Below are positions 1-64,000 of a DNA stretch of 64,000 bases, piece by piece. The stretch's first letter is position 1. Each line of letters begins with the position of its first letter. Source of the stretch: Mayamaea pseudoterrestris (taxonomy: Eukaryota > Bacillariophyta > Bacillariophyceae > Sellaphorales > Sellaphoraceae); contig BROI01000001.1 of the NCBI GenBank assembly GCA_027923505.1, positions 2,412,001 through 2,476,000 of the forward strand, in the 5' to 3' direction. The position numbers and the translations under genes are program-made. Under the pieces are notes generated by a model. It was not told the DNA's origin and did no database searches. It was given only the letters and a program-made list of their open reading frames with translations.

Positions 1-2
1 AG

Positions 3-1357
3 CCCACGGAGCTTCCCAATTCATTTTCTGAGTCGCTTGCAAGAATCGTCACCGACACGGACAAATCTGCACATCAAAATAAAACTTCGGACGTATCCTT
101 CCTCACACCAATTGAACAATTGAATGACTTTCATGACGACAAGGCAAGCGTTGACAAGGACGATTCGCATTATGAGGTACATAGTGCTCGTCGACACATG
201 GTACAATTTGTGAGACGCAATGGCGAAGCTCGATACGCCATTAAGCGCTTACACAAGGACCTTCCTGAACTAGCAAGGGTAAGGGGAATGATTGATCTAG
301 CGATGGAAGCGACCTTTCTTTCGGGTCTCTGGCATCCGAATATTAGTGAGTGCATTGCGATACAATTGGGATCTGCGAGTTAGTGCGCAAGACCTGGCAT
401 GGATCCACCTCTCTCAACTTGTTCTTCAATTGTCTTGAAAAATCTCCAGTCAAGATGAGAGCCGTGGCCGAAGGAGACTTGCTTCAAAGGCACTTTTTTC
501 TTATTATGGACCGTCTCTACGACACACTTGACGTTCGAATTAAGCAGTGGAAGGTCCGATACTCGCGAAACAAAGGTAATCTTTTTGGATTTGGCGCCAA
601 CAAGGAGCAACTCTACCAACTCACTGTAGAAAGACTCACCGTCGCATACGATTTGGCGGCTGCCTTGACATACATGCATGCCAATCAGCTCGTATATCGA
701 GATTTGAAGCAACAAAACATCGGCTTTGACATTGTAAGTTGACCGACTAAACATTTTTATCCATTTCGTTTCTCTCATAAATAAAGTGAGCCTATTTTGC
801 AGCGCGGAGATGTGAAAATATTTGATTTTGGGCTGTCGAAATCTATCAGTGACGACTTGAAAGCGAAGGACAAGGCAGGGAACCCAAATTACGGCTATAA
901 TTTGACTCCTCGCACTGGCAGTATCCCTTACATGTCCCCCGAAATTGTTGAACGCAAACCGTACGACGAAAAATGCGACGTCTTTTCGTTTGCAATACTA
1001 TTTTGGGAGATGCTTGCGCTCAGGCACGCATTCCGAGGCTACACTCGAGGTGATTTTCTGACGCAAGTAGTCCGGCAACACGAGCGACCTCGTATTGGCC
1101 GACACTGGCCAATTTGCGCGCCCATCGTTCTAAGCGAGGCATGGCACAATGATCCCCGAAAGCGCCCTCCGATGAAGCGAGTTGCGACGCTGATTCGCGG
1201 AGACCTTAATGAGCTGAGCCACGACAATTCCGTGACGGATCGATCCGTGCACATGCGGAACCGTTCAGCGCACAGTGCACACCTTAGATTGCTTCTTGAT
1301 CAGGATAGTTTGGACGAAAATGATGATACAGTAGTAGGAACAATAGGGAAAGCTTGA
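3..1357 (+). CDS. Protein kinase, 5' end outside the window (3 exons visible)
   Basis: Ser/Thr or tyrosine-kinase-like protein kinase. The frame is open from the window edge, so the gene is truncated on the left. Exons are 3-345, 450-733 and 803-1357; introns 346-449 (GTGAGT...CCAG) and 734-802 (GTAAGT...GCAG). Splicing joins HPN-I to IKM, giving the classical HPNIIK. Visible kinase signatures are AIKRL (ATP-site Lys), the helix-C Glu in MEATFL, the catalytic loop YRDLKQQN (Tyr replaces the usual His of HRD), DFGLSK, and GSIPYMSPE at the activation-segment end. The tail after residue SD..GT is short and unstructured. The glycine loop must lie near or before the left edge and is not obvious. 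Substrate is unknown. A decayed copy follows immediately downstream. Confidence 0.85.
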
Positions 1358-1439
1358 CTCTGGCTAAAATTGATACAGTAGAGTATTGTTCCGACAGATC
1401 GTACTTGTAGTTGCCCATTGCTGTATTTCTTTCCAGTAC

Positions 1440-1810
1440 TCGAAAAGTTATATAATCGAATTGACAGCAGATCCCTCCTTAGCCGGGGTTTTTCTCGTCA
1501 TAGATAGACTGTATGACATCCTCCATCAGCCATGGTTTAATGGCGAAAGGGTGAAATGCGATAACAGAGGACATTTAATCGGCATTGGCAAGAAAACTTG
1601 CACTTAAAAGGCACTCTTCGTGATGCGTATGATTGCGAGATACGACCGTGCCGCAGCCTTGCTTTCTCCATCAGCATCAGACTGTGAATAGAGACACTAA
1701 ACCTGAGATCTGACCTCTTATTAGAATTCGGGCTTGTCAAATCGCTCTTTCCCAAGCTGAATGCGGAGGATAATTATGGCAATCGCTTAACCGGACACGC
1801 TGAGTAAACC
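1440..1810 (+). pseudogene. Degenerate fragment of a protein kinase, paralogous to the upstream gene
   Basis: In frame at about 1491-1525 the DNA reads FLVIDRLYDIL, against FLIMDRLYDTL in the intact kinase just upstream, and then GHLIGIGKK against GNLFGFGANK. Further on, in other frames, YDRAAAL matches YDLAAAL (about 1630-1660) and EFGLVKS then NYGNRLT matches DFGLSKS...NYGYNLT (about 1725-1800). Frame changes and stops separate these blocks. It is a collapsed tandem duplicate missing most of the C-lobe. Order and spacing of the blocks follow the intact gene. Confidence 0.7.
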
Positions 1811-2202
1811 ATATATAACGCCGGTAAGTTCGTTGTTATTGGATCAGCCGCTTAAAAACAAAGGATAGGGATCCCGTGACACAATTGTCATCAGAGATGA
1901 GCCGCGTAAACTTCAATTCCTAATTAAAGGTCTCGACACTCACAGTTACGAGATTAGCAAATTATCAGAGGACGATTACTGGATACCAGTTCTAGCGTCA
2001 GTTTTACAATAGCATCGGCCTGAATGACTTGAAATTCCAAAAACGTAGTATATAAAAGCCGAACGGTCCTAGTTTGTAACCGCACCCCGAGCGGATCGTC
2101 GCAAGTCTTTCATCAGATCACGGTCAGTGGCCATTCACTTATTGCATTCTCTTGCCAATACTATTGCCTATCCATCCGAAGATCCAAAACAAAAGTTTTG
2201 CT
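1811..2202. other. Intergenic, nothing recognised
   Basis: Stretch between the kinase remnant and the 3' end of the RPA12-like gene. I see no conserved coding frame or repeat here. Confidence 0.5.
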
Positions 2203-2556
2203 CTAATTGTTAATGCTCCAAGTATACTTGCAGCTCGGGCACTCATAAAAAACAGTCTGTCCTTCATCCACAGAACGGAGCTGCACTGTATAGTAGCCAA
2301 CTTCCTCGTGGCCGCACTTTACACATGGTTCCTCCACAGTAGCTCGGACAGGATCCTTGGAGCGCTGCATGGCGGCTTGTTCCGCTGCAGACCTGGCCCA
2401 AAGCGGAATTGGTCGCTCAGCCGAGTATGTAGTGGAAGATGGAGGGTTGGCCATTCGATCAAGATTCGACGAATAACCACATACTTGGCAGTCAATCGCT
2501 CCTGAACCATCAACTCGCAGAGTGGCGCGGCAGCTCGGACAGAACGGCCAAACCAT
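2203..2556 (-). CDS. RPA12: RNA polymerase I subunit RPA12-like (TFIIS-type zinc ribbon)
   Basis: 117 residues, the usual size for the A12.2/RPA12 (POLR1H) family. The N-terminal zinc ribbon uses CPSC (residues 6-9) and CQVC (about 24-27). The C-terminal ribbon has CVKCGH, the acidic hairpin RSVDEGQTVFY and CPSC. The DE of that hairpin is the TFIIS-like element that stimulates RNA cleavage by Pol I. RPB9 and RPC11 are related, but the wide spacer between ribbons and the RS.DEGQTVFY signature fit RPA12 best. Acts in the nucleolus in rRNA synthesis. Single exon; ATG at 2556. Confidence 0.8.
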   Translation of the reverse strand: MVWPFCPSCRATLRVDGSGAIDCQVCGYSSNLDRMANPPSSTTYSAERPIPLWARSAAEQAAMQRSKDPVRATVEEPCVKCGHEEVGYYTVQLRSVDEGQTVFYECPSCKYTWSINN

Positions 2557-2824
2557 GATTGGTTATGATCAAGTTGTTCTAATGGTTTTTAAAGTTACAG
2601 TGAGTGTCCTGGGCAAGTTGTATCCACCGGCCATGCACGTAAATGCGACGGAATTTGTGAGCGAGTGGTGATGTTTGGGTGGTCGGAAGCGAGCATCACG
2701 CTTTTCATTCCCGCGTAATCGACGTCATGTGTCCGTTACAATCGGATCACGTGTGAGCCAATGCATTCGCTCCGCGTGGGTTTCCAGCTGTTGATGAAGC
2801 TCGTCAACATAAATCAAATTAACC

Positions 2825-3499
2825 ATGGCGAACCGAGCAACCGGAACAGGCAAGCCGCCTCTCTATAAGATTGTTATGTTGGGGGACTCTGGCACAGGCA
2901 AGACCAGTCTTGTCGCGCGATTGACGAATCCAGACCGACCATTGAACCACGATATTTCCGCAACCATGGGCATTGAGTTTGACACGCAAATGCTCGACAC
3001 TCCGCAAGGCAAGGTCAAGGCGCAGATTTGGGACACTGCTGGTCAAGAGCGTTTCGCCCGAGTCCTTCTGCCTACGTACTTTCGTAAAGCAAAAGGCGTA
3101 ATACTTGTGTACGACATTACCAATGCTAAGAGCTTTGAGAGTCTCGGGGAACGCTGGATTGCTCAGCTAAAGGATCATGCCTCATCGGACGACTTGGCAA
3201 AGCTTCTGGTTGGGAATAAGTGTGACCTCGAAGCGTCGCGAGAAGTATCGAAGGACAAGGCTCTCCAATTTTGTCAAGAGTATGGAATGGAGTTGCTGGA
3301 AACCTCGGCCAAGACTGGAGAAAATGTTCTTCTTTCCTTCGAAAAGCTGATTGGAATTGTGCATGAACGAGCTTTGGCTGGCAATAGAAACAATCAAGGT
3401 ATTAGAGGTATAAATGGAATCGCCACTCAACCGGTTGTCAAATTGGATCAAGGCGCAGACAATGTTAATGGAGGCGAGGCAAACGCCTGTGGTTGTTAA
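2825..3499 (+). CDS. Rab-family small GTPase
   Basis: 224 residues, single exon, start in the context ACCATGGCG. All G boxes are present: GDSGTGKT (P-loop), TMGIEF (switch I; most Rabs have TIG), WDTAGQERF (switch II with the catalytic Gln), GNKCDL and ETSAKTG. The protein ends CGC, a CxC geranylgeranylation signal typical of Rabs. It should act as a membrane-traffic switch. The effector region DISATMGIEFDTQ is divergent, so I do not assign a subfamily. The variable tail is Asn/Gly rich. Confidence 0.9.
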   Translation: MANRATGTGKPPLYKIVMLGDSGTGKTSLVARLTNPDRPLNHDISATMGIEFDTQMLDTPQGKVKAQIWDTAGQERFARVLLPTYFRKAKGVILVYDITNAKSFESLGERWIAQLKDHASSDDLAKLLVGNKCDLEASREVSKDKALQFCQEYGMELLETSAKTGENVLLSFEKLIGIVHERALAGNRNNQGIRGINGIATQPVVKLDQGADNVNGGEANACGC

Positions 3500-3619
3500 A
3501 ACGACGAAAACACTCGAGACTGTGGTCGTTGGACGCGAAGTAGACAGATTGTAGTGATTCTGTTTATTTCTATATATATATTGGCAGTGATTAGCGTAGT
3601 GTAAAAGAAGGCGTGGCAA

Positions 3620-4962
3620 TCAGATGCGATCACGAGCCCGACCGAGTCGATGAAAATCCACCTTTTGTACCTTCCATGCAAAGGTACGCTGATGCTTGGT
3701 CGTTTTGCTGCTTGACGGACGTTTAGATGATGGACACACGATGTCTTCATGGTGTTCTTTGGTTGATCCATTCAACGTTTCAGGTCCATTTTCAAGCAAG
3801 GCAACTTCCAGAATGCAGAATTCGCCGCGCTCGCGCAAGGAGCCTGGCCGCAGAACTTGGTTATCACCCTTTCTGATGAGCTCTGGCGCATGTTCAGCGG
3901 CTGATCCGGAAGCAATCTCCAGGCATAATGGATTTGGCGCCAGATCGGCGCAGTCAAGAAACGAGGCGTGCATTTGCGTCGTCAAAGGTTGACTGACATG
4001 GTGGCTATCTTTGTCGTCTTGCGAGCGTCCATTCGTTCCAACAAAGCTTTCAAACGAGCAGTCAACGTAGTGAGTAACAAGAATAGTTTGTGAAGCAGGA
4101 TGCGTAAAGGGAATCGGATGGTTCGGAGGAGGCGCCAGTTGAATGAGATCCTCCACCGAGCGGCTGTAGCCAATCGCGCACATGCTGTGTAAAAATCAGA
4201 CGATGAAGCCGATTGGATGAGCGTATACTACCGAAGACAAAATCTTTGAGTTCCAACTTACTTGCGGTGTATCTGCAGCCATTTATCTGACCATGTTTGA
4301 CGAACAGCGTCTTCGCCTTCATTTCCCTCGCTTGCGTCGTCATGGTCGCTGTCAAACGTAGTCTTAGTAGGTTGGAATGATGAGGCGTTTTTCACGGCAG
4401 TTTCTGCAGAATCCAAGTACAGCAATGCTGCGCAACCAATGCCTGGTGCTAATGGGAGCCATTGCTGATGAATGTTGCGGCTGTTCGGAGTCAACCAGCG
4501 CGATCGATCAGCAAACAAGGTTGTCACGGGATCCTGCGAGCCCGGGCAGTAAACGACTCGACAAACAATGCTTTCGAGCTGAGATAATGCAGCAGTCATG
4601 ATTCCTTCGAGCGCAGCCGTATCTTCTCTGGATCGAAAGAAAGGAGTCGTTGCGCGAACGCCTGGTACCTCTTGTTGTCGACAAAGTTGAAGGCATGCTT
4701 GCTTGCCTCTTAAATATGGCATCAAATCCTCGTTTCTTGCAAAAGAGCCGCAGGCAATGCAAAGATCAACCATTGACGCATCGATCGAGAAATTGTTCTG
4801 CTGAAGAGAGTACTCGGCTAGTGCCGAAGCGGATGGCAGGTCGAGATCAGCTACGACAAGGATTCGCAGTACATGCGACGAGTGATCCCCTTCTTGAGGC
4901 ATTTGTGGTAAATGCAGCGCATCCAAAGCATCTTGGATAGCTTGATCACTACTCCGACCCAT
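3620..4962 (-). CDS. Putative metallophosphoesterase-like protein (2 exons)
   Basis: Exons 4962-4262 and 4184-3620 with a 77-nt intron 4185-4261 (GTAAGT...ACAG). Joined they give 421 residues. The splice turns a Lys codon into Asn and reads on as MCAIGYSRSVEDL. Early RILVVADLDLPS and a mid-protein CPGSQDP resemble the D...GNHDP order of calcineurin-like phosphoesterases, and TPNSRNIHQQWLPLAPG looks like the loop after it. The metal-binding His motifs (GH, GHxH) are not clear, so activity is uncertain. Ends convergently with the Rab gene. Alternative: an uncharacterised diatom protein with chance resemblance. Confidence 0.45.
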
Positions 4963-5215
4963 GAGTGACTGCAGTATCTTCTAGTAAGCAGCCTGTTGGA
5001 GAGAATGATAGCAGTGCAACGCCCGCTGCATTCGAAAGGCAATGGAAAATGTGTGCAGCGTAAATGAAAAATTGTCCTTCCGTTACTCCACTAAAAAGCA
5101 GGGTAGCGTATGGTACGACGTACGCGATAGTCATCGGCATTATCGTACCCCTTACTGTTTTTGATAACGTAAACTATACAAATACAAACACAACGACAAT
5201 CAAATTAAGCTGCAA

Positions 5216-8200
5216 CTACCATATAGAGCCATCCGGGCGTTGAAATGAGCTACTGCTTTCTGAATTCCGCCATCCAGGTGGACGCTCGTCTGCCGTGGCA
5301 AATGGATTCTGCGGCACCAAAGACTCCATATTTATATTTCCTCCAATCAGACCAGTTCTGCCTCGCATGTTATTGCTACTTTGTATCACATTGCCAAGAA
5401 GAGAAGAACCATTTGCACTGCTACCGTGTTGGTAAAAACTAGCGTCCCCCAACATGGGACCGCCAGCACCAGTCGAGATAGAATCGATGAACGACGACTC
5501 TGTATGGCTTCTCGGGTGAGAATTTAGAGCAAAGCCAATCGGCGATGAAACTGCTCTGTTCGGAAACATCAAAGCAGTTTGCGGAGATGGCCCGCGCATG
5601 CCTCCAAACCCTTGATGAGGCAACGCCGACGCGTAGTCATCATCTGGTACGACAAGACGTGGGGCAGCTTGCATGCGCAAAGAACTTTGATCTGCAACAC
5701 CGTGGCTGCTGTTGAAACCATAACTGTTCTGGTCTGTAACGGTATTGCGGCCGTTGATTGTCAAATGTGTCTGGCGATAATCATCGGGGCCAGATGCAAC
5801 ACCAAGCGACGAGTTACTCAGCATAGATTGCGACTCAAGCAGCCCGGAAGAGCGAGCAGTCGCTGGATTTGACGGAATGAGGTCGCGGCCCATATTATCC
5901 CTTACATTTGGCTGTGAGACTGGCTGGGCCGAATGGGCGAACATGCTATTATCGAAGCCAGGAGGAAGGATCTGCTGGGAACCAGCTAAAGACTGCCCAT
6001 AGTTTTGTACCGGCAAAGGCGGTGGTCTAGTTTGTTGCCAGCTACCGAGCGTCGAAACGGTTTGGTCATCGTTTGCCTCAACATTGATCTCAACAATAGA
6101 ACCAATTGTTGATGCATCATTCGCGACTGACTGCCTCAAAGACAGACCGTGCGATTCTTCGGTGACATTAGGTGTCGCCAGCTGGGGCAGACCCAGACCA
6201 AAGTCAAGACCAGTAATCAAGGCTGGAGCCTCCTCTAAAGTTGTGTCAACTATTTGCGTCTGCACGCCTTGCAACTGCCTAGCCTGTCTGTTCCATTCTC
6301 GGTTACGTCGACGCTGTTCCTCACGCTTCGCAGCTAAGCGTTCGGCCACCAAACGGTCCTCTTCAGCTTTCTTTGCCACTTCGACTCGTTTCGCTTCCGT
6401 ATCTTTCTTGTTATGCGTTTTCCGACTCTTGTTGTTCCTAGACGCAGGCTTTTGGTCATCCGTTTGCGCATTCATTTTGGCTCCCATCGCCTCGGAATGG
6501 CCCGTGCCGCTATCTTGGCCAAATATCCATGCTACGACTTCGTCCGGCGTAGCACTATTCACTCCACCACATTCTCGAATACCTCGCATTACCTGCTCCC
6601 GCTCAAAGCCCATCTGCACAAGTGCAATAACTAAGGGAACATCCGGAGACACTGACTTAAACTGCGGTTTGGCTGCAATGACTGGTTCAGTCGCGATGGA
6701 GTGGTCGTACTCGTTTTTACCAGTATCTGGCGTCGTTGTGGAATCATCATTTTCAGCCTCAGCTTGTGAATCGCTATCTTCGCCGTCAATTAGATCGTCA
6801 ACTTTCTGGCCGCCCTCGCTTTTGGAGTAGAAAACCTCACGAGCCTGTGCGGTCGCTTCCCGCGCAAGCTCCTCCTCATGCTTAATTTCATCAGGTGCCA
6901 GCGGAATGTAGTCGTTAATCTCAATTTTTTTGAGGCGCTCAATCAAACGTTGAACTGACACCAGATATCCACGAGCGCTTGGCGTCTTAAAAATATCTTT
7001 CGAGAGTTCCGGTACTGCCATTCCATGCGATTCAATCAATTTTTCATTATTCTGCACTAAGCATTCCAAAAGTTGTCGTGGCGTAAAACCCTTGCCAGTG
7101 CGTGCATGCCATGTGTGGGAATCGTTTGTGAGATTATTAAATGTTTTTGAGGCTTTGCCGCAACTGAGCAATGCTTCAACCATCTCGAATGATCCAGAAA
7201 TGGCTGCGTAATGAGATGGAGCAAAGCCGGAGTCGAAACAGGTCTGTTCAATGACTTTATTCATGATAGATGAAGGCATTTTTGATGCCAGCATGAGAAT
7301 CATACGCGAGTCGGCGTGAAAACAAGCAGTATGGAAAATGCTGCGCCCATTCCTCAGTTTTACCAACACAACATCAGGCGCCAGGTCAATAAGGAATGCC
7401 ACCAGCCTCTCCCTGACGTCTCGGCCTTTATCCTTAGACGCTCGATTCTTAGAGACACAAAGCGGAAGCAAAGACTCCACATGCAATAGAACTGTGTCCA
7501 GTGGGTCATCCTTACGCAAGGGCGATGCTTCTAAAACTTCTTCCAACTGAGACAATGACTGCATAGACGACGCTACTCGAGATTTCCAATTTGTTATAAT
7601 CTTTTCTCGTTTCTTCAACAACTCCTCTTTCGCCTTGACTTGGGCATCTTTTCGCGCCCTTTCCTTCTTCCAATTTTTCTTGGTATCCTTAGCCTTGACA
7701 TTTTTGCGAGCACGTTCCTCTTGCTCGAGAGCGTCTTCAATGGCGATTCGCTCCAGAGAATCCCATTCCAAAGGCACTATTCCCTCCAAGCCTGCAACGG
7801 GTTCTGGTTCGACATTGGGAATGATAATAACAGGAAGCGGCTTGACTGTTCTAGGTTCGTTCATGAGGTGAGGGTGCTTGAGTCGATATGCCTGTGCGTC
7901 AAAGTCCATCAATTCCGGGACAGAGTCTACGCTATCGTCGTCATTGTCATGTGGCCACATCTCAGGCCATCCTCCTGGCGGCGGAGGAAGATCATCGGGG
8001 AATTTAAAGAGACTCTTTGAAGCACTGCGTGGTTTGTTGAGCTTGTCAGTATTCATCTGGAGCCTTAAAAACAGTATTTGCATGTGAGTGATAAGGGGCT
8101 CCATGACACTAAAGTTATGTCCATTGATGCTTCACGTACCCCATTATTTCCACAAACATACTCATAAGCGCCTTCATCTCCTTCTCACTGCATGGGATGC

Positions 8201-8618
8201 TAGGATCCTTACGTCTCGAACTCGGCGGCATGAAACTTGGTCCAGGAAGTTTGCTGTTGGTCGCTGGTCCGACAGAAGCTGTTGCGGTGCCACCTTTACC
8301 AAATGTCTAGACAAGTTCGATGCAAAACCATTGTGAGAAGAGAATGATTCATCCTGCTGGCACTCGCGCCTTTGGCTCCCACAACAAACACGTCAAGGCT
8401 CGTCAACCCAAACAAAACGAACTCAATCGATCCCTACTCACCAACTTCATTTCACGAGCGCCACCAAAGGCTCCCTTGCTAGCAATGGTCTTCAGATAAT
8501 CCGCGGCCTGGTCTGGGGTCATGGTTTTTGCAGCCTGCCCCCCAATTTTGACCTGGATTGTTCGCTGCTTCTTTGATGACTCTTTACCGTTGGCGGCTTT
8601 ACCATCATCCTTGTTCAT
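5216..8618 (-). CDS. UBA-domain and ankyrin-repeat protein (3 exons)
   Basis: I propose one gene with exons 8618-8442, 8306-8140 and 8063-5216, introns 8307-8441 (GTGAGT...CTAG) and 8064-8139 (GTACGT...TAAG). Phases agree at both junctions and the product is 1063 residues. Exon 1 encodes MNKDDGKAANGKESSKK and a basic segment. The large exon has an acidic region, a Lys/Glu coiled coil, two ankyrin-like units (GRSIFHTACFHADSR and FAPSHYAAISGSFEMVEALL), a UBA-like domain (VIALVQMGFEREQVMRGI), a second charged coiled coil and a long Ser/Pro/Gly/Asn-rich tail. UBA domains bind ubiquitin; a ubiquitin-linked adaptor is inference. A shorter model would start inside the large exon at 8104 or 8056. Confidence 0.6.
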
Positions 8619-8855
8619 CTTTCTAGTCAATGAACCTCTCTCTCTTCTCCAACTTGCTTTGTTATGCTGCTACATTAATGGGGGAGACGAATTGAGTTGA
8701 ATGCTGTGGCTGGCTGATCGCCGCGCGTTTCTCTTGTTGGCACGACTCGTACCGGTACTTGCGTCATGTGAGTACCGGTATGATGTGTGTAACAACGGGT
8801 AGTTTAGGTGTACGAGTAAAATGAACGCGTACCATGTTAAAGTTTTGCTAATCAT

Positions 8856-11105
8856 TTACCAAGCTCCTTGATAATCAACATCACTGTCCAGACTACGCTC
8901 GTCGTCACTAGCAAACGCGTTTTCCAGAACCCGTTGTTTGCGTTCCATCTCCTTACGAGCCCGTTCTTCGACAAGATCTTGCTGCCGTTCCAACTCACTC
9001 GAAATGCCAGACTTCGACTTGGCATCCATTTGAGGTAATTCCAGTGGCAGACTTCGTTGCTGAAGCTGCAACTTGGGGCGCTCGCTGACAAGGCCGTCCA
9101 CGCGTGAATTGATAGCATCTGGTACATCATTCATCATTGTTCGAGTGGCGCCGCCACTCATGGGGATGCCGGTCGACGCTATTTTTCCAGTGTTATTATT
9201 TGTATCAAAGGGCAATGTACGAGGCTTTAGTACCAACGGAGCCCGCAACTCGGGACCAGTCGGAAGTGGCCGCATGATGAGCAATGGTCCCTTCCAGTTT
9301 CGTACAGCTTCCGACAGTAGCGGCATTGGCACCCGCGCGTCCAGTTGCTTGCGACAATGAATGTAGCGCTTACCCTCTGGATCGTAACTCTGCGTCTCTA
9401 AGTTCCAAAAGTCGCTGTATTCGTGAACAAACACTCGAGTGGGTCGATCCATTGGCGTCAACGACAATGAGCTTGCTGCCTTGTCCGTCACAAGCTGGGT
9501 CCACTTCTTCTCCAATTTCAAAAGTAAGGCAGGGCGTTCTTTAGCTTGGAAAATCAGCGAGTCGGGGTACACAGTAGTTCGGAGCTCGTCTACAAATGCA
9601 GCCCTGTCACTCTCGACCTCTGCACGAGTGGACTTAATACCAAGCGCGTCTGCCAATGCCATGTTTCGTTCCAAAAGGGCATCGCTTATCACAGGTTCGG
9701 TTACCGTGGTAATCGTTGAAACCGGTGGTACAGAGGATGGCTCTGGTGGCAGCATTCCAAATGGAAGGTTCGCTGCCGCAGCTCGACGAAGTGCATCTTC
9801 GCGAGCCTCTCGCTGCCTCTGAAGTTCCTCTGGGTTAGTCTTTTTGACCGCCTTGGCAATGAGAGATAGCGTAGCAACGGTTTTTTTCTGTGGTACAGGA
9901 TCTGGCAACATAGCATCCGCCTGCCTCAATAGTTCCATTGTTTCGGAAAGCGCTGGAAAATCAACAGGTTGTGGCGTTACAGATCGAAAGGAACGTGCAA
10001 TGTGACTCGCCGACCAAAGCGAATTCGCATTTGACATTCCTCCGCGAGGAGCGTCATGAACAAAAGTTTGCGTGCTGCCTCTCAATTCTGGGTTTAACGC
10101 ATCGTCAATCACATAAAATCCGCCTTCGCCATAGATTCCCACGTCATCGTTGTTGTGACGGCCTCGTGGCGGACGGTGTTGGGCCGGTTCAGCGTCTTCC
10201 CGCGCATATGCCTGATACTGCGCACGAAGTCGACTCGTAGGGGGCGCGCTGGAAGCAGGTTGCTGCGGTGCGCTTGGATGCGTACCAAAGAGTGCGTTCA
10301 ACAATTGTGTAGCCTCCTGCTGAAGAATGGCGGCCCGACCTGCTTGCGTATTTCCTGCAGCGCCAGCGGTGGAGATGGTGATGCCTCTTTTATCGTATGC
10401 TTCAGTCACACTTAAACTCGAAAAGCCGTGCTTCTTTAGATAATGATCAAGACCTTGAATCTCCCGCCGCGTCAAGTCGCGTCGGTTGAGTGGGTCAATA
10501 AACTGCAGCTGAGAAACCATGTAGTAGGCAAGCGCTCTACCATCATATAAATGGTAATGACGCTTCTCGGGCTGAACAAGAGGAACTCGCCCTTCAATTT
10601 CATTAGTGCCAGTTTCTTTGGCAGTGAATCCAAGTGTCGTGTTGCCCCACTGCTCCTGGAGTACTCGCATTCGTCGCTCTTCTTCCGTTTCTTTAACGTC
10701 AATCTCGACTGCCAATTGCGATTCGACTTCTGTCGCCTTTGGAATTGGCCACTCTCGGACGGGATCATAGGGTTCCGATGCGACAAGAGCAAAAGGTGGG
10801 TAAGGCAACGAAACAAGACTCTCCAGCGTAATAGGATCGACCGTGTCGGCAGGTATATGCTTGCGCCATGGATACCGTCGCCGGGGACCTTTTTTGCGAG
10901 GTCTGGGTTTGGCATTCGCTTTTGGTGCATGCTCAGGGAGAGTCTGCGGTTGCTTTTCCTCTTGCTGTGGCTGTTCGTCAAGTTTTACTTTCTGTTGCCG
11001 CTTCTTCCGCGGTCCTCGATTGCGCTTGACATTACGGCCATTCGCTCCGTTTCTCGGGCCAGTTTCTGCCAGTTGGGTGGCACCACTATTTTCTGTTGCG
11101 TCCAT
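8856..11105 (-). CDS. U-box-like and R3H domain protein
   Basis: 749 residues from ATG 11105 (an in-frame ATG at 11195 adds 30 residues). The N-terminus is very basic (RNRGPRKKRQQK, RPRKKGPRRR). Then comes a U-box-like module: DPITLESLVSLPYPPF, and later YDGRALAYYMVSQLQFIDPL followed by RRDLTRREI, matching the DPIT...Y.R.AI...DP..R..L pattern of U-boxes. Near the C-terminus is an R3H-type segment (LEKKWTQLV...LSLTPMDRPTRVFVHEYSDFW...SYDPEGKRY) of the NFX1/FAP1 kind; the order Arg-x3-His is kept. R3H domains bind single-stranded nucleic acid and U-boxes are E3 ubiquitin ligases. A nucleic-acid-linked ligase is inference. No NFX1 zinc fingers are present. Confidence 0.6.
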   Translation of the reverse strand: MDATENSGATQLAETGPRNGANGRNVKRNRGPRKKRQQKVKLDEQPQQEEKQPQTLPEHAPKANAKPRPRKKGPRRRYPWRKHIPADTVDPITLESLVSLPYPPFALVASEPYDPVREWPIPKATEVESQLAVEIDVKETEEERRMRVLQEQWGNTTLGFTAKETGTNEIEGRVPLVQPEKRHYHLYDGRALAYYMVSQLQFIDPLNRRDLTRREIQGLDHYLKKHGFSSLSVTEAYDKRGITISTAGAAGNTQAGRAAILQQEATQLLNALFGTHPSAPQQPASSAPPTSRLRAQYQAYAREDAEPAQHRPPRGRHNNDDVGIYGEGGFYVIDDALNPELRGSTQTFVHDAPRGGMSNANSLWSASHIARSFRSVTPQPVDFPALSETMELLRQADAMLPDPVPQKKTVATLSLIAKAVKKTNPEELQRQREAREDALRRAAAANLPFGMLPPEPSSVPPVSTITTVTEPVISDALLERNMALADALGIKSTRAEVESDRAAFVDELRTTVYPDSLIFQAKERPALLLKLEKKWTQLVTDKAASSLSLTPMDRPTRVFVHEYSDFWNLETQSYDPEGKRYIHCRKQLDARVPMPLLSEAVRNWKGPLLIMRPLPTGPELRAPLVLKPRTLPFDTNNNTGKIASTGIPMSGGATRTMMNDVPDAINSRVDGLVSERPKLQLQQRSLPLELPQMDAKSKSGISSELERQQDLVEERARKEMERKQRVLENAFASDDERSLDSDVDYQGAW

Positions 11106-11599
11106 GGTTGTTTTAATAAAGGAAAGACTGCGTAGTAGTGTGATAATGGTTTGATTGGTACTTGTAGGTGTACGACGAACAATGGCGGAGCACATTCGTC
11201 GGCGTTGTTGCAGACGTGCCTCCAGCTTTTTGTCGCACCGTCACAGCGATGTCCATGACCAGACGACCGTGCTTAACTACGAGTTAGCTACCAAGTACTC
11301 CCTACCTATACTCGTCTCCGAGTGCATTGGTCAGTTATCGCCTACCGGGGAATATAACATTGTGTCGCGAGTTTCAGGTCGAAAGAAGATTTGTAGTGAA
11401 CTGTCACAGTCTTGGCGGCGTCAACCTAAACAGCACTGCCTCACTTTTCATGGATTCTGTTGAAGCCACACACACGCCACACACCAATCATACGGAAACT
11501 ATAGTAAGCTTTGTCTTGTGATAAATCTACTTAATAATGAAAGTTTATTTACATAGCCTTCGTTCGACATACCAACTGTTACGTAGCAGGTACGTCTTC
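11106..11599. other. Intergenic, nothing recognised
   Basis: Upstream side of the U-box/R3H gene and downstream side of the histidine kinase gene. No conserved coding or repeat signal seen. Confidence 0.5.
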
Positions 11600-13721
11600 T
11601 TAGTACTCTTTGCTTTCCTCCAACAAGCCCGATTGTTGGTGTCGCAATGCAGAAGGTGAGAAGCTGACTGCTAAATTTATTTGCGGCGACAAGTAATGAA
11701 AGCACTTGGCGTGCAAGTCTTCCCGCAGGATCGGCTTGGTCAAGAATTCAGTAGCGCCAGCTTTGAGAGCGTCCACTCTTGAGGCTTCGATCGCATTGGC
11801 CGTTAGAGCTAGTATGGGAAGTGTCATGCCATGGCTTCGAATTAGACGGGTTGCTTCGCACCCGTCCATAGTTGGCATGGACAGATCCATGATAATCAGA
11901 GCGAACTGAGGGGCATCCGAGGCACCAGTATGATTCCTTGACAACAACATAGCATCGACTGCTTCTCGACCGTCGCAAGCAAATCGATGCTCTAAATTGA
12001 AATGCGAGAGCATTTTGCCTAGAAGCTTGCGGTTCAAAAGATTGTCGTCGACAACGAGAACCACATTGTCGTTAGAGGCCAGATTGAACTTGGTCAGCTG
12101 TCGCTTCCGCGGTGACACTGGATTGGAGAGTGACTCCATGGCCAAAATGCTCTGATTGAATGCGGAAGAACTCTGTAAAATGGTAGACGACGGTGATGGA
12201 ATGTCCTCTATGCTAACATTCATCCAGGAAGTCGATTCTTGTGTCAAAAGCGTCGCTGACGCCGTACTTGATTGTCTCACATGCGCTTCCTTAGCCAGTA
12301 TTTTCTTATCGTTAAACAATGGCAGGTTTTGTAATGAAGGTGACGTGATATCTGGTAACCTTGACGTGCTAAGACTACCGGCCATGATGCTGCTGCTGTC
12401 ATCCGTCGTCTCCTTGCAAAGAGTGTGCGAAATATGCAGTGGAATGTAGACCGTGAACGTTGCCCCTTCGCCTTCCTCGCTCTCGACTTGAATCGATCCA
12501 CCCATGAGGCGAAGGATCTTTGTAATGATCGACAATCCGAGGCCCGTGCCGCCGTGCTTGCGATAGTCCGAAAGCTTTTGCGAGTACGGTTTGAAGATCT
12601 CGCCAATACGGTCAGCTGCGATTCCGGGGCCAGTGTCCGCGACGACAACCTTCAGGACAACAGCATCCAGTTCATTGCTCGCAAGACCTTCCTCGGCATG
12701 CTGAAGTAATTTCATCGACGAGTCGGCATCGGCGTCCTCGCTCAATTTTGTAGACTTGTCCTTTGGGCAATGTGTGTTCCGCGAGGTCCCCTGTTTATCA
12801 ACCACGCCTTCCACAAGGGCCTCGTCATAGTCCATGACTGATAGACCAAAAGAGATCACACCTTCCTCGGTGAACTTGACAGCGTTGGAGAGCAAGTTGT
12901 AAAGTATCTGAAGAATGCGTACCGAGTCTCCAATAAGCATCTGCGGCACGTTCTGTGACATGTGAAACTCAAATGCCACATCCGGATGCGCCTTGATTTG
13001 TGTTTCTGTTGATGCTGCCACGTTGTGTGCCATTTCCTGGAAGTCGAAGTGCCGCTCTTCCAGCTGCAACTTGCCCGATTCGAGCTTGCTAATGTCCAAA
13101 ACATCATTCACTAACCGCAACATCAAATTCGTTGATTGCCCGATCGATCGAAGTGCCCTCTCCTGTTCGTCTGTCAACTTTCCATCCTCAAGAAAGCTGA
13201 TTGAGCTCGTCACAGCAAACAAAGGATTCCGGATCTCGTGACAGAGAAAGGCCATAAATGTGATCAGTTTTCGCCTTGACTCTTGCGTCTCTTCGTTGAG
13301 ACGAATAAGCTCCTGCAAGCCCTCGTCTAGAGTGCTCATAAGGTTCGGTACCAGTGGCAACAAGTACATTGCTGTCAAGAACGAAATAAAAGCTGTGCAG
13401 TCATTCAGAATCGCAAATCCTTCTGTGTGTCCTGCTCCAAGGCACCTCATCAGGTGACCAGCTCCGCAAAGAAACACGAACAAAGCAAACAGGATCACAA
13501 GCACAAAGACCTTTAAAGGCATAGCATGCAGTCTCGGATAGAGACAAAGACTGTAGACGATTTGCAGAGGGATGCTAAAGTACGCAATCGTAATGATCAG
13601 CTGGAGAAGAAGGAAGGGAGACAAGCAGTTGATCAGAATCACTTTCGTGCAGTTGAGCCGCCACTCGTGCCATTCCTTGAATACTTACATCGCTCATCGA
13701 AAACACCATGGGTCCGCTCAT
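11600..13721 (-). CDS. Ethylene-receptor-like hybrid histidine kinase
   Basis: Two exons: 13721-13689 (33 nt, MSGPMVFSMSD) and 13600-11600; intron 13601-13688 (GTAAGT...TTCTCCAG). Product 677 residues. The N-terminal three-helix membrane domain resembles plant ETR1: SD-x6-YFSIP, then LCGAGH, then LLPLVPNLMS. Residues equivalent to ETR1 Asp25, Tyr32, Ile35, Pro36, Cys65 and His69 are present at 11, 18, 21, 22, 56 and 60. The kinase core follows with no GAF domain: H-box FLCHEIRNP (His132), N-box NLLSNAVKF, DTGPGIA, GGTGLGLS. A receiver domain ends the protein (VVDDN, IMDLSMP with Asp583, ALTANA, KP). Ligand is unknown; copper or ethylene binding is inference from family residues. Confidence 0.8.
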
Positions 13722-14411
13722 GATTAGATTTAAACAGACAAAGGATGGTTACCGTTGGTGATGATGGTGATGAAGGGCAAGGGAGACCATGGCACCGATT
13801 CAGCAACTTCGTTTCGAAACGCGGCGCTGCCACTCGCTCGTGCCTGCACCTCGCGTGGTGTGATTCTCCACTGTCGTGGCAAGATTATTGCCCTCTGGCG
13901 AATAACGCACTTGGAACGAGTAGGAAATTCCATTGGTCGTCTAGTCGTGACAAATCCGGCATGCACTTTAATCGCTTCAATACGTGGCGTCACCCTAGCC
14001 GCCACATGTCACGACTTCCTTTGCGAAGGTCAATGGGGCTTTGCTAACTCATTTAGCGTCCCTGTGAGGCAAGTGAACCAGGAGGTCTTCCACCTTCCAT
14101 CGCTATTCATACTTTGAGGCGTTCGCAGTCGAGGCCATTGCAAACAGGTATGGACCATAATTATTCTTGGTTGAAGCAGTCGATCGTACTCCAGTACATC
14201 AGTGAAGTAACTTCAAGTTTCTGCATACGTACGCAGCAGCTTCTGCCGGACCCATGCCAGCTAACATAAATGTGCCAATTCTTTCAAAACAAATGATTAG
14301 AAGAGTACAGTACTTGACGACATTAGCGCTACATCGACTACGGTGGTCTGGCATCTCAGTGTTTTCCAACAATAAATGACCGAGAGCCTGATAGAACGAG
14401 GTAGTTACCAA
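13722..14411. other. Intergenic, nothing recognised
   Basis: About 690 bp upstream of the histidine kinase gene and downstream of the small unknown gene. Short open frames exist but none looks like a known protein. Confidence 0.45.
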
Positions 14412-14942
14412 TCAAATCGTTTCCTCTAACAGCTCTGCCTTAACCAATGGCACCCTTTCCGTTTCATCAACCACCTTATTTTCTGCCACGGGTTTGCTTG
14501 TGCTCTTCACCTTAAAGGAAGCAACCAACTCGATCAGAGACTCTTTCTTACTTTCAGACATGTCTTGAAAGCCATTCACCATCAAGTAAAAGTCAACTTC
14601 TTCCGACGGCATAAAGTCAAGAATCTGCAGCACCTCATGGTCCGAAAGTGAAAAAATCGAATCGTCTTTTATGTTCAATGGCTGTACTTCGGCCGAGATG
14701 AGCTTGCGCTTCTTACATTGTAGCAACGACTTCAGTTCGTCACGTCGGCCGGCGTCGAGTTGAGTGCAGGGAGATGCCTCGAGATACTCGACCACACGCT
14801 GCTCTATCCAAGTTCGTTTGCGGGTCTTTTTGGTGCTATTGTCTTTAGATGTGTGTTCGTGCTGATTTTTAAACATTTCTAAAGCTTCGGCATTGCTAAT
14901 TCTGCAGGGCGCGTCAGACGGCTTTCGAGAGTTGCTTGGCAT
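14412..14942 (-). CDS. Hypothetical protein, 176 residues
   Basis: Not recognised. Single exon with ATG at 14942. Sequence is charged, with a Lys/Arg-rich N-terminal third (STKKTRKRTWIEQR), a central helical part (DHEVLQILDFMPSEEVDFYLMVNGF) that could be a small helical bundle, and an acidic C-terminus. No signal peptide or membrane span. It is divergently arranged with the UFL1-like gene, sharing a 278-bp upstream region (14943-15220), so the two may share a promoter. Likely nuclear, judged only from basic content. Confidence 0.5.
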   Translation of the reverse strand: MPSNSRKPSDAPCRISNAEALEMFKNQHEHTSKDNSTKKTRKRTWIEQRVVEYLEASPCTQLDAGRRDELKSLLQCKKRKLISAEVQPLNIKDDSIFSLSDHEVLQILDFMPSEEVDFYLMVNGFQDMSESKKESLIELVASFKVKSTSKPVAENKVVDETERVPLVKAELLEETI

Positions 14943-15220
14943 CGTAATCGTATCGATGATTTGTAAGGTCCAATTGTACTTCTAGTGTCGAAAGGCGGTC
15001 GTGGTGATAGTACAAGCTGTAGGAGTCAGTCGAAGTAGGAGTACATGACGAAGTGGGCGAAAGAGATTGCGGAATGATTTTCGTGGTCGCCCATCGTTCC
15101 ATTTGGTCGAGTCGTGAACAAGTTTCGGTGCGACAGTCGCATCGGTTCCCAATTTGTCTTTTGGAAGCGATGGGGAATCTGCGTTTGTCACACCATGGCT
15201 TCATGCACTTTTAGAACGAA

Positions 15221-17689
15221 ATGGCGTCAATTCCGCGACTCTCAGAGGCAGGAGCTGCACAGTTAATGGAACTACTTGTGGCTAGAGGACTCTTTAAGCA
15301 AGATGGCCACGAATCCATTGTCCTCAAAACGAATGCTGGGCATTATGCGACCATGCCGCATTTGCGCGCGCAGTTGTTGTTTGGTTCTAGCAACTCTCCA
15401 GCCCGGCTAGTCGATGCCACTAATGCTGCACTGGAACTTGACATTTCGATGGTAGATATTCGTCCCATATTGTCGTCACTGTCGTCGGCTAATGAAATAA
15501 GCGTTTATTCGGTCACACCTTCGCAACCGGCGTTCGAGTACGATGTCGATCTCCCCAAGCTCCTCGTCAATGACTACTTGCTCGAACAAGCTATAACGAA
15601 AGAAACTTCGAGGTTATTGGGATCGACCGAAAAGGCTAGCCGGCTTTCAGATTTTGTCGCGCATGTCCTCGCTATTCCGGACCATAAGGCACCTCATTCT
15701 TCGATACGTGCCGATGCCATCGACTTGCTTTCTTGTATAATTCGAGATAAGTTCATGTTGAACCCGATGCTTACCAACGTGAAATGCCAGCATGGAACGC
15801 TTATAATATCGGCTGATTTCATGGCGACGGCTCAGTTTTCTTTGGATTTGAAGAATGCTTTGGCAAAATTGAAGGAACCTACTCTTTTGGCAGATGTTCT
15901 GTCATGGATCGACACAAGTCCCACAATTTACCCAGACTTGAACTGGGTTATTGACAAGCTTGGCGCAGAGCATTTTAATGGCCTCATTAGTCACAACAGC
16001 AGCCACCAAAAGAATCAATCTGGGCAGTATATATTTGTACCAAACTCTTACCTAGCAATTGTCAAGGACCAAGTACTATCAGTCTTTGCGTCTCACGGCC
16101 TCTGGTCGAGAATCTTTCTGATGGAAGAAGCTAAACCGTTGGATCTATCGCTTATAACACCGCAAACTTGGCTCCAAGAGGCGCATCCAAACGCAGTCAT
16201 GCTGCCCCATGCGGTCGTTCGAGCCGACATAACCGAAACTGTACAGGAAGCGATAAAGGAAGCGGAATATTGGCTTGATGTGCAAGCATTTGTTCCTGAC
16301 GGTCTCAGTCAATCAGACATGACTGTTTATTTGAACGACCATCTTGTGAGAGATGAAAGTACTGGTATAGCCGTCGCTTCGAGCAACAACTCATTGTTTG
16401 TCTCGTGTAAGATGCTTGAAGAAATCAGGGAGGTTCTAATGCCGTCAATAGTTCGCGATTTTGTCAAGACGAGAGCGCGAGAGATCCTTAGCGGTGAAAT
16501 AAGTAACAGTACCAAGGAAGAAGGAAATAAAGACGACAAGCGTCGTAAAGGAAAGGACCGGCTCGTCGGAGCGGTGGAGATGCAACCAGACGCCGCTGCG
16601 AGCGACGTGCTTCCTCTAGAGAACGTAGTAGACGCAATACTCAGTAATTACAACAGTCTTGATGATTATGTGCACGAGCTCGGCGAGGAGAATGAACGAC
16701 GTGAGCTTGTGAGCGAGGTTTGTCGCAAATTATACTATCGAGTCGACGCGATGGAGAACGTGTGTCATGCCCTAAAAAACGAGATCTTGCAATTAGAGCA
16801 GCTCCATACGACTCAGCAGCCTTTTCGCGTCGCTGGAAAGGATAGTTTACTAGCTTTCGAGGATCAAGCTTGTTTCGCGACCGCTTGTTACATGATTCAG
16901 TTGATGGCAAGCTTCGTGGAGTATTATGAATCAACCATTGACAAGGATGATTTAACGGAGCAGGCCAGTTTGGAAGCAATGCGACAAGACTTTTTACAAA
17001 GCTTGTGCGCAGACTTTGCTCGGCGTCTTACCATGTATAGCTTGCAAAAACACGGTGTGCTTGACGACGTTTCTTTCTTTGTTCAACACGGAGGCGAAAA
17101 CCTCAGTGATTATTGCTCTCCCATTGGCATCACCGTTTGCGCCTTTCCGAAATGTCGGATAGCCTACGCAGGAACAACTGCCGAAGAGGTCCAAGACGAT
17201 CCTTTGAAGATGCTACGGGAAGCTTTGGATGCGAGTGCTGGTAAATCAGTTACTCGAATGTGGACTCTTCTTGGCAGCGAAACATGCGGCCGTGGATACA
17301 AGGCCGGCGATCTGAAGGGCTTCTTATCACACATCAAAGACGAATGTTTAACTATGTGTGGGCTTCCATTCAAGATTATGGATAAGAAAGCGAAAAAACA
17401 GCTTTTGAATGATCGTCGCCAGGGTCTGATTCGATTGCTGCAAATTGAGACTGGCGCGAAGCGTGTACTTGACTTGGCAGTGATGCACCTATGGCAGCAT
17501 TTCAAAAACCAGGTTGCATTTGGAGAACTTTTGTGTGGACCCATTTTGCAGCGTCTGGTACACGAGAGAAAAATGACTGGAGAAATGTCGAGCGCACTCT
17601 TGGAACTCGCTGCATCAATTGAGAGCGGTTGCATTTCTGAGTCTGATCAGATCGAACGAGTCAAGACACTCTCGCTTGGTAAATGCTAG
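15221..17689 (+). CDS. UFL1: UFL1-like E3 UFM1-protein ligase
   Basis: 822 residues, single exon; animal and plant UFL1 proteins are about 790-800. The region SGQYIFVPNSYLAIVKDQVLSVF and the following block, including VQEAIKEAEYWLDVQAFVP and FVSCKMLEEIREVLMP, lines up with human UFL1 (AVFVPDIYSR..., VEEAISSGTWVDIAPLLP, VSEKFINDCTELFREL). The N-terminal part has winged-helix character. A Lys-rich linker (KEEGNKDDKRRKGKDR) sits near residue 430 as in the family, followed by a helical C-terminal half. UFL1 conjugates UFM1 to ribosomal and ER targets. Assignment rests on recalled family sequence, not an alignment run. Confidence 0.7.
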   Translation: MASIPRLSEAGAAQLMELLVARGLFKQDGHESIVLKTNAGHYATMPHLRAQLLFGSSNSPARLVDATNAALELDISMVDIRPILSSLSSANEISVYSVTPSQPAFEYDVDLPKLLVNDYLLEQAITKETSRLLGSTEKASRLSDFVAHVLAIPDHKAPHSSIRADAIDLLSCIIRDKFMLNPMLTNVKCQHGTLIISADFMATAQFSLDLKNALAKLKEPTLLADVLSWIDTSPTIYPDLNWVIDKLGAEHFNGLISHNSSHQKNQSGQYIFVPNSYLAIVKDQVLSVFASHGLWSRIFLMEEAKPLDLSLITPQTWLQEAHPNAVMLPHAVVRADITETVQEAIKEAEYWLDVQAFVPDGLSQSDMTVYLNDHLVRDESTGIAVASSNNSLFVSCKMLEEIREVLMPSIVRDFVKTRAREILSGEISNSTKEEGNKDDKRRKGKDRLVGAVEMQPDAAASDVLPLENVVDAILSNYNSLDDYVHELGEENERRELVSEVCRKLYYRVDAMENVCHALKNEILQLEQLHTTQQPFRVAGKDSLLAFEDQACFATACYMIQLMASFVEYYESTIDKDDLTEQASLEAMRQDFLQSLCADFARRLTMYSLQKHGVLDDVSFFVQHGGENLSDYCSPIGITVCAFPKCRIAYAGTTAEEVQDDPLKMLREALDASAGKSVTRMWTLLGSETCGRGYKAGDLKGFLSHIKDECLTMCGLPFKIMDKKAKKQLLNDRRQGLIRLLQIETGAKRVLDLAVMHLWQHFKNQVAFGELLCGPILQRLVHERKMTGEMSSALLELAASIESGCISESDQIERVKTLSLGKC

Positions 17690-17947
17690 GCATTTCGGCT
17701 ATGTGCCTTTTACTGACCAACACTTTGATAGTCTCAAAACGCCACGTACCGTATACTATCGGTAGTACAAGAAGTATAGTATCTGTAGATGAGAGGATCG
17801 CCGATTTTTTACCAGTCTAGCGTCGCACCGTTTATGCATTGGAATCCCTCCGGTACCCACGTTTTGGATTTGCCCATCGACCATGGCCATCAAACATTTT
17901 TTGGCATACTCCAACACTTCAAACGCAAGCAGAAAGCATCGTCTTCC

Positions 17948-20829
17948 ATGTCTGTACTTATTAGAATACTGTTATATGCCACGTGTCTTGCAGGTAATCA
18001 TGCATGGGCTCCAAAACAATGGCAATTGTCGATGCTGAAAGGGGAGCATCGCTTGACCACGACGAGACCGCTGCAAGCATCATTGTCAGATACGGGCCCA
18101 GAAATGAACGATGGCGACGACATTTCTTTTGCTCCTTCCACTGAACGTGATAATTATGTCACTGAACGTGATACAGCCGAACAAGCCAATCTCTTGGCTG
18201 CTACGACAACCGCCACAGGTTCCATAGAACTTCAGCAAGAGATTTCCAACTCATTTCTACAATACGCACTCTCCATCATCCTTGGTCGCGCCATTCCAGA
18301 CGCTAGAGATGGTCTCAAACCAGTACATAGACGCATTCTATACGCGATGGACCAGCTTTCACTTGTTCCGACGGGCACGCATCGCAAATGCGCTCGCGTG
18401 GTGGGTGAGGTGCTTGGCAAGTTTCATCCACACGGAGACATGGCAGTATATGACGCTTTGGTTCGTCTGGCGCAAGACTTTAGCACGAACCATCCACTGA
18501 TTGACGGGCATGGAAACTTCGGTAGCATTGATGCGGATCCCGCGGCAGCCATGCGATACACTGAGTGTAAACTTACTCCGTTGTCACAAGCTGCATTACT
18601 GCAAGACTTGAATGAAGACACTGTCGAGTATATCGCCAATTTTGACGGAAATGAGAAGGAACCGACAGTTCTGCCAGCTAGACTGCCTGTTCTGCTCATT
18701 AATGGTGCCTCTGGAATCGCTGTGGGCATGGCAACCAATGTTCCGCCGCATAACTTGAAAGAGATTTTGGCAGCCTGCAGTGCACTCGTAACAGCGAGGC
18801 AAAAGCAGCAGACTGTTACTGATAAGAAGCTACTACAACTTGTCCCCGCTCCAGATTTTCCCACCGGAGCATTTATATTGGGTACATCGGGGGCGGAACA
18901 GCTCTACAGCACTGGTAATGGAGGGATTGTCATGCGGGCAACCACTGAGATCGAAAACGTGGTGGTTGGCAAAAAAGGGCAGTCGCGGAACGCAATCATC
19001 ATTAAGGAACTGCCTTATCAAGTTAACAAGGCGGCACTGTTAGAGAAGATTGCTGCGCTCGTCAATGATAAGAAGCTGGATGGGATTGCTGACTTGCGAG
19101 ATGAATCGGATCGAGACGGAATCCGCGTCGTCATTGAGCTCAAGCGCGACGCTGTCGCTGCCGTTGTGCTGAACAACCTCTACAAAAAGACGTCGCTGCA
19201 AAGCACTTTCAGCGGTAACTTTTTGGCTCTCATGTCGAATGGAGATGGAGCTACGAGTAGTCTGGTTCCACAACGGTTCACGCTTCGTCAAGCGCTCGAC
19301 TGTTTTCTAGATTTTCGGTTCAGCACAATCCGAAAAAAGTCCAAGTTTCAGTTGTCCAAGGTTGAGAGTCGCTTGCACATTGTAGAGGGACTCTTGCTTG
19401 CCTTGGCAAAGGTTGACGAAGTCATTAAGATTGTACGATCCTCCCCGGATCCCAAGGTAGCTAAAGAGAAAGTGAAACAAATGCTTGGAGCGACAGAAGA
19501 GCAGACGGAATCGATACTAAGGTTGCAGCTTGGTCAGCTGACACGACTCAACAAGGGCAAGCTCGACGAAGAGAAGTCGGATCTTCTCGCTTCGCAGTCG
19601 GAATTGAAGAATTTATTGGACGTAGACAATGCGGTGTACGACGTAATGAAGGGCGAGTTTAAGGAATTGTCAACGAAGTTTGGGGTTGAGCGCAAGAGCA
19701 GAATAATGATCGAAGATGACGGAGAACTGTCTGAGATGGATTTGATACGCAACTCCCGCTCCGTAATTGTCGTGCTTCGTTCAGGCTATATTAAGCGCAT
19801 GCCTCTAGGGACATTTGAAAGCCAAGGCCGAGGAACAAAGGGTAAGCGAGGAGCCTTTGACGGCGGTACGGGCGAGCAAGGTGACGAAATAGCACACTGC
19901 TTCACATGCAATGATCATGACACTCTTCTTATGGTCACCCAGAATGGTATTGCTCATGGCATTCGGGCCTATCAAATTCCGATTGGTAGCCGGACTGCTA
20001 AAGGCCAGGCTATTCCGTCTGTCTTGCCACTAGGAGCAGCCGATACGATTACAGCTGTGCTCCGTATTTCAGAATTTGTCGAAGATGTTTATCTTGTCTT
20101 GGCCACAGAGCATGGTTTTATCAAGCGCACACCAGTCAGTGCCTTTGGAAATATGACTGGACGAGGTCTGACAATTGCAACGCTGGAGGAAGGAGACAGT
20201 CTGAAATGGTGCCAACTATGTACTGATAATGGTTCAATTCTACTGGGAACAAAGAAAGGAATGGCAACGCGGTTTGCAGCATGTGCGTATTGCCGTTGAA
20301 ATTACATTGTGTGACTATGCGTACTCCATAAAGCGATCTCTCACTTCCTGCTTCTCTACTCTCAGCGGAAATACGCCCAACGGGACGAACTAGTCGCGGA
20401 GTGCAAGCAATGAAACTTCGGGAGGGCGACTCTATCGCCGACATGAACGTATTGGGTTGCGAGAAGAATACAAAGGGACCCATGTCCGACGCCCGCGACT
20501 TTGTGCTAGCTGTCACAGCCCAAGGCTTTGGCAAGCGCATTCCGCGATCCGACTTTCGCATTCAACATCGCGGAGGCAAGGGTGTCGTGGCAATCAAGTT
20601 TAAGAAGAATACCACCGATCAAGTTTGTGCGCTCGCAGCCGCTCGCGAGTCAGATGAGATTCTCTTGATCACTGCCAAGGGCATTATTGTGCGGCAACAA
20701 GTATCCCAAATACCTGCTCAGAGTCGAACAGCGACTGGCGTTTTGGTGCAAAGACTCGATGACGGCGATTACATTACCACCGTCAGTCGTGTTCCCGAGT
20801 ACGAGGAGACTGACAATGATGCGACGTAG
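17948..20829 (+). CDS. gyrA: DNA gyrase subunit A, plastid-targeted (2 exons)
   Basis: Exons 17948-20282 and 20366-20829, intron 20283-20365 (GTGCGT...TCAG). The join gives [17 protein letters not shown], the normal gyrase/topo IV context; product 932 residues. An in-frame ATG at 17789 exists, but ATG 17948 starts a signal peptide ([19 protein letters not shown]) ending at HA-WAP, an ASAFAP-like plastid cleavage site. Catalytic Tyr204 lies in [10 protein letters not shown]. The C-terminal beta-pinwheel carries QHRGGKG, close to the GyrA box QRRGGRG that confers DNA wrapping. With GyrB it would supercoil plastid DNA. Its 3' end overlaps the opposite-strand methyltransferase by 47 bp. From 18888 onward it is repeated downstream. 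Confidence 0.9.
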
Positions 20830-23729
20830 TCTTGCTTGTTTGCTGCCGGATGATCTGTGCCTTGCTCAACCACTGTACCTTGTATATTCTTGTAATTTCC
20901 CTCGCACCATCATCTGTCCGTTCAATGCATTCGTCAATACATTCCGCCACAAGTCTATGTGATTGAGTCGCAGTCTTTTTCCCAAGCGTCTTGTAGAACT
21001 TGGTGTCACTCTTCCACCGTCTCATTCCGGCGAGCAAGCAAATTGAATTTGGTGCTTGCGACAAAATGTGAGCAAGAGCCAGCTCCAGCGGCTCGTGCAG
21101 GCACTCCCAGTACACGCAGTCGGATCCAATGACAAATAGCGGCAAGGCTGTATCGGCAAGCGTGTGCGACATGATGGCATGCAATGCTTGATTGGCGTGA
21201 GTAAGATTTCCCCACTCCAATGGTTGGACTTGGACGGCGTCTGGTCCCAACACAAACGAGTCCCTGTTCAAGGTGGTATTCGACTGCAAGAGAGGCAATG
21301 CTTCGACAAGATCCGTCAGTAAGACGCGTACTGGTAGTTGCGACGCAATCTCTAGTCCAGTAAGTCCGACGCCAGCGCCAAGTTCAAGAACCGACATTGG
21401 TAAACTGTCGTCGGCGTTTGACTGGCCAAAGAATTGTTCTCGATTGTCCAATATATAGACTGCAAGTTTCTGCGCCGCTGGCCAAAGCCTTTGCGCAATG
21501 GATCCTCCAAGTTGCTGCTGCTGAACTAGAACGTGCATGCACCGATGAGTCTGTAACATGTTGGATGGTACTGCCTCGGCATCAAGGTGCTCAATCTCGT
21601 CGAGTTGTTGCTTCTTCACACTGCAGCCGGATTCATCGCTCGATGATGATTTTGATCTGAATAGGGACCTGAATTCTACTCCCTCATCTGATGAGTCATC
21701 TAATTGTTCCATCGACGTGGTGAGATGGAGCTGATGAAGGGAAGAAGAAAAGGAAACGAATGATGGTCGATGAGAGGGCGGCGATGTTGATGGATCTTTC
21801 TGTCGCATCGTTACTTGTTTCTGTCGCATCGTCACTTGCTGACGTGACGAAACGCAGAGACTCGCGCAACCGAAGATCTGCGATCCGTGAAGTGTCGCAT
21901 GCAGGCCAAGCCAGCCGCATTGCCTCATGCAGATGCAGCAGCAGCCAGAGGAATCAAGTATATGTTGCAACAAGTCGACTCACATCTACATGTGGCCATC
22001 CCCGAATCGAAAGGTCTTTCCATCGCCGCAGTCTAGCGAAGCCAGCGATGGAAGTAAACCAATAGTGGAGGGACAAATTAATCCCCCAAGGCCAAGCGCT
22101 CCGCCCCTCGTGGCTGCAACTGCGGATGGCGAAGGAAACCAGACAGTTCCTACATCCATTCACGAAGACGACCATGAAGCCGTTATTGACTTGACGGAGC
22201 ATCAAGCTCCAAGTGTTGACGACGAGGAAGATGCCGACTATGTTCCAGAGTCTCTTCGATCCTTTGTCCAGCAGGCCAACAATCGCCTTTGGCAGGAAAC
22301 GCAAGGATTCTACTCGACCCTGCTTCCCCATTCGACGGATAGCCAAGACGCTGCGGAGGAGACGGATGCATCGGTGCCGAATCCGACGTTTTCTCCAGAT
22401 GCAAGCAACATTTATAACTCGCCGGCTGCGACGGTAGCGAAAAGTCACGCGTACGAAACGCCCACTATTGACTTGACCAACGTGCCGGAAACAATCAGCA
22501 CGCCGCCAGCTGCTGCGGCTACTATAATTAGTGATGATGATGGAACAAAGCCAGAACCGACAGCCTTATTTGCATCTCCACCGTCAAATGTTCAAGATGA
22601 CCAAAAACAAGAGACAGCTTCGCAGCCAGTTTTGTCAATTTCACACATTGGTGAGCTCGATGAGACCCAAGAGTCCATGCAACTGGAATCGTTCGGCGAC
22701 ACTGAAGGACAAAATATGTTGGCACCAGAGCAATTTGATTTGGACTCCTTGGAGTCTGATCTCGTTCAAGGAGAGAAGCAAGGTGACGAGATTGACGAAA
22801 GTTTGCCTTCAGATGAGGATCCGCCTGTTCCTTCGCCGTTGACCAATATAGTCTTGCCGAGTAGTATTGCTCCCGTCGATGCTCCACTGCCGCCGCCGGA
22901 CACTCTGAAAGATGAAGATGCGGCATTAGTTCCAGTCAAGGATCATCCGATGCCAGCCGAAACAGGAGTTGAAAGACATGCGCAAGCATCGCCAAAGATT
23001 GCCGGGCAAGCCAAAGTCCTTTTACCGGCGATTGTCAAGCAAGCCGGTGAATCTTGGCCAGCCGCGATGGGACCAGAAGTGTCACAGATGGAGTCACCAG
23101 CAGCAACCAAGGATGTAGTGACAGAAGATGAAGTGCACGAGTCGTCGTTAGGAGCGCAGCAGAAATCTTCTACGGGGAGTGCGGCTGCACCGGCCGCGGA
23201 CACGGAGAAAGCACCATCCATGTCTTTTTGGCAAAGAGTGACTCAGCCGGTTTTGCCATCTCAAGCAGAGAAGGATGTGAGTGTGGCTGAAGTTCAAACG
23301 TCAGCACAAGCGAGCTTTGCCTTGCCTGATCAGGTTCCTGTGGGAAATCCATTTAATCCGCCCACAACATTGGATGAAGAGCACGCTCTTTTTCCAGCAA
23401 AGTCTCAACCAGCCATTGCTTTCGAGCCTCAGAAGCATGTAGCTGGAGTAAGAGAGCAATCAATATCGCCGTCTGTAACTGCCCTTGAGGATGCTCAATT
23501 GCCCGAGACGAAACCGAATAGTACTCAAAATCAATCAGAATCGCAGCAAATTGTGAGAAATCCACCGGCGGCAAAGATAAATGTATCTGGTAAAGAAGCG
23601 GCGGCGTCGTTTTTGTTCGCTCCGGATGATAAATTTGACTTATCAAATGAGAAAATGAGCACCCCAACCTCGTCGCTGCAGCACCCACTGGCGCCACCTA
23701 CGGTCGCCTCGCGTGCGAAGGAACATGAG
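18888..23729 (+). repeat. 4842-bp tandem duplication, unit 1
   Basis: This block is repeated head to tail at 23730-28571 with an offset of 4842 throughout. I saw no mismatch on inspection. It contains the gyrA 3' two-thirds, the methyltransferase and the first 601 codons of the TPX2-like gene. The breakpoint shares only CG (18888-18889 and 28572-28573), i.e. 2-bp microhomology. Confidence 0.95.
20783..21712 (-). CDS. METTL21/FAM86-type methyltransferase, copy 1
   Basis: 309 residues from ATG 21712 (MEQLDDSSDEGVEF); an upstream in-frame ATG at 21973 would add 87 low-complexity residues. Rossmann methyltransferase signatures: VLELGAGVGLTGLEIA (SAM motif I), LLTDLVEALPLLQSN (motif II, acidic residue at strand end), QPLEWGN, and VIGSDCVYWE (post-motif D-x-VY). 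These are typical of the seven-strand protein-lysine methyltransferase group 16. Its substrate cannot be told. The N-terminus is Ser/Asp rich. Identical copy at 25625-26554. Confidence 0.8.
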   Translation of the reverse strand: MEQLDDSSDEGVEFRSLFRSKSSSSDESGCSVKKQQLDEIEHLDAEAVPSNMLQTHRCMHVLVQQQQLGGSIAQRLWPAAQKLAVYILDNREQFFGQSNADDSLPMSVLELGAGVGLTGLEIASQLPVRVLLTDLVEALPLLQSNTTLNRDSFVLGPDAVQVQPLEWGNLTHANQALHAIMSHTLADTALPLFVIGSDCVYWECLHEPLELALAHILSQAPNSICLLAGMRRWKSDTKFYKTLGKKTATQSHRLVAECIDECIERTDDGAREITRIYKVQWLSKAQIIRQQTSKTTSHHCQSPRTREHD

Positions 23730-23885
23730 CGGGGGCGGAACAGCTCTACAGCACTGGTAATGGAGGGATTGTCATGCGGGCAACCACTGAGATCGAAAAC
23801 GTGGTGGTTGGCAAAAAAGGGCAGTCGCGGAACGCAATCATCATTAAGGAACTGCCTTATCAAGTTAACAAGGCGGCACTGTTAG
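21927..23885 (+). pseudogene. 5' fragment of the TPX2-like gene fused out of frame to gyrA sequence
   Basis: The first 601 codons are identical to the intact gene at 26769. At 23730 the frame runs into duplicated gyrA DNA in the wrong frame, adds 51 unrelated residues (starting [12 protein letters not shown]) and stops at 23885. The fragment lacks the repeat and TPX2-motif regions, so it cannot do the job of the full gene. It keeps its presumed promoter and could be transcribed. Confidence 0.85.
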
Positions 23886-25671
23886 AGAAGATTGCTGCGC
23901 TCGTCAATGATAAGAAGCTGGATGGGATTGCTGACTTGCGAGATGAATCGGATCGAGACGGAATCCGCGTCGTCATTGAGCTCAAGCGCGACGCTGTCGC
24001 TGCCGTTGTGCTGAACAACCTCTACAAAAAGACGTCGCTGCAAAGCACTTTCAGCGGTAACTTTTTGGCTCTCATGTCGAATGGAGATGGAGCTACGAGT
24101 AGTCTGGTTCCACAACGGTTCACGCTTCGTCAAGCGCTCGACTGTTTTCTAGATTTTCGGTTCAGCACAATCCGAAAAAAGTCCAAGTTTCAGTTGTCCA
24201 AGGTTGAGAGTCGCTTGCACATTGTAGAGGGACTCTTGCTTGCCTTGGCAAAGGTTGACGAAGTCATTAAGATTGTACGATCCTCCCCGGATCCCAAGGT
24301 AGCTAAAGAGAAAGTGAAACAAATGCTTGGAGCGACAGAAGAGCAGACGGAATCGATACTAAGGTTGCAGCTTGGTCAGCTGACACGACTCAACAAGGGC
24401 AAGCTCGACGAAGAGAAGTCGGATCTTCTCGCTTCGCAGTCGGAATTGAAGAATTTATTGGACGTAGACAATGCGGTGTACGACGTAATGAAGGGCGAGT
24501 TTAAGGAATTGTCAACGAAGTTTGGGGTTGAGCGCAAGAGCAGAATAATGATCGAAGATGACGGAGAACTGTCTGAGATGGATTTGATACGCAACTCCCG
24601 CTCCGTAATTGTCGTGCTTCGTTCAGGCTATATTAAGCGCATGCCTCTAGGGACATTTGAAAGCCAAGGCCGAGGAACAAAGGGTAAGCGAGGAGCCTTT
24701 GACGGCGGTACGGGCGAGCAAGGTGACGAAATAGCACACTGCTTCACATGCAATGATCATGACACTCTTCTTATGGTCACCCAGAATGGTATTGCTCATG
24801 GCATTCGGGCCTATCAAATTCCGATTGGTAGCCGGACTGCTAAAGGCCAGGCTATTCCGTCTGTCTTGCCACTAGGAGCAGCCGATACGATTACAGCTGT
24901 GCTCCGTATTTCAGAATTTGTCGAAGATGTTTATCTTGTCTTGGCCACAGAGCATGGTTTTATCAAGCGCACACCAGTCAGTGCCTTTGGAAATATGACT
25001 GGACGAGGTCTGACAATTGCAACGCTGGAGGAAGGAGACAGTCTGAAATGGTGCCAACTATGTACTGATAATGGTTCAATTCTACTGGGAACAAAGAAAG
25101 GAATGGCAACGCGGTTTGCAGCATGTGCGTATTGCCGTTGAAATTACATTGTGTGACTATGCGTACTCCATAAAGCGATCTCTCACTTCCTGCTTCTCTA
25201 CTCTCAGCGGAAATACGCCCAACGGGACGAACTAGTCGCGGAGTGCAAGCAATGAAACTTCGGGAGGGCGACTCTATCGCCGACATGAACGTATTGGGTT
25301 GCGAGAAGAATACAAAGGGACCCATGTCCGACGCCCGCGACTTTGTGCTAGCTGTCACAGCCCAAGGCTTTGGCAAGCGCATTCCGCGATCCGACTTTCG
25401 CATTCAACATCGCGGAGGCAAGGGTGTCGTGGCAATCAAGTTTAAGAAGAATACCACCGATCAAGTTTGTGCGCTCGCAGCCGCTCGCGAGTCAGATGAG
25501 ATTCTCTTGATCACTGCCAAGGGCATTATTGTGCGGCAACAAGTATCCCAAATACCTGCTCAGAGTCGAACAGCGACTGGCGTTTTGGTGCAAAGACTCG
25601 ATGACGGCGATTACATTACCACCGTCAGTCGTGTTCCCGAGTACGAGGAGACTGACAATGATGCGACGTAG
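23730..25671 (+). pseudogene. gyrA: gyrA 3' fragment created by the duplication
   Basis: Identical to 18888-20829, including the intron (25125-25207). It lacks the presequence and the N-terminal breakage-reunion domain with the catalytic Tyr, and it has no promoter of its own except read-through from the fused TPX2-like fragment. It is not expected to give functional gyrase. Confidence 0.9.
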
Positions 25672-26554
25672 TCTTGCTTGTTTGCTGCCGGATGATCTGT
25701 GCCTTGCTCAACCACTGTACCTTGTATATTCTTGTAATTTCCCTCGCACCATCATCTGTCCGTTCAATGCATTCGTCAATACATTCCGCCACAAGTCTAT
25801 GTGATTGAGTCGCAGTCTTTTTCCCAAGCGTCTTGTAGAACTTGGTGTCACTCTTCCACCGTCTCATTCCGGCGAGCAAGCAAATTGAATTTGGTGCTTG
25901 CGACAAAATGTGAGCAAGAGCCAGCTCCAGCGGCTCGTGCAGGCACTCCCAGTACACGCAGTCGGATCCAATGACAAATAGCGGCAAGGCTGTATCGGCA
26001 AGCGTGTGCGACATGATGGCATGCAATGCTTGATTGGCGTGAGTAAGATTTCCCCACTCCAATGGTTGGACTTGGACGGCGTCTGGTCCCAACACAAACG
26101 AGTCCCTGTTCAAGGTGGTATTCGACTGCAAGAGAGGCAATGCTTCGACAAGATCCGTCAGTAAGACGCGTACTGGTAGTTGCGACGCAATCTCTAGTCC
26201 AGTAAGTCCGACGCCAGCGCCAAGTTCAAGAACCGACATTGGTAAACTGTCGTCGGCGTTTGACTGGCCAAAGAATTGTTCTCGATTGTCCAATATATAG
26301 ACTGCAAGTTTCTGCGCCGCTGGCCAAAGCCTTTGCGCAATGGATCCTCCAAGTTGCTGCTGCTGAACTAGAACGTGCATGCACCGATGAGTCTGTAACA
26401 TGTTGGATGGTACTGCCTCGGCATCAAGGTGCTCAATCTCGTCGAGTTGTTGCTTCTTCACACTGCAGCCGGATTCATCGCTCGATGATGATTTTGATCT
26501 GAATAGGGACCTGAATTCTACTCCCTCATCTGATGAGTCATCTAATTGTTCCAT
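25625..26554 (-). CDS. METTL21/FAM86-type methyltransferase, copy 2
   Basis: Duplicate of the gene at 20783-21712, with the same 309 residues. It retains the SAM motif VLELGAGVGLTG and the SDCVYWE post-motif. The whole upstream region is also duplicated, so both copies should be expressed alike and gene dosage is doubled, if the duplication is real and not an assembly error. Confidence 0.8.
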   Translation of the reverse strand: MEQLDDSSDEGVEFRSLFRSKSSSSDESGCSVKKQQLDEIEHLDAEAVPSNMLQTHRCMHVLVQQQQLGGSIAQRLWPAAQKLAVYILDNREQFFGQSNADDSLPMSVLELGAGVGLTGLEIASQLPVRVLLTDLVEALPLLQSNTTLNRDSFVLGPDAVQVQPLEWGNLTHANQALHAIMSHTLADTALPLFVIGSDCVYWECLHEPLELALAHILSQAPNSICLLAGMRRWKSDTKFYKTLGKKTATQSHRLVAECIDECIERTDDGAREITRIYKVQWLSKAQIIRQQTSKTTSHHCQSPRTREHD

Positions 26555-26768
26555 CGACGTGGTGAGATGGAGCTGATGAAGGGAAGAAGAAAAGGAAACG
26601 AATGATGGTCGATGAGAGGGCGGCGATGTTGATGGATCTTTCTGTCGCATCGTTACTTGTTTCTGTCGCATCGTCACTTGCTGACGTGACGAAACGCAGA
26701 GACTCGCGCAACCGAAGATCTGCGATCCGTGAAGTGTCGCATGCAGGCCAAGCCAGCCGCATTGCCTC

Positions 26769-29700
26769 ATGCAGATGCAGCAGCAGCCAGAGGAATCAAG
26801 TATATGTTGCAACAAGTCGACTCACATCTACATGTGGCCATCCCCGAATCGAAAGGTCTTTCCATCGCCGCAGTCTAGCGAAGCCAGCGATGGAAGTAAA
26901 CCAATAGTGGAGGGACAAATTAATCCCCCAAGGCCAAGCGCTCCGCCCCTCGTGGCTGCAACTGCGGATGGCGAAGGAAACCAGACAGTTCCTACATCCA
27001 TTCACGAAGACGACCATGAAGCCGTTATTGACTTGACGGAGCATCAAGCTCCAAGTGTTGACGACGAGGAAGATGCCGACTATGTTCCAGAGTCTCTTCG
27101 ATCCTTTGTCCAGCAGGCCAACAATCGCCTTTGGCAGGAAACGCAAGGATTCTACTCGACCCTGCTTCCCCATTCGACGGATAGCCAAGACGCTGCGGAG
27201 GAGACGGATGCATCGGTGCCGAATCCGACGTTTTCTCCAGATGCAAGCAACATTTATAACTCGCCGGCTGCGACGGTAGCGAAAAGTCACGCGTACGAAA
27301 CGCCCACTATTGACTTGACCAACGTGCCGGAAACAATCAGCACGCCGCCAGCTGCTGCGGCTACTATAATTAGTGATGATGATGGAACAAAGCCAGAACC
27401 GACAGCCTTATTTGCATCTCCACCGTCAAATGTTCAAGATGACCAAAAACAAGAGACAGCTTCGCAGCCAGTTTTGTCAATTTCACACATTGGTGAGCTC
27501 GATGAGACCCAAGAGTCCATGCAACTGGAATCGTTCGGCGACACTGAAGGACAAAATATGTTGGCACCAGAGCAATTTGATTTGGACTCCTTGGAGTCTG
27601 ATCTCGTTCAAGGAGAGAAGCAAGGTGACGAGATTGACGAAAGTTTGCCTTCAGATGAGGATCCGCCTGTTCCTTCGCCGTTGACCAATATAGTCTTGCC
27701 GAGTAGTATTGCTCCCGTCGATGCTCCACTGCCGCCGCCGGACACTCTGAAAGATGAAGATGCGGCATTAGTTCCAGTCAAGGATCATCCGATGCCAGCC
27801 GAAACAGGAGTTGAAAGACATGCGCAAGCATCGCCAAAGATTGCCGGGCAAGCCAAAGTCCTTTTACCGGCGATTGTCAAGCAAGCCGGTGAATCTTGGC
27901 CAGCCGCGATGGGACCAGAAGTGTCACAGATGGAGTCACCAGCAGCAACCAAGGATGTAGTGACAGAAGATGAAGTGCACGAGTCGTCGTTAGGAGCGCA
28001 GCAGAAATCTTCTACGGGGAGTGCGGCTGCACCGGCCGCGGACACGGAGAAAGCACCATCCATGTCTTTTTGGCAAAGAGTGACTCAGCCGGTTTTGCCA
28101 TCTCAAGCAGAGAAGGATGTGAGTGTGGCTGAAGTTCAAACGTCAGCACAAGCGAGCTTTGCCTTGCCTGATCAGGTTCCTGTGGGAAATCCATTTAATC
28201 CGCCCACAACATTGGATGAAGAGCACGCTCTTTTTCCAGCAAAGTCTCAACCAGCCATTGCTTTCGAGCCTCAGAAGCATGTAGCTGGAGTAAGAGAGCA
28301 ATCAATATCGCCGTCTGTAACTGCCCTTGAGGATGCTCAATTGCCCGAGACGAAACCGAATAGTACTCAAAATCAATCAGAATCGCAGCAAATTGTGAGA
28401 AATCCACCGGCGGCAAAGATAAATGTATCTGGTAAAGAAGCGGCGGCGTCGTTTTTGTTCGCTCCGGATGATAAATTTGACTTATCAAATGAGAAAATGA
28501 GCACCCCAACCTCGTCGCTGCAGCACCCACTGGCGCCACCTACGGTCGCCTCGCGTGCGAAGGAACATGAGCGTCCTCCGAGTGTCACTGAAGTGACTGC
28601 TTCATCATCGACGTCTCCACAATCGTCGGTCGCCAAACTTTCGTCAACCACAACAAAGCCAAATACTCCGTTAAATTCGCTCCAGCACCGACTGTCGCAA
28701 CCAACGACGGCGTCCAAAGCGAAGGAACATGATCATCGTGCGAAAATTGCTGTTTCTACAGAGCCACCTACCAAGTTTTTGAGCACAGATAGTATTGTGG
28801 CGAAGAAGGCTACGAACCCAGGAACGACAGCGATTTTGGACCGTCTCACTCAACCAACATCTGCATCCAAGGCGAAGGAGCTTGGGCATAACAAAAATAA
28901 CATCCATGAAACTGTCTTAGCGACTCAAGTTGCGTCTCACGAGACTGAAATAACAAAGGTAACGCATTCAGATGCAATAAAGAAGGTTGAGGATGCTGAG
29001 GCGAAAGCTCTAGCAACGTCGCCTCCAGATCGCTTATTGCAACCTACTGCAGCGTCGAAGGCGAAGCAGCATGCACCAATCGAGCATGTGCAAGATTCTT
29101 CCTTGTCTGTGACAGAATCTACGGTTGTTTCTACCACAGAACCGCCGAAATCGCCCGAGTTATTGACAAGAAAGTCAGTGTCTCCGTCATTGCATCTCTT
29201 GGATCGTTTGTCAAAGCCGACCTCAGCTTCGAAAGCCAAAGAGCGCGAACACACTTCACAGGTCTCACCAACAACTTCTGACGAAAAGTTAAGATTGAGA
29301 AAGGCTGCTCTAGCTCCTATTGATACGTCACTGTCGCCTGCTTCGCCAGCCTCGTCTCCAACAATCGTTGATCAGGTGACTCGACTGACGGCAGCGTCCA
29401 GTGACCATGCTGTTCGTGCTACATTAGAGCAATCGGCGCCTGAAAATGAGAGCAAAGGGGAAGTTCCACGGACTCCTTGTAAGTCGTCGGCGCCGGTTTC
29501 GATTGAAGCATTTCTGGGATCCACCCATGAACAGCCTTCACCGATTCAAACTGTAGCATCACCTGTAAGCCACGACACTGAGCGCTGCAGCAAGCAAGAA
29601 GTTTCGATGGCGACGCGACCAGATATGCCGAGACCAGCCTCCGACTCCGTTGTGAAGCCTGATTTGATTGCCGCCGGACCTCTTTCTACTGTAGGAGCGC

Positions 29701-31199
29701 GACGCATCGCGTTGAAAGGTAATGCTTCTATAACACCGGCAGCTGACCAGGCAGTCGCAGCAGCTCTAGCGAGAATTCGGCAGGTTAGACAAAAAGACAA
29801 GGCACTTCTGGGCAAGGAAAATGGAAAGCCCAGGTCCAAACCTCCGATGGGACGAATGTATTCAGCGAGGACACCGAATGTTCGGCAGCTTACCGTACCG
29901 AAGTCCCCTCATTTTGCGACAACGGCTAAACTAGGAGACTCGAAGCTACGAGCAAGAGATAGGCTGGCGGAGATGACATTTGCCCAAAGTACAGACCTTC
30001 TTCGGCGCGGTCTGCGCGATTCGAGTGTCTCATTCACTTCTGACGGCGTTGCTTCCACTAGACCAAGAACACTGACAGTTCCACAGTCGCCGAAATTTAC
30101 TATGACCGCAAAGTACGGAGAGAAGAGATTGTCTGCATCTCGCAACGGCCAAAATAAGGCCGCTCCTTCGTTGGCGCAAAGCGGTGAAGTTTTGGCCAGC
30201 CAGTTGCGCGTATTTGATCCGCCTTTGACGACCACGAGTGCGCGTCAGGTAACTCTTCCGGTATCGCCGAAGTTCCACTCAACGTCGAAGCGACACGAAA
30301 GACCCATGGCTGTGAATAACGAAGGCATCCAACCAGTACGTCAGTCGAGAGTATCCATGCCAAATGCGTCAATTAGACTGTCGACGAGGCCTGCACTGCT
30401 TCCATTTGGGAATAGCGTCACTGATACGGTGATAAATTCTGTATTCAAGGCCCGTCCGATGCCAAATTTTGGAAAGCATGCGTCTGTCGTCCGAATGGCT
30501 TCTAAAACTTCTTTTCGATCATTGACGGCACGAGATAAACAAATGTGTACTAGGTCAGATGACGGCACAGATGACGATATGGAGCAGAAAAGACCATTCA
30601 AGGCGAAACCATTGCCTTCGACTACATACCAACCAGAGCGCATTAAGAAACCTGCGAAGGCGCTGACCAAAGAATCGGCCGAGACAGCAACCAAGCCCTT
30701 TAATTTGAAATCAGCGAACCGACATGAGCAATATCAAGCGAAATTGCGCGAGAAATTAAGGGAACAAGAAGAGCAGGAAAAGGCTCAGCGCCAATTTCAT
30801 GCGAAGGAATTCAAGTGCCCTCCTGCTCCGGAGTCGCGAATCAAGTCGAGCAAGGCACCGACAACGCCTGCCCCATTTCAACTGGCCTCACTGGATCGAC
30901 ACGAGAAGTTTGAGTTAGAAACCAAGCAGAAGCTTGCCGACGAAGACGAAGAGATGCGGCGCTTGGCGAATTTCAAGGCGACTCCAGTACCCAAGTCTAC
31001 ATACGAATCCACAAATTCGCCGCCGCATGGACCGAAAGTTGAAGAAGAGAGACGCCGGAAAGAGATGTTACAAGATGACGAACGGAGGAGAGCTGCCAAT
31101 TTCAAAGCAAAACCTCTTCCAAAGACGACGTACAAGTACATTCCTATTTCGTCACCCAAACCACCAGAGAAAAGCAACAAGGCGCCGCAAACGTTATAG
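26769..31199 (+). CDS. TPX2-like microtubule-associated protein, 1476 residues
   Basis: Long, mostly disordered protein (ATG 26769; the later ATG at MWPSPNRKVF is an alternative). The first 580 residues are acidic and Pro/Ala/Ser rich. Nucleotides 28530-29250 encode five copies of a motif like DRLTQPTSASKAKE. At about 29885, 30065 and 30245 are three basic repeats of the form LTVPKSPHFATTAK. The C-terminal 230 residues have TPX2-type features: FKAKPLPSTTY, PFNLKSANRHEQYQAKLREK, PFQLASLDRHEKF, NFKATPVPKSTY and NFKAKPLPKTTY, separated by charged helices. TPX2 proteins bind microtubules and nucleate spindles; a spindle or cortical-microtubule role is inference. Divergent from the methyltransferase. 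The first 601 codons are duplicated upstream. Confidence 0.65.
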   Translation: MQMQQQPEESSICCNKSTHIYMWPSPNRKVFPSPQSSEASDGSKPIVEGQINPPRPSAPPLVAATADGEGNQTVPTSIHEDDHEAVIDLTEHQAPSVDDEEDADYVPESLRSFVQQANNRLWQETQGFYSTLLPHSTDSQDAAEETDASVPNPTFSPDASNIYNSPAATVAKSHAYETPTIDLTNVPETISTPPAAAATIISDDDGTKPEPTALFASPPSNVQDDQKQETASQPVLSISHIGELDETQESMQLESFGDTEGQNMLAPEQFDLDSLESDLVQGEKQGDEIDESLPSDEDPPVPSPLTNIVLPSSIAPVDAPLPPPDTLKDEDAALVPVKDHPMPAETGVERHAQASPKIAGQAKVLLPAIVKQAGESWPAAMGPEVSQMESPAATKDVVTEDEVHESSLGAQQKSSTGSAAAPAADTEKAPSMSFWQRVTQPVLPSQAEKDVSVAEVQTSAQASFALPDQVPVGNPFNPPTTLDEEHALFPAKSQPAIAFEPQKHVAGVREQSISPSVTALEDAQLPETKPNSTQNQSESQQIVRNPPAAKINVSGKEAAASFLFAPDDKFDLSNEKMSTPTSSLQHPLAPPTVASRAKEHERPPSVTEVTASSSTSPQSSVAKLSSTTTKPNTPLNSLQHRLSQPTTASKAKEHDHRAKIAVSTEPPTKFLSTDSIVAKKATNPGTTAILDRLTQPTSASKAKELGHNKNNIHETVLATQVASHETEITKVTHSDAIKKVEDAEAKALATSPPDRLLQPTAASKAKQHAPIEHVQDSSLSVTESTVVSTTEPPKSPELLTRKSVSPSLHLLDRLSKPTSASKAKEREHTSQVSPTTSDEKLRLRKAALAPIDTSLSPASPASSPTIVDQVTRLTAASSDHAVRATLEQSAPENESKGEVPRTPCKSSAPVSIEAFLGSTHEQPSPIQTVASPVSHDTERCSKQEVSMATRPDMPRPASDSVVKPDLIAAGPLSTVGARRIALKGNASITPAADQAVAAALARIRQVRQKDKALLGKENGKPRSKPPMGRMYSARTPNVRQLTVPKSPHFATTAKLGDSKLRARDRLAEMTFAQSTDLLRRGLRDSSVSFTSDGVASTRPRTLTVPQSPKFTMTAKYGEKRLSASRNGQNKAAPSLAQSGEVLASQLRVFDPPLTTTSARQVTLPVSPKFHSTSKRHERPMAVNNEGIQPVRQSRVSMPNASIRLSTRPALLPFGNSVTDTVINSVFKARPMPNFGKHASVVRMASKTSFRSLTARDKQMCTRSDDGTDDDMEQKRPFKAKPLPSTTYQPERIKKPAKALTKESAETATKPFNLKSANRHEQYQAKLREKLREQEEQEKAQRQFHAKEFKCPPAPESRIKSSKAPTTPAPFQLASLDRHEKFELETKQKLADEDEEMRRLANFKATPVPKSTYESTNSPPHGPKVEEERRRKEMLQDDERRRAANFKAKPLPKTTYKYIPISSPKPPEKSNKAPQTL

Positions 31200-31264
31200 C
31201 AAACTTCTGTAATTTTTTGGATTAGAAAATTTACAAGCAAACGCACATTCTAGCTCTTAGGAAA

Positions 31265-32305
31265 AAGTAATGATTTTTGCACCATGCTTGTGTGATTTAG
31301 GTATACATGGCATGTTATATGGGAGTTGAATGTCCAGGATTTGCGGGCTGAGACTGGCGACACAAGTGACATTGCAGTCCACTGAGACACCAGCCAGTCA
31401 ACTTATCTTGAAGCGCACCTGATGAAATAAGGATGTTAGCACCATTGGCTTGATTTGGGCAAACTTGGAGACTACACAGGCTAGTGATGAATGCATTGCA
31501 CTTTTGACATCATGAATCAATGCCTGTCAACTGCCAGCTATCAATTGACACCTCTCTGGCTGTTGGAGTGGGTTGTGGCAGCTAGCTACTGTGGACAAGC
31601 CTGGGGAAACGATATGATGGCAGTCCCTGTCATGGAACTTATAGACTACATGGGCTAGTGATGAATGCATTGCACTTTTGACATCATGAAACAATGCCTG
31701 TCAACTGCCAGCTATCAATTGACACCTCTCTGGCTGTTGGAGTGGGTTATGGCAGCCAGATACTGTGGACAAGCCAGGGGACATGAATTGCTGGCAGCCC
31801 CTGTCATGGAACTTGGAGTCTACATGGGCTAGTGATAAATGCATTGCACTTTTGACATCATGAAACAATGCTTATTTGCCCGCAAACAAGTGACACCTCC
31901 TGAATAATGATGTTGGCACCATGCTGGTGTAATTTGGGCACCTACAGGGCTTGCTGTAGGGGCGTTTGAATGTCATGGCATCTGCTGGCTGAGACTGGTG
32001 ACAAGTTGTCACCAAATACATTGCCATCCCCTGAGACACCAGCCAAGCCTGCCATATTGTAGCGCAGCGAGAATAATGATGTTGGCACCATTCTGGTGTA
32101 ATTTGGGCACCTACTGGGCTTGCTGTAGGGGCGTTTGAATGTAACGGCATCTGCTGGTTGAGACTGGCGACAAGTTGTCACCAAATACATTGCAGTCTTC
32201 TGAGACCCCAGTCAAGCTTTCCATCTTGTAGCGTAGCCTGAATAATTATGTTGGCACCATTCTGGTGTAATTTGGGCACCTACAGGGCTTGCTGAAGGGG
32301 CGTTT
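31265..32305. repeat. Satellite array with 169-bp and 174-bp units
   Basis: Two interleaved families. A 174-bp unit recurs at 31481, 31655 and 31829 (landmark CTAGTGATGAATGCATTGCA). A 169-bp unit recurs at 31902, 32071 and 32240 (landmark GAATAATGATGTTGGCACCA). An older, diverged copy of the 169-bp type lies at about 31310-31440 and runs into the first 174-bp unit. No coding signal. The last unit breaks off near 32305, where the retroelement-like sequence begins. Confidence 0.85.
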
Positions 32306-32957
32306 GATGTCACAATGACGATCTAGTCCAGTCGCTTGACGCGAACCTAGACGTCGCCGGGGGCGCACGAGCATAGTACTCGAACCTCCGTTGCGGTACC
32401 AGAAAAGACATCTACTCACAACTACGTCATTGAAATATTGCATGTGTGCCAGCCGCAGGCACGATTAAACAAGATTAGTATTCACTATCGTGAATGGTCT
32501 TGAAAGAGCCATCTGATCAATCGCTCTTTCTCGACCGATCGTAAATCAACTCACTTTCTAGAGAACTGCTTAATCAACTAGCGTTTTGTAGGATAAGACC
32601 CCTGTAGGATAAACCAAGGTAAAGGACTGATCATCCCGCTCACTTGGAAACCGACTACAGAGGGTGAGGAATCGTTGCAGCCGTACGAACTGGAACTGCA
32701 TCGTGTCAGATCACACAGTCTTGGTCTTTACAATCAACTCTCTCGGGCGCTGGTGACGACCACTCCCGTCGTTTCGTTGCACACTACATTGGCAGCGGAC
32801 ATCCCTCGTTCATTTCCTGTCCGAGGCTTCAATCTACAATAGTCCGGCAGACGGAGGGATTGAAGACCGAGTCGAATTGCAAGCATCGCTCGGATAGAAT
32901 CGACTTCCTCGATTATTCTCACGGTATATATTCATCCCGTACCAATCAATCAACAAC
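32306..32957 (+). mobile_element. Presumed 5' LTR/leader of a gag-type retroelement
   Basis: Unique sequence between the satellite array and the gag start codon. Position and the lack of any other gene suggest LTR plus leader, but there is no second LTR in the window to define its ends, so the boundary is a guess. Confidence 0.35.
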
Positions 32958-35790
32958 ATGACAGTCGTCGAAGAAGAACCTCCCGTCGGACCCAATGTCA
33001 CGCAAGATGACGCGGAAGACAACTCGCTCGCCGTCGGATTGAAAAGCATTTACAAGCTGAAGACCGTCAACAACGACAAGTTCATGAAGCTTCCAGTCAT
33101 CGTCGCCATCAAGTCACTCCTCCCGGACGGACGCCTACTCACGGAGCCATTCCTAATGCTGACCATCAAGGACATCGAGTCGGTACTGAAGGAATCCAAA
33201 ACGCACATCACGGTTATTCGAACCATTACCCGCCTTCGTCAATGGGCATCGGAAGAGCGCGAACTCAAGGAATGGGCGACGCTCACATTCGCAGCACTCA
33301 TCAAAGCGACCGAATCGCCCGAAGAGTCTCTATTCCAAAGCGACATGAGTCGAATTCAACGAGTCAGCTCGACGGACGTTCCAGAGAAGTCCGAGGCCGA
33401 GAAGTACAAAGCTCGCGTCCGAGTCGACACCAAAGCATACACCGAGTTCAAAGACGAGTACAAATTCCGTCAATGGTGGCTCAAGACGTTCGCAACGGCC
33501 AAGAACCAAGGCATCGAGCGAGTCTTCGATCCGGATTTCAACCCGACAACGCTTTCGCCCGAAGATCTCGAGGTATTCAAAGCGCAAGAAGCCACAGCAT
33601 TCGACATCATCACTTCATACTGCAAAGTCGCCAACTGCATCCCGATCATTGGCCACGGCCACAGGGCGGGTCGGCCCACGAGTGTTTCACGGAAAGGAAC
33701 AAGATGTACTTGACGGGCAAGAACGCCGAGCGCGCAGCACAGCGAGCCGAGTCGAAAGTTCGCGACATGAAACTGACGAACGACCACGGCAGCACGTACA
33801 CTGCGTGGTTCACTCAATGGGAGAATGCCTTGCTCGATTACGAAGATTATACCGGCGAAACAGTCCCCGACGCGACGCGCAAGAAGTGGTTGTCCGAATC
33901 GGTTCGCTGGAACGACGCCTTTCGCCAAGAAATCAGTTCGGCGAGTCGTATCCTCAACGCGCAAGGTCAAGATCAAAGCTTCGAAGACTGGTACAAGCAG
34001 CTCATCGAGTTCGCTCGCGATACCGACGACGTCAAAGCGGCACGCAAACGCCAAATGAAGATCCACCAATCCATCCAACAAGCAAGTACTCCACCGACCG
34101 GAGGCACTCCACCGACTAGCGGCAACACTCCAAGCAGCGGCCAAGGCGGAAACGGTCGTGGAAATGGCAGCGGACGCGGAACCGGTCGCGGTTCTGGACC
34201 GCGGTGGACGCGGCGGCCGAGGTAACTTCGGGCGAGGTGGTGGACGCGGACAGTGCACAATCCTTCTGCAGCATCGAACCGTCGAGTCGAACCGGATGTA
34301 TGGTTCTCTCGGAGGAGCAACGCGAAGCTCACAAGGCAGAAACTCGCCGAATCCGAGAAGCGGAACGTGCGCGCCTGCAGCTGAACGCAAGCCAAGCCAG
34401 CACGAACAACACTAATACACCACCAACTCCACAAATTCAGCTTCCACCGGCGAATACGACGGCGATGTCAACCATGTCGGCGATTACTCAGCCTACAGTC
34501 GGAACTACACCAGCACGTGGAACCGCCATGCGCGCGTTTCAGTCTCAGCAACAAGGCTCGATCGCTCAAGGAAGCCAGCCATCTACTCCACCAGTGTATC
34601 AAGCACGAGTCGGCGACGTTACATACAACATGTATCGTGCCAACGCAACCAACGTCACGCGTCGTTCTACAAACCATGTCGCTACACATAACGTATCCTA
34701 CGCAGATGCGCTTATGGGTATGAATACTCCGGCAACCGAAGGGCCACACGCGTCACAGTTCCATGTTACTCGTGCAATTACGTCTCGAAGCCCGTCCATG
34801 ATGGATCGCGGTGCCAACGGTTCGATCGCTGGTAAGGACATGATTTGCTTGGATCGATCGACGACTCAGTTCGCCGACGTTACCGGAATCGACAATCACA
34901 TGATGCAAGGACTACCCATCGGAACATTCGCCGCCAAGATCTGGACGACGGAAGGGAACCGACGCGACCATTCATTCGGTCGTTCAGCTCGAGGACTTCG
35001 GAAACAAGGTATTCGACAAGGCAAGCGCACTTGGCGGACGGCAGCTCATGATTACACCCGAAGGAGCATTGATCCCATTCACGGTCCAGAACGGTTTGGT
35101 CCATTTGAAGATGCATCATTTCACCGACGCCGAGTTCGACACATTGCCGCACGTCGTCATGACGGCAGACACGCCTTGGGATCCGTCAAAGTACGATGGA
35201 GACCTTAATGACGATTCGATTCAAGCGGAAATTGAAGCCGCGACGGACGATCACGAAGCGCCAACACTACTAGTCAACAACACCCAAGTCAACGGAAACG
35301 CGCAAGACGAATATCCCGAAGACCTTTCAGTCGAAACACTCAACGTCGTCTCATGGAATGGACTCGAAACCCACGAGTGGGAGCACTTCAGCGACGAGTC
35401 GGACCCTATGCAGGTCGAAACCGAGGGTCCATCCGAGCGCATTGCCGACATTGTACCCGATGACGCTTCTTACAACACGAACCCACAACAGGATGACATT
35501 TCACTACCCTCACTACTCTCACGCGGAACCATATCGACATCCGGATCAAGCCATGCTCAGAACCCCAACGACGCAACGTTCGAATACGAAGACACTGCCG
35601 GGGAAATGTACGATCCGTACGAGCTGCAGGTCAATGCCGCAATTGTAGAAGCTGGAGGCAATCCATATTCTGGACTAGCCGGCCGACCGGCACGCACTGT
35701 GGTTCCTACGCGACCAGATTACCAAATGCTTCGTCCCAACTTCGGATTTCTACCCACCGATCGTATCAAGGAGACTCTCAAGAACACTAC
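32958..35790 (+). pseudogene. Broken gag/protease region of a diatom LTR retrotransposon
   Basis: Opens at ATG 32958 (MTVVEEEPPVGPN). The gag-like helical part runs to about 33670, where the frame shifts by one into AHECFTERNKMYLTGKNAE. It shifts again in the Gly/Arg-rich part near 34200 (RGGRGNFGRGGGRG) and near 34960. A retropepsin-like motif, MMDRGANGSIAG, lies at about 34800; Arg replaces the usual Ser/Thr of D-S/T-G. The following VTGIDNHMMQGLPIGTFAAK fits the protease fold of copia-type elements. No integrase, reverse transcriptase or RNase H follows. It is a decayed, truncated element, probably of the copia group (CoDi-like) found in diatoms. Family name is from general knowledge. Confidence 0.65.
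33376..35788 (+). repeat. 2413-bp tandem duplication, unit 1
   Basis: Repeated at 35789-38201 with a constant offset of 2413. The breakpoints share AC (33376-33377 and 38202-38203), 2-bp microhomology. I found one difference, C at 34168 against T at 36581. Confidence 0.95.
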
Positions 35791-38203
35791 GTTCCAGAGA
35801 AGTCCGAGGCCGAGAAGTACAAAGCTCGCGTCCGAGTCGACACCAAAGCATACACCGAGTTCAAAGACGAGTACAAATTCCGTCAATGGTGGCTCAAGAC
35901 GTTCGCAACGGCCAAGAACCAAGGCATCGAGCGAGTCTTCGATCCGGATTTCAACCCGACAACGCTTTCGCCCGAAGATCTCGAGGTATTCAAAGCGCAA
36001 GAAGCCACAGCATTCGACATCATCACTTCATACTGCAAAGTCGCCAACTGCATCCCGATCATTGGCCACGGCCACAGGGCGGGTCGGCCCACGAGTGTTT
36101 CACGGAAAGGAACAAGATGTACTTGACGGGCAAGAACGCCGAGCGCGCAGCACAGCGAGCCGAGTCGAAAGTTCGCGACATGAAACTGACGAACGACCAC
36201 GGCAGCACGTACACTGCGTGGTTCACTCAATGGGAGAATGCCTTGCTCGATTACGAAGATTATACCGGCGAAACAGTCCCCGACGCGACGCGCAAGAAGT
36301 GGTTGTCCGAATCGGTTCGCTGGAACGACGCCTTTCGCCAAGAAATCAGTTCGGCGAGTCGTATCCTCAACGCGCAAGGTCAAGATCAAAGCTTCGAAGA
36401 CTGGTACAAGCAGCTCATCGAGTTCGCTCGCGATACCGACGACGTCAAAGCGGCACGCAAACGCCAAATGAAGATCCACCAATCCATCCAACAAGCAAGT
36501 ACTCCACCGACCGGAGGCACTCCACCGACTAGCGGCAACACTCCAAGCAGCGGCCAAGGCGGAAACGGTCGTGGAAATGGTAGCGGACGCGGAACCGGTC
36601 GCGGTTCTGGACCGCGGTGGACGCGGCGGCCGAGGTAACTTCGGGCGAGGTGGTGGACGCGGACAGTGCACAATCCTTCTGCAGCATCGAACCGTCGAGT
36701 CGAACCGGATGTATGGTTCTCTCGGAGGAGCAACGCGAAGCTCACAAGGCAGAAACTCGCCGAATCCGAGAAGCGGAACGTGCGCGCCTGCAGCTGAACG
36801 CAAGCCAAGCCAGCACGAACAACACTAATACACCACCAACTCCACAAATTCAGCTTCCACCGGCGAATACGACGGCGATGTCAACCATGTCGGCGATTAC
36901 TCAGCCTACAGTCGGAACTACACCAGCACGTGGAACCGCCATGCGCGCGTTTCAGTCTCAGCAACAAGGCTCGATCGCTCAAGGAAGCCAGCCATCTACT
37001 CCACCAGTGTATCAAGCACGAGTCGGCGACGTTACATACAACATGTATCGTGCCAACGCAACCAACGTCACGCGTCGTTCTACAAACCATGTCGCTACAC
37101 ATAACGTATCCTACGCAGATGCGCTTATGGGTATGAATACTCCGGCAACCGAAGGGCCACACGCGTCACAGTTCCATGTTACTCGTGCAATTACGTCTCG
37201 AAGCCCGTCCATGATGGATCGCGGTGCCAACGGTTCGATCGCTGGTAAGGACATGATTTGCTTGGATCGATCGACGACTCAGTTCGCCGACGTTACCGGA
37301 ATCGACAATCACATGATGCAAGGACTACCCATCGGAACATTCGCCGCCAAGATCTGGACGACGGAAGGGAACCGACGCGACCATTCATTCGGTCGTTCAG
37401 CTCGAGGACTTCGGAAACAAGGTATTCGACAAGGCAAGCGCACTTGGCGGACGGCAGCTCATGATTACACCCGAAGGAGCATTGATCCCATTCACGGTCC
37501 AGAACGGTTTGGTCCATTTGAAGATGCATCATTTCACCGACGCCGAGTTCGACACATTGCCGCACGTCGTCATGACGGCAGACACGCCTTGGGATCCGTC
37601 AAAGTACGATGGAGACCTTAATGACGATTCGATTCAAGCGGAAATTGAAGCCGCGACGGACGATCACGAAGCGCCAACACTACTAGTCAACAACACCCAA
37701 GTCAACGGAAACGCGCAAGACGAATATCCCGAAGACCTTTCAGTCGAAACACTCAACGTCGTCTCATGGAATGGACTCGAAACCCACGAGTGGGAGCACT
37801 TCAGCGACGAGTCGGACCCTATGCAGGTCGAAACCGAGGGTCCATCCGAGCGCATTGCCGACATTGTACCCGATGACGCTTCTTACAACACGAACCCACA
37901 ACAGGATGACATTTCACTACCCTCACTACTCTCACGCGGAACCATATCGACATCCGGATCAAGCCATGCTCAGAACCCCAACGACGCAACGTTCGAATAC
38001 GAAGACACTGCCGGGGAAATGTACGATCCGTACGAGCTGCAGGTCAATGCCGCAATTGTAGAAGCTGGAGGCAATCCATATTCTGGACTAGCCGGCCGAC
38101 CGGCACGCACTGTGGTTCCTACGCGACCAGATTACCAAATGCTTCGTCCCAACTTCGGATTTCTACCCACCGATCGTATCAAGGAGACTCTCAAGAACAC
38201 TAC
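35789..38203 (+). repeat. 2413-bp tandem duplication, unit 2 of the retroelement
   Basis: Second copy of the gag/protease region. It shares every frameshift of unit 1, so decay came before duplication. The join at 35789 creates a chimeric frame (35048-36532) that runs out of the first copy into gag in another frame. The element ends abruptly at 38203. Confidence 0.95.
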
Positions 38204-38482
38204 CCCCTTGTTGAGAACTTTGAAAGTAGCATATTGGTGATGGCAACTGCCGCCGCGATTTCCCATTGCTTGACAACGACCAGCGAAGCATGCAAACTAA
38301 TCTAGAAAACAAGAAATCATTAATACGGATAATGAAGACGTAGTAGTCGTAAATTGTTTGCCATTAAAGCCAACTTAGCAAAGCATCGTGCCCCGCAACA
38401 TTTTTTATGTATTTGCTGACTCAAGTGTCATACTCTGCGCATGAGTTGTGTATATACAATTGGCCAAGTGAATCAATAATTT

Positions 38483-38866
38483 TTACGTTCCGTAGCCCAG
38501 TCCGAATCCAAGAGCCATCGACAAAGCGCATGCCATGAGAATAGTCGAGTAGCTGAGATCAACATCCATTGAATCGTCATCAGTTGCATCCTGCTGCCAT
38601 GGCGTAAAGTCTTGATACTCATGTACGACAGCGAATGGATTAGCGTGTCCGCCGGCATGGGATGCTGCTAGAAAGCTTGGCTGCTTGTGACTGCGCTCTC
38701 CCGGTGACTTGTGATTGTCGTTTGCAATCGGAACGGTCGATGAGGCTGCTGCTGCCCCGTTGGTTGCAAAAGCATTTGGTCGGTCTCGCTTCTGCACAGT
38801 CAAAAATGCGGTCGTAGTTTGTACAAGCAAGAGCGATATCGCTACTTGCGACAACGAGGCTTTCAT
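38483..38866 (-). CDS. Small plastid-targeted single-span membrane protein
   Basis: 127 residues, ATG 38866. Signal peptide MKASLSQVAISLLLVQTTTA followed directly by FLT, i.e. an A-F cleavage motif of the diatom ASAFAP type, then a Ser/Ala-rich transit-peptide-like stretch. The mature part is short and acidic (DDDSMDVDLSYS), then one C-terminal membrane helix (TILMACALSMALGFGLGYGT). The layout fits a nuclear-encoded small thylakoid subunit. The helix loosely recalls PetM (ALGFGL), but that gene is normally plastid-encoded in diatoms, so identity is open. Confidence 0.6.
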   Translation of the reverse strand: MKASLSQVAISLLLVQTTTAFLTVQKRDRPNAFATNGAAAASSTVPIANDNHKSPGERSHKQPSFLAASHAGGHANPFAVVHEYQDFTPWQQDATDDDSMDVDLSYSTILMACALSMALGFGLGYGT

Positions 38867-39081
38867 TTGTATACGGAGTTGTCTTATTGAGAAGCTGACG
38901 GATGGGGAAATGTTTGCTGCTTGCGATGGAGTTGCTGCGTATCTGTCGCCGTTGCAATATAATTGATGCTACTTTAGAATCAAGCCGATTGATATCACGA
39001 CTGTGTAACCCGTCTGCACGATGAAAGGTTCTATAATCGCTTGCTTTGCGGCGACGAATGTGGCCGAATCAGAATGTCATG

Positions 39082-39353
39082 TGCTGAGAATCGGTGATTA
39101 AACAGGTGATCCTCAGTACTATGGCCTACATCCCAGGGCATTGGTAAAGATGCGGGATCGACTGGCTGCGTTGCAATGAACAGGACAGTTAGCTATAGAG
39201 ACTCGGAGACACTCTTGGAGAGGTCAAGATTCCAAGAGTTACGGCGGTCGCTTAGGATAGAATAAGCTCACTCTTTTATAGCGGATCTTTTTTGCAAGCG
39301 AATAGGAGAGGTTTATATCGTAAATTACAAGTACATTTGGAGCAATCTCAGCA
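39082..39353 (+). repeat. 5' LTR (272 bp)
   Basis: Begins TGCTGAG and ends CTCAGCA, a perfect 7-bp terminal inverted repeat with the canonical TG...CA. It differs from the 3' LTR only by two extra T in a T run (39288 region) on inspection. Confidence 0.95.
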
Positions 39354-39388
39354 TACCTTAAGGTAGCCTCGGAGATACCCGAGTCAGC

Positions 39389-42300
39389 ATGGCTGAACCA
39401 GCCCAAGGAATCGTTCCTGCAAGGACTGACGAGGAGCGATGGAAAGATGAGCGCTGGAACAAGAAGCCTGCGGCGATCCCCAAGTTGGATAAAGACAAGA
39501 AGTTTTGGACTTGGAAGATGGAGATCGAGGCGTGGCAAGTTGCGCATGACTTGGACAAGGTAATGGATCCAAGCGGATGGGCGGACCTGCCGACGCGAGA
39601 AGAACAGCCAAATCAATCGTACGCCAACAGGCGAGCCGTCAAGATGAACAAGGTAGCCATGGCGCAGTTAATCATGGCGCATGGCGACGGAGACAAGGGA
39701 GCGGAGTTCCTCTTGATCATTACGGAATCAAGGACGGAAGCGTGGCCGACGGGCAAGGCAAGTGACGTCATGAAGAAGCTGATCGAACAATATCAGCCGA
39801 CCGATCAAGTTGCCCAATTAAAGTTGATGGATGACCTTAGCAGTCTCTCGATGCGAGACAGCCAAAATCCAACCAAGTTGTTCCTAAAGGTAGCAGAGCT
39901 GGAGAGTCAGTTTCTAGCGTCAGGAGCAAAGCTCGAGGAGCGTCAAGTCGTTCCTCATATCATCAAGGCCTTACCGGAGCGGTACAGCGGACGAGTGTCG
40001 GCCATGTTTGAAAAGCACAAGGAGCTAACCAAAGCAATGATACGCGAAGGCGTAGAGGCAGAATATCGCCTCCAAGTGGCGAAAGGCGCCATCAAGGAAG
40101 ACGACGATGAAGATGAAGATGAACAAGCTCTCTTTACTCAATCGTCGATCGGAAAACCCAAAGGGCTGCTGGCTTTGCGGCAGCACGGAACACAGGAAGA
40201 AGGACTGCCCAAAGTATAAGGGAACGGCGGCGGCGGCGGAGGCAACAGAAGCAGGTCGAAGAAAAGATTCCAAGGAACGTGCGACGAATGCGGAAAGCAA
40301 GGGCACAAGAAAGAAGACTGCTTTCATCTTGAGAAGAACGCCTCCAAGCGCCCCGCTTGGTTCAAGAAGATCTTGGAGAAGAAGAATGAGTCGGCAAATG
40401 TCACTTGTGACGACGAATTCTTCATCATGGCAACCAAGGGCGTCGCGGAGGTCGACGACGAGTTGTGGTTTGCCGACAACGGGTGCACGAGCGCCATAAC
40501 GAAGTCAAAAGAAGCAATGTATGAGACAAGGGCAGCAACAAGCGTCGATAAGATCAAAGTCGGGAACAGTGAATACGTACATCCCGAGCTTGTTGGAAAG
40601 TTGCGAGGCACAATCGTGGATAAGGACGGCAAGAAGGTTGGAAACTTGTCGTTGGATCGAGTCAGTTACTCGGAGTCAGCCGTCGGCAACCTCATTCCAG
40701 TCGGAAAGATGATAAAGGAAGGTTGGACGCTGAAGCAGTCAATAGATGGACTGGAGTTAAGCAAAGGAAAGCGCAAGTTAGTCTTCGATGTGACGGTACA
40801 AGTCGGCAGCGGAGTCTTCCACGCTATGCGAGTCAAAAGGACGCCGACGACGGCAGAACAAGCAACAGTCGCGGCAAACGCAAACAGAGTCGTTTCTTAC
40901 CAACAAGTGCATGAAGAGTTTGGCCACATGGGCAAAGCAGCGACTCGAGCGACAGCGAAGCACTTAGGATGGACGCTAACTGGAAAGATGAATCCATGCG
41001 TCTCTTGGGCGTAGCGAAGCGCCGAGAAGGATATCGCTCGAAAGGAGCCAGCCGAGAAGGCAAAGACACCAGGACGACGCATCTACTTGGACTTGACGAC
41101 GCCAAAGGATAAAGAAGGCAAGAATCTGCCAGGCAAGTTGAACGGTCGATGCATCGTGGACGAGGTGACAGGATTCAAAGTTGTCGACTTCTTCGCAACC
41201 AAGAACGCAATGGTGGAACCAACCTTGAACCTGCTTAGAGAATGGAAGCACAAAGGAAGGGAGGTTGAGTTTCTAAGGATGGATAACGCTGGGGGAACAA
41301 GAGTCTTGCGAGGCAAGCCAAGGCAGAGGGACTCGTCAAGCGCATTGAATGGACAGCGGCAAACACGCCGCAACAGAACCAAGCAGAAACCTGCTGGCGC
41401 ACACTCAAAGGGCGTTCAAGAGCTATAGCATACAGAGCAAACGTACCAGAGAAGCAGAGGCAGAAGTTCTTTGCAAGGCTAGTAAAGCATGCTAGCAAGT
41501 TGGATGGACTCACCATGGTCCAGTTGAATGGGGAAATGAAAACACGCTATGAGCACTTTGGCGAAAAAGATTCCACGCTTTGTTAAGTACATGAGGCGTT
41601 GGGGCGAGGCGTGCGTGCTGGTACAAAGGTGTCAAGAAACCGGGAATGGAATTTGACAAAGGCGCAGTCGGCATGTTGGTAGGCTTTCCGGATGACCATG
41701 AGGGAGACGTCTATCAAGTTTGGAATCCCAAGACGAATAGAGTTGCAGAGGTTAGAGATGTAACGTTCCTAAACAAGTGGTATTTCCAAGAAACGATCAA
41801 GGAGATAGCCGACTTAAAGGAGAAGGAAGGCATCGATTGGGATCTTGACACCCCAAGAGGTGCGACTCACGACGCGCAAGCCAGCGACAGTGAGGAAGAG
41901 GAGAGTGTCAACGGTGACGTTGACAGCGTACATCAGCAAACGAGCGCGCTGTCACAAAGATTGACCATGGGGAAGGAAGAACAATAACTCGATCCGGGCG
42001 CGTTGTAATACCAAGGCAACGATTGATCGAGCAAGTAACGCTGGCGTATCAGCTGGCGACCCAAGAATGCGCGTTGGCGATGCTGGACTGTGAGCTTACG
42101 CTCAACGCGGCAATCATCGAGGAGATGGAGGAAGGCGAGTGCTACGCGCCGGCGCGCGACGAGTTAGCGTGTTGGCGCAGGGATTGGCGATGGCATTGCG
42201 CATACATCAGAGCTACAAGTAATGAAGTTCAGCGAGGCAATGGCGAAGGGACCAGTCGCTGAATGGCAGAAGGCTGTTGACGACCAATGATCGAATGCTC

Positions 42301-43798
42301 AAGTACAAATGCTTCAAAGAAATCCCACGCTCGCAGCTTCCTGAAGGAACGAAGCTGATCGACACGACATGGGCAATGAAGCAAAAGGCAAACGGAACAA
42401 AGCGAGCAAGAATGGCGGTCAGGGGATTCCAGCAGATCGAAGGAGTCCATTACGATCCGAAGTTGGTGTCGGCGCCTGTCGTGAATCTATCGACGACGCG
42501 CATCATGTTGGTATTGATGTTGATGGCACGCTGGGACGCGCACATTGTCGACGTGCGAGGAGCATTCTTGCAAGGCAAGTTCGAAAACGACGAAAAGATT
42601 TACATTAAGATACCACAAGGATTCGAAAAGCATTATAAAGCAGACAGCGTGTTGCAGCTGTTGGCGCCAGTGTACGGATTGATACAAGCGGCGTACTGTT
42701 TCTATTTGGTGTTGGTCAGAGCGTTCGACAACCAAGGATACGGAAGGAGCAAGGCCGATCCATGCCTCTATTATCAATGGGGCGAAACAAGGATTACATC
42801 TTTGGTCGAGTCATACGGATGACTGCTTGTCGGCCGGAAAGGATATCATCACAGCGAAGAACAAATTCATGAGCGAACTCGACTGCGAGGACATTGGCGA
42901 GTTGAAAGAGCACATCGGCTGCAAGATCGATATCAACAAGGAAGAAGGATGGTTGAAGATAACTCAACCAGTCGCAATTCAAAGACTCAAAGACGAGTTC
43001 AATATACCCGACGAGCTCGATGAGGAGAGGCTTCCGGCGTCACCGGGAAGCAAGTTAAAGAGCGGCGAAACAATCGTTGGAGCGCAGGAGCATCACGAGT
43101 TTCGCAGCGGCGTTGGCATTGTTCAATGGATTAAAAGAGGCTCGAGACCAGAGATAAGCAACGCTGTTAGAGACGTTGCAAGGCGTCTACAAGGACCAAC
43201 GGAAGCGCATGTGAAAGCGAACCATCGAATCATGCGCTACTTAACGAGGACTCCGGAGCGTGGACTCGTCCTCAAGCCATCGAGGCAATGGGATGGCACA
43301 CCAAGCTTTAAGTTCAGATTGAAAGTGATTACGGACTCATCATACGCGTCGGATCCAGACACAAGAAAGAGTCCAGGAGGCTACAGCACGTTTCTAGAGG
43401 ACGCGCCAATCGTTCAATGCTCAAAGATGCAAGACTTTGTCACGCTGTCGCCCACGGAGGCGGAGTTAGTGGAGATGACGAACGGAGCGCGCAAGCTGTT
43501 AAGCCACAAGCGATTACTGGAGTCGATTGGATTACAAGTCGAGCTCCCAATGAAAGTTATAGGAGACAACAAGGGCGCGTTTGATCTAACGAACAATTGG
43601 TCGACGGCCGGCAAGACGCGTCATATTGACGTGCGATATTATTTCCTTCGAGAGTTGAAGGAGAAAAAGATTATAGACATTGAATGGATTGGAACCGACG
43701 ACAATTGCGCCGATATCTTTACAAAGAATCTGGGCGTGAAGGCGTTTAACAAGCACGCAAAGGTGTTCGTCGGCGACGATGAGTACTTTGAAGATTAA
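39389..43798 (+). pseudogene. copia gag-pol with frameshifts and a stop
   Basis: Gag starts at ATG 39389. Two CCHC zinc knuckles follow in different frames: CWLCGSTEHRKKDC (about 40160) and CDECGKQGHKKEDC (about 40280). The protease motif is FADNGCTSAIT (about 40470; DNG instead of DSG). GAG-pre-integrase VHEEFGHMGK is followed by an in-frame TAG (41012). The integrase core (YLDLTTP, LRMDNAGG) is shifted at a G run near 41291 and again near 41565. RT (42277-42822) has RARMAVRGFQQ and VDVRGAFLQGKF; the catalytic HTDD lies across a shift near 42820. RNase H (42827-43798) ends the polyprotein with SPTEAELVEM, KTRHIDVRYYFLRE and DDNCADIFTKNLG. Non-autonomous as read. Confidence 0.85.
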
Positions 43799-43819
43799 GT
43801 ACATCGGATCAGAGGAGAG

Positions 43820-44089
43820 TGCTGAGAATCGGTGATTAAACAGGTGATCCTCAGTACTATGGCCTACATCCCAGGGCATTGGTAAAGATGCGGGATCGAC
43901 TGGCTGCGTTGCAATGAACAGGACAGTTAGCTATAGAGACTCGGAGACACTCTTGGAGAGGTCAAGATTCCAAGAGTTACGGCGGTCGCTTAGGATAGAA
44001 TAAGCTCACTCTTTTATAGCGGATCTTTTGCAAGCGAATAGGAGAGGTTTATATCGTAAATTACAAGTACATTTGGAGCAATCTCAGCA
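43820..44089 (+). repeat. 3' LTR (270 bp)
   Basis: Same ends as the 5' LTR (TGCTGAG...CTCAGCA). It differs by a 2-nt shorter T run. The next base, 44090, is already inside the truncated ALKBH1-like gene. Confidence 0.95.
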
Positions 44090-44558
44090 AACCCATGGTT
44101 GCCCAAGCCAGCTTGTGAAACGACATGTACTGCGGCTTGCTGTTTGTTGATTTGTTTCGGTCAAGAGCATAAATATGCTCATGTTTCCATATATCCCACA
44201 TTGGCATATCTGACAGCACTTCATGTTCTTTGGGAGCTACCAACTGTATATTGGTTGTATGAGGCGCTTGACAGTACGTTGCGACGGCTTGGTAAGCTAG
44301 CTGCTGCTGCGCAGCCATTGACATGGCGTTTGGAGCATACAGAAAGCCAGGATAGTCAGACAATGTGTAGAGTGGACCTTGATAGCAATTGCTCAAGCTT
44401 GGGTCTAGCTTCACTCGTTCCATTGTGTGGTCTGATTGGCAGCTGCATGTCGGTCGAAATTCGTTCGAAAAGTCGACGAGTTGATCGAGGTCATCGATGC
44501 GATCGGGGTTGTTGGGCTGTCGTCGGAAGCGCTGAAAGCAATTCTTAAACTCATCCAT
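44090..44558 (-). pseudogene. ALKBH1: ALKBH1-like dioxygenase, 3' part lost at the LTR
   Basis: ATG 44558 opens MDEFKNCFQRFRRQPNN, with LDQLVDFS, YTLSDYPGFLYAPNAM and SFHKLAWATMG. These match human ALKBH1 FRKLFRFYRQS, LEGVIDFS, YGLKGYPGFIFIPNPF and LLEKLRWVTVG in order and spacing. In the family the next residues are YHYNW and then the Fe(II)/2-oxoglutarate core (HxD...H). Here the gene meets the 3' LTR after ATMG and reads about eight LTR codons to a stop at 44061. The catalytic core is missing from this locus and was not found beyond the 5' LTR. ALKBH1 acts on methylated DNA, tRNA or histones. Confidence 0.75.
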
Positions 44559-44949
44559 TTTGGATATTCCCGGCGTCGCTTATGGGTGGCTTTTGTGTCG
44601 TACCCATCTCGGATGACAACAACATGATGTGTTTGCGTTTGTCCCTTTTTGTGGCGTTTTAAACGAGTACCGGTACGTCATTTGGTTACTCATATGAGTC
44701 ACAGTTTCACCGACGCACGCGAACCCTTGCCACATCATGGCGTAGCACCAAGCAATGTTGCTGCTGCTGCCATCAATGCGCAGCCCACATGGCAAAACCC
44801 ATCACCAACTCATCCGGCGCCAGTATTACCATCACCGAGTCATAAATCGTAACGAAAAGATAAATCTAGAAAGTGAATCTGGCTACTTGTCCGGTCACAG
44901 CACATAGGTTCCATTGCAGAGACCAAACGCTGAGCCGTTTTCGTCTAAC
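44559..44949. other. Divergent promoter region
   Basis: Upstream of both the truncated ALKBH1-like gene and the SLC4-type gene. No conserved motif recognised. Confidence 0.4.
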
Positions 44950-46797
44950 ATGCCAATACCATCGACTCGCATGGCAAGGAGGTTCGCCCTCGTGCTCCTC
45001 ATGTCACAATCAATTGTCGCATTCTCGCCAATGCATGCGCGGCTACCATTGTCTCATACATCGACTGCACTCAATGGGAGCTTCAAACGAGCAAGGTATT
45101 TTTTCAGAACGAATAGTCGACTGCTAAAGACCTTTCCAGCAAAGTTAAACGGCGAAACTGACATTGGAAAGGAATCTACATATCGGCTGACGCAAAGTCC
45201 AAAATATTTGGAACAGATTGATCGATACAGAGGATACAGGCGCGCTATCGAGGAACGGAAAAGCAGCAATGCCACGGAAACGACTCGCTTCTTTCGCAGA
45301 ATTGTATCCGACGCAATGATTGACGACTGTCGGCGTCGCTCCAAAGTCTATGTATCAGACTGGACGGATGCTTCCAAAAACGTGAAAAAGGTGGTGCCAG
45401 CGATTCTCTTTCTTTACTTTTCATGTTTATCGCCGGCCGTGAGCTTTGGAACCATCGCGACGCAGATTACGGGCGGATCGATTGGTATCACAGAGTTTCT
45501 CCTAAGTTCCGGCTTGAGTGGAATGGCGTACGCCATTTTGTGCGGCCAGCCCATGGCCTTTATCGCGCCGACGGGTTTGACACTGGCATTCATATCGGGT
45601 CTCTACAGGTTCTGCTCGGTGAATATGCTTCCATTCTTTCCAATCTATGCCTGGGTCGGGCTCTGGACCAGCTTCTTCTTCGTATTACTTGGTCTTGGAG
45701 GATCTAGTCAGTTCATTCGATATTGCACCCGGTTCACCGATGAAATATTCAACGCATTGCTTTCAGTGAATTTCATATACGAGGCGGTCTCGTCACTGCG
45801 ACGAAATTTTGAACAGGCTGATCCGTCAAACTTGTCAATGCCATTTATTGCATTAGCCATGGCGTTGAGCACATTTTGGGCCACAATGAAAGTAACAGCC
45901 TTTGAAACGAGCAAATACTTTAACCAAAAAGCGCGAACGATCATTAAGGATTTTGGTCCAGTTACCATCTTCGTCCTCATGTCATGCCTTAATCAGCTTC
46001 CCTTGATCAAGAAGTTTGCCGTTCCAACGCTCACACTCCCGGCATCATTTGAACTTGCTGGTGGACGAAATCTTTTAATACCTTTAAACGCCATTCCCTT
46101 GCAAATGAGGCTTTTGTGCGCCGTTCCAGCAGTACTTTTGAGTGCGCTATTCTACATGGATCAAAACATTAGCGTCAGAGTCGTCAACAACGAGGACAAT
46201 CAGCTAAAGAAGGGCGCGGCGTACAATCTAGACATGGTTGCCTTGGGCTTGATTACTGGTGTCTTGTCACTCGTTGGTTTGCCCTGGATGTGCGGGGCGA
46301 CGGTGCAGTCGCTCAATCATATACGGGCCATGACCGAAACGCGCTTCAACGAAACAACCGGACAAGCTGAGGTCGTGGGAGTGCTGGAGACGCGAGTGAC
46401 TGGGTTCAGTGTTCATGCACTCATCGCCGCGACAGTCTTCATCTTGCCGGTACTAGGTTTTGCGCCAATACCTGTTGTAGGAGGTGTTTTCCTTTTCTTG
46501 GGTCGTAAGCTAATGTCAGGAAACTCTTTCCTGAGGCGGGTGCGCGATACATTTGTGCAAGAGAACAGACTCCCCGACGACCACCCCATACGATATATTG
46601 GCAGGAAGAAGACCACTATATTTACTTCGGTTCAGCTCCTATGTCTCATGGGTCTTTGGGCGTTCAAACAAAACAGCTCGACAGCTATCTTGTTCCCCGG
46701 TGTCATCGGTCTTTTGATGGGGATTCGAGCGTTTGCTCTGCCGCGTATATTCACCGAGGATGAGTTGAACGATCTGGGAGATCCTACACCGGCATAG
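44950..46797 (+). CDS. SLC4-family bicarbonate/anion transporter, probably plastid-targeted
   Basis: 615 residues from ATG 44950 (ATG 44971, MARRFALVLL, is equally plausible). A signal peptide ends IVAFSPMH, an A-F ASAFAP-like site, followed by a basic transit-like stretch. The membrane domain has about 10-12 helices with SLC4 features: VPAILFLYFSCLSPAVSFG, SGMAYAILCGQPMAFIAPTG, LPWMCGATVQSLNHIRAM and FAPIPVVGGVFLFLGRKLM. No cytosolic N-terminal anion-exchanger domain. SLC4 proteins move HCO3-, and diatom members serve the CO2-concentrating mechanism. The presequence would put this one on a plastid-envelope membrane (inference). Ends 43 bp from the convergent AAA+ gene. Confidence 0.8.
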   Translation: MPIPSTRMARRFALVLLMSQSIVAFSPMHARLPLSHTSTALNGSFKRARYFFRTNSRLLKTFPAKLNGETDIGKESTYRLTQSPKYLEQIDRYRGYRRAIEERKSSNATETTRFFRRIVSDAMIDDCRRRSKVYVSDWTDASKNVKKVVPAILFLYFSCLSPAVSFGTIATQITGGSIGITEFLLSSGLSGMAYAILCGQPMAFIAPTGLTLAFISGLYRFCSVNMLPFFPIYAWVGLWTSFFFVLLGLGGSSQFIRYCTRFTDEIFNALLSVNFIYEAVSSLRRNFEQADPSNLSMPFIALAMALSTFWATMKVTAFETSKYFNQKARTIIKDFGPVTIFVLMSCLNQLPLIKKFAVPTLTLPASFELAGGRNLLIPLNAIPLQMRLLCAVPAVLLSALFYMDQNISVRVVNNEDNQLKKGAAYNLDMVALGLITGVLSLVGLPWMCGATVQSLNHIRAMTETRFNETTGQAEVVGVLETRVTGFSVHALIAATVFILPVLGFAPIPVVGGVFLFLGRKLMSGNSFLRRVRDTFVQENRLPDDHPIRYIGRKKTTIFTSVQLLCLMGLWAFKQNSSTAILFPGVIGLLMGIRAFALPRIFTEDELNDLGDPTPA

Positions 46798-46840
46798 TGG
46801 TGGCTACGTTAATACGCGACGGCTATTGTCTTTGTATTGT

Positions 46841-49294
46841 CTATATTTTAAGTACATTAATTGCCTCCATGATATCTGCTTTACATACGATACAATCTTC
46901 GGTCTTACTTTCCCGGCGCATGCATCGGAAAACCGATTCACGGGTGATGCCCTCTAGATCGGCAGCGCTAGCGTTCTTTGCGACGAGTTCAGTGGCTAGC
47001 GAATATAGATCCACGTCGTCGCAGAGAGGAATGCGCGAGTATTGATGCTGCAGAATCTCCCATGTATCCTCAATAGCAGGAAGCGAAAGCTCAATGTGCG
47101 CTTCGAGACGACCCGGGCGAAGTAAAGCCGCGTCAAGGCTATCTAAGCGATTTGTGCACGCAACGACCAGCACATTGTCCTTCAAACCTGACGAAACGCC
47201 GTCCATTTCATTCAAAAGTGTCGACAGCAGACGAGAATAAACATCAGTTGACTCACCAGACGTCCCTCGGTTATTTGCTATCGAGTCAAGCTCGTCAAAC
47301 AAGAGACAACAAGGAGATGCTGCCCTGGCCCTCGCAAATAGCGATCGAATGATTTCTTCCGATCCTCCCAGCCATTTGTCCAGCACGTCCGCAGCGCGAA
47401 CTTGAATCATGGGTAGGCCAAGTGATGAACCCAAACAAGTCGCCGCCAGCGTTTTCCCACACCCCGAGCGGCCATGGAACAAGACACCAGACGGTGGCGA
47501 GATTGCGTGAGTCGTTGCCGAAAGTGCTGTCCCGTTTTCAAAATGCCGCCTCCATGGAGCCACCACAGTGCGAAAGATCCTCTTTTTCAACGAAGCAAAA
47601 CCACGGAACCTCTCCCAACTTCTCTGATGTATTTCAATCCAATCGAGTTGAGATTCATTCTCCAGGTACAAAACTGGCTTTTTGACATCCAGAGTGGCGA
47701 GTTGAGAAGGACGGCATGCACGGGCGGCACTTTTCCAAGTGTCCCAATTCATTAATGCCGCTTCATCTTCAGCAGCGTCCATACACGCGTCAGCTACCAT
47801 CCGATGCAAGTCTCCTGCCACGCATCCTGCCGTTGCTACTGAGAGCAGCTCTGACCAATTTTGACGTGTGGCTTGCTCCAAATCGATATGCTCAAGGAAA
47901 TAGCACAAAATTATTTCTCGTTGGCGCTGGGTAGGCGGGCTCATTTCAATTGCCTTTTCTAGCCGACCAGCTTTGAGCAAGGATGGCGGCAGCCTTAATT
48001 TATTTTGTCCGGCGCCAATAATTCTGGCGTTTGCAGCGACAAGTCGATCAATCGCCTGCAAAACGCAGTTCAATAGCAATCTCCGTTCGTAGTCCATTGC
48101 TACATGTTCCTCACTCGCCTCATCTAGTTGCAATACGTCCAAATCGTCAATCATCCAGCACGTTTTGTTTGAATACTTTGTCGGCATGAGCAGGTTTAGT
48201 AGCGACTCTTCCGACGAGCTATTTGCGTGTAGCAGCATTTCCTGCAACGATACATAGTGGACGAGCATTTTTTGTTGCCTTTGCAGATTGCCGCGTATGT
48301 ATTGCAATAGGCGAGACTTGCCGACTCCGGCGCACCCCAGTAGGAACAAGCCTGAAGGCGAAGCCGGACCTTGCAAGCAAAGAAGTTGCTCGATAGACTC
48401 CGCGAGTGGTTCATACCCTGGGCAGGATGATGTTTGTTGGCCGGGAGAGGAGCCATACTCAGTACTTTCTGCTTCTGTGGATAGACCATCGTCAGGCGAA
48501 GCAGTCATAATGACTTGAAAAGTGTCGCTCGTTCCAAGCCTGTAAGCTACCTTGTCGTCGCTACTGCCATTGACAGAATGTACGACGGCGACAATGAAGT
48601 TCTCATCCGACTCTATAGATAGAACAATCGATGTTTTGGCCATGATATATCGGCCCTGCAAGGCACTCTTGATAGCAAAAGTCAAATCGCCATCATATAG
48701 AGTAGCAACGTCAGGGTCGGCATAGAGGCACTGCATTTGGATGCAAATGTCGGCGTCAATCTCACCAATCTCGACTTTTTCGACAGACCAACAAGAGGAA
48801 GATTTAAGTTCTTCTGCCGGACACGACGGAATCAACATTCCAGGATACGGAATGATCGGAGCGATTGTCATTGCGTCATTGTCGAGACAGTCGTCAAGAT
48901 TCATTTCGTTCGTACAAAGCACTTCTGCTGATTGCGTAAGAAAGTCGAAGAGAACGTGATGTAGTCGGAGCTCTCGCTCGTTGCTGGATTGTTGCTTTCG
49001 CGGTATCAGCTGCATGACACACCTCGTAAGCTCATGATACTCATCGTTTCCTCGTCCAAGAAGCGAAATCACGACAACGCCAAATGGCTTGGCTCCAAGT
49101 CGATCAAAGATTGAAACTGGAGCTTCTGCCAAGCCCAGCCAGCTCGAATTGCAGCTCATAACGCTTGTGCGTACTCTTCGAGCAAAATTGAAAAGAGACA
49201 GGTCCCGTTGTAGTACTTGTAGGTGGTCGGAAAGTGAATGGGAAAAAAGCGAGATCAAAATTTCACTCAGTCGTACCGTTACTAACTGCGACAT
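46841..49294 (-). CDS. Tandem AAA+ ATPase, AFG2/SPATA5-like
   Basis: 817 residues, ATG 49294. The N-terminal ~300 residues are not recognised. D1 has Walker A GCAGVGKSR and Walker B TCWMIDDLD. D2 has HGRSGCGKT, pore region KWLGGSEE, Walker B CCLLFDELDS, sensor 1 VVACTNR and the Arg finger in RPGRLE. The CRPSQLATLD linker before D2 recalls the IRPSAM of SPATA5/AFG2, and the odd P-loop GCGKT recalls its GCSKT. AFG2 releases maturation factors from pre-60S ribosomes. D1 is weakly conserved and lacks the normal D-E Walker B, so only D2 may hydrolyse ATP. PEX1/PEX6 are the alternatives. Confidence 0.6.
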   Translation of the reverse strand: MSQLVTVRLSEILISLFSHSLSDHLQVLQRDLSLFNFARRVRTSVMSCNSSWLGLAEAPVSIFDRLGAKPFGVVVISLLGRGNDEYHELTRCVMQLIPRKQQSSNERELRLHHVLFDFLTQSAEVLCTNEMNLDDCLDNDAMTIAPIIPYPGMLIPSCPAEELKSSSCWSVEKVEIGEIDADICIQMQCLYADPDVATLYDGDLTFAIKSALQGRYIMAKTSIVLSIESDENFIVAVVHSVNGSSDDKVAYRLGTSDTFQVIMTASPDDGLSTEAESTEYGSSPGQQTSSCPGYEPLAESIEQLLCLQGPASPSGLFLLGCAGVGKSRLLQYIRGNLQRQQKMLVHYVSLQEMLLHANSSSEESLLNLLMPTKYSNKTCWMIDDLDVLQLDEASEEHVAMDYERRLLLNCVLQAIDRLVAANARIIGAGQNKLRLPPSLLKAGRLEKAIEMSPPTQRQREIILCYFLEHIDLEQATRQNWSELLSVATAGCVAGDLHRMVADACMDAAEDEAALMNWDTWKSAARACRPSQLATLDVKKPVLYLENESQLDWIEIHQRSWERFRGFASLKKRIFRTVVAPWRRHFENGTALSATTHAISPPSGVLFHGRSGCGKTLAATCLGSSLGLPMIQVRAADVLDKWLGGSEEIIRSLFARARAASPCCLLFDELDSIANNRGTSGESTDVYSRLLSTLLNEMDGVSSGLKDNVLVVACTNRLDSLDAALLRPGRLEAHIELSLPAIEDTWEILQHQYSRIPLCDDVDLYSLATELVAKNASAADLEGITRESVFRCMRRESKTEDCIVCKADIMEAINVLKI

Positions 49295-49530
49295 TTAAGT
49301 CCAAGTAGTAATGTTACACGACCGATTATGTATAATAGTGTTTTTTATGGTACTCTAGTTCTTGCATACTGCCTAGGTAATGATAATTTAGTTATCTAGC
49401 AGCTAATTTTCTGGGGATATACAGGGGATGGACACCGCAGTGCATTGACTTTGCTTTCGCTTTGGGGATAGTTCCTTTCAACGGCAACATTGTATCTCCA
49501 CGAACATCAAGCCTATAATAGCACAAATTG

Positions 49531-52332
49531 TCACTCTTCCATAATACTGTTTTCGGTCGCTTCAGCATAGCTGGTGCTCGCTTCCTCTGTCAATACCGGC
49601 AAAAGGCCAACCTCATCCTTCCATTGTCGGGCTTGCGTTGCTGGAAGATGCGTTAGCATTCGCTCGTATTGCTCCTTCACAGAAGCAAAAGATGATGCAT
49701 CCGGACTATTCCATAGCGAGGCAAATAGTTGCTTATCGCCGCCGTCCTTGACTACTGTCGAATCGACCGCGCGAACAGCTTCCAGAGTCACCTTGACTAA
49801 GGTGTCGCGAGGAAGAATCAAATTACCAAAGGCCGACCAATCGTTCAAAAGTCGAACAAGCTGCTCATGTGCACTTGTACACGCAGAGCCGCGACTGTCA
49901 GCGCGCAACCAACCCAGCCATGACTGAATAACAGAGTCTCGTGTGCTTTTCGGAAGTTTAGCCTTGTGGCGTAACAGAGTCTTCGACAAGCAGACGAAGA
50001 ACGCACGGTGGTCACACAAAGTAGGCAATAAAAGCTGTACACCAAGGGCAAGCTTCGGAAATGTCAGGGCAAGCGAAGATTCGTTTCCAAGACCAGGCTG
50101 GCACAAAAATACAATCGCGCCTTGAAGCAGAGCAGCAGCCACTTCCATTTGGTCCCCAGCTGCCCACATTTCTGTATTGATCTGCTCGGCTTCAATGCTC
50201 ACTGACTGAGCAGCAGCATGCAAGTCTCCACCTGGCGAGATTCGCCGATCGAGTTCGGCTTCAAGAAAAAGTCGGAGAACCAGGGGACTAATCTGACGAA
50301 GTGTTGCGAAAGGCACATTTGTCGGGTCATTATCATTGCCCAGCTTTTGCATGCCGCTGTCTGGAATGAGATATCGCCTGCCCGACACGGCGCATATTTG
50401 CCTTGACCAGCGAGCTAGATGCAAAAGCTGAAGCAACGATGGAGCTGCGACATGTGCTGCTGGAATGGACGTTCCGTTTAGCGTGCCATGTCGAAGATCT
50501 CGTTGGGTTCTGGCCAAAACGATTCGAACAACGAAAGGATCTGCCAGCAACATGGACGCAAGAGCTGGCATACTGGGATCTTGATCATCTTTTGAACTCT
50601 TTTTCCTTTTACGAGTTGCGGCAGGCAGGGGCGATATATCAATTTCCTCAGTTGAAGTCTTTCGTTTTCGCTCTGAATCGTCCGTAAAATTCCGTTTCGC
50701 AGTTTCACTTTGGTAGAGGCGCTTGGCCTGAGGCAGAATCTCATCGCGAAATACCTTTCCCTGTCGGAGTGCCTCGCCACGAAACCACTGGCCTGCTGGC
50801 CCGCGATTGTAGTCGACACAATTCTTGAATAATAGTCTGACATCCTTGTCCCATTCTTCAATTGAACTGTATTTGTTCTTTTTCACTTTCGCTTCCATTT
50901 GCGTAAGACTGATAGGCTTGCTAATAATTTTGCTGTAGCCAGGCGCAATCGCATCTGTGACAGGGTTTAAAAACAAACTTTGCGGATCGGCGTCCTTCAT
51001 TGCGTCAATTCCGGCAGTAATGACCTTGTTGAGCTGTCGCAACGCAGCAAGTGAGATCTCTTCTTGTATTTGCACTTGAGACAACCCATCACTTTGGGCG
51101 TTACTCTCCGCTGCCTTGCTCGACGTAGTATCGTCATCGGACAGGAAAATTAGAGTCAGCGTCTGCTGAATCTTTTTCACAGCCGCATCGGAAATATTTC
51201 CTTCTTGAACACAATCGTCTAGCGTACGTGCCAATGCAGAGAGATGCTGGTATCCTCTCGGCAAAGGTCCTCCAGCTGAAAGCAGAATGTCCGCGACCAA
51301 TGTGCATCGCAGATTGCTAGCGCCGCCGATTTGACCCATGGTTATACTTCCATGCTCCGCCATGAGGATTGAAAATAGCGAGTAGAGTAGTTTGGGACGA
51401 AAGGTGGATGCCGTACCAACAGTGTCACATAGTAGGCTGCGTATGGCTGCAATGGCTTTACCAGAGTCGAGGACTTCGATACCTTCCTTTGCTACACAGC
51501 TGCCGGCCATTGTTGAAGCAGGAACTGTTAGCGCACGCCTCTGTTTGGTAAGCACTCGTCTTTCCCGAACAGTTGACACAAACAGTTGATCCGCCATATC
51601 TACTAAAACTTTGTTGTTGCAATATTGAGAAATCAACGGTTCAAGAGTTTCGTAGAGAAGCGTCGTTTGATATTCGTCAAGTGGTCGACTGTCCGCATTA
51701 GAACTCGAAACGCGACTCTCCCAATCCGCTTCCCAACACAGGCGTTTTAGAAGAGGCGACAGTGGTTCAAACAAATCCTTGTGCCGCAGTTTGCTATCTT
51801 GATCTCGCAATGTGAGCGCTTGCAGCACTGGCAAAGGAGTATCTTCACCCAGTTGCTTCAAGACGGCCCAAAGAACAGGCCTCATTTCAGTTTGGGTCGT
51901 CGCAAATGTCAAACAGGACTGGAGTAAACTCAGTAAAGCTTCAGTGTTTTTCGATTTCCTAATTTCTTCCTCCAATTGCTTCATAAGCGTATCGCTGATT
52001 CGTTTATGCACTTCATAGTGCGACACGCCAAGGTGCGAAAGAAAGGCAATGGCCGGATCACTATCCAATGGCTCCTCCGTCTGCTTGTCTTGACTGCGCG
52101 TCTTTTTCATTTCATGTCGAGGAGTGGTACCAAAGGCTCGCGCCATCATGGTATGCAGCGAATGCTCCTGCTGAAAGGCTTGAATAGTGTCGGCAGGGTT
52201 GGTGGAGCGACGAAGCTCGCGGCGGAGTTCCCTCTTGGCGACGACGGAGGAAAAAAATGTCGTGAGATTATTCTCTGCGACTTCACTCTTTGTCTCGGAG
52301 GCATCTTTGCTTGTCGGAGTTGTTGCTGACAT
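49531..52332 (-). CDS. NELF-B (COBRA1)-like protein with embedded bromodomain
   Basis: 933 residues, single exon, ATG 52332. The N-terminal half resembles NELF-B: ELRRSTNPADTIQAFQQEHS against human ETLTNCTEPLKAIEQFQTEN, with the same later helices (PKLLYSLFSILMAEH...LDDCVQEGNISDAAVKKIQ). Residues about 445-530 are a bromodomain: NPVTDAIAPGYSKIISKPI, the spacing helix, and FKNCVDYN with the acetyl-lysine-binding Asn. NELF-B similarity then resumes: ALASMLLADPFVVRIVLART against GDLSMILCDPFAINTLALST. NELF holds Pol II in promoter-proximal pause; bromodomains read acetylated histones. The combined role is inference. The bromodomain call is firm; the NELF-B call rests on recalled sequence. Confidence 0.65.
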   Translation of the reverse strand: MSATTPTSKDASETKSEVAENNLTTFFSSVVAKRELRRELRRSTNPADTIQAFQQEHSLHTMMARAFGTTPRHEMKKTRSQDKQTEEPLDSDPAIAFLSHLGVSHYEVHKRISDTLMKQLEEEIRKSKNTEALLSLLQSCLTFATTQTEMRPVLWAVLKQLGEDTPLPVLQALTLRDQDSKLRHKDLFEPLSPLLKRLCWEADWESRVSSSNADSRPLDEYQTTLLYETLEPLISQYCNNKVLVDMADQLFVSTVRERRVLTKQRRALTVPASTMAGSCVAKEGIEVLDSGKAIAAIRSLLCDTVGTASTFRPKLLYSLFSILMAEHGSITMGQIGGASNLRCTLVADILLSAGGPLPRGYQHLSALARTLDDCVQEGNISDAAVKKIQQTLTLIFLSDDDTTSSKAAESNAQSDGLSQVQIQEEISLAALRQLNKVITAGIDAMKDADPQSLFLNPVTDAIAPGYSKIISKPISLTQMEAKVKKNKYSSIEEWDKDVRLLFKNCVDYNRGPAGQWFRGEALRQGKVFRDEILPQAKRLYQSETAKRNFTDDSERKRKTSTEEIDISPLPAATRKRKKSSKDDQDPSMPALASMLLADPFVVRIVLARTQRDLRHGTLNGTSIPAAHVAAPSLLQLLHLARWSRQICAVSGRRYLIPDSGMQKLGNDNDPTNVPFATLRQISPLVLRLFLEAELDRRISPGGDLHAAAQSVSIEAEQINTEMWAAGDQMEVAAALLQGAIVFLCQPGLGNESSLALTFPKLALGVQLLLPTLCDHRAFFVCLSKTLLRHKAKLPKSTRDSVIQSWLGWLRADSRGSACTSAHEQLVRLLNDWSAFGNLILPRDTLVKVTLEAVRAVDSTVVKDGGDKQLFASLWNSPDASSFASVKEQYERMLTHLPATQARQWKDEVGLLPVLTEEASTSYAEATENSIMEE

Positions 52333-52743
52333 GGTATCTGGGCCCTACTGGCGAATACGGATCCTGCGATGTGCATTGCGCGTCAATCCTTGGCGCTGCG
52401 CAGCTTCGCGGCTCAATTGTCGTACTGGTATCTCAATGTTTGCGACATGAAAATCTGTCATCCGGTACTCAAAATGGTTCGGCTGAATGCTCCTTGTCGC
52501 TCGCAAATGATTCTTAGGATCTACAACGATCAGACTGACGAGCGCCATGGAATAAGCCCGAGGCGCTGGGAATCGTCGTTGAAAGATTCCGCCACCGCGT
52601 TGTTCAACGATGCAGCAGCAGTATCGACCATTATCATTGCACAAAAGAAGGCTCTCGCTTCTTAAAAATTTTTGACTTCGATTATAGTTCATTTTTTACT
52701 GTCACATTGGCCAGCTAGTCACTAGCATTAATCTTTTACAACC
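52333..52743. other. Divergent promoter region
   Basis: 411 bp between the NELF-B-like gene and the single-span unknown. A 115-codon open frame exists on the minus strand (52345-52692) but has no recognisable features and probably is not a gene. Confidence 0.4.
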
Positions 52744-53901
52744 ATGCCAAGCAAGAGCTCATCAAATGACAGTCTCGTCGAAAACAACGACGAAGCTCCA
52801 GTCCGAAAGGACAAGAAGTTTAAACGCATCAGAGGCCTGCTGGGTGGCGATAAGAAGGATAAGAAGCACGGAAAGGGAAAGGGAAAGAACAAGGGCAAGC
52901 ACGCTGACGACGACGCAACCTACAATGTCAATGTCGACGAACGCTCGATTGCGACGGCACCCGCGAAACACGACGAACCTCTTCGAAGAGGTTCCGATGC
53001 CAAGCGCTCGTACATGCTCAAGGTGGTGCTTCTCTTGATGGATCCGAAATCCCGTAGGTTTGAACTGCTGCAACTGGAATTTGACTCCCTCAAGGCGTTG
53101 GTGTCCGATGTCCTCGCCCAAATTCCGGTTTCAGTCACGGAAGATGTGCTTCGCGAGCAAACCTACCTTGGTATTTGCGGGCATGACGGAAAGGAAATGC
53201 CTTTGAACGCTTTGTTGTCGGAGTTTTGCAAGGGTAGTGAAGTGTTTGTTGCAGTACCCAAAGGAGTGGCGGCCAAGGAGTGTGCCCGCCTGGCAGTGCC
53301 TATTTTGACCGACGACAAGGTGGTGAACATGTTGCGGTCCAGTGACATTAACATGAATGAATGGCTCGACAACAAGAACAAGAAAACTAGCAAAAAGGCT
53401 GTGAAACTGTCTTCATCTTCAGGAAAAGTCATTGCGACTGACGATGATTCACACAAAGGTGGGAAGTCTGCCGGTCTTATTGCAGTCATTTTGGCAGCTA
53501 TCGTTTTGCAGGTTTATCATTTATACATTTCTGCGCCAATCAAGCCAGGTCATATTGTTTCGCCTGGTATTCATCTTAGCAAGTGCGGTGTCTTGTCCAT
53601 TTTGCCCACATGCTCGAATGAATACATGACATTCGCGGATGAAGAAACAATCGTCATGAAAGATGCAGCCGATAAAGTTTTGTGGTCTATCAGGGGAAAC
53701 ACTTGCAAAAAGGGAGATAAGGGATGTATTCGTGGCATGAAGGTCGGCGAGGATGGGGAGCTTATCATTGGCGGCAAAGTCGTTGACAGTGTACGCACCT
53801 ATACAGATGATGTTAAGCTTTCGCCATGGCCATTTGCCGAGGAACCCAAGATTCGAATCAAGCGCGACACTCCAGAGTCTTCAAAAAGCTCTGGTGATTA
53901 A
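52744..53901 (+). CDS. Single-span membrane protein of unknown function, 385 residues
   Basis: Not recognised. Residues 1-60 are strongly basic (KKDKKHGKGKGKNKGKH). Residues about 90-175 form a compact domain (SYMLKVVLLLMDPKSRRFELL...) followed by EVFVAVPKG, which looks like a beta-grasp fold, possibly ubiquitin-like (weak). A membrane helix lies at about 240-262 (SAGLIAVILAAIVLQVYHLYI). The C-terminal part has paired cysteines (KCGVLSILPTC, CKKGDKGC) and probably faces a lumen where they pair. Signal-anchor topology with a cytosolic N-terminus is expected from the positive charge. Confidence 0.65.
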   Translation: MPSKSSSNDSLVENNDEAPVRKDKKFKRIRGLLGGDKKDKKHGKGKGKNKGKHADDDATYNVNVDERSIATAPAKHDEPLRRGSDAKRSYMLKVVLLLMDPKSRRFELLQLEFDSLKALVSDVLAQIPVSVTEDVLREQTYLGICGHDGKEMPLNALLSEFCKGSEVFVAVPKGVAAKECARLAVPILTDDKVVNMLRSSDINMNEWLDNKNKKTSKKAVKLSSSSGKVIATDDDSHKGGKSAGLIAVILAAIVLQVYHLYISAPIKPGHIVSPGIHLSKCGVLSILPTCSNEYMTFADEETIVMKDAADKVLWSIRGNTCKKGDKGCIRGMKVGEDGELIIGGKVVDSVRTYTDDVKLSPWPFAEEPKIRIKRDTPESSKSSGD

Positions 53902-54344
53902 TGATAGCAATCTGTTGCGTTACGTTCCGCTGTCCAACTTCGTATGATGCTTCGTTCCTGCCTTCTAATGAGCATGTTTTTTACGCTCGAATACATAAAA
54001 ATCTTGCAGTACTTCTACAATCATGTCGTTAACTATAGGATCGCTGTTAAAGAAGAATGGTGCCAAGCGCACGTGCGAAAGTAGGTTCCATTTTAGTGAC
54101 AATGTCGCGGACACTCAGCGTCGAGGCTCGTGGCATTCCACTAATACATACTGATACATAGTGACTGCATATCACAGCAAAGAGTTGATATTATTTACGC
54201 GTACAGCGACTCGCTACCTTTTGAAGGAGCGTCAGATATGAGTTTAACCCAATACACTGCTGTCAGGCGCGGAACGTTGTATCCCTTCGCCGTCATGCGC
54301 AGCTATCTTTGGTAACCGAACCTATAAGCGAGCCCTCAAAGTAT
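53902..54344. other. 3' region of the selenoprotein gene
   Basis: No gene between the stop of the single-span protein and the stop of the DsbA-like gene. It holds the candidate SECIS element near its right end. Confidence 0.5.
54249..54312 (-). promoter_or_regulatory. Candidate SECIS element
   Basis: On the minus strand, 33 nt after the stop codon. Hand folding gives an outer helix CCAA/TTGG, then GCTG/CAGC, the quartet ATGA (54296-54293) opposite TGA (54265-54263), the upper helix GGCG/CGCC and GGGAT/GTTCC, and an apical loop with AA at 54278-54277. ATGA to AA is 14 nt, close to the eukaryotic rule. Stems are short and contain G-U pairs and small internal loops, so a fold search should confirm it. 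Confidence 0.5.
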
Positions 54345-55229
54345 CTATTTCGACCAATGGCTTCCCCGTTTGACAATATCATCCGAAACGCCCAATATCT
54401 GGCCAAAGAGGGGACCGCTGACCACTTGGCCACGTTTCTCAATCTCTCGAAACAATGGAATGAAGGCGTCGGCATGTGCAGCACCATCAATCAAGGTACT
54501 ACCTTCGATAATGAACTTTGGAATGCCATGGATACCCAGCTGGCGAAGTGTTGAAAGAGCGCGCTCAATCTCAACTCTCCCTTCGTTGCCATTCAAAAAG
54601 TCAAGGAGAGAAGTTTCCGATGGCGCCTTGTTGGGCAGCAGAACTTTGAGCTCTCTGGCAACCGTCGCAGCAAGTTTCGGACGATCATTTAATGAATGTC
54701 CATCAACAAAGTAATATACGTTCAGCAAGTCGTAAATAGTTTCACTCACTTCCAGTCCATACTTCTTGCCTAGATGCTGAATGAGTCGGTGCGACGCCAT
54801 TGTATTCGACGCCAGTCTGTCCAAATTAAAGAATTTGATCCCTGCTTCTTCGCCTCGACCTTTCAAGTCATGTTGTCTCTTTTGTCGCTCCCAGCCTGCA
54901 CGGCCGCCCCACTTCTTGACAAGCCTTTCTCGATTAGATTCAATGTAAGGCTTTTCTTCAGAGTAGTCTGGCTCCAAGAAAAACGGAACCCGAAGCACGG
55001 AAAAGGCAATGGGACGAGGTGCGTTTGGCAATGGATTGCTAAGAACATGCTCCATTGCGCGATTCAAATGCTTCTTCCCTATATACCCGTTGGGTCACAT
55101 TGTATCGCTGACCAATTCAATGGGAATGACAAGTGGTGCTGCAGTCTCCGTCGCCGATGAGGACGCCATCGTCCTAAACGATTTGTGCATGAAAGCTTTA
55201 CCGCCAGTGGATGTGGCCAATCTAATCAT
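54345..55229 (-). CDS. DsbA/FrnE-like thioredoxin-fold selenoprotein (in-frame TGA = Sec45)
   Basis: Reading from ATG 55229 the frame is open except for one TGA at 55097-55095, and ends at TAG 54345 (294 residues counting Sec). Around the TGA it encodes IELVSDTM-U-PNGYIGKKHL. In FrnE/DsbA-like proteins this is the vvSDt.CPWCyiGK active site, so TGA stands exactly at the first redox Cys; the second Cys is Gly. Coding similarity continues on both sides. Downstream are RVPFFLEPDY, the helical insert, and LGIHGIPKFIIEG with the cis-Pro loop. Other ATGs (MHKSF, MASSS) are possible starts; the N-terminus looks like a short organelle presequence. A model starting after the TGA would lose the active site. 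Divergent from the sulfotransferase gene. Confidence 0.7.
55095..55097 (-). other. Candidate selenocysteine codon (TGA)
   Basis: In-frame TGA between ATG (Met) and CCC (Pro), at the CPWC position of the DsbA-like fold. See the gene entry and the SECIS entry. Confidence 0.65.
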
Positions 55230-55568
55230 CGCTGAATTAGTATGATACAAAAATGTCGACTGAAAGTGAACACTGAAACACTGGCGTCGCGTTCTAATTG
55301 ATGAATACGGTACAGATGAGACGTACGACGACCCGTTCAGTGCCGATACAAACGCCGATGATTACTGCTTTGTGGCTCATGGTCGGTCGTCGCTCGTCGC
55401 GATTAGCATGGCGAGGATAACGGTACGATAGACAAATGAGTCATATTGACATCATTAAAAAAGGAAAAATGACCCATGAAATGACTCTTGGCGAGCGCTT
55501 ATGTCACCGACCGTTGATTCAACGACGGACCTCGTTTCCCTTCACAATTTGAAAAGCTGCGAGACAAA
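55230..55568. other. Divergent promoter region
   Basis: 339 bp between the selenoprotein and sulfotransferase starts; no motif recognised. Confidence 0.4.
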
Positions 55569-56679
55569 ATGAACCGCTTTCTCGCTTCTTTATCATCAAT
55601 CGCTCTCTTGTCGTTGTTTTACTATTCATTGGAACGAAAACAAATAAATGCACCTGCAAGTTTTGATTGGAAGAATGGGGTATCAACGACAAAGCCCGAG
55701 CATCAGATGATACATGAGGTGCAGCCGGAATGGCAGCCGCCATTGGAAGCGTCAAGTCTGTTTTCACATCTTGCTCCTGCAATCTTCAATACAACAGCTC
55801 AATCAACAGCAGCTCCAATGTTCTGGCATGTTCCCAAATCAGGTAGGCATACTTGGAAAGTGAGGCGATGACTTTGTATATAGTATCAGTTAGCAAGTCG
55901 CTAAAAATATTTCATTTGTTCGCTCAGGTGGAACGTCCATGAAATTCTTTGGAGCTTGTCTGCAGCTAATAGTTGTCGACCAGCGAGGATCAGATGCTTC
56001 GCCTTCGCTGAAAGTCATTGCTGGGAGGGACAAGCGCTTTGTCAACTTCAATTCATGCTCTGTGGACGGCTTGAAACAGGCGCATGAACTTGGCTATGCC
56101 GCAGTGCAGCCTGCCGAAGTGATTTATTCGCCGTTCATATTAGAAGCAATTGACCTTCTGTTTGAAGAAACAAACCAAGCTCAGGTCTTTGTACTTTTGA
56201 GACATCCCGTTGATCGAATCGTTTCGCTCTTTTACTATTTGCAGCATGCAAGGTGGGAAGGGGCCTACGATCCGAGTTTGAAAAACATTACGCTGCTAGA
56301 ATACGCCCAAGAGCTACCCTACGATAACACTTTGACACGCATACTTACCAAAAAGGATGGTGACAACGGCAATGTACCCCTCAATCAAGACGATTTGGAA
56401 TTGGCAAAGTATTTCATGATGCGATACGTATTGGTCGGGTTAACGGACCAGGTAGACGAAAGCGTTGACCGTTTTGGCCAGGCCTTTGGCTGGCAAAACC
56501 GTCCACAATGGACGCAATGTCGGGCGCGGGCACAAAAGGGCCAGAACCGCTTTCGGCATCCGCAACTGACACCAGATGATGAGGCATACAAGGTTTTGGC
56601 AAGCAAGCACGAATATGATATACAGCTTTATCAATTTGCGACAGAACTGTTTGACCAGCAAAGAGCCATGTTTGAATAG
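55569..56679 (+). CDS. Type II membrane sulfotransferase (2 exons)
   Basis: Exons 55569-55842 and 55928-56679, intron 55843-55927 (GTAGGC...TCAG); 341 residues. The intron splits the PAPS-binding loop: PKSG joins GTS to give WHVPKSGGTSMK, the 5'-phosphosulfate loop. The 3'-phosphate motif is LLRHPVDRIVSLFYY. An N-terminal signal anchor (FLASLSSIALLSLFYYSL) and short stem indicate a Golgi-lumenal type II enzyme, as for polysaccharide O-sulfotransferases. It would move sulfate from PAPS to a glycan or protein; the acceptor cannot be told. The sequence is shorter than animal heparan sulfotransferases. Confidence 0.85.
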
Positions 56680-56980
56680 TTCCAGCCAGGCAGCCGAAAA
56701 GGCTAAGCTATCGAAAGAGCCAGCGTTGGTTCATGGCGCCAAGATGGGTGGAAAGCTTTATCTGTTGCCAGCCACTTTTGAACTATCTGATGACGCCATG
56801 GCGACCAACTTATAGTTAATGTAACAAGCTTTATTAAAGTATGCCAACGTAACTGTAGCTATTGACAATAGTGAATACAGTATAGCAACCCGACAAATGC
56901 TGCACCTTATAGAATGACCAGATTCACAAACGGAGTAGCAGACGACACAAGATAGCACGATGCTTTATATTTGCAAAGAG
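56680..56980. other. Intergenic, nothing recognised
   Basis: Convergent 3' ends of the sulfotransferase and LRR genes. No further gene seen. Confidence 0.45.
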
Positions 56981-58882
56981 TCAACGGGGCTTGGCTTCCA
57001 GGGCTGCAGCTTTGGCCAATAGCTGAGAAAAAGTAAAAGACTTGTCATTCTGTTGATTCAAAACACAATTGTCGAGTGAAACGGCAGCTCCCTGCGATGA
57101 GCTACCAGCTGTTTCGGCCAACGGCCGAAGCAGAGGCATTGGCTGGCTATCATTCATTGGTACTCGCGGACACGCCTGCTGGATACATACGTCCACCTTG
57201 TCAGCTTGCTTGGTCAAACTCGTCCTTGACACATCCTTTGCGGCAACGCTTTTTGAAAATGACTGTGCCTTCGCTTGCAGGTCCTTGTAACTAAAGCTGC
57301 CATTAGTCGCGGATTCCGTGATAGATTGCTCGGTGAGATTTTTCTCCACAGCTAATGCTTTAGATTGCAATTCCTTCTTATTGACAGTGTGAGACGGTCT
57401 CTTTGGCGATGCTGCTGCAAGATTTACTTCAACCTTTGCTGCACGAGACCGCAGCTCATTCGTGTCAATGCGTGTGGAATCTTGTTGCCGCCCAAGCGCT
57501 TTTGCTCTAAGCCCAGCAAAGTCAAAACTTTCCCCTTGGTCATTAACCGCGTCTTGTTCGCTCTCGATGCTTAACATTCCTAGCTGCAAGTTTTCCAATT
57601 TTGCTGTCGCCGCGGGTGCGTTTGTCGCACCCACTTCGCTTTCCATCGCATCTGCGGGTGCAACAGGCTTAGTTTGTGAAGTACTATCATTTCGTTCCGT
57701 GTCGTGCACTTTCGCGCGTTGTTGGATGCGAATGTATTCACGACTAGCTTCTGGTCGCTTGATGGGTACCGTCGACGTTTTCGATTCCAAGGATTGGGCT
57801 TTGGCTCGAAGATCTGCGAACGAGTTGCGTGTCACTGGCAAGGGACTTTTTGATGATGGCGGCTCATCGTCTGATGCTTCTTCTCCTTGTTTTATTCCTA
57901 CAGTCGGCTGCTCCTGGACCGTAACGTTGGGTGTTTCAAGTGAAGTCGCCTGTGCTTTTAGGCGCGCAAGAATATTTTGACTAGCAGCGTCTGGTTGCTT
58001 GATAGAAACTGCATGATTCTTGATGTCCAATGACGGGGCTTCGGCTCGAAATTTTGCAAAGACGTTAGACGAAGATGGAGAAGCAGCTGCTGTTGACGAT
58101 AGCCCAGAGTCTGGAGCCTGCTCTTCCTTCTCAATCTCAATCGGCCGTTCCTGGCCTCTATCATTGCTTGCTTCTAATTGGCTTGCCCGTACTTTAAGAC
58201 GCGCAACAATATCTCCATCAACTGTTTTCATTTTCGGTTTTGCTTGTGCTTGTTGCGGCCGATTTAAGGTATTACTTGACTTCCAGTGCGTCCTAAGCTG
58301 TATGCAGCTCGAACCGGCCTTTCGCACGGAATGAAATGCATGTTCCAGCTCGTCAAGTCCTTCAGTACCAATCCTGTTATCCCAAACGAACAATTCCTGC
58401 AAAGTCGTGTTATGAAGTATCAGTTCAGCGAGCGCTGATGCGCCAGTATTACTGACAGTATTTTCGTAAAGGTACAGCTTGAACAATGCAGCATTCTCCA
58501 TGAGAGCTTCTGCAAGAGCCGAGCAGCCAATATCTCCAATACAGTTGCGAGCCAGATTAAGAACTCTCAATGATCCATTCAGTTTAAGCGCTCCTGCAAA
58601 ACTTTCTGCGCCCTTGTCCCCAACAACGTTCCCCATGAGATAAAGTCGTTCGAGTGTATTATGCTTCAGCGTCGTCGCTAGCTTGGCACTACCATTCGGC
58701 CCAATACCGGTATTAGCAAGATTAAGCTCTTTTATGAACTCATTGTTCTTCAAGGCGAAACCAAGAGCCATGCAACCAGCGTCTCCAATAGTTGTTCCAG
58801 ACAAGTCGAGGATTGTAAGAGTGCTATCATTCTCCTTGAGACGCCGACAGGCATCCTCTAGAGATATTTTCGTGTCTGTCAT
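56981..58882 (-). CDS. LRR protein with repeated RAKA-type motif tail
   Basis: 633 residues, ATG 58882. Residues about 20-190 are leucine-rich repeats of the ribonuclease-inhibitor/NLR type with 28-residue periodicity (LDLSGTTIGDAGCMALGFAL, LNLANTGIGPNGSAKLATTL, LNLARNCIGDIGCSALAEAL, LYLYENTVSNTGASALAEL). The rest is disordered and contains about nine copies of a short motif, e.g. FADLRAKAQSLE, ILARLKAQATSLE, FAGLRAKALG, YKDLQAKAQSF, FSQLLAKAAALE. The motif is amphipathic and may be a helical binding site. No NACHT or TIR domain is fused. Function unknown; LRRs usually bind proteins. Confidence 0.7.
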   Translation of the reverse strand: MTDTKISLEDACRRLKENDSTLTILDLSGTTIGDAGCMALGFALKNNEFIKELNLANTGIGPNGSAKLATTLKHNTLERLYLMGNVVGDKGAESFAGALKLNGSLRVLNLARNCIGDIGCSALAEALMENAALFKLYLYENTVSNTGASALAELILHNTTLQELFVWDNRIGTEGLDELEHAFHSVRKAGSSCIQLRTHWKSSNTLNRPQQAQAKPKMKTVDGDIVARLKVRASQLEASNDRGQERPIEIEKEEQAPDSGLSSTAAASPSSSNVFAKFRAEAPSLDIKNHAVSIKQPDAASQNILARLKAQATSLETPNVTVQEQPTVGIKQGEEASDDEPPSSKSPLPVTRNSFADLRAKAQSLESKTSTVPIKRPEASREYIRIQQRAKVHDTERNDSTSQTKPVAPADAMESEVGATNAPAATAKLENLQLGMLSIESEQDAVNDQGESFDFAGLRAKALGRQQDSTRIDTNELRSRAAKVEVNLAAASPKRPSHTVNKKELQSKALAVEKNLTEQSITESATNGSFSYKDLQAKAQSFSKSVAAKDVSRTSLTKQADKVDVCIQQACPRVPMNDSQPMPLLRPLAETAGSSSQGAAVSLDNCVLNQQNDKSFTFSQLLAKAAALEAKPR

Positions 58883-59455
58883 TTCATATCTTTTTGTCTA
58901 TTCTTGATTGCTTCTCTGTTACATTGCTTGTCCCCTTTTTGAATTGCTAGGAATCTCGTGCCTTTGTCGTCTCGCAAGTCGCAAGCTGTCAAGCGACGAG
59001 TCATTTTCGCCCGCATGGAAATGGATGTCGCACAGGTTTTGACCGCGCCGGTCGAGCGACGCCATTATTTTCCTTCCCATGTGATTGTAGAAGACGAAGA
59101 AAAATGACTATGACCCGACCCGACTCGACCCGACTCGACCCGACTCGACCGGTAGCGGCTGCTGGTCGAGGCGCGGCAAAGGCACGGGATGTGCGATCAG
59201 TCATTATTTTCCACGTAACCTTCCTCTTGGTGGCCGAGTGTCGAGTCGTTTGGCATTTGGCGGCGCATTTCCGAGCAGCACGCCCCGCCCCGCAGTACTC
59301 TGGCTCAGTACGACACAATAGCGAAACCATGGTATGAACAAATTTTCAATTCTATTTCGTTACTCTAAAATGACAATCACCAAATCCAATCGCAGCGCTC
59401 CGTCATCGCCCGATACCCGACATTTTAATGATCGCGACGTTCCACCAGGCTTTGC
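58883..59455. other. Intergenic with a 10-bp simple repeat
   Basis: Contains CGACTCGACC repeated three times at 59121-59150, with a partial unit before it. No gene recognised. Confidence 0.6.
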
Positions 59456-59903
59456 TTACACATTTGCTGCCGCGACAACCAACAACGTGGCTGCCGCGTA
59501 ACCAAGTCCAGTCGAAACGGCCCCAGATCCAGCCGTGTATTCGGCAGACGTGACCGAGCTAACAGTTCCGCGCGTCGGATAACCCTTGGAGCCTTTGGTA
59601 CTTTTCGATCCCTTGACGCCTTTGGAACCCTTGGACTTGCTGGAACCGTTCTGAATGGAGCTCCATCCGTACGAGCGTTCTCCCAAAATGCGGTTGAGAC
59701 TTTCCTTGTACTAAGTCGAGACGAGAAGTGAGAAAAACGCGCTCGCCTGGTCATTTCAACGCAGCGCGTGAACATGCGAATCTTACCTCTTCCTCATGGG
59801 CAAACAAGGCTGCGTGCATGTCAATGTTGGCTTGGCGTACATTTGCATGTTGCGCATTGCACAAAGCAAAGCAAGAAGCAACGATGAAAGCGGCAAACTT
59901 CAT
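59456..59903 (-). CDS. Small secreted, probably GPI-anchored Ser/Gly/Lys-rich protein (2 exons)
   Basis: Exons 59903-59787 and 59710-59456, intron 59711-59786 (GTAAGA...CTTAG), both phase 0; 123 residues. The signal peptide is MKFAAFIVASCFALCNAQ. The middle has a short tandem repeat of KGSK (SKSKGSKGVKGSKSTKGSKG). The C-terminus is Ser/Gly/Ala small residues (AEYTAGSGAVSTG) followed by a hydrophobic tail LGYAAATLLVVAAANV without a cytosolic end, the layout of a GPI-attachment signal. A cell-wall or surface role is inference. No homolog recognised. Confidence 0.6.
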
Positions 59904-61257
59904 GGTGAAATGAAAGAGATGCTGGAGAGTGACTTCAACGGCGTTGATATTTTATCCTTGTGAGGATTTGTGAGCGATTCAGCCACCATCACCGCACGTG
60001 CACGCAGCGTGGGTGCGAGTTGTAAGCTCCGCTGCGAAATGATTCGACTCACACGCTCACGTAAGTCGTGCCGTGCAGCATTACGTTCATCATTGATCTA
60101 GCAGGGCCAACGTCGCCACGATTCCGCCAGCGTGGGATAGTCATTGCGACGTGGATGCAAAAGGTGCTTCGTATGTGTGATGCAACGCGAGCATTTCGCA
60201 TCGCTCTTGCGCGTCATATGTGCGACCAAGGTTTTGCGCCACTACCGGGGTGTCATGTACTCTAAAAAGCTTCGACAATTCCTATTGGAACAAACACCCA
60301 TCCATGACGCATGTCAGGACATTCGTTTCCCAATTGGCATTGGTACGATTCAGAAGAGATGCGTCGAATACTAAATTGTCGTTCGTATCACCTTGAATAT
60401 CTTGATGGTGCTAAGGACTCGAGGTGCATCAAGCTTGCGTTTGATTACGATACTGTCGAGTAACACTTACTACATTGCGCACCGTCAGAGCAGGTAAGAG
60501 CGCACCCACAACCTTCCTTAAGAAACAAATAATTCTGCAAGGCAAAGCGGCGGCCTGCGGCTACCTGACTCTTTTCCTTGCAGCAGAAGCAAATGCATGG
60601 ACCTCGTTTGTGCAGAATGAATTCACTGATTTATGTGAGACAAAAGTTGAGCCGGGTGATGCTCCTTTCCATGTTGCTTCAATCGTTGCGGTGACTATTG
60701 CAATGCGCTTTGATGGTTTGCTTAACTTGCTGCTGGGAACTGTTTATTGGGTTTTCGCCCTCTTTGGCTCATTGAGCCAGACTGCAACACCTTTGCCGAC
60801 CCTTTACTCATGATGAGACCAAGTTAAGCAACCCGCACCCCCTTGTTCCCGCCGTTTGCAGTCCACCTTTCAAGTAGACACTCACGATGGATTTCTCAAG
60901 TCGAGGGTGCCCCGCTGCTATCTCAGCCAGTCCGCAGCCGCCACAAGCCTAATTAACCTAAAAGAAATGGCATGCTGCCGCCTAGAAATTTTATTTGATG
61001 ACGGAGCACGACACGGCAAGAAAGCAGCATCTACACGCACACCGCCGCCACCCTAGAAATTTCAATTGATGACGGAAAGCACGACATGGCAAGAAAGCAG
61101 CCACCGCAGTTCAAGGCATCAATCACTTGGATGGATGTCTGGCTCCTACCACCACGCACATCGTTGGCGGAAGCAGCTGGGGTAGGGTAAAAACGTATGC
61201 TGTACATGACTAGCGCTAATGCTTATATAACTTTTTTGTAGTGTAGAAACTTATTGT
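59904..61257. other. Long intergenic region
   Basis: No convincing gene. An open frame at 60475-60813 (+) has hydrophobic stretches but no recognisable family. A segment of about 53 bp is imperfectly repeated with a 71-bp period at 60981 and 61052 (landmarks CCTAGAAATTT and GCAAGAAAGCAGC). Confidence 0.45.
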
Positions 61258-61902
61258 TTAACTGGCCTCCAGAAGGTGAGGTATCGACCTCGCTTCAGCG
61301 GCCTTCCCCCTTTCTCGGCTCTGACGCTTATAGTACTTGTGTTTTATGTCTATCCTAAAAAGTATCTGATCCCACCATCGTTGCAGGCGGGATGAGCCAG
61401 GCGCTCGCCTGGTGTTGGTGCAGAGATCAAATATAGGCCTGGTAGCGATGTAATCAACGGCGTGGTTGCGGCGACTTTGGATTAACTCCTCCATCGGCAA
61501 CACGCCAGCGATTTCCAATGCACAGTCAATGGGAGGGTAATACCACCGCTGCTCCCCCTGGGGGAGTGTGCGGCATTGGGGCAAGAGGCCTGAAAGCCGT
61601 CGAGCGATCCGATGATGGAATCCTTCCAATGTCCGGAGCATGGAGGAACTGAGGTTCCACGATTCACTACCGTATAACAGGACCGATTGGACCACGGCCT
61701 TGTAAAACATTCCCGAAATAAGGGGGCTGGCTCCCTCCCGTGTGAGAAGGCGGGAGATCATGGCCCAGCGCTTGCGCGCCTTCATGACATTCCTGTGCAC
61801 TGCCGGCCAGTCACTGTCGAAACAGTTCAATGGGCGGCCCAAGTACACAAATGTCGGAACCGAATCAAGATGTGAAGACGACTTCACAGCCGCGGTGGGC
61901 AT
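61258..61902 (-). pseudogene. 3' remnant of a LINE (non-LTR) reverse transcriptase
   Basis: About 214 codons typical of the C-terminal part of LINE ORF2: VPTFVYLGRPL, ARKRWAMISRLL, YKAVVQSVLLYGSESWNL, LRTLEGFHHRIARRLSG. The catalytic RT fingers and palm and the endonuclease are absent; upstream the frame breaks near CELCDMFVP (about 61950). A 5'-truncated and decayed insertion. Confidence 0.75.
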
Positions 61903-63419
61903 CCTCGGCTGCGTGCCAGTTTGGTGGCCGGTGTTCAGAGCGAATTATGGCACAAACATGTCGCAGAGTTCACAACGCGGTAGCGCAGTGGAGCCAATGC
62001 TTTATATTACTAGTGTCGGACTAAGATTAAAGGAACCACTGTCGGGGATCGTTACCCCAGCGAAAAATCAAACGACAACCTCAACATTTGAGAGCCAATC
62101 TCGAACAAAATATCGACCACCACTAGACTTTCAATCATCAACCAATTCTACGCCATTTCTACTGGTTTCATCACATTCAAACATCAACCCATTTAAAACA
62201 ACACTATCGGCATAATCTCGTCTTCTCAAATTGGCAAGCAGTACTGCTGATAATATTTATCTTTCATGCTCTTTCACTCTGGCATTCGCAGGTTATACCT
62301 TTGTGTAACCGTCGTGCGCGGGCCTGCGGCATCGATTCAATACTGTTTTCGTCCCTTTTTTTGAGCATTATTCCTAATTTTTGAAAACTTTGCCTCTACC
62401 CACCGACGGAGCAGTATCAAATTATATTGACCTGGCTAAAATCTTAGAAGCATCTTGCGAAAAAAGTTCGAAATCATCACAATACAGCATACTGAAGATT
62501 TGTTTGAAATTGGCTTCCAAAGGACAGGGGTTATCGCTGGATACCAATCCTCGACAATGGTACCTACCTTCCTAGGCTATAACACAAACGCGTTATCTAA
62601 TTATAACTTAAACAATGCATTCAAAAGTAGTGTCACCATTGATGCTTTGTTAAAACAATTAATTGTCAAATTTGCTGTTAGATAAATCTTGATTTTCTTT
62701 TTTTAAACCAAACTTAATGATTGAGTCAATTGATAATTTGACTCAATTGATAACTGATTTTCACATAGTTTAATAATGCTCACATGAAGTGGTGTCTCTC
62801 ATTACTTTTTGAAATAATGGTTATTTGTTGTTAAAAATATGTTGTTAAAAATATGGATAGACGGCAGGGAGCAGACAATGGACAAGCGGCAAGCGAATCG
62901 GCGACTAGCATTATGGTCTTGCAACGGCGTCGTTGGCGGTGCGGTCCCGTGAAGACGAGGCAGGCTCGCTTACAGTCGGTGGCGCGTTGGGCGTATCGTC
63001 GGGCGTAGGGATGGCGATGGCGCAGTGGTTGGTGGCGGAACGAGCAAGTGATGCTGGTTGTTGCGCTTGTCGAAGCAGGGGGGCAGATGTCGATCGGTGA
63101 CACAATTAAAGGCGCTTGCCAGAGAACGGATGGACGAGTCAGTCGACACCCTTAGTTATGGCGCAAACCAGCCGGCGGGGAGACAGGTAAGTCTTCCACC
63201 CTCAGAAATGGGGCAGGGTCGGCAGCAGGAAGCTGGTAGCGCTTGGACGCGATTGTCAGAGGTCGGCGCGAAGAGAGACGGCAAGTTTTTGAAGGCGTTA
63301 GCAGTCTTAAGAACTTCCGATGCGGCGTGGATGCGGGAGTCAAGCGAAGAAAGAAGCAGGGACACAGACGATGGAGGAAACCAAGCAACTTGATGGCATG
63401 TCCGCTCGATGTTCGTCTT
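61903..63419. other. Intergenic, partly AT-rich
   Basis: 61903 to about 62870 looks AT-rich, with a 10-bp inverted repeat at 62720-62729/62738-62747 (ATTGAGTCAA, 8-nt loop) and a doubled GTTGTTAAAAATAT near 62830. The rest has open frames without family features. No gene claimed. Confidence 0.45.
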
Positions 63420-63907
63420 CCAAATCTAGACGCGATAGTCGCGATATGTCAGTGCTGGTCAAGATATCAGCTATCAAGCTTTCGAGGCTCTAAGGAGCCG
63501 TGGTCATCGGCAAACCTGTTAGCTGGTTGCCCATTGGTATGAAAGAGCCAGTTGCAGACCGAAATCTCTCTCTCCATCCACCCTTGAGGCTGAGTACAGT
63601 GCTTTATTCTACTCGCTCACGACTCTCCTTCCTTTAAAGCGCATCCTTGGAAAATTTGTTGAGACCTCCATTGATGCCCGCGTTTTCGAGGACATATAAG
63701 GTTGCTATTACCTTGCTACATATCAGAAACATAGCCAATCGCACCAAGTATTTCCTGGTTAAGTATCACTGGTTTTGGTCGCACCACAATCGAGGAGAGT
63801 TTGAGTTCTTCAAGGTTGATACCAAGGATCAAGATGTCGACTACATCACTAAAGGGTTGCAGCGCGAGTCCTTCGAACGGAACCGCCTTTCAGTCCAAGG
63901 TTGGTAG
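63420..63907 (+). pseudogene. Remnant of a copia-type RNase H domain
   Basis: Pieces in several frames: LLAGCPLV then KSQLQTEISLS (about 63520-63570), EAEYSALFYSLTTLLPLKRIL (about 63590-63645), then ANRTKYFLVKYHWFWSH and VDYITKGLQRESF (about 63735-63890). This is the order of the last domain of copia pol (SAEAEY...KHIxxxYHxxR...D..TK.L). It is unrelated to the intact-LTR element at 39-44 kb in sequence detail. No LTR found. Confidence 0.65.
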
Positions 63908-64000
63908 ACCATGAATGTCTGCAACCAGCTGTTATAGAAAGAAGTCGCCCCTATTGTCGTCTATATGTTTAAATTGATTCCCCGTCCAGTTTCGCGAGGG

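Follow-up and report, generated by a model that had tools for sequence, protein, structure and literature searches.

Introduction

Selenocysteine (Sec) forms of DsbA-like proteins are known from several lineages. In the portions covered here of the published accounts, Sec-DsbA from bacteria, Micromonas, Ciona and amphioxus reads U(or C)XXC at its site (PMC2874816), DsbA-like selenoproteins from the Sargasso Sea have UXXC (PMC1088965), Sec-containing DsbA occurs in marine invertebrates (PMC3473315), and Sec-FrnE occurs in Mamiellophyceae and M. viride (PMC6627142). DSBA is counted among the most widespread algal Sec families in the main text of PMC7539508, in which diatoms are credited with 20-44 selenoprotein genes; the term 'UxxG' is absent from that main text and no diatom DSBA motif was found there, supplementary tables aside. 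For Thalassiosira pseudonana, the part covered of PMC2375036 gives 16 selenoproteins, one of them called thioredoxin-like, which could belong to the same family as the gene described below.

Here we analyze a 64,000-nucleotide stretch of contig BROI01000001.1 of the diatom Mayamaea pseudoterrestris (hereafter the window), in which a sequence-only reading had proposed a selenoprotein of the DsbA/FrnE family with a U-P-N-G active site. The reading had added that such selenoproteins are reported in algae, and DsbA/FrnE forms are indeed published (PMC2874816, PMC6627142 and PMC7539508, in the portions covered). The algal selenoproteins themselves being known already, the new part would be the missing second Cys: in the titles and opening abstract lines of the literature on DsbA selenoproteins in diatoms and stramenopiles and on selenocysteine in FrnE, no UXXG DsbA was found. 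We are highly confident that the locus represents a genuine selenoprotein gene belonging to the FrnE-like part of the DsbA superfamily, with UGA45 read as Sec, a SECIS element in the 3' UTR and a mono-selenol product.

Results

A FrnE/DsbA-like reading frame with one internal TGA

On the minus strand of the window, a frame of 294 codons runs from an ATG at 55229 to a TAG at 54345 (54345..55229), with one internal stop only and no frameshift. It encodes a FrnE/DsbA-like protein (Pfam DSBA) of 294 residues when the internal stop, a TGA at codon 45 (55095..55097, minus strand), is read as Sec (U45). The active-site codons TGA CCC AAC GGG (55086..55097, minus strand) then give U-P-N-G, with U45 replacing the first Cys of the CPWC motif and Gly48 the resolving one, and codon 45 is flanked by ELVSDTM before and PNGYIGKKHL after. 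Apart from the Sec position, the protein has no Cys anywhere. Residues 1-31 (55137..55229, minus strand) form an N-terminal extension rich in Ser, Thr and Ala with a few Arg and Lys, possibly a targeting peptide, and an extension of similar kind is present in the relative P0006.

DSBA was the only Pfam family matched by the protein (28.2 bits, cut-off 25.6), and no NCBIfam model matched it at E ≤ 1. The top of a single-protein sequence search of the PDB was held by designer PPR proteins, which were rejected as chance repeat matches; in the alignments shown, the score per repeat was some 9-11 bits over positions 202-270 and none passed alone. The database copy of the same gene, P0001, begins downstream of the TGA. 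The product of this gene, which gene finders truncate at the apparent stop codon, is very probably an enzyme with a thioredoxin fold that contains selenium.

Elsewhere in the window, the ORF at 55939-56679 on the plus strand contains LLRHPVDRIVSLFYYL and presumably resembles a sulfotransferase-type protein. Genome-wide counts of the pattern ATGACGGCNNNNAA are 67 and 65 for the two strands, versus 21 and 23 for the reversed control, an excess perhaps due to codon usage.

Relatives across the TGA

Two protein searches gave 464 and 598 matches, the best 120 of each comprising 147 listed proteins with P0001 included. All named organisms among the listed relatives are diatoms (Cylindrotheca, Entomoneis, Thalassiosira, Cyclotella and Ditylum), pennate and centric genera both being represented. 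The listed relatives other than P0001 are 59-72% identical to the query over 78-99% of its length, and no other conserved Cys was found among these 146. Two peptide patterns each, searched against prokaryote genomes and viral contigs, found no close relatives there, and a protein search with residues 30-76 only had the gene itself (E 1.1) as its sole return among five candidates.

At the place of the TGA, the 146 relatives fall into 119 that begin past it, 4 that are intact across it and 23 with other N-terminal letters. The sequence-only reading had expected ordinary gene calling to lose the active site, which is what P0001 and the 119 entries exhibit; its claim of conserved flanks on both sides of the TGA is borne out by the four intact relatives (4 of the 146 listed). 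Homology reaches upstream of the TGA, so that the outcome which the reading had set against itself, homologs aligning only after the TGA, is not the case. The conservation of residues 32-44 is seen in PLVIPIELVSDTM against PLIIPVELISDTL, ALIIPIELVSDTL and others among the read-through relatives, and extends to FrnE. At the site itself, P0005 has SDTLCPNG, P0004 and P0006 have SDTLWPNG and P0015 has SDTMWPNG. The Trp is most simply explained as a TGA called with code 4, and the Cys of P0005 is probably an ordinary replacement of Sec.

A start with [MV]TQ[WR] is shared by five (P0002, P0018, P0022, P0027 and P0065) of the 147 listed proteins; the pattern was spotted first and counted afterwards, with about 0.01 such starts expected from composition. 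These starts may be A/G-TGA-CCC-AAY-GG read one base out of frame, that is, a +1 readout of TGACCCAAYGG. P0027 and P0065 have MMETSP-style names, and back-translation by hand fits each of them to UPNG[YF]IGK if the caller dropped one base; we take MMETSP to be a transcriptome project and both entries, hence, to be transcripts. Among the listed relatives with organism names, the TGA readout is found on Cylindrotheca and Entomoneis only, and the named centric entries begin past the site or have other letters before it.

Of the 23 relatives with other N-termini, 20 return to the family sequence from G[YF]IGK onwards, which suggests that many relatives have an intron within the Gly48 codon; P0008, from this group, has PLVVPVELV further upstream. 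The gene in the window is contiguous at this codon. It is mainly the relatives that support the selenoprotein call.

Codon 45 matches the first CPWC cysteine

A profile built from five sequences matched FrnE (5cp1/5cnw) with an E-value of 3.6e-05 for the whole sequence and 0.0052 for the single stretch, the FrnE matches being two distinct sequences in six entries, and SCO1869 (3gl5) with 0.00012 and 0.0015, respectively. Both profile alignments pair codon 45 with the first, and Gly48 with the second, Cys of CPWC. Within the genome, a Pfam DSBA search returned one other gene (L025, contig C27), whose site reads YSDIACPWCYIGEKRL, that is, CPWC, and a protein search at E ≤ 1 returned the gene itself only. 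The alignment with L025 covers residues 32-266 and has 24% identity (E 4e-07, a one-sequence comparison), and codon 45 stays on the first Cys of L025 regardless of the letter used for it (C, X, W or S).

The in-frame UGA thus stands where P0005, FrnE and L025 have Cys; these supply the Cys homologs that the earlier reading had called for, and the FrnE/SCO1869 alignment and L025 agree with its placement of the TGA at the first Cys of CPWC. Its other statement on the motif, that the second Cys is Gly, holds in the FrnE/SCO1869 alignment and in the intact relatives: Gly48 is present in the gene and in all four relatives intact across the site among those listed. The resolving Cys of the dithiol FrnE/DsbA proteins with UXXC or CXXC is absent.

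Selenocysteine machinery and other selenoprotein genes

The genome carries genes for tRNA-Sec, SepSecS, eEFSec and selD. Two tRNA-Sec genes with the anticodon TCA lie on one contig (C7:409783-409868, minus strand, L001; C7:1075734-1075820, plus strand, L002) and are 80% identical over 75 nt. The predicted eEFSec has 713 residues and scores below the bacterial selB cut-off, its best solved match being the selenocysteine-specific elongation factor 5izk (4.5e-126). The SepSecS gene (L005, C2:208941-209636, minus strand) has a TGA inside its profile match, in GTATGTGA after VPVG, which was rejected as a Sec codon, GTATGTGA being read as a splice donor and intron start.

Four other genes have a TGA (asterisk) at the expected Sec place, namely a SelT-like gene (FYCMG*GMKRN, L014), two GPX genes (NVASK*GKT, L016; NAACL*GKT, L017) and a Sep15/SelM-like gene (SCSG*ALNRF, L018). 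Beside the two Sec-type GPX genes there is a third of Cys type (NVASQCGYT; L015, C11:901498-901821, minus strand). The Rdx (SelW-like) domain occurs twice in each of two genes about 11.4 kb apart, at C1:1882953-1883603 and C1:1894367-1895017, which share 89% identity across 1068 nt; in L010, the copy that was translated, CTGC motifs are present and Sec is absent.

A candidate SECIS element past the stop codon

A candidate SECIS is located at 54256..54303 on the minus strand, 41 nt past the stop codon. Its layout is GCUGC-gc-AUGAC-GGCG-aa-GGGAU-[ACAAC]-GUUCC-g-CGCC-UGA-ca-GCAGU, with an AUGA/UGA quartet (ATGA 54296-54293, TGA 54265-54263), nine helix II pairs, AA in the apical loop (54278-54277) and a helix I of GCTGC/GCAGT. 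An ad hoc scanner, with criteria chosen after the candidate had been seen, was run in a strict form, requiring ATGA, TGA and an apical AA, an inner fold of -10 kcal/mol or lower, and no fewer than 9 helix II and 5 helix I pairs, and in a loose form that accepts any RTGA/GA quartet. On both strands of the window, the candidate was the only strict match. Dinucleotide shuffles gave 80 strict matches in 15,744 kb (0.0051 per kb), corresponding to about 0.002 expected in the 443 nt extending as far as 53901, where the convergent ORF ends. The loose form gave four matches in the window, 0.031 per kb versus 0.030 per kb in shuffles. Downstream of the four other TGA-interrupted genes, which served as controls, the strict form matched at none and the loose form at one (L014).

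The 101-nt stretch with the candidate is no more stable than its shuffles (z +0.60; its stability is reached by 142 of 200), and Rfam SECIS_1 had no match at the locus, genome-wide, or at the loci L014, L016, L017 and L004. Because this model is silent genome-wide and at the loci of three TGA-interrupted selenoprotein genes as well, its silence is weak evidence. Of the claim that a SECIS follows the stop, the motif and its pairing stand, in a strict form that is rare in shuffles, whereas unusual stability and a SECIS_1 match are lacking. By motif, the assignment of 54303-54256 as a SECIS is plausible, with moderate confidence at best; if the gene is a selenoprotein gene, this is most likely its working element.

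Alternative readings of the TGA

Three readings without Sec were weighed, and each was judged unlikely. The TGA could be a true stop, with a shortened protein lacking the active site made from a downstream start such as M59 and the 44 upstream codons serving as a leader or uORF; P0001 and 119 of the 146 listed relatives begin past the TGA, and most conserved columns lie downstream of it, although no more than 5 of 32 alignment rows are intact upstream. Starts past the TGA are, on the other hand, the usual output of automatic callers for a selenoprotein gene, as in the Ciona DsbA misannotated in this way (PMC2874816, in the portion covered), the shortened protein would be without the first strand and the active-site loop of the thioredoxin fold, and residues 32-44 would not be expected to be conserved with the read-through relatives and FrnE as they are, which leaves a true stop very improbable.

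Even less credit is due to a decaying pseudogene in which a former Cys codon took a nonsense mutation. The TGA is one base away from TGC or TGT, and one relative has Cys; against this, a single stop and no frameshift are found in 294 codons, the listed relatives are closely similar over most of the query, and up to eight of them appear to have a TGA at the same place (three with Trp and five with the putative +1 readout). The least probable of the three, to the point of being nearly negligible, is removal of the TGA by an intron. An intron seems to be present nearby in many relatives, as the 23 with other N-termini and the 20 rejoining at G[YF]IGK suggest, but the frame of this gene is contiguous across the TGA, the nearest GT...AG pair visible on inspection, 34 nt in span, disrupts the frame, and removing the TGA would take out codons that the intact relatives conserve on either side of it. 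The earlier reading had named such an intron as a way in which it could fail; P0027 and P0065, with their transcript-style names, start with what is probably a readout of TGACCCAAY(GG). We therefore favor the reading of codon 45 as Sec.

Predicted fold and proposed mono-selenol chemistry

The protein fits the FrnE/DsbA superfamily profile (PF01323), and its predicted structure has a thioredoxin-like fold with a helical insert. In the first structure model, pLDDT is below 50 over residues 1-48, where no more than 5 of 32 alignment rows are intact. FrnE ranks above GST kappa and HCCA isomerase in the fold comparison, and sequence identity to the kappa-class GST and HCCA isomerase structures (1r4w, 3rpp, 1yzx and 3rpn; 3fz5 and 2imd) is 9-13%.

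We propose that UGA45 is decoded as Sec by the cell's own tRNA-Sec, eEFSec, SepSecS and SelD, directed by a 3' UTR SECIS that is most likely the element at 54303-54256. The product would be a thioredoxin-like protein with one selenol, without the second active-site Cys or any other Cys, and it is for want of these that we regard it as a mono-selenol variant. With no Cys in the protein, Sec45 could not form an intramolecular selenenylsulfide. The likeliest scheme would be a mono-selenol cycle in which Sec attacks a disulfide, a peroxide or an electrophile, with glutathione resolving the intermediate. Glutathione resolves intermediates in monothiol glutaredoxins and in relatives of kappa-class GST. 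For the Sec45 enzyme, we put the chances of glutathione-dependent chemistry at about even. Sec might instead be incorporated and act by exchanging disulfides with a partner protein, or as a diselenide dimer, an alternative that concerns the chemistry only and that we hold more tentatively.

Discussion

Our analysis raises the question of whether diatoms share a mono-selenol branch of FrnE/DsbA, in which U-P-N-G stands for CPWC and Sec is the only conserved redox residue, a generalization for which we see the case as evenly balanced. If it is true, selenium has replaced the first Cys and the resolving Cys has been lost, so that a selenoenzyme dependent on glutathione arose from a dithiol oxidoreductase, and most database entries of the branch would be without their active site. 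The gene is a likely case of a DsbA-family enzyme with a single chalcogen residue, that residue being selenium, and it bears on why some enzymes keep Sec, because the reactivity of a selenol may be needed where no resolving Cys exists. The annotation error appears family-wide: the active site is missing from most listed relatives as deposited, and the name dithiol-disulfide isomerase, given to many of them, denotes an activity hardly possible where a Cys pair is lacking. The gene is a probable added client of selenium, the use of which by diatoms has ecological relevance.

Kappa-class GST and HCCA isomerase use Ser, not Cys or Sec. FrnE of Deinococcus radiodurans (5cnw, 5cp1) and SCO1869 (3gl5), to which the diatom protein is 17-19% identical, have C-P-W-C, whereas the diatom protein has U-P-N-G and is Cys-free; the paralog L025 also belongs to the DSBA family but, unlike the gene under study, keeps CPWC. 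The Sec-DsbA proteins of Ciona, Branchiostoma and Micromonas (PMC2874816) and the DsbA-like proteins of the Sargasso Sea (PMC1088965), as described in the portions covered of these reports, have Sec at the first active-site Cys, as in the diatom gene. Different from the diatom protein with its Gly, the proteins of both reports keep the second Cys (UXXC).
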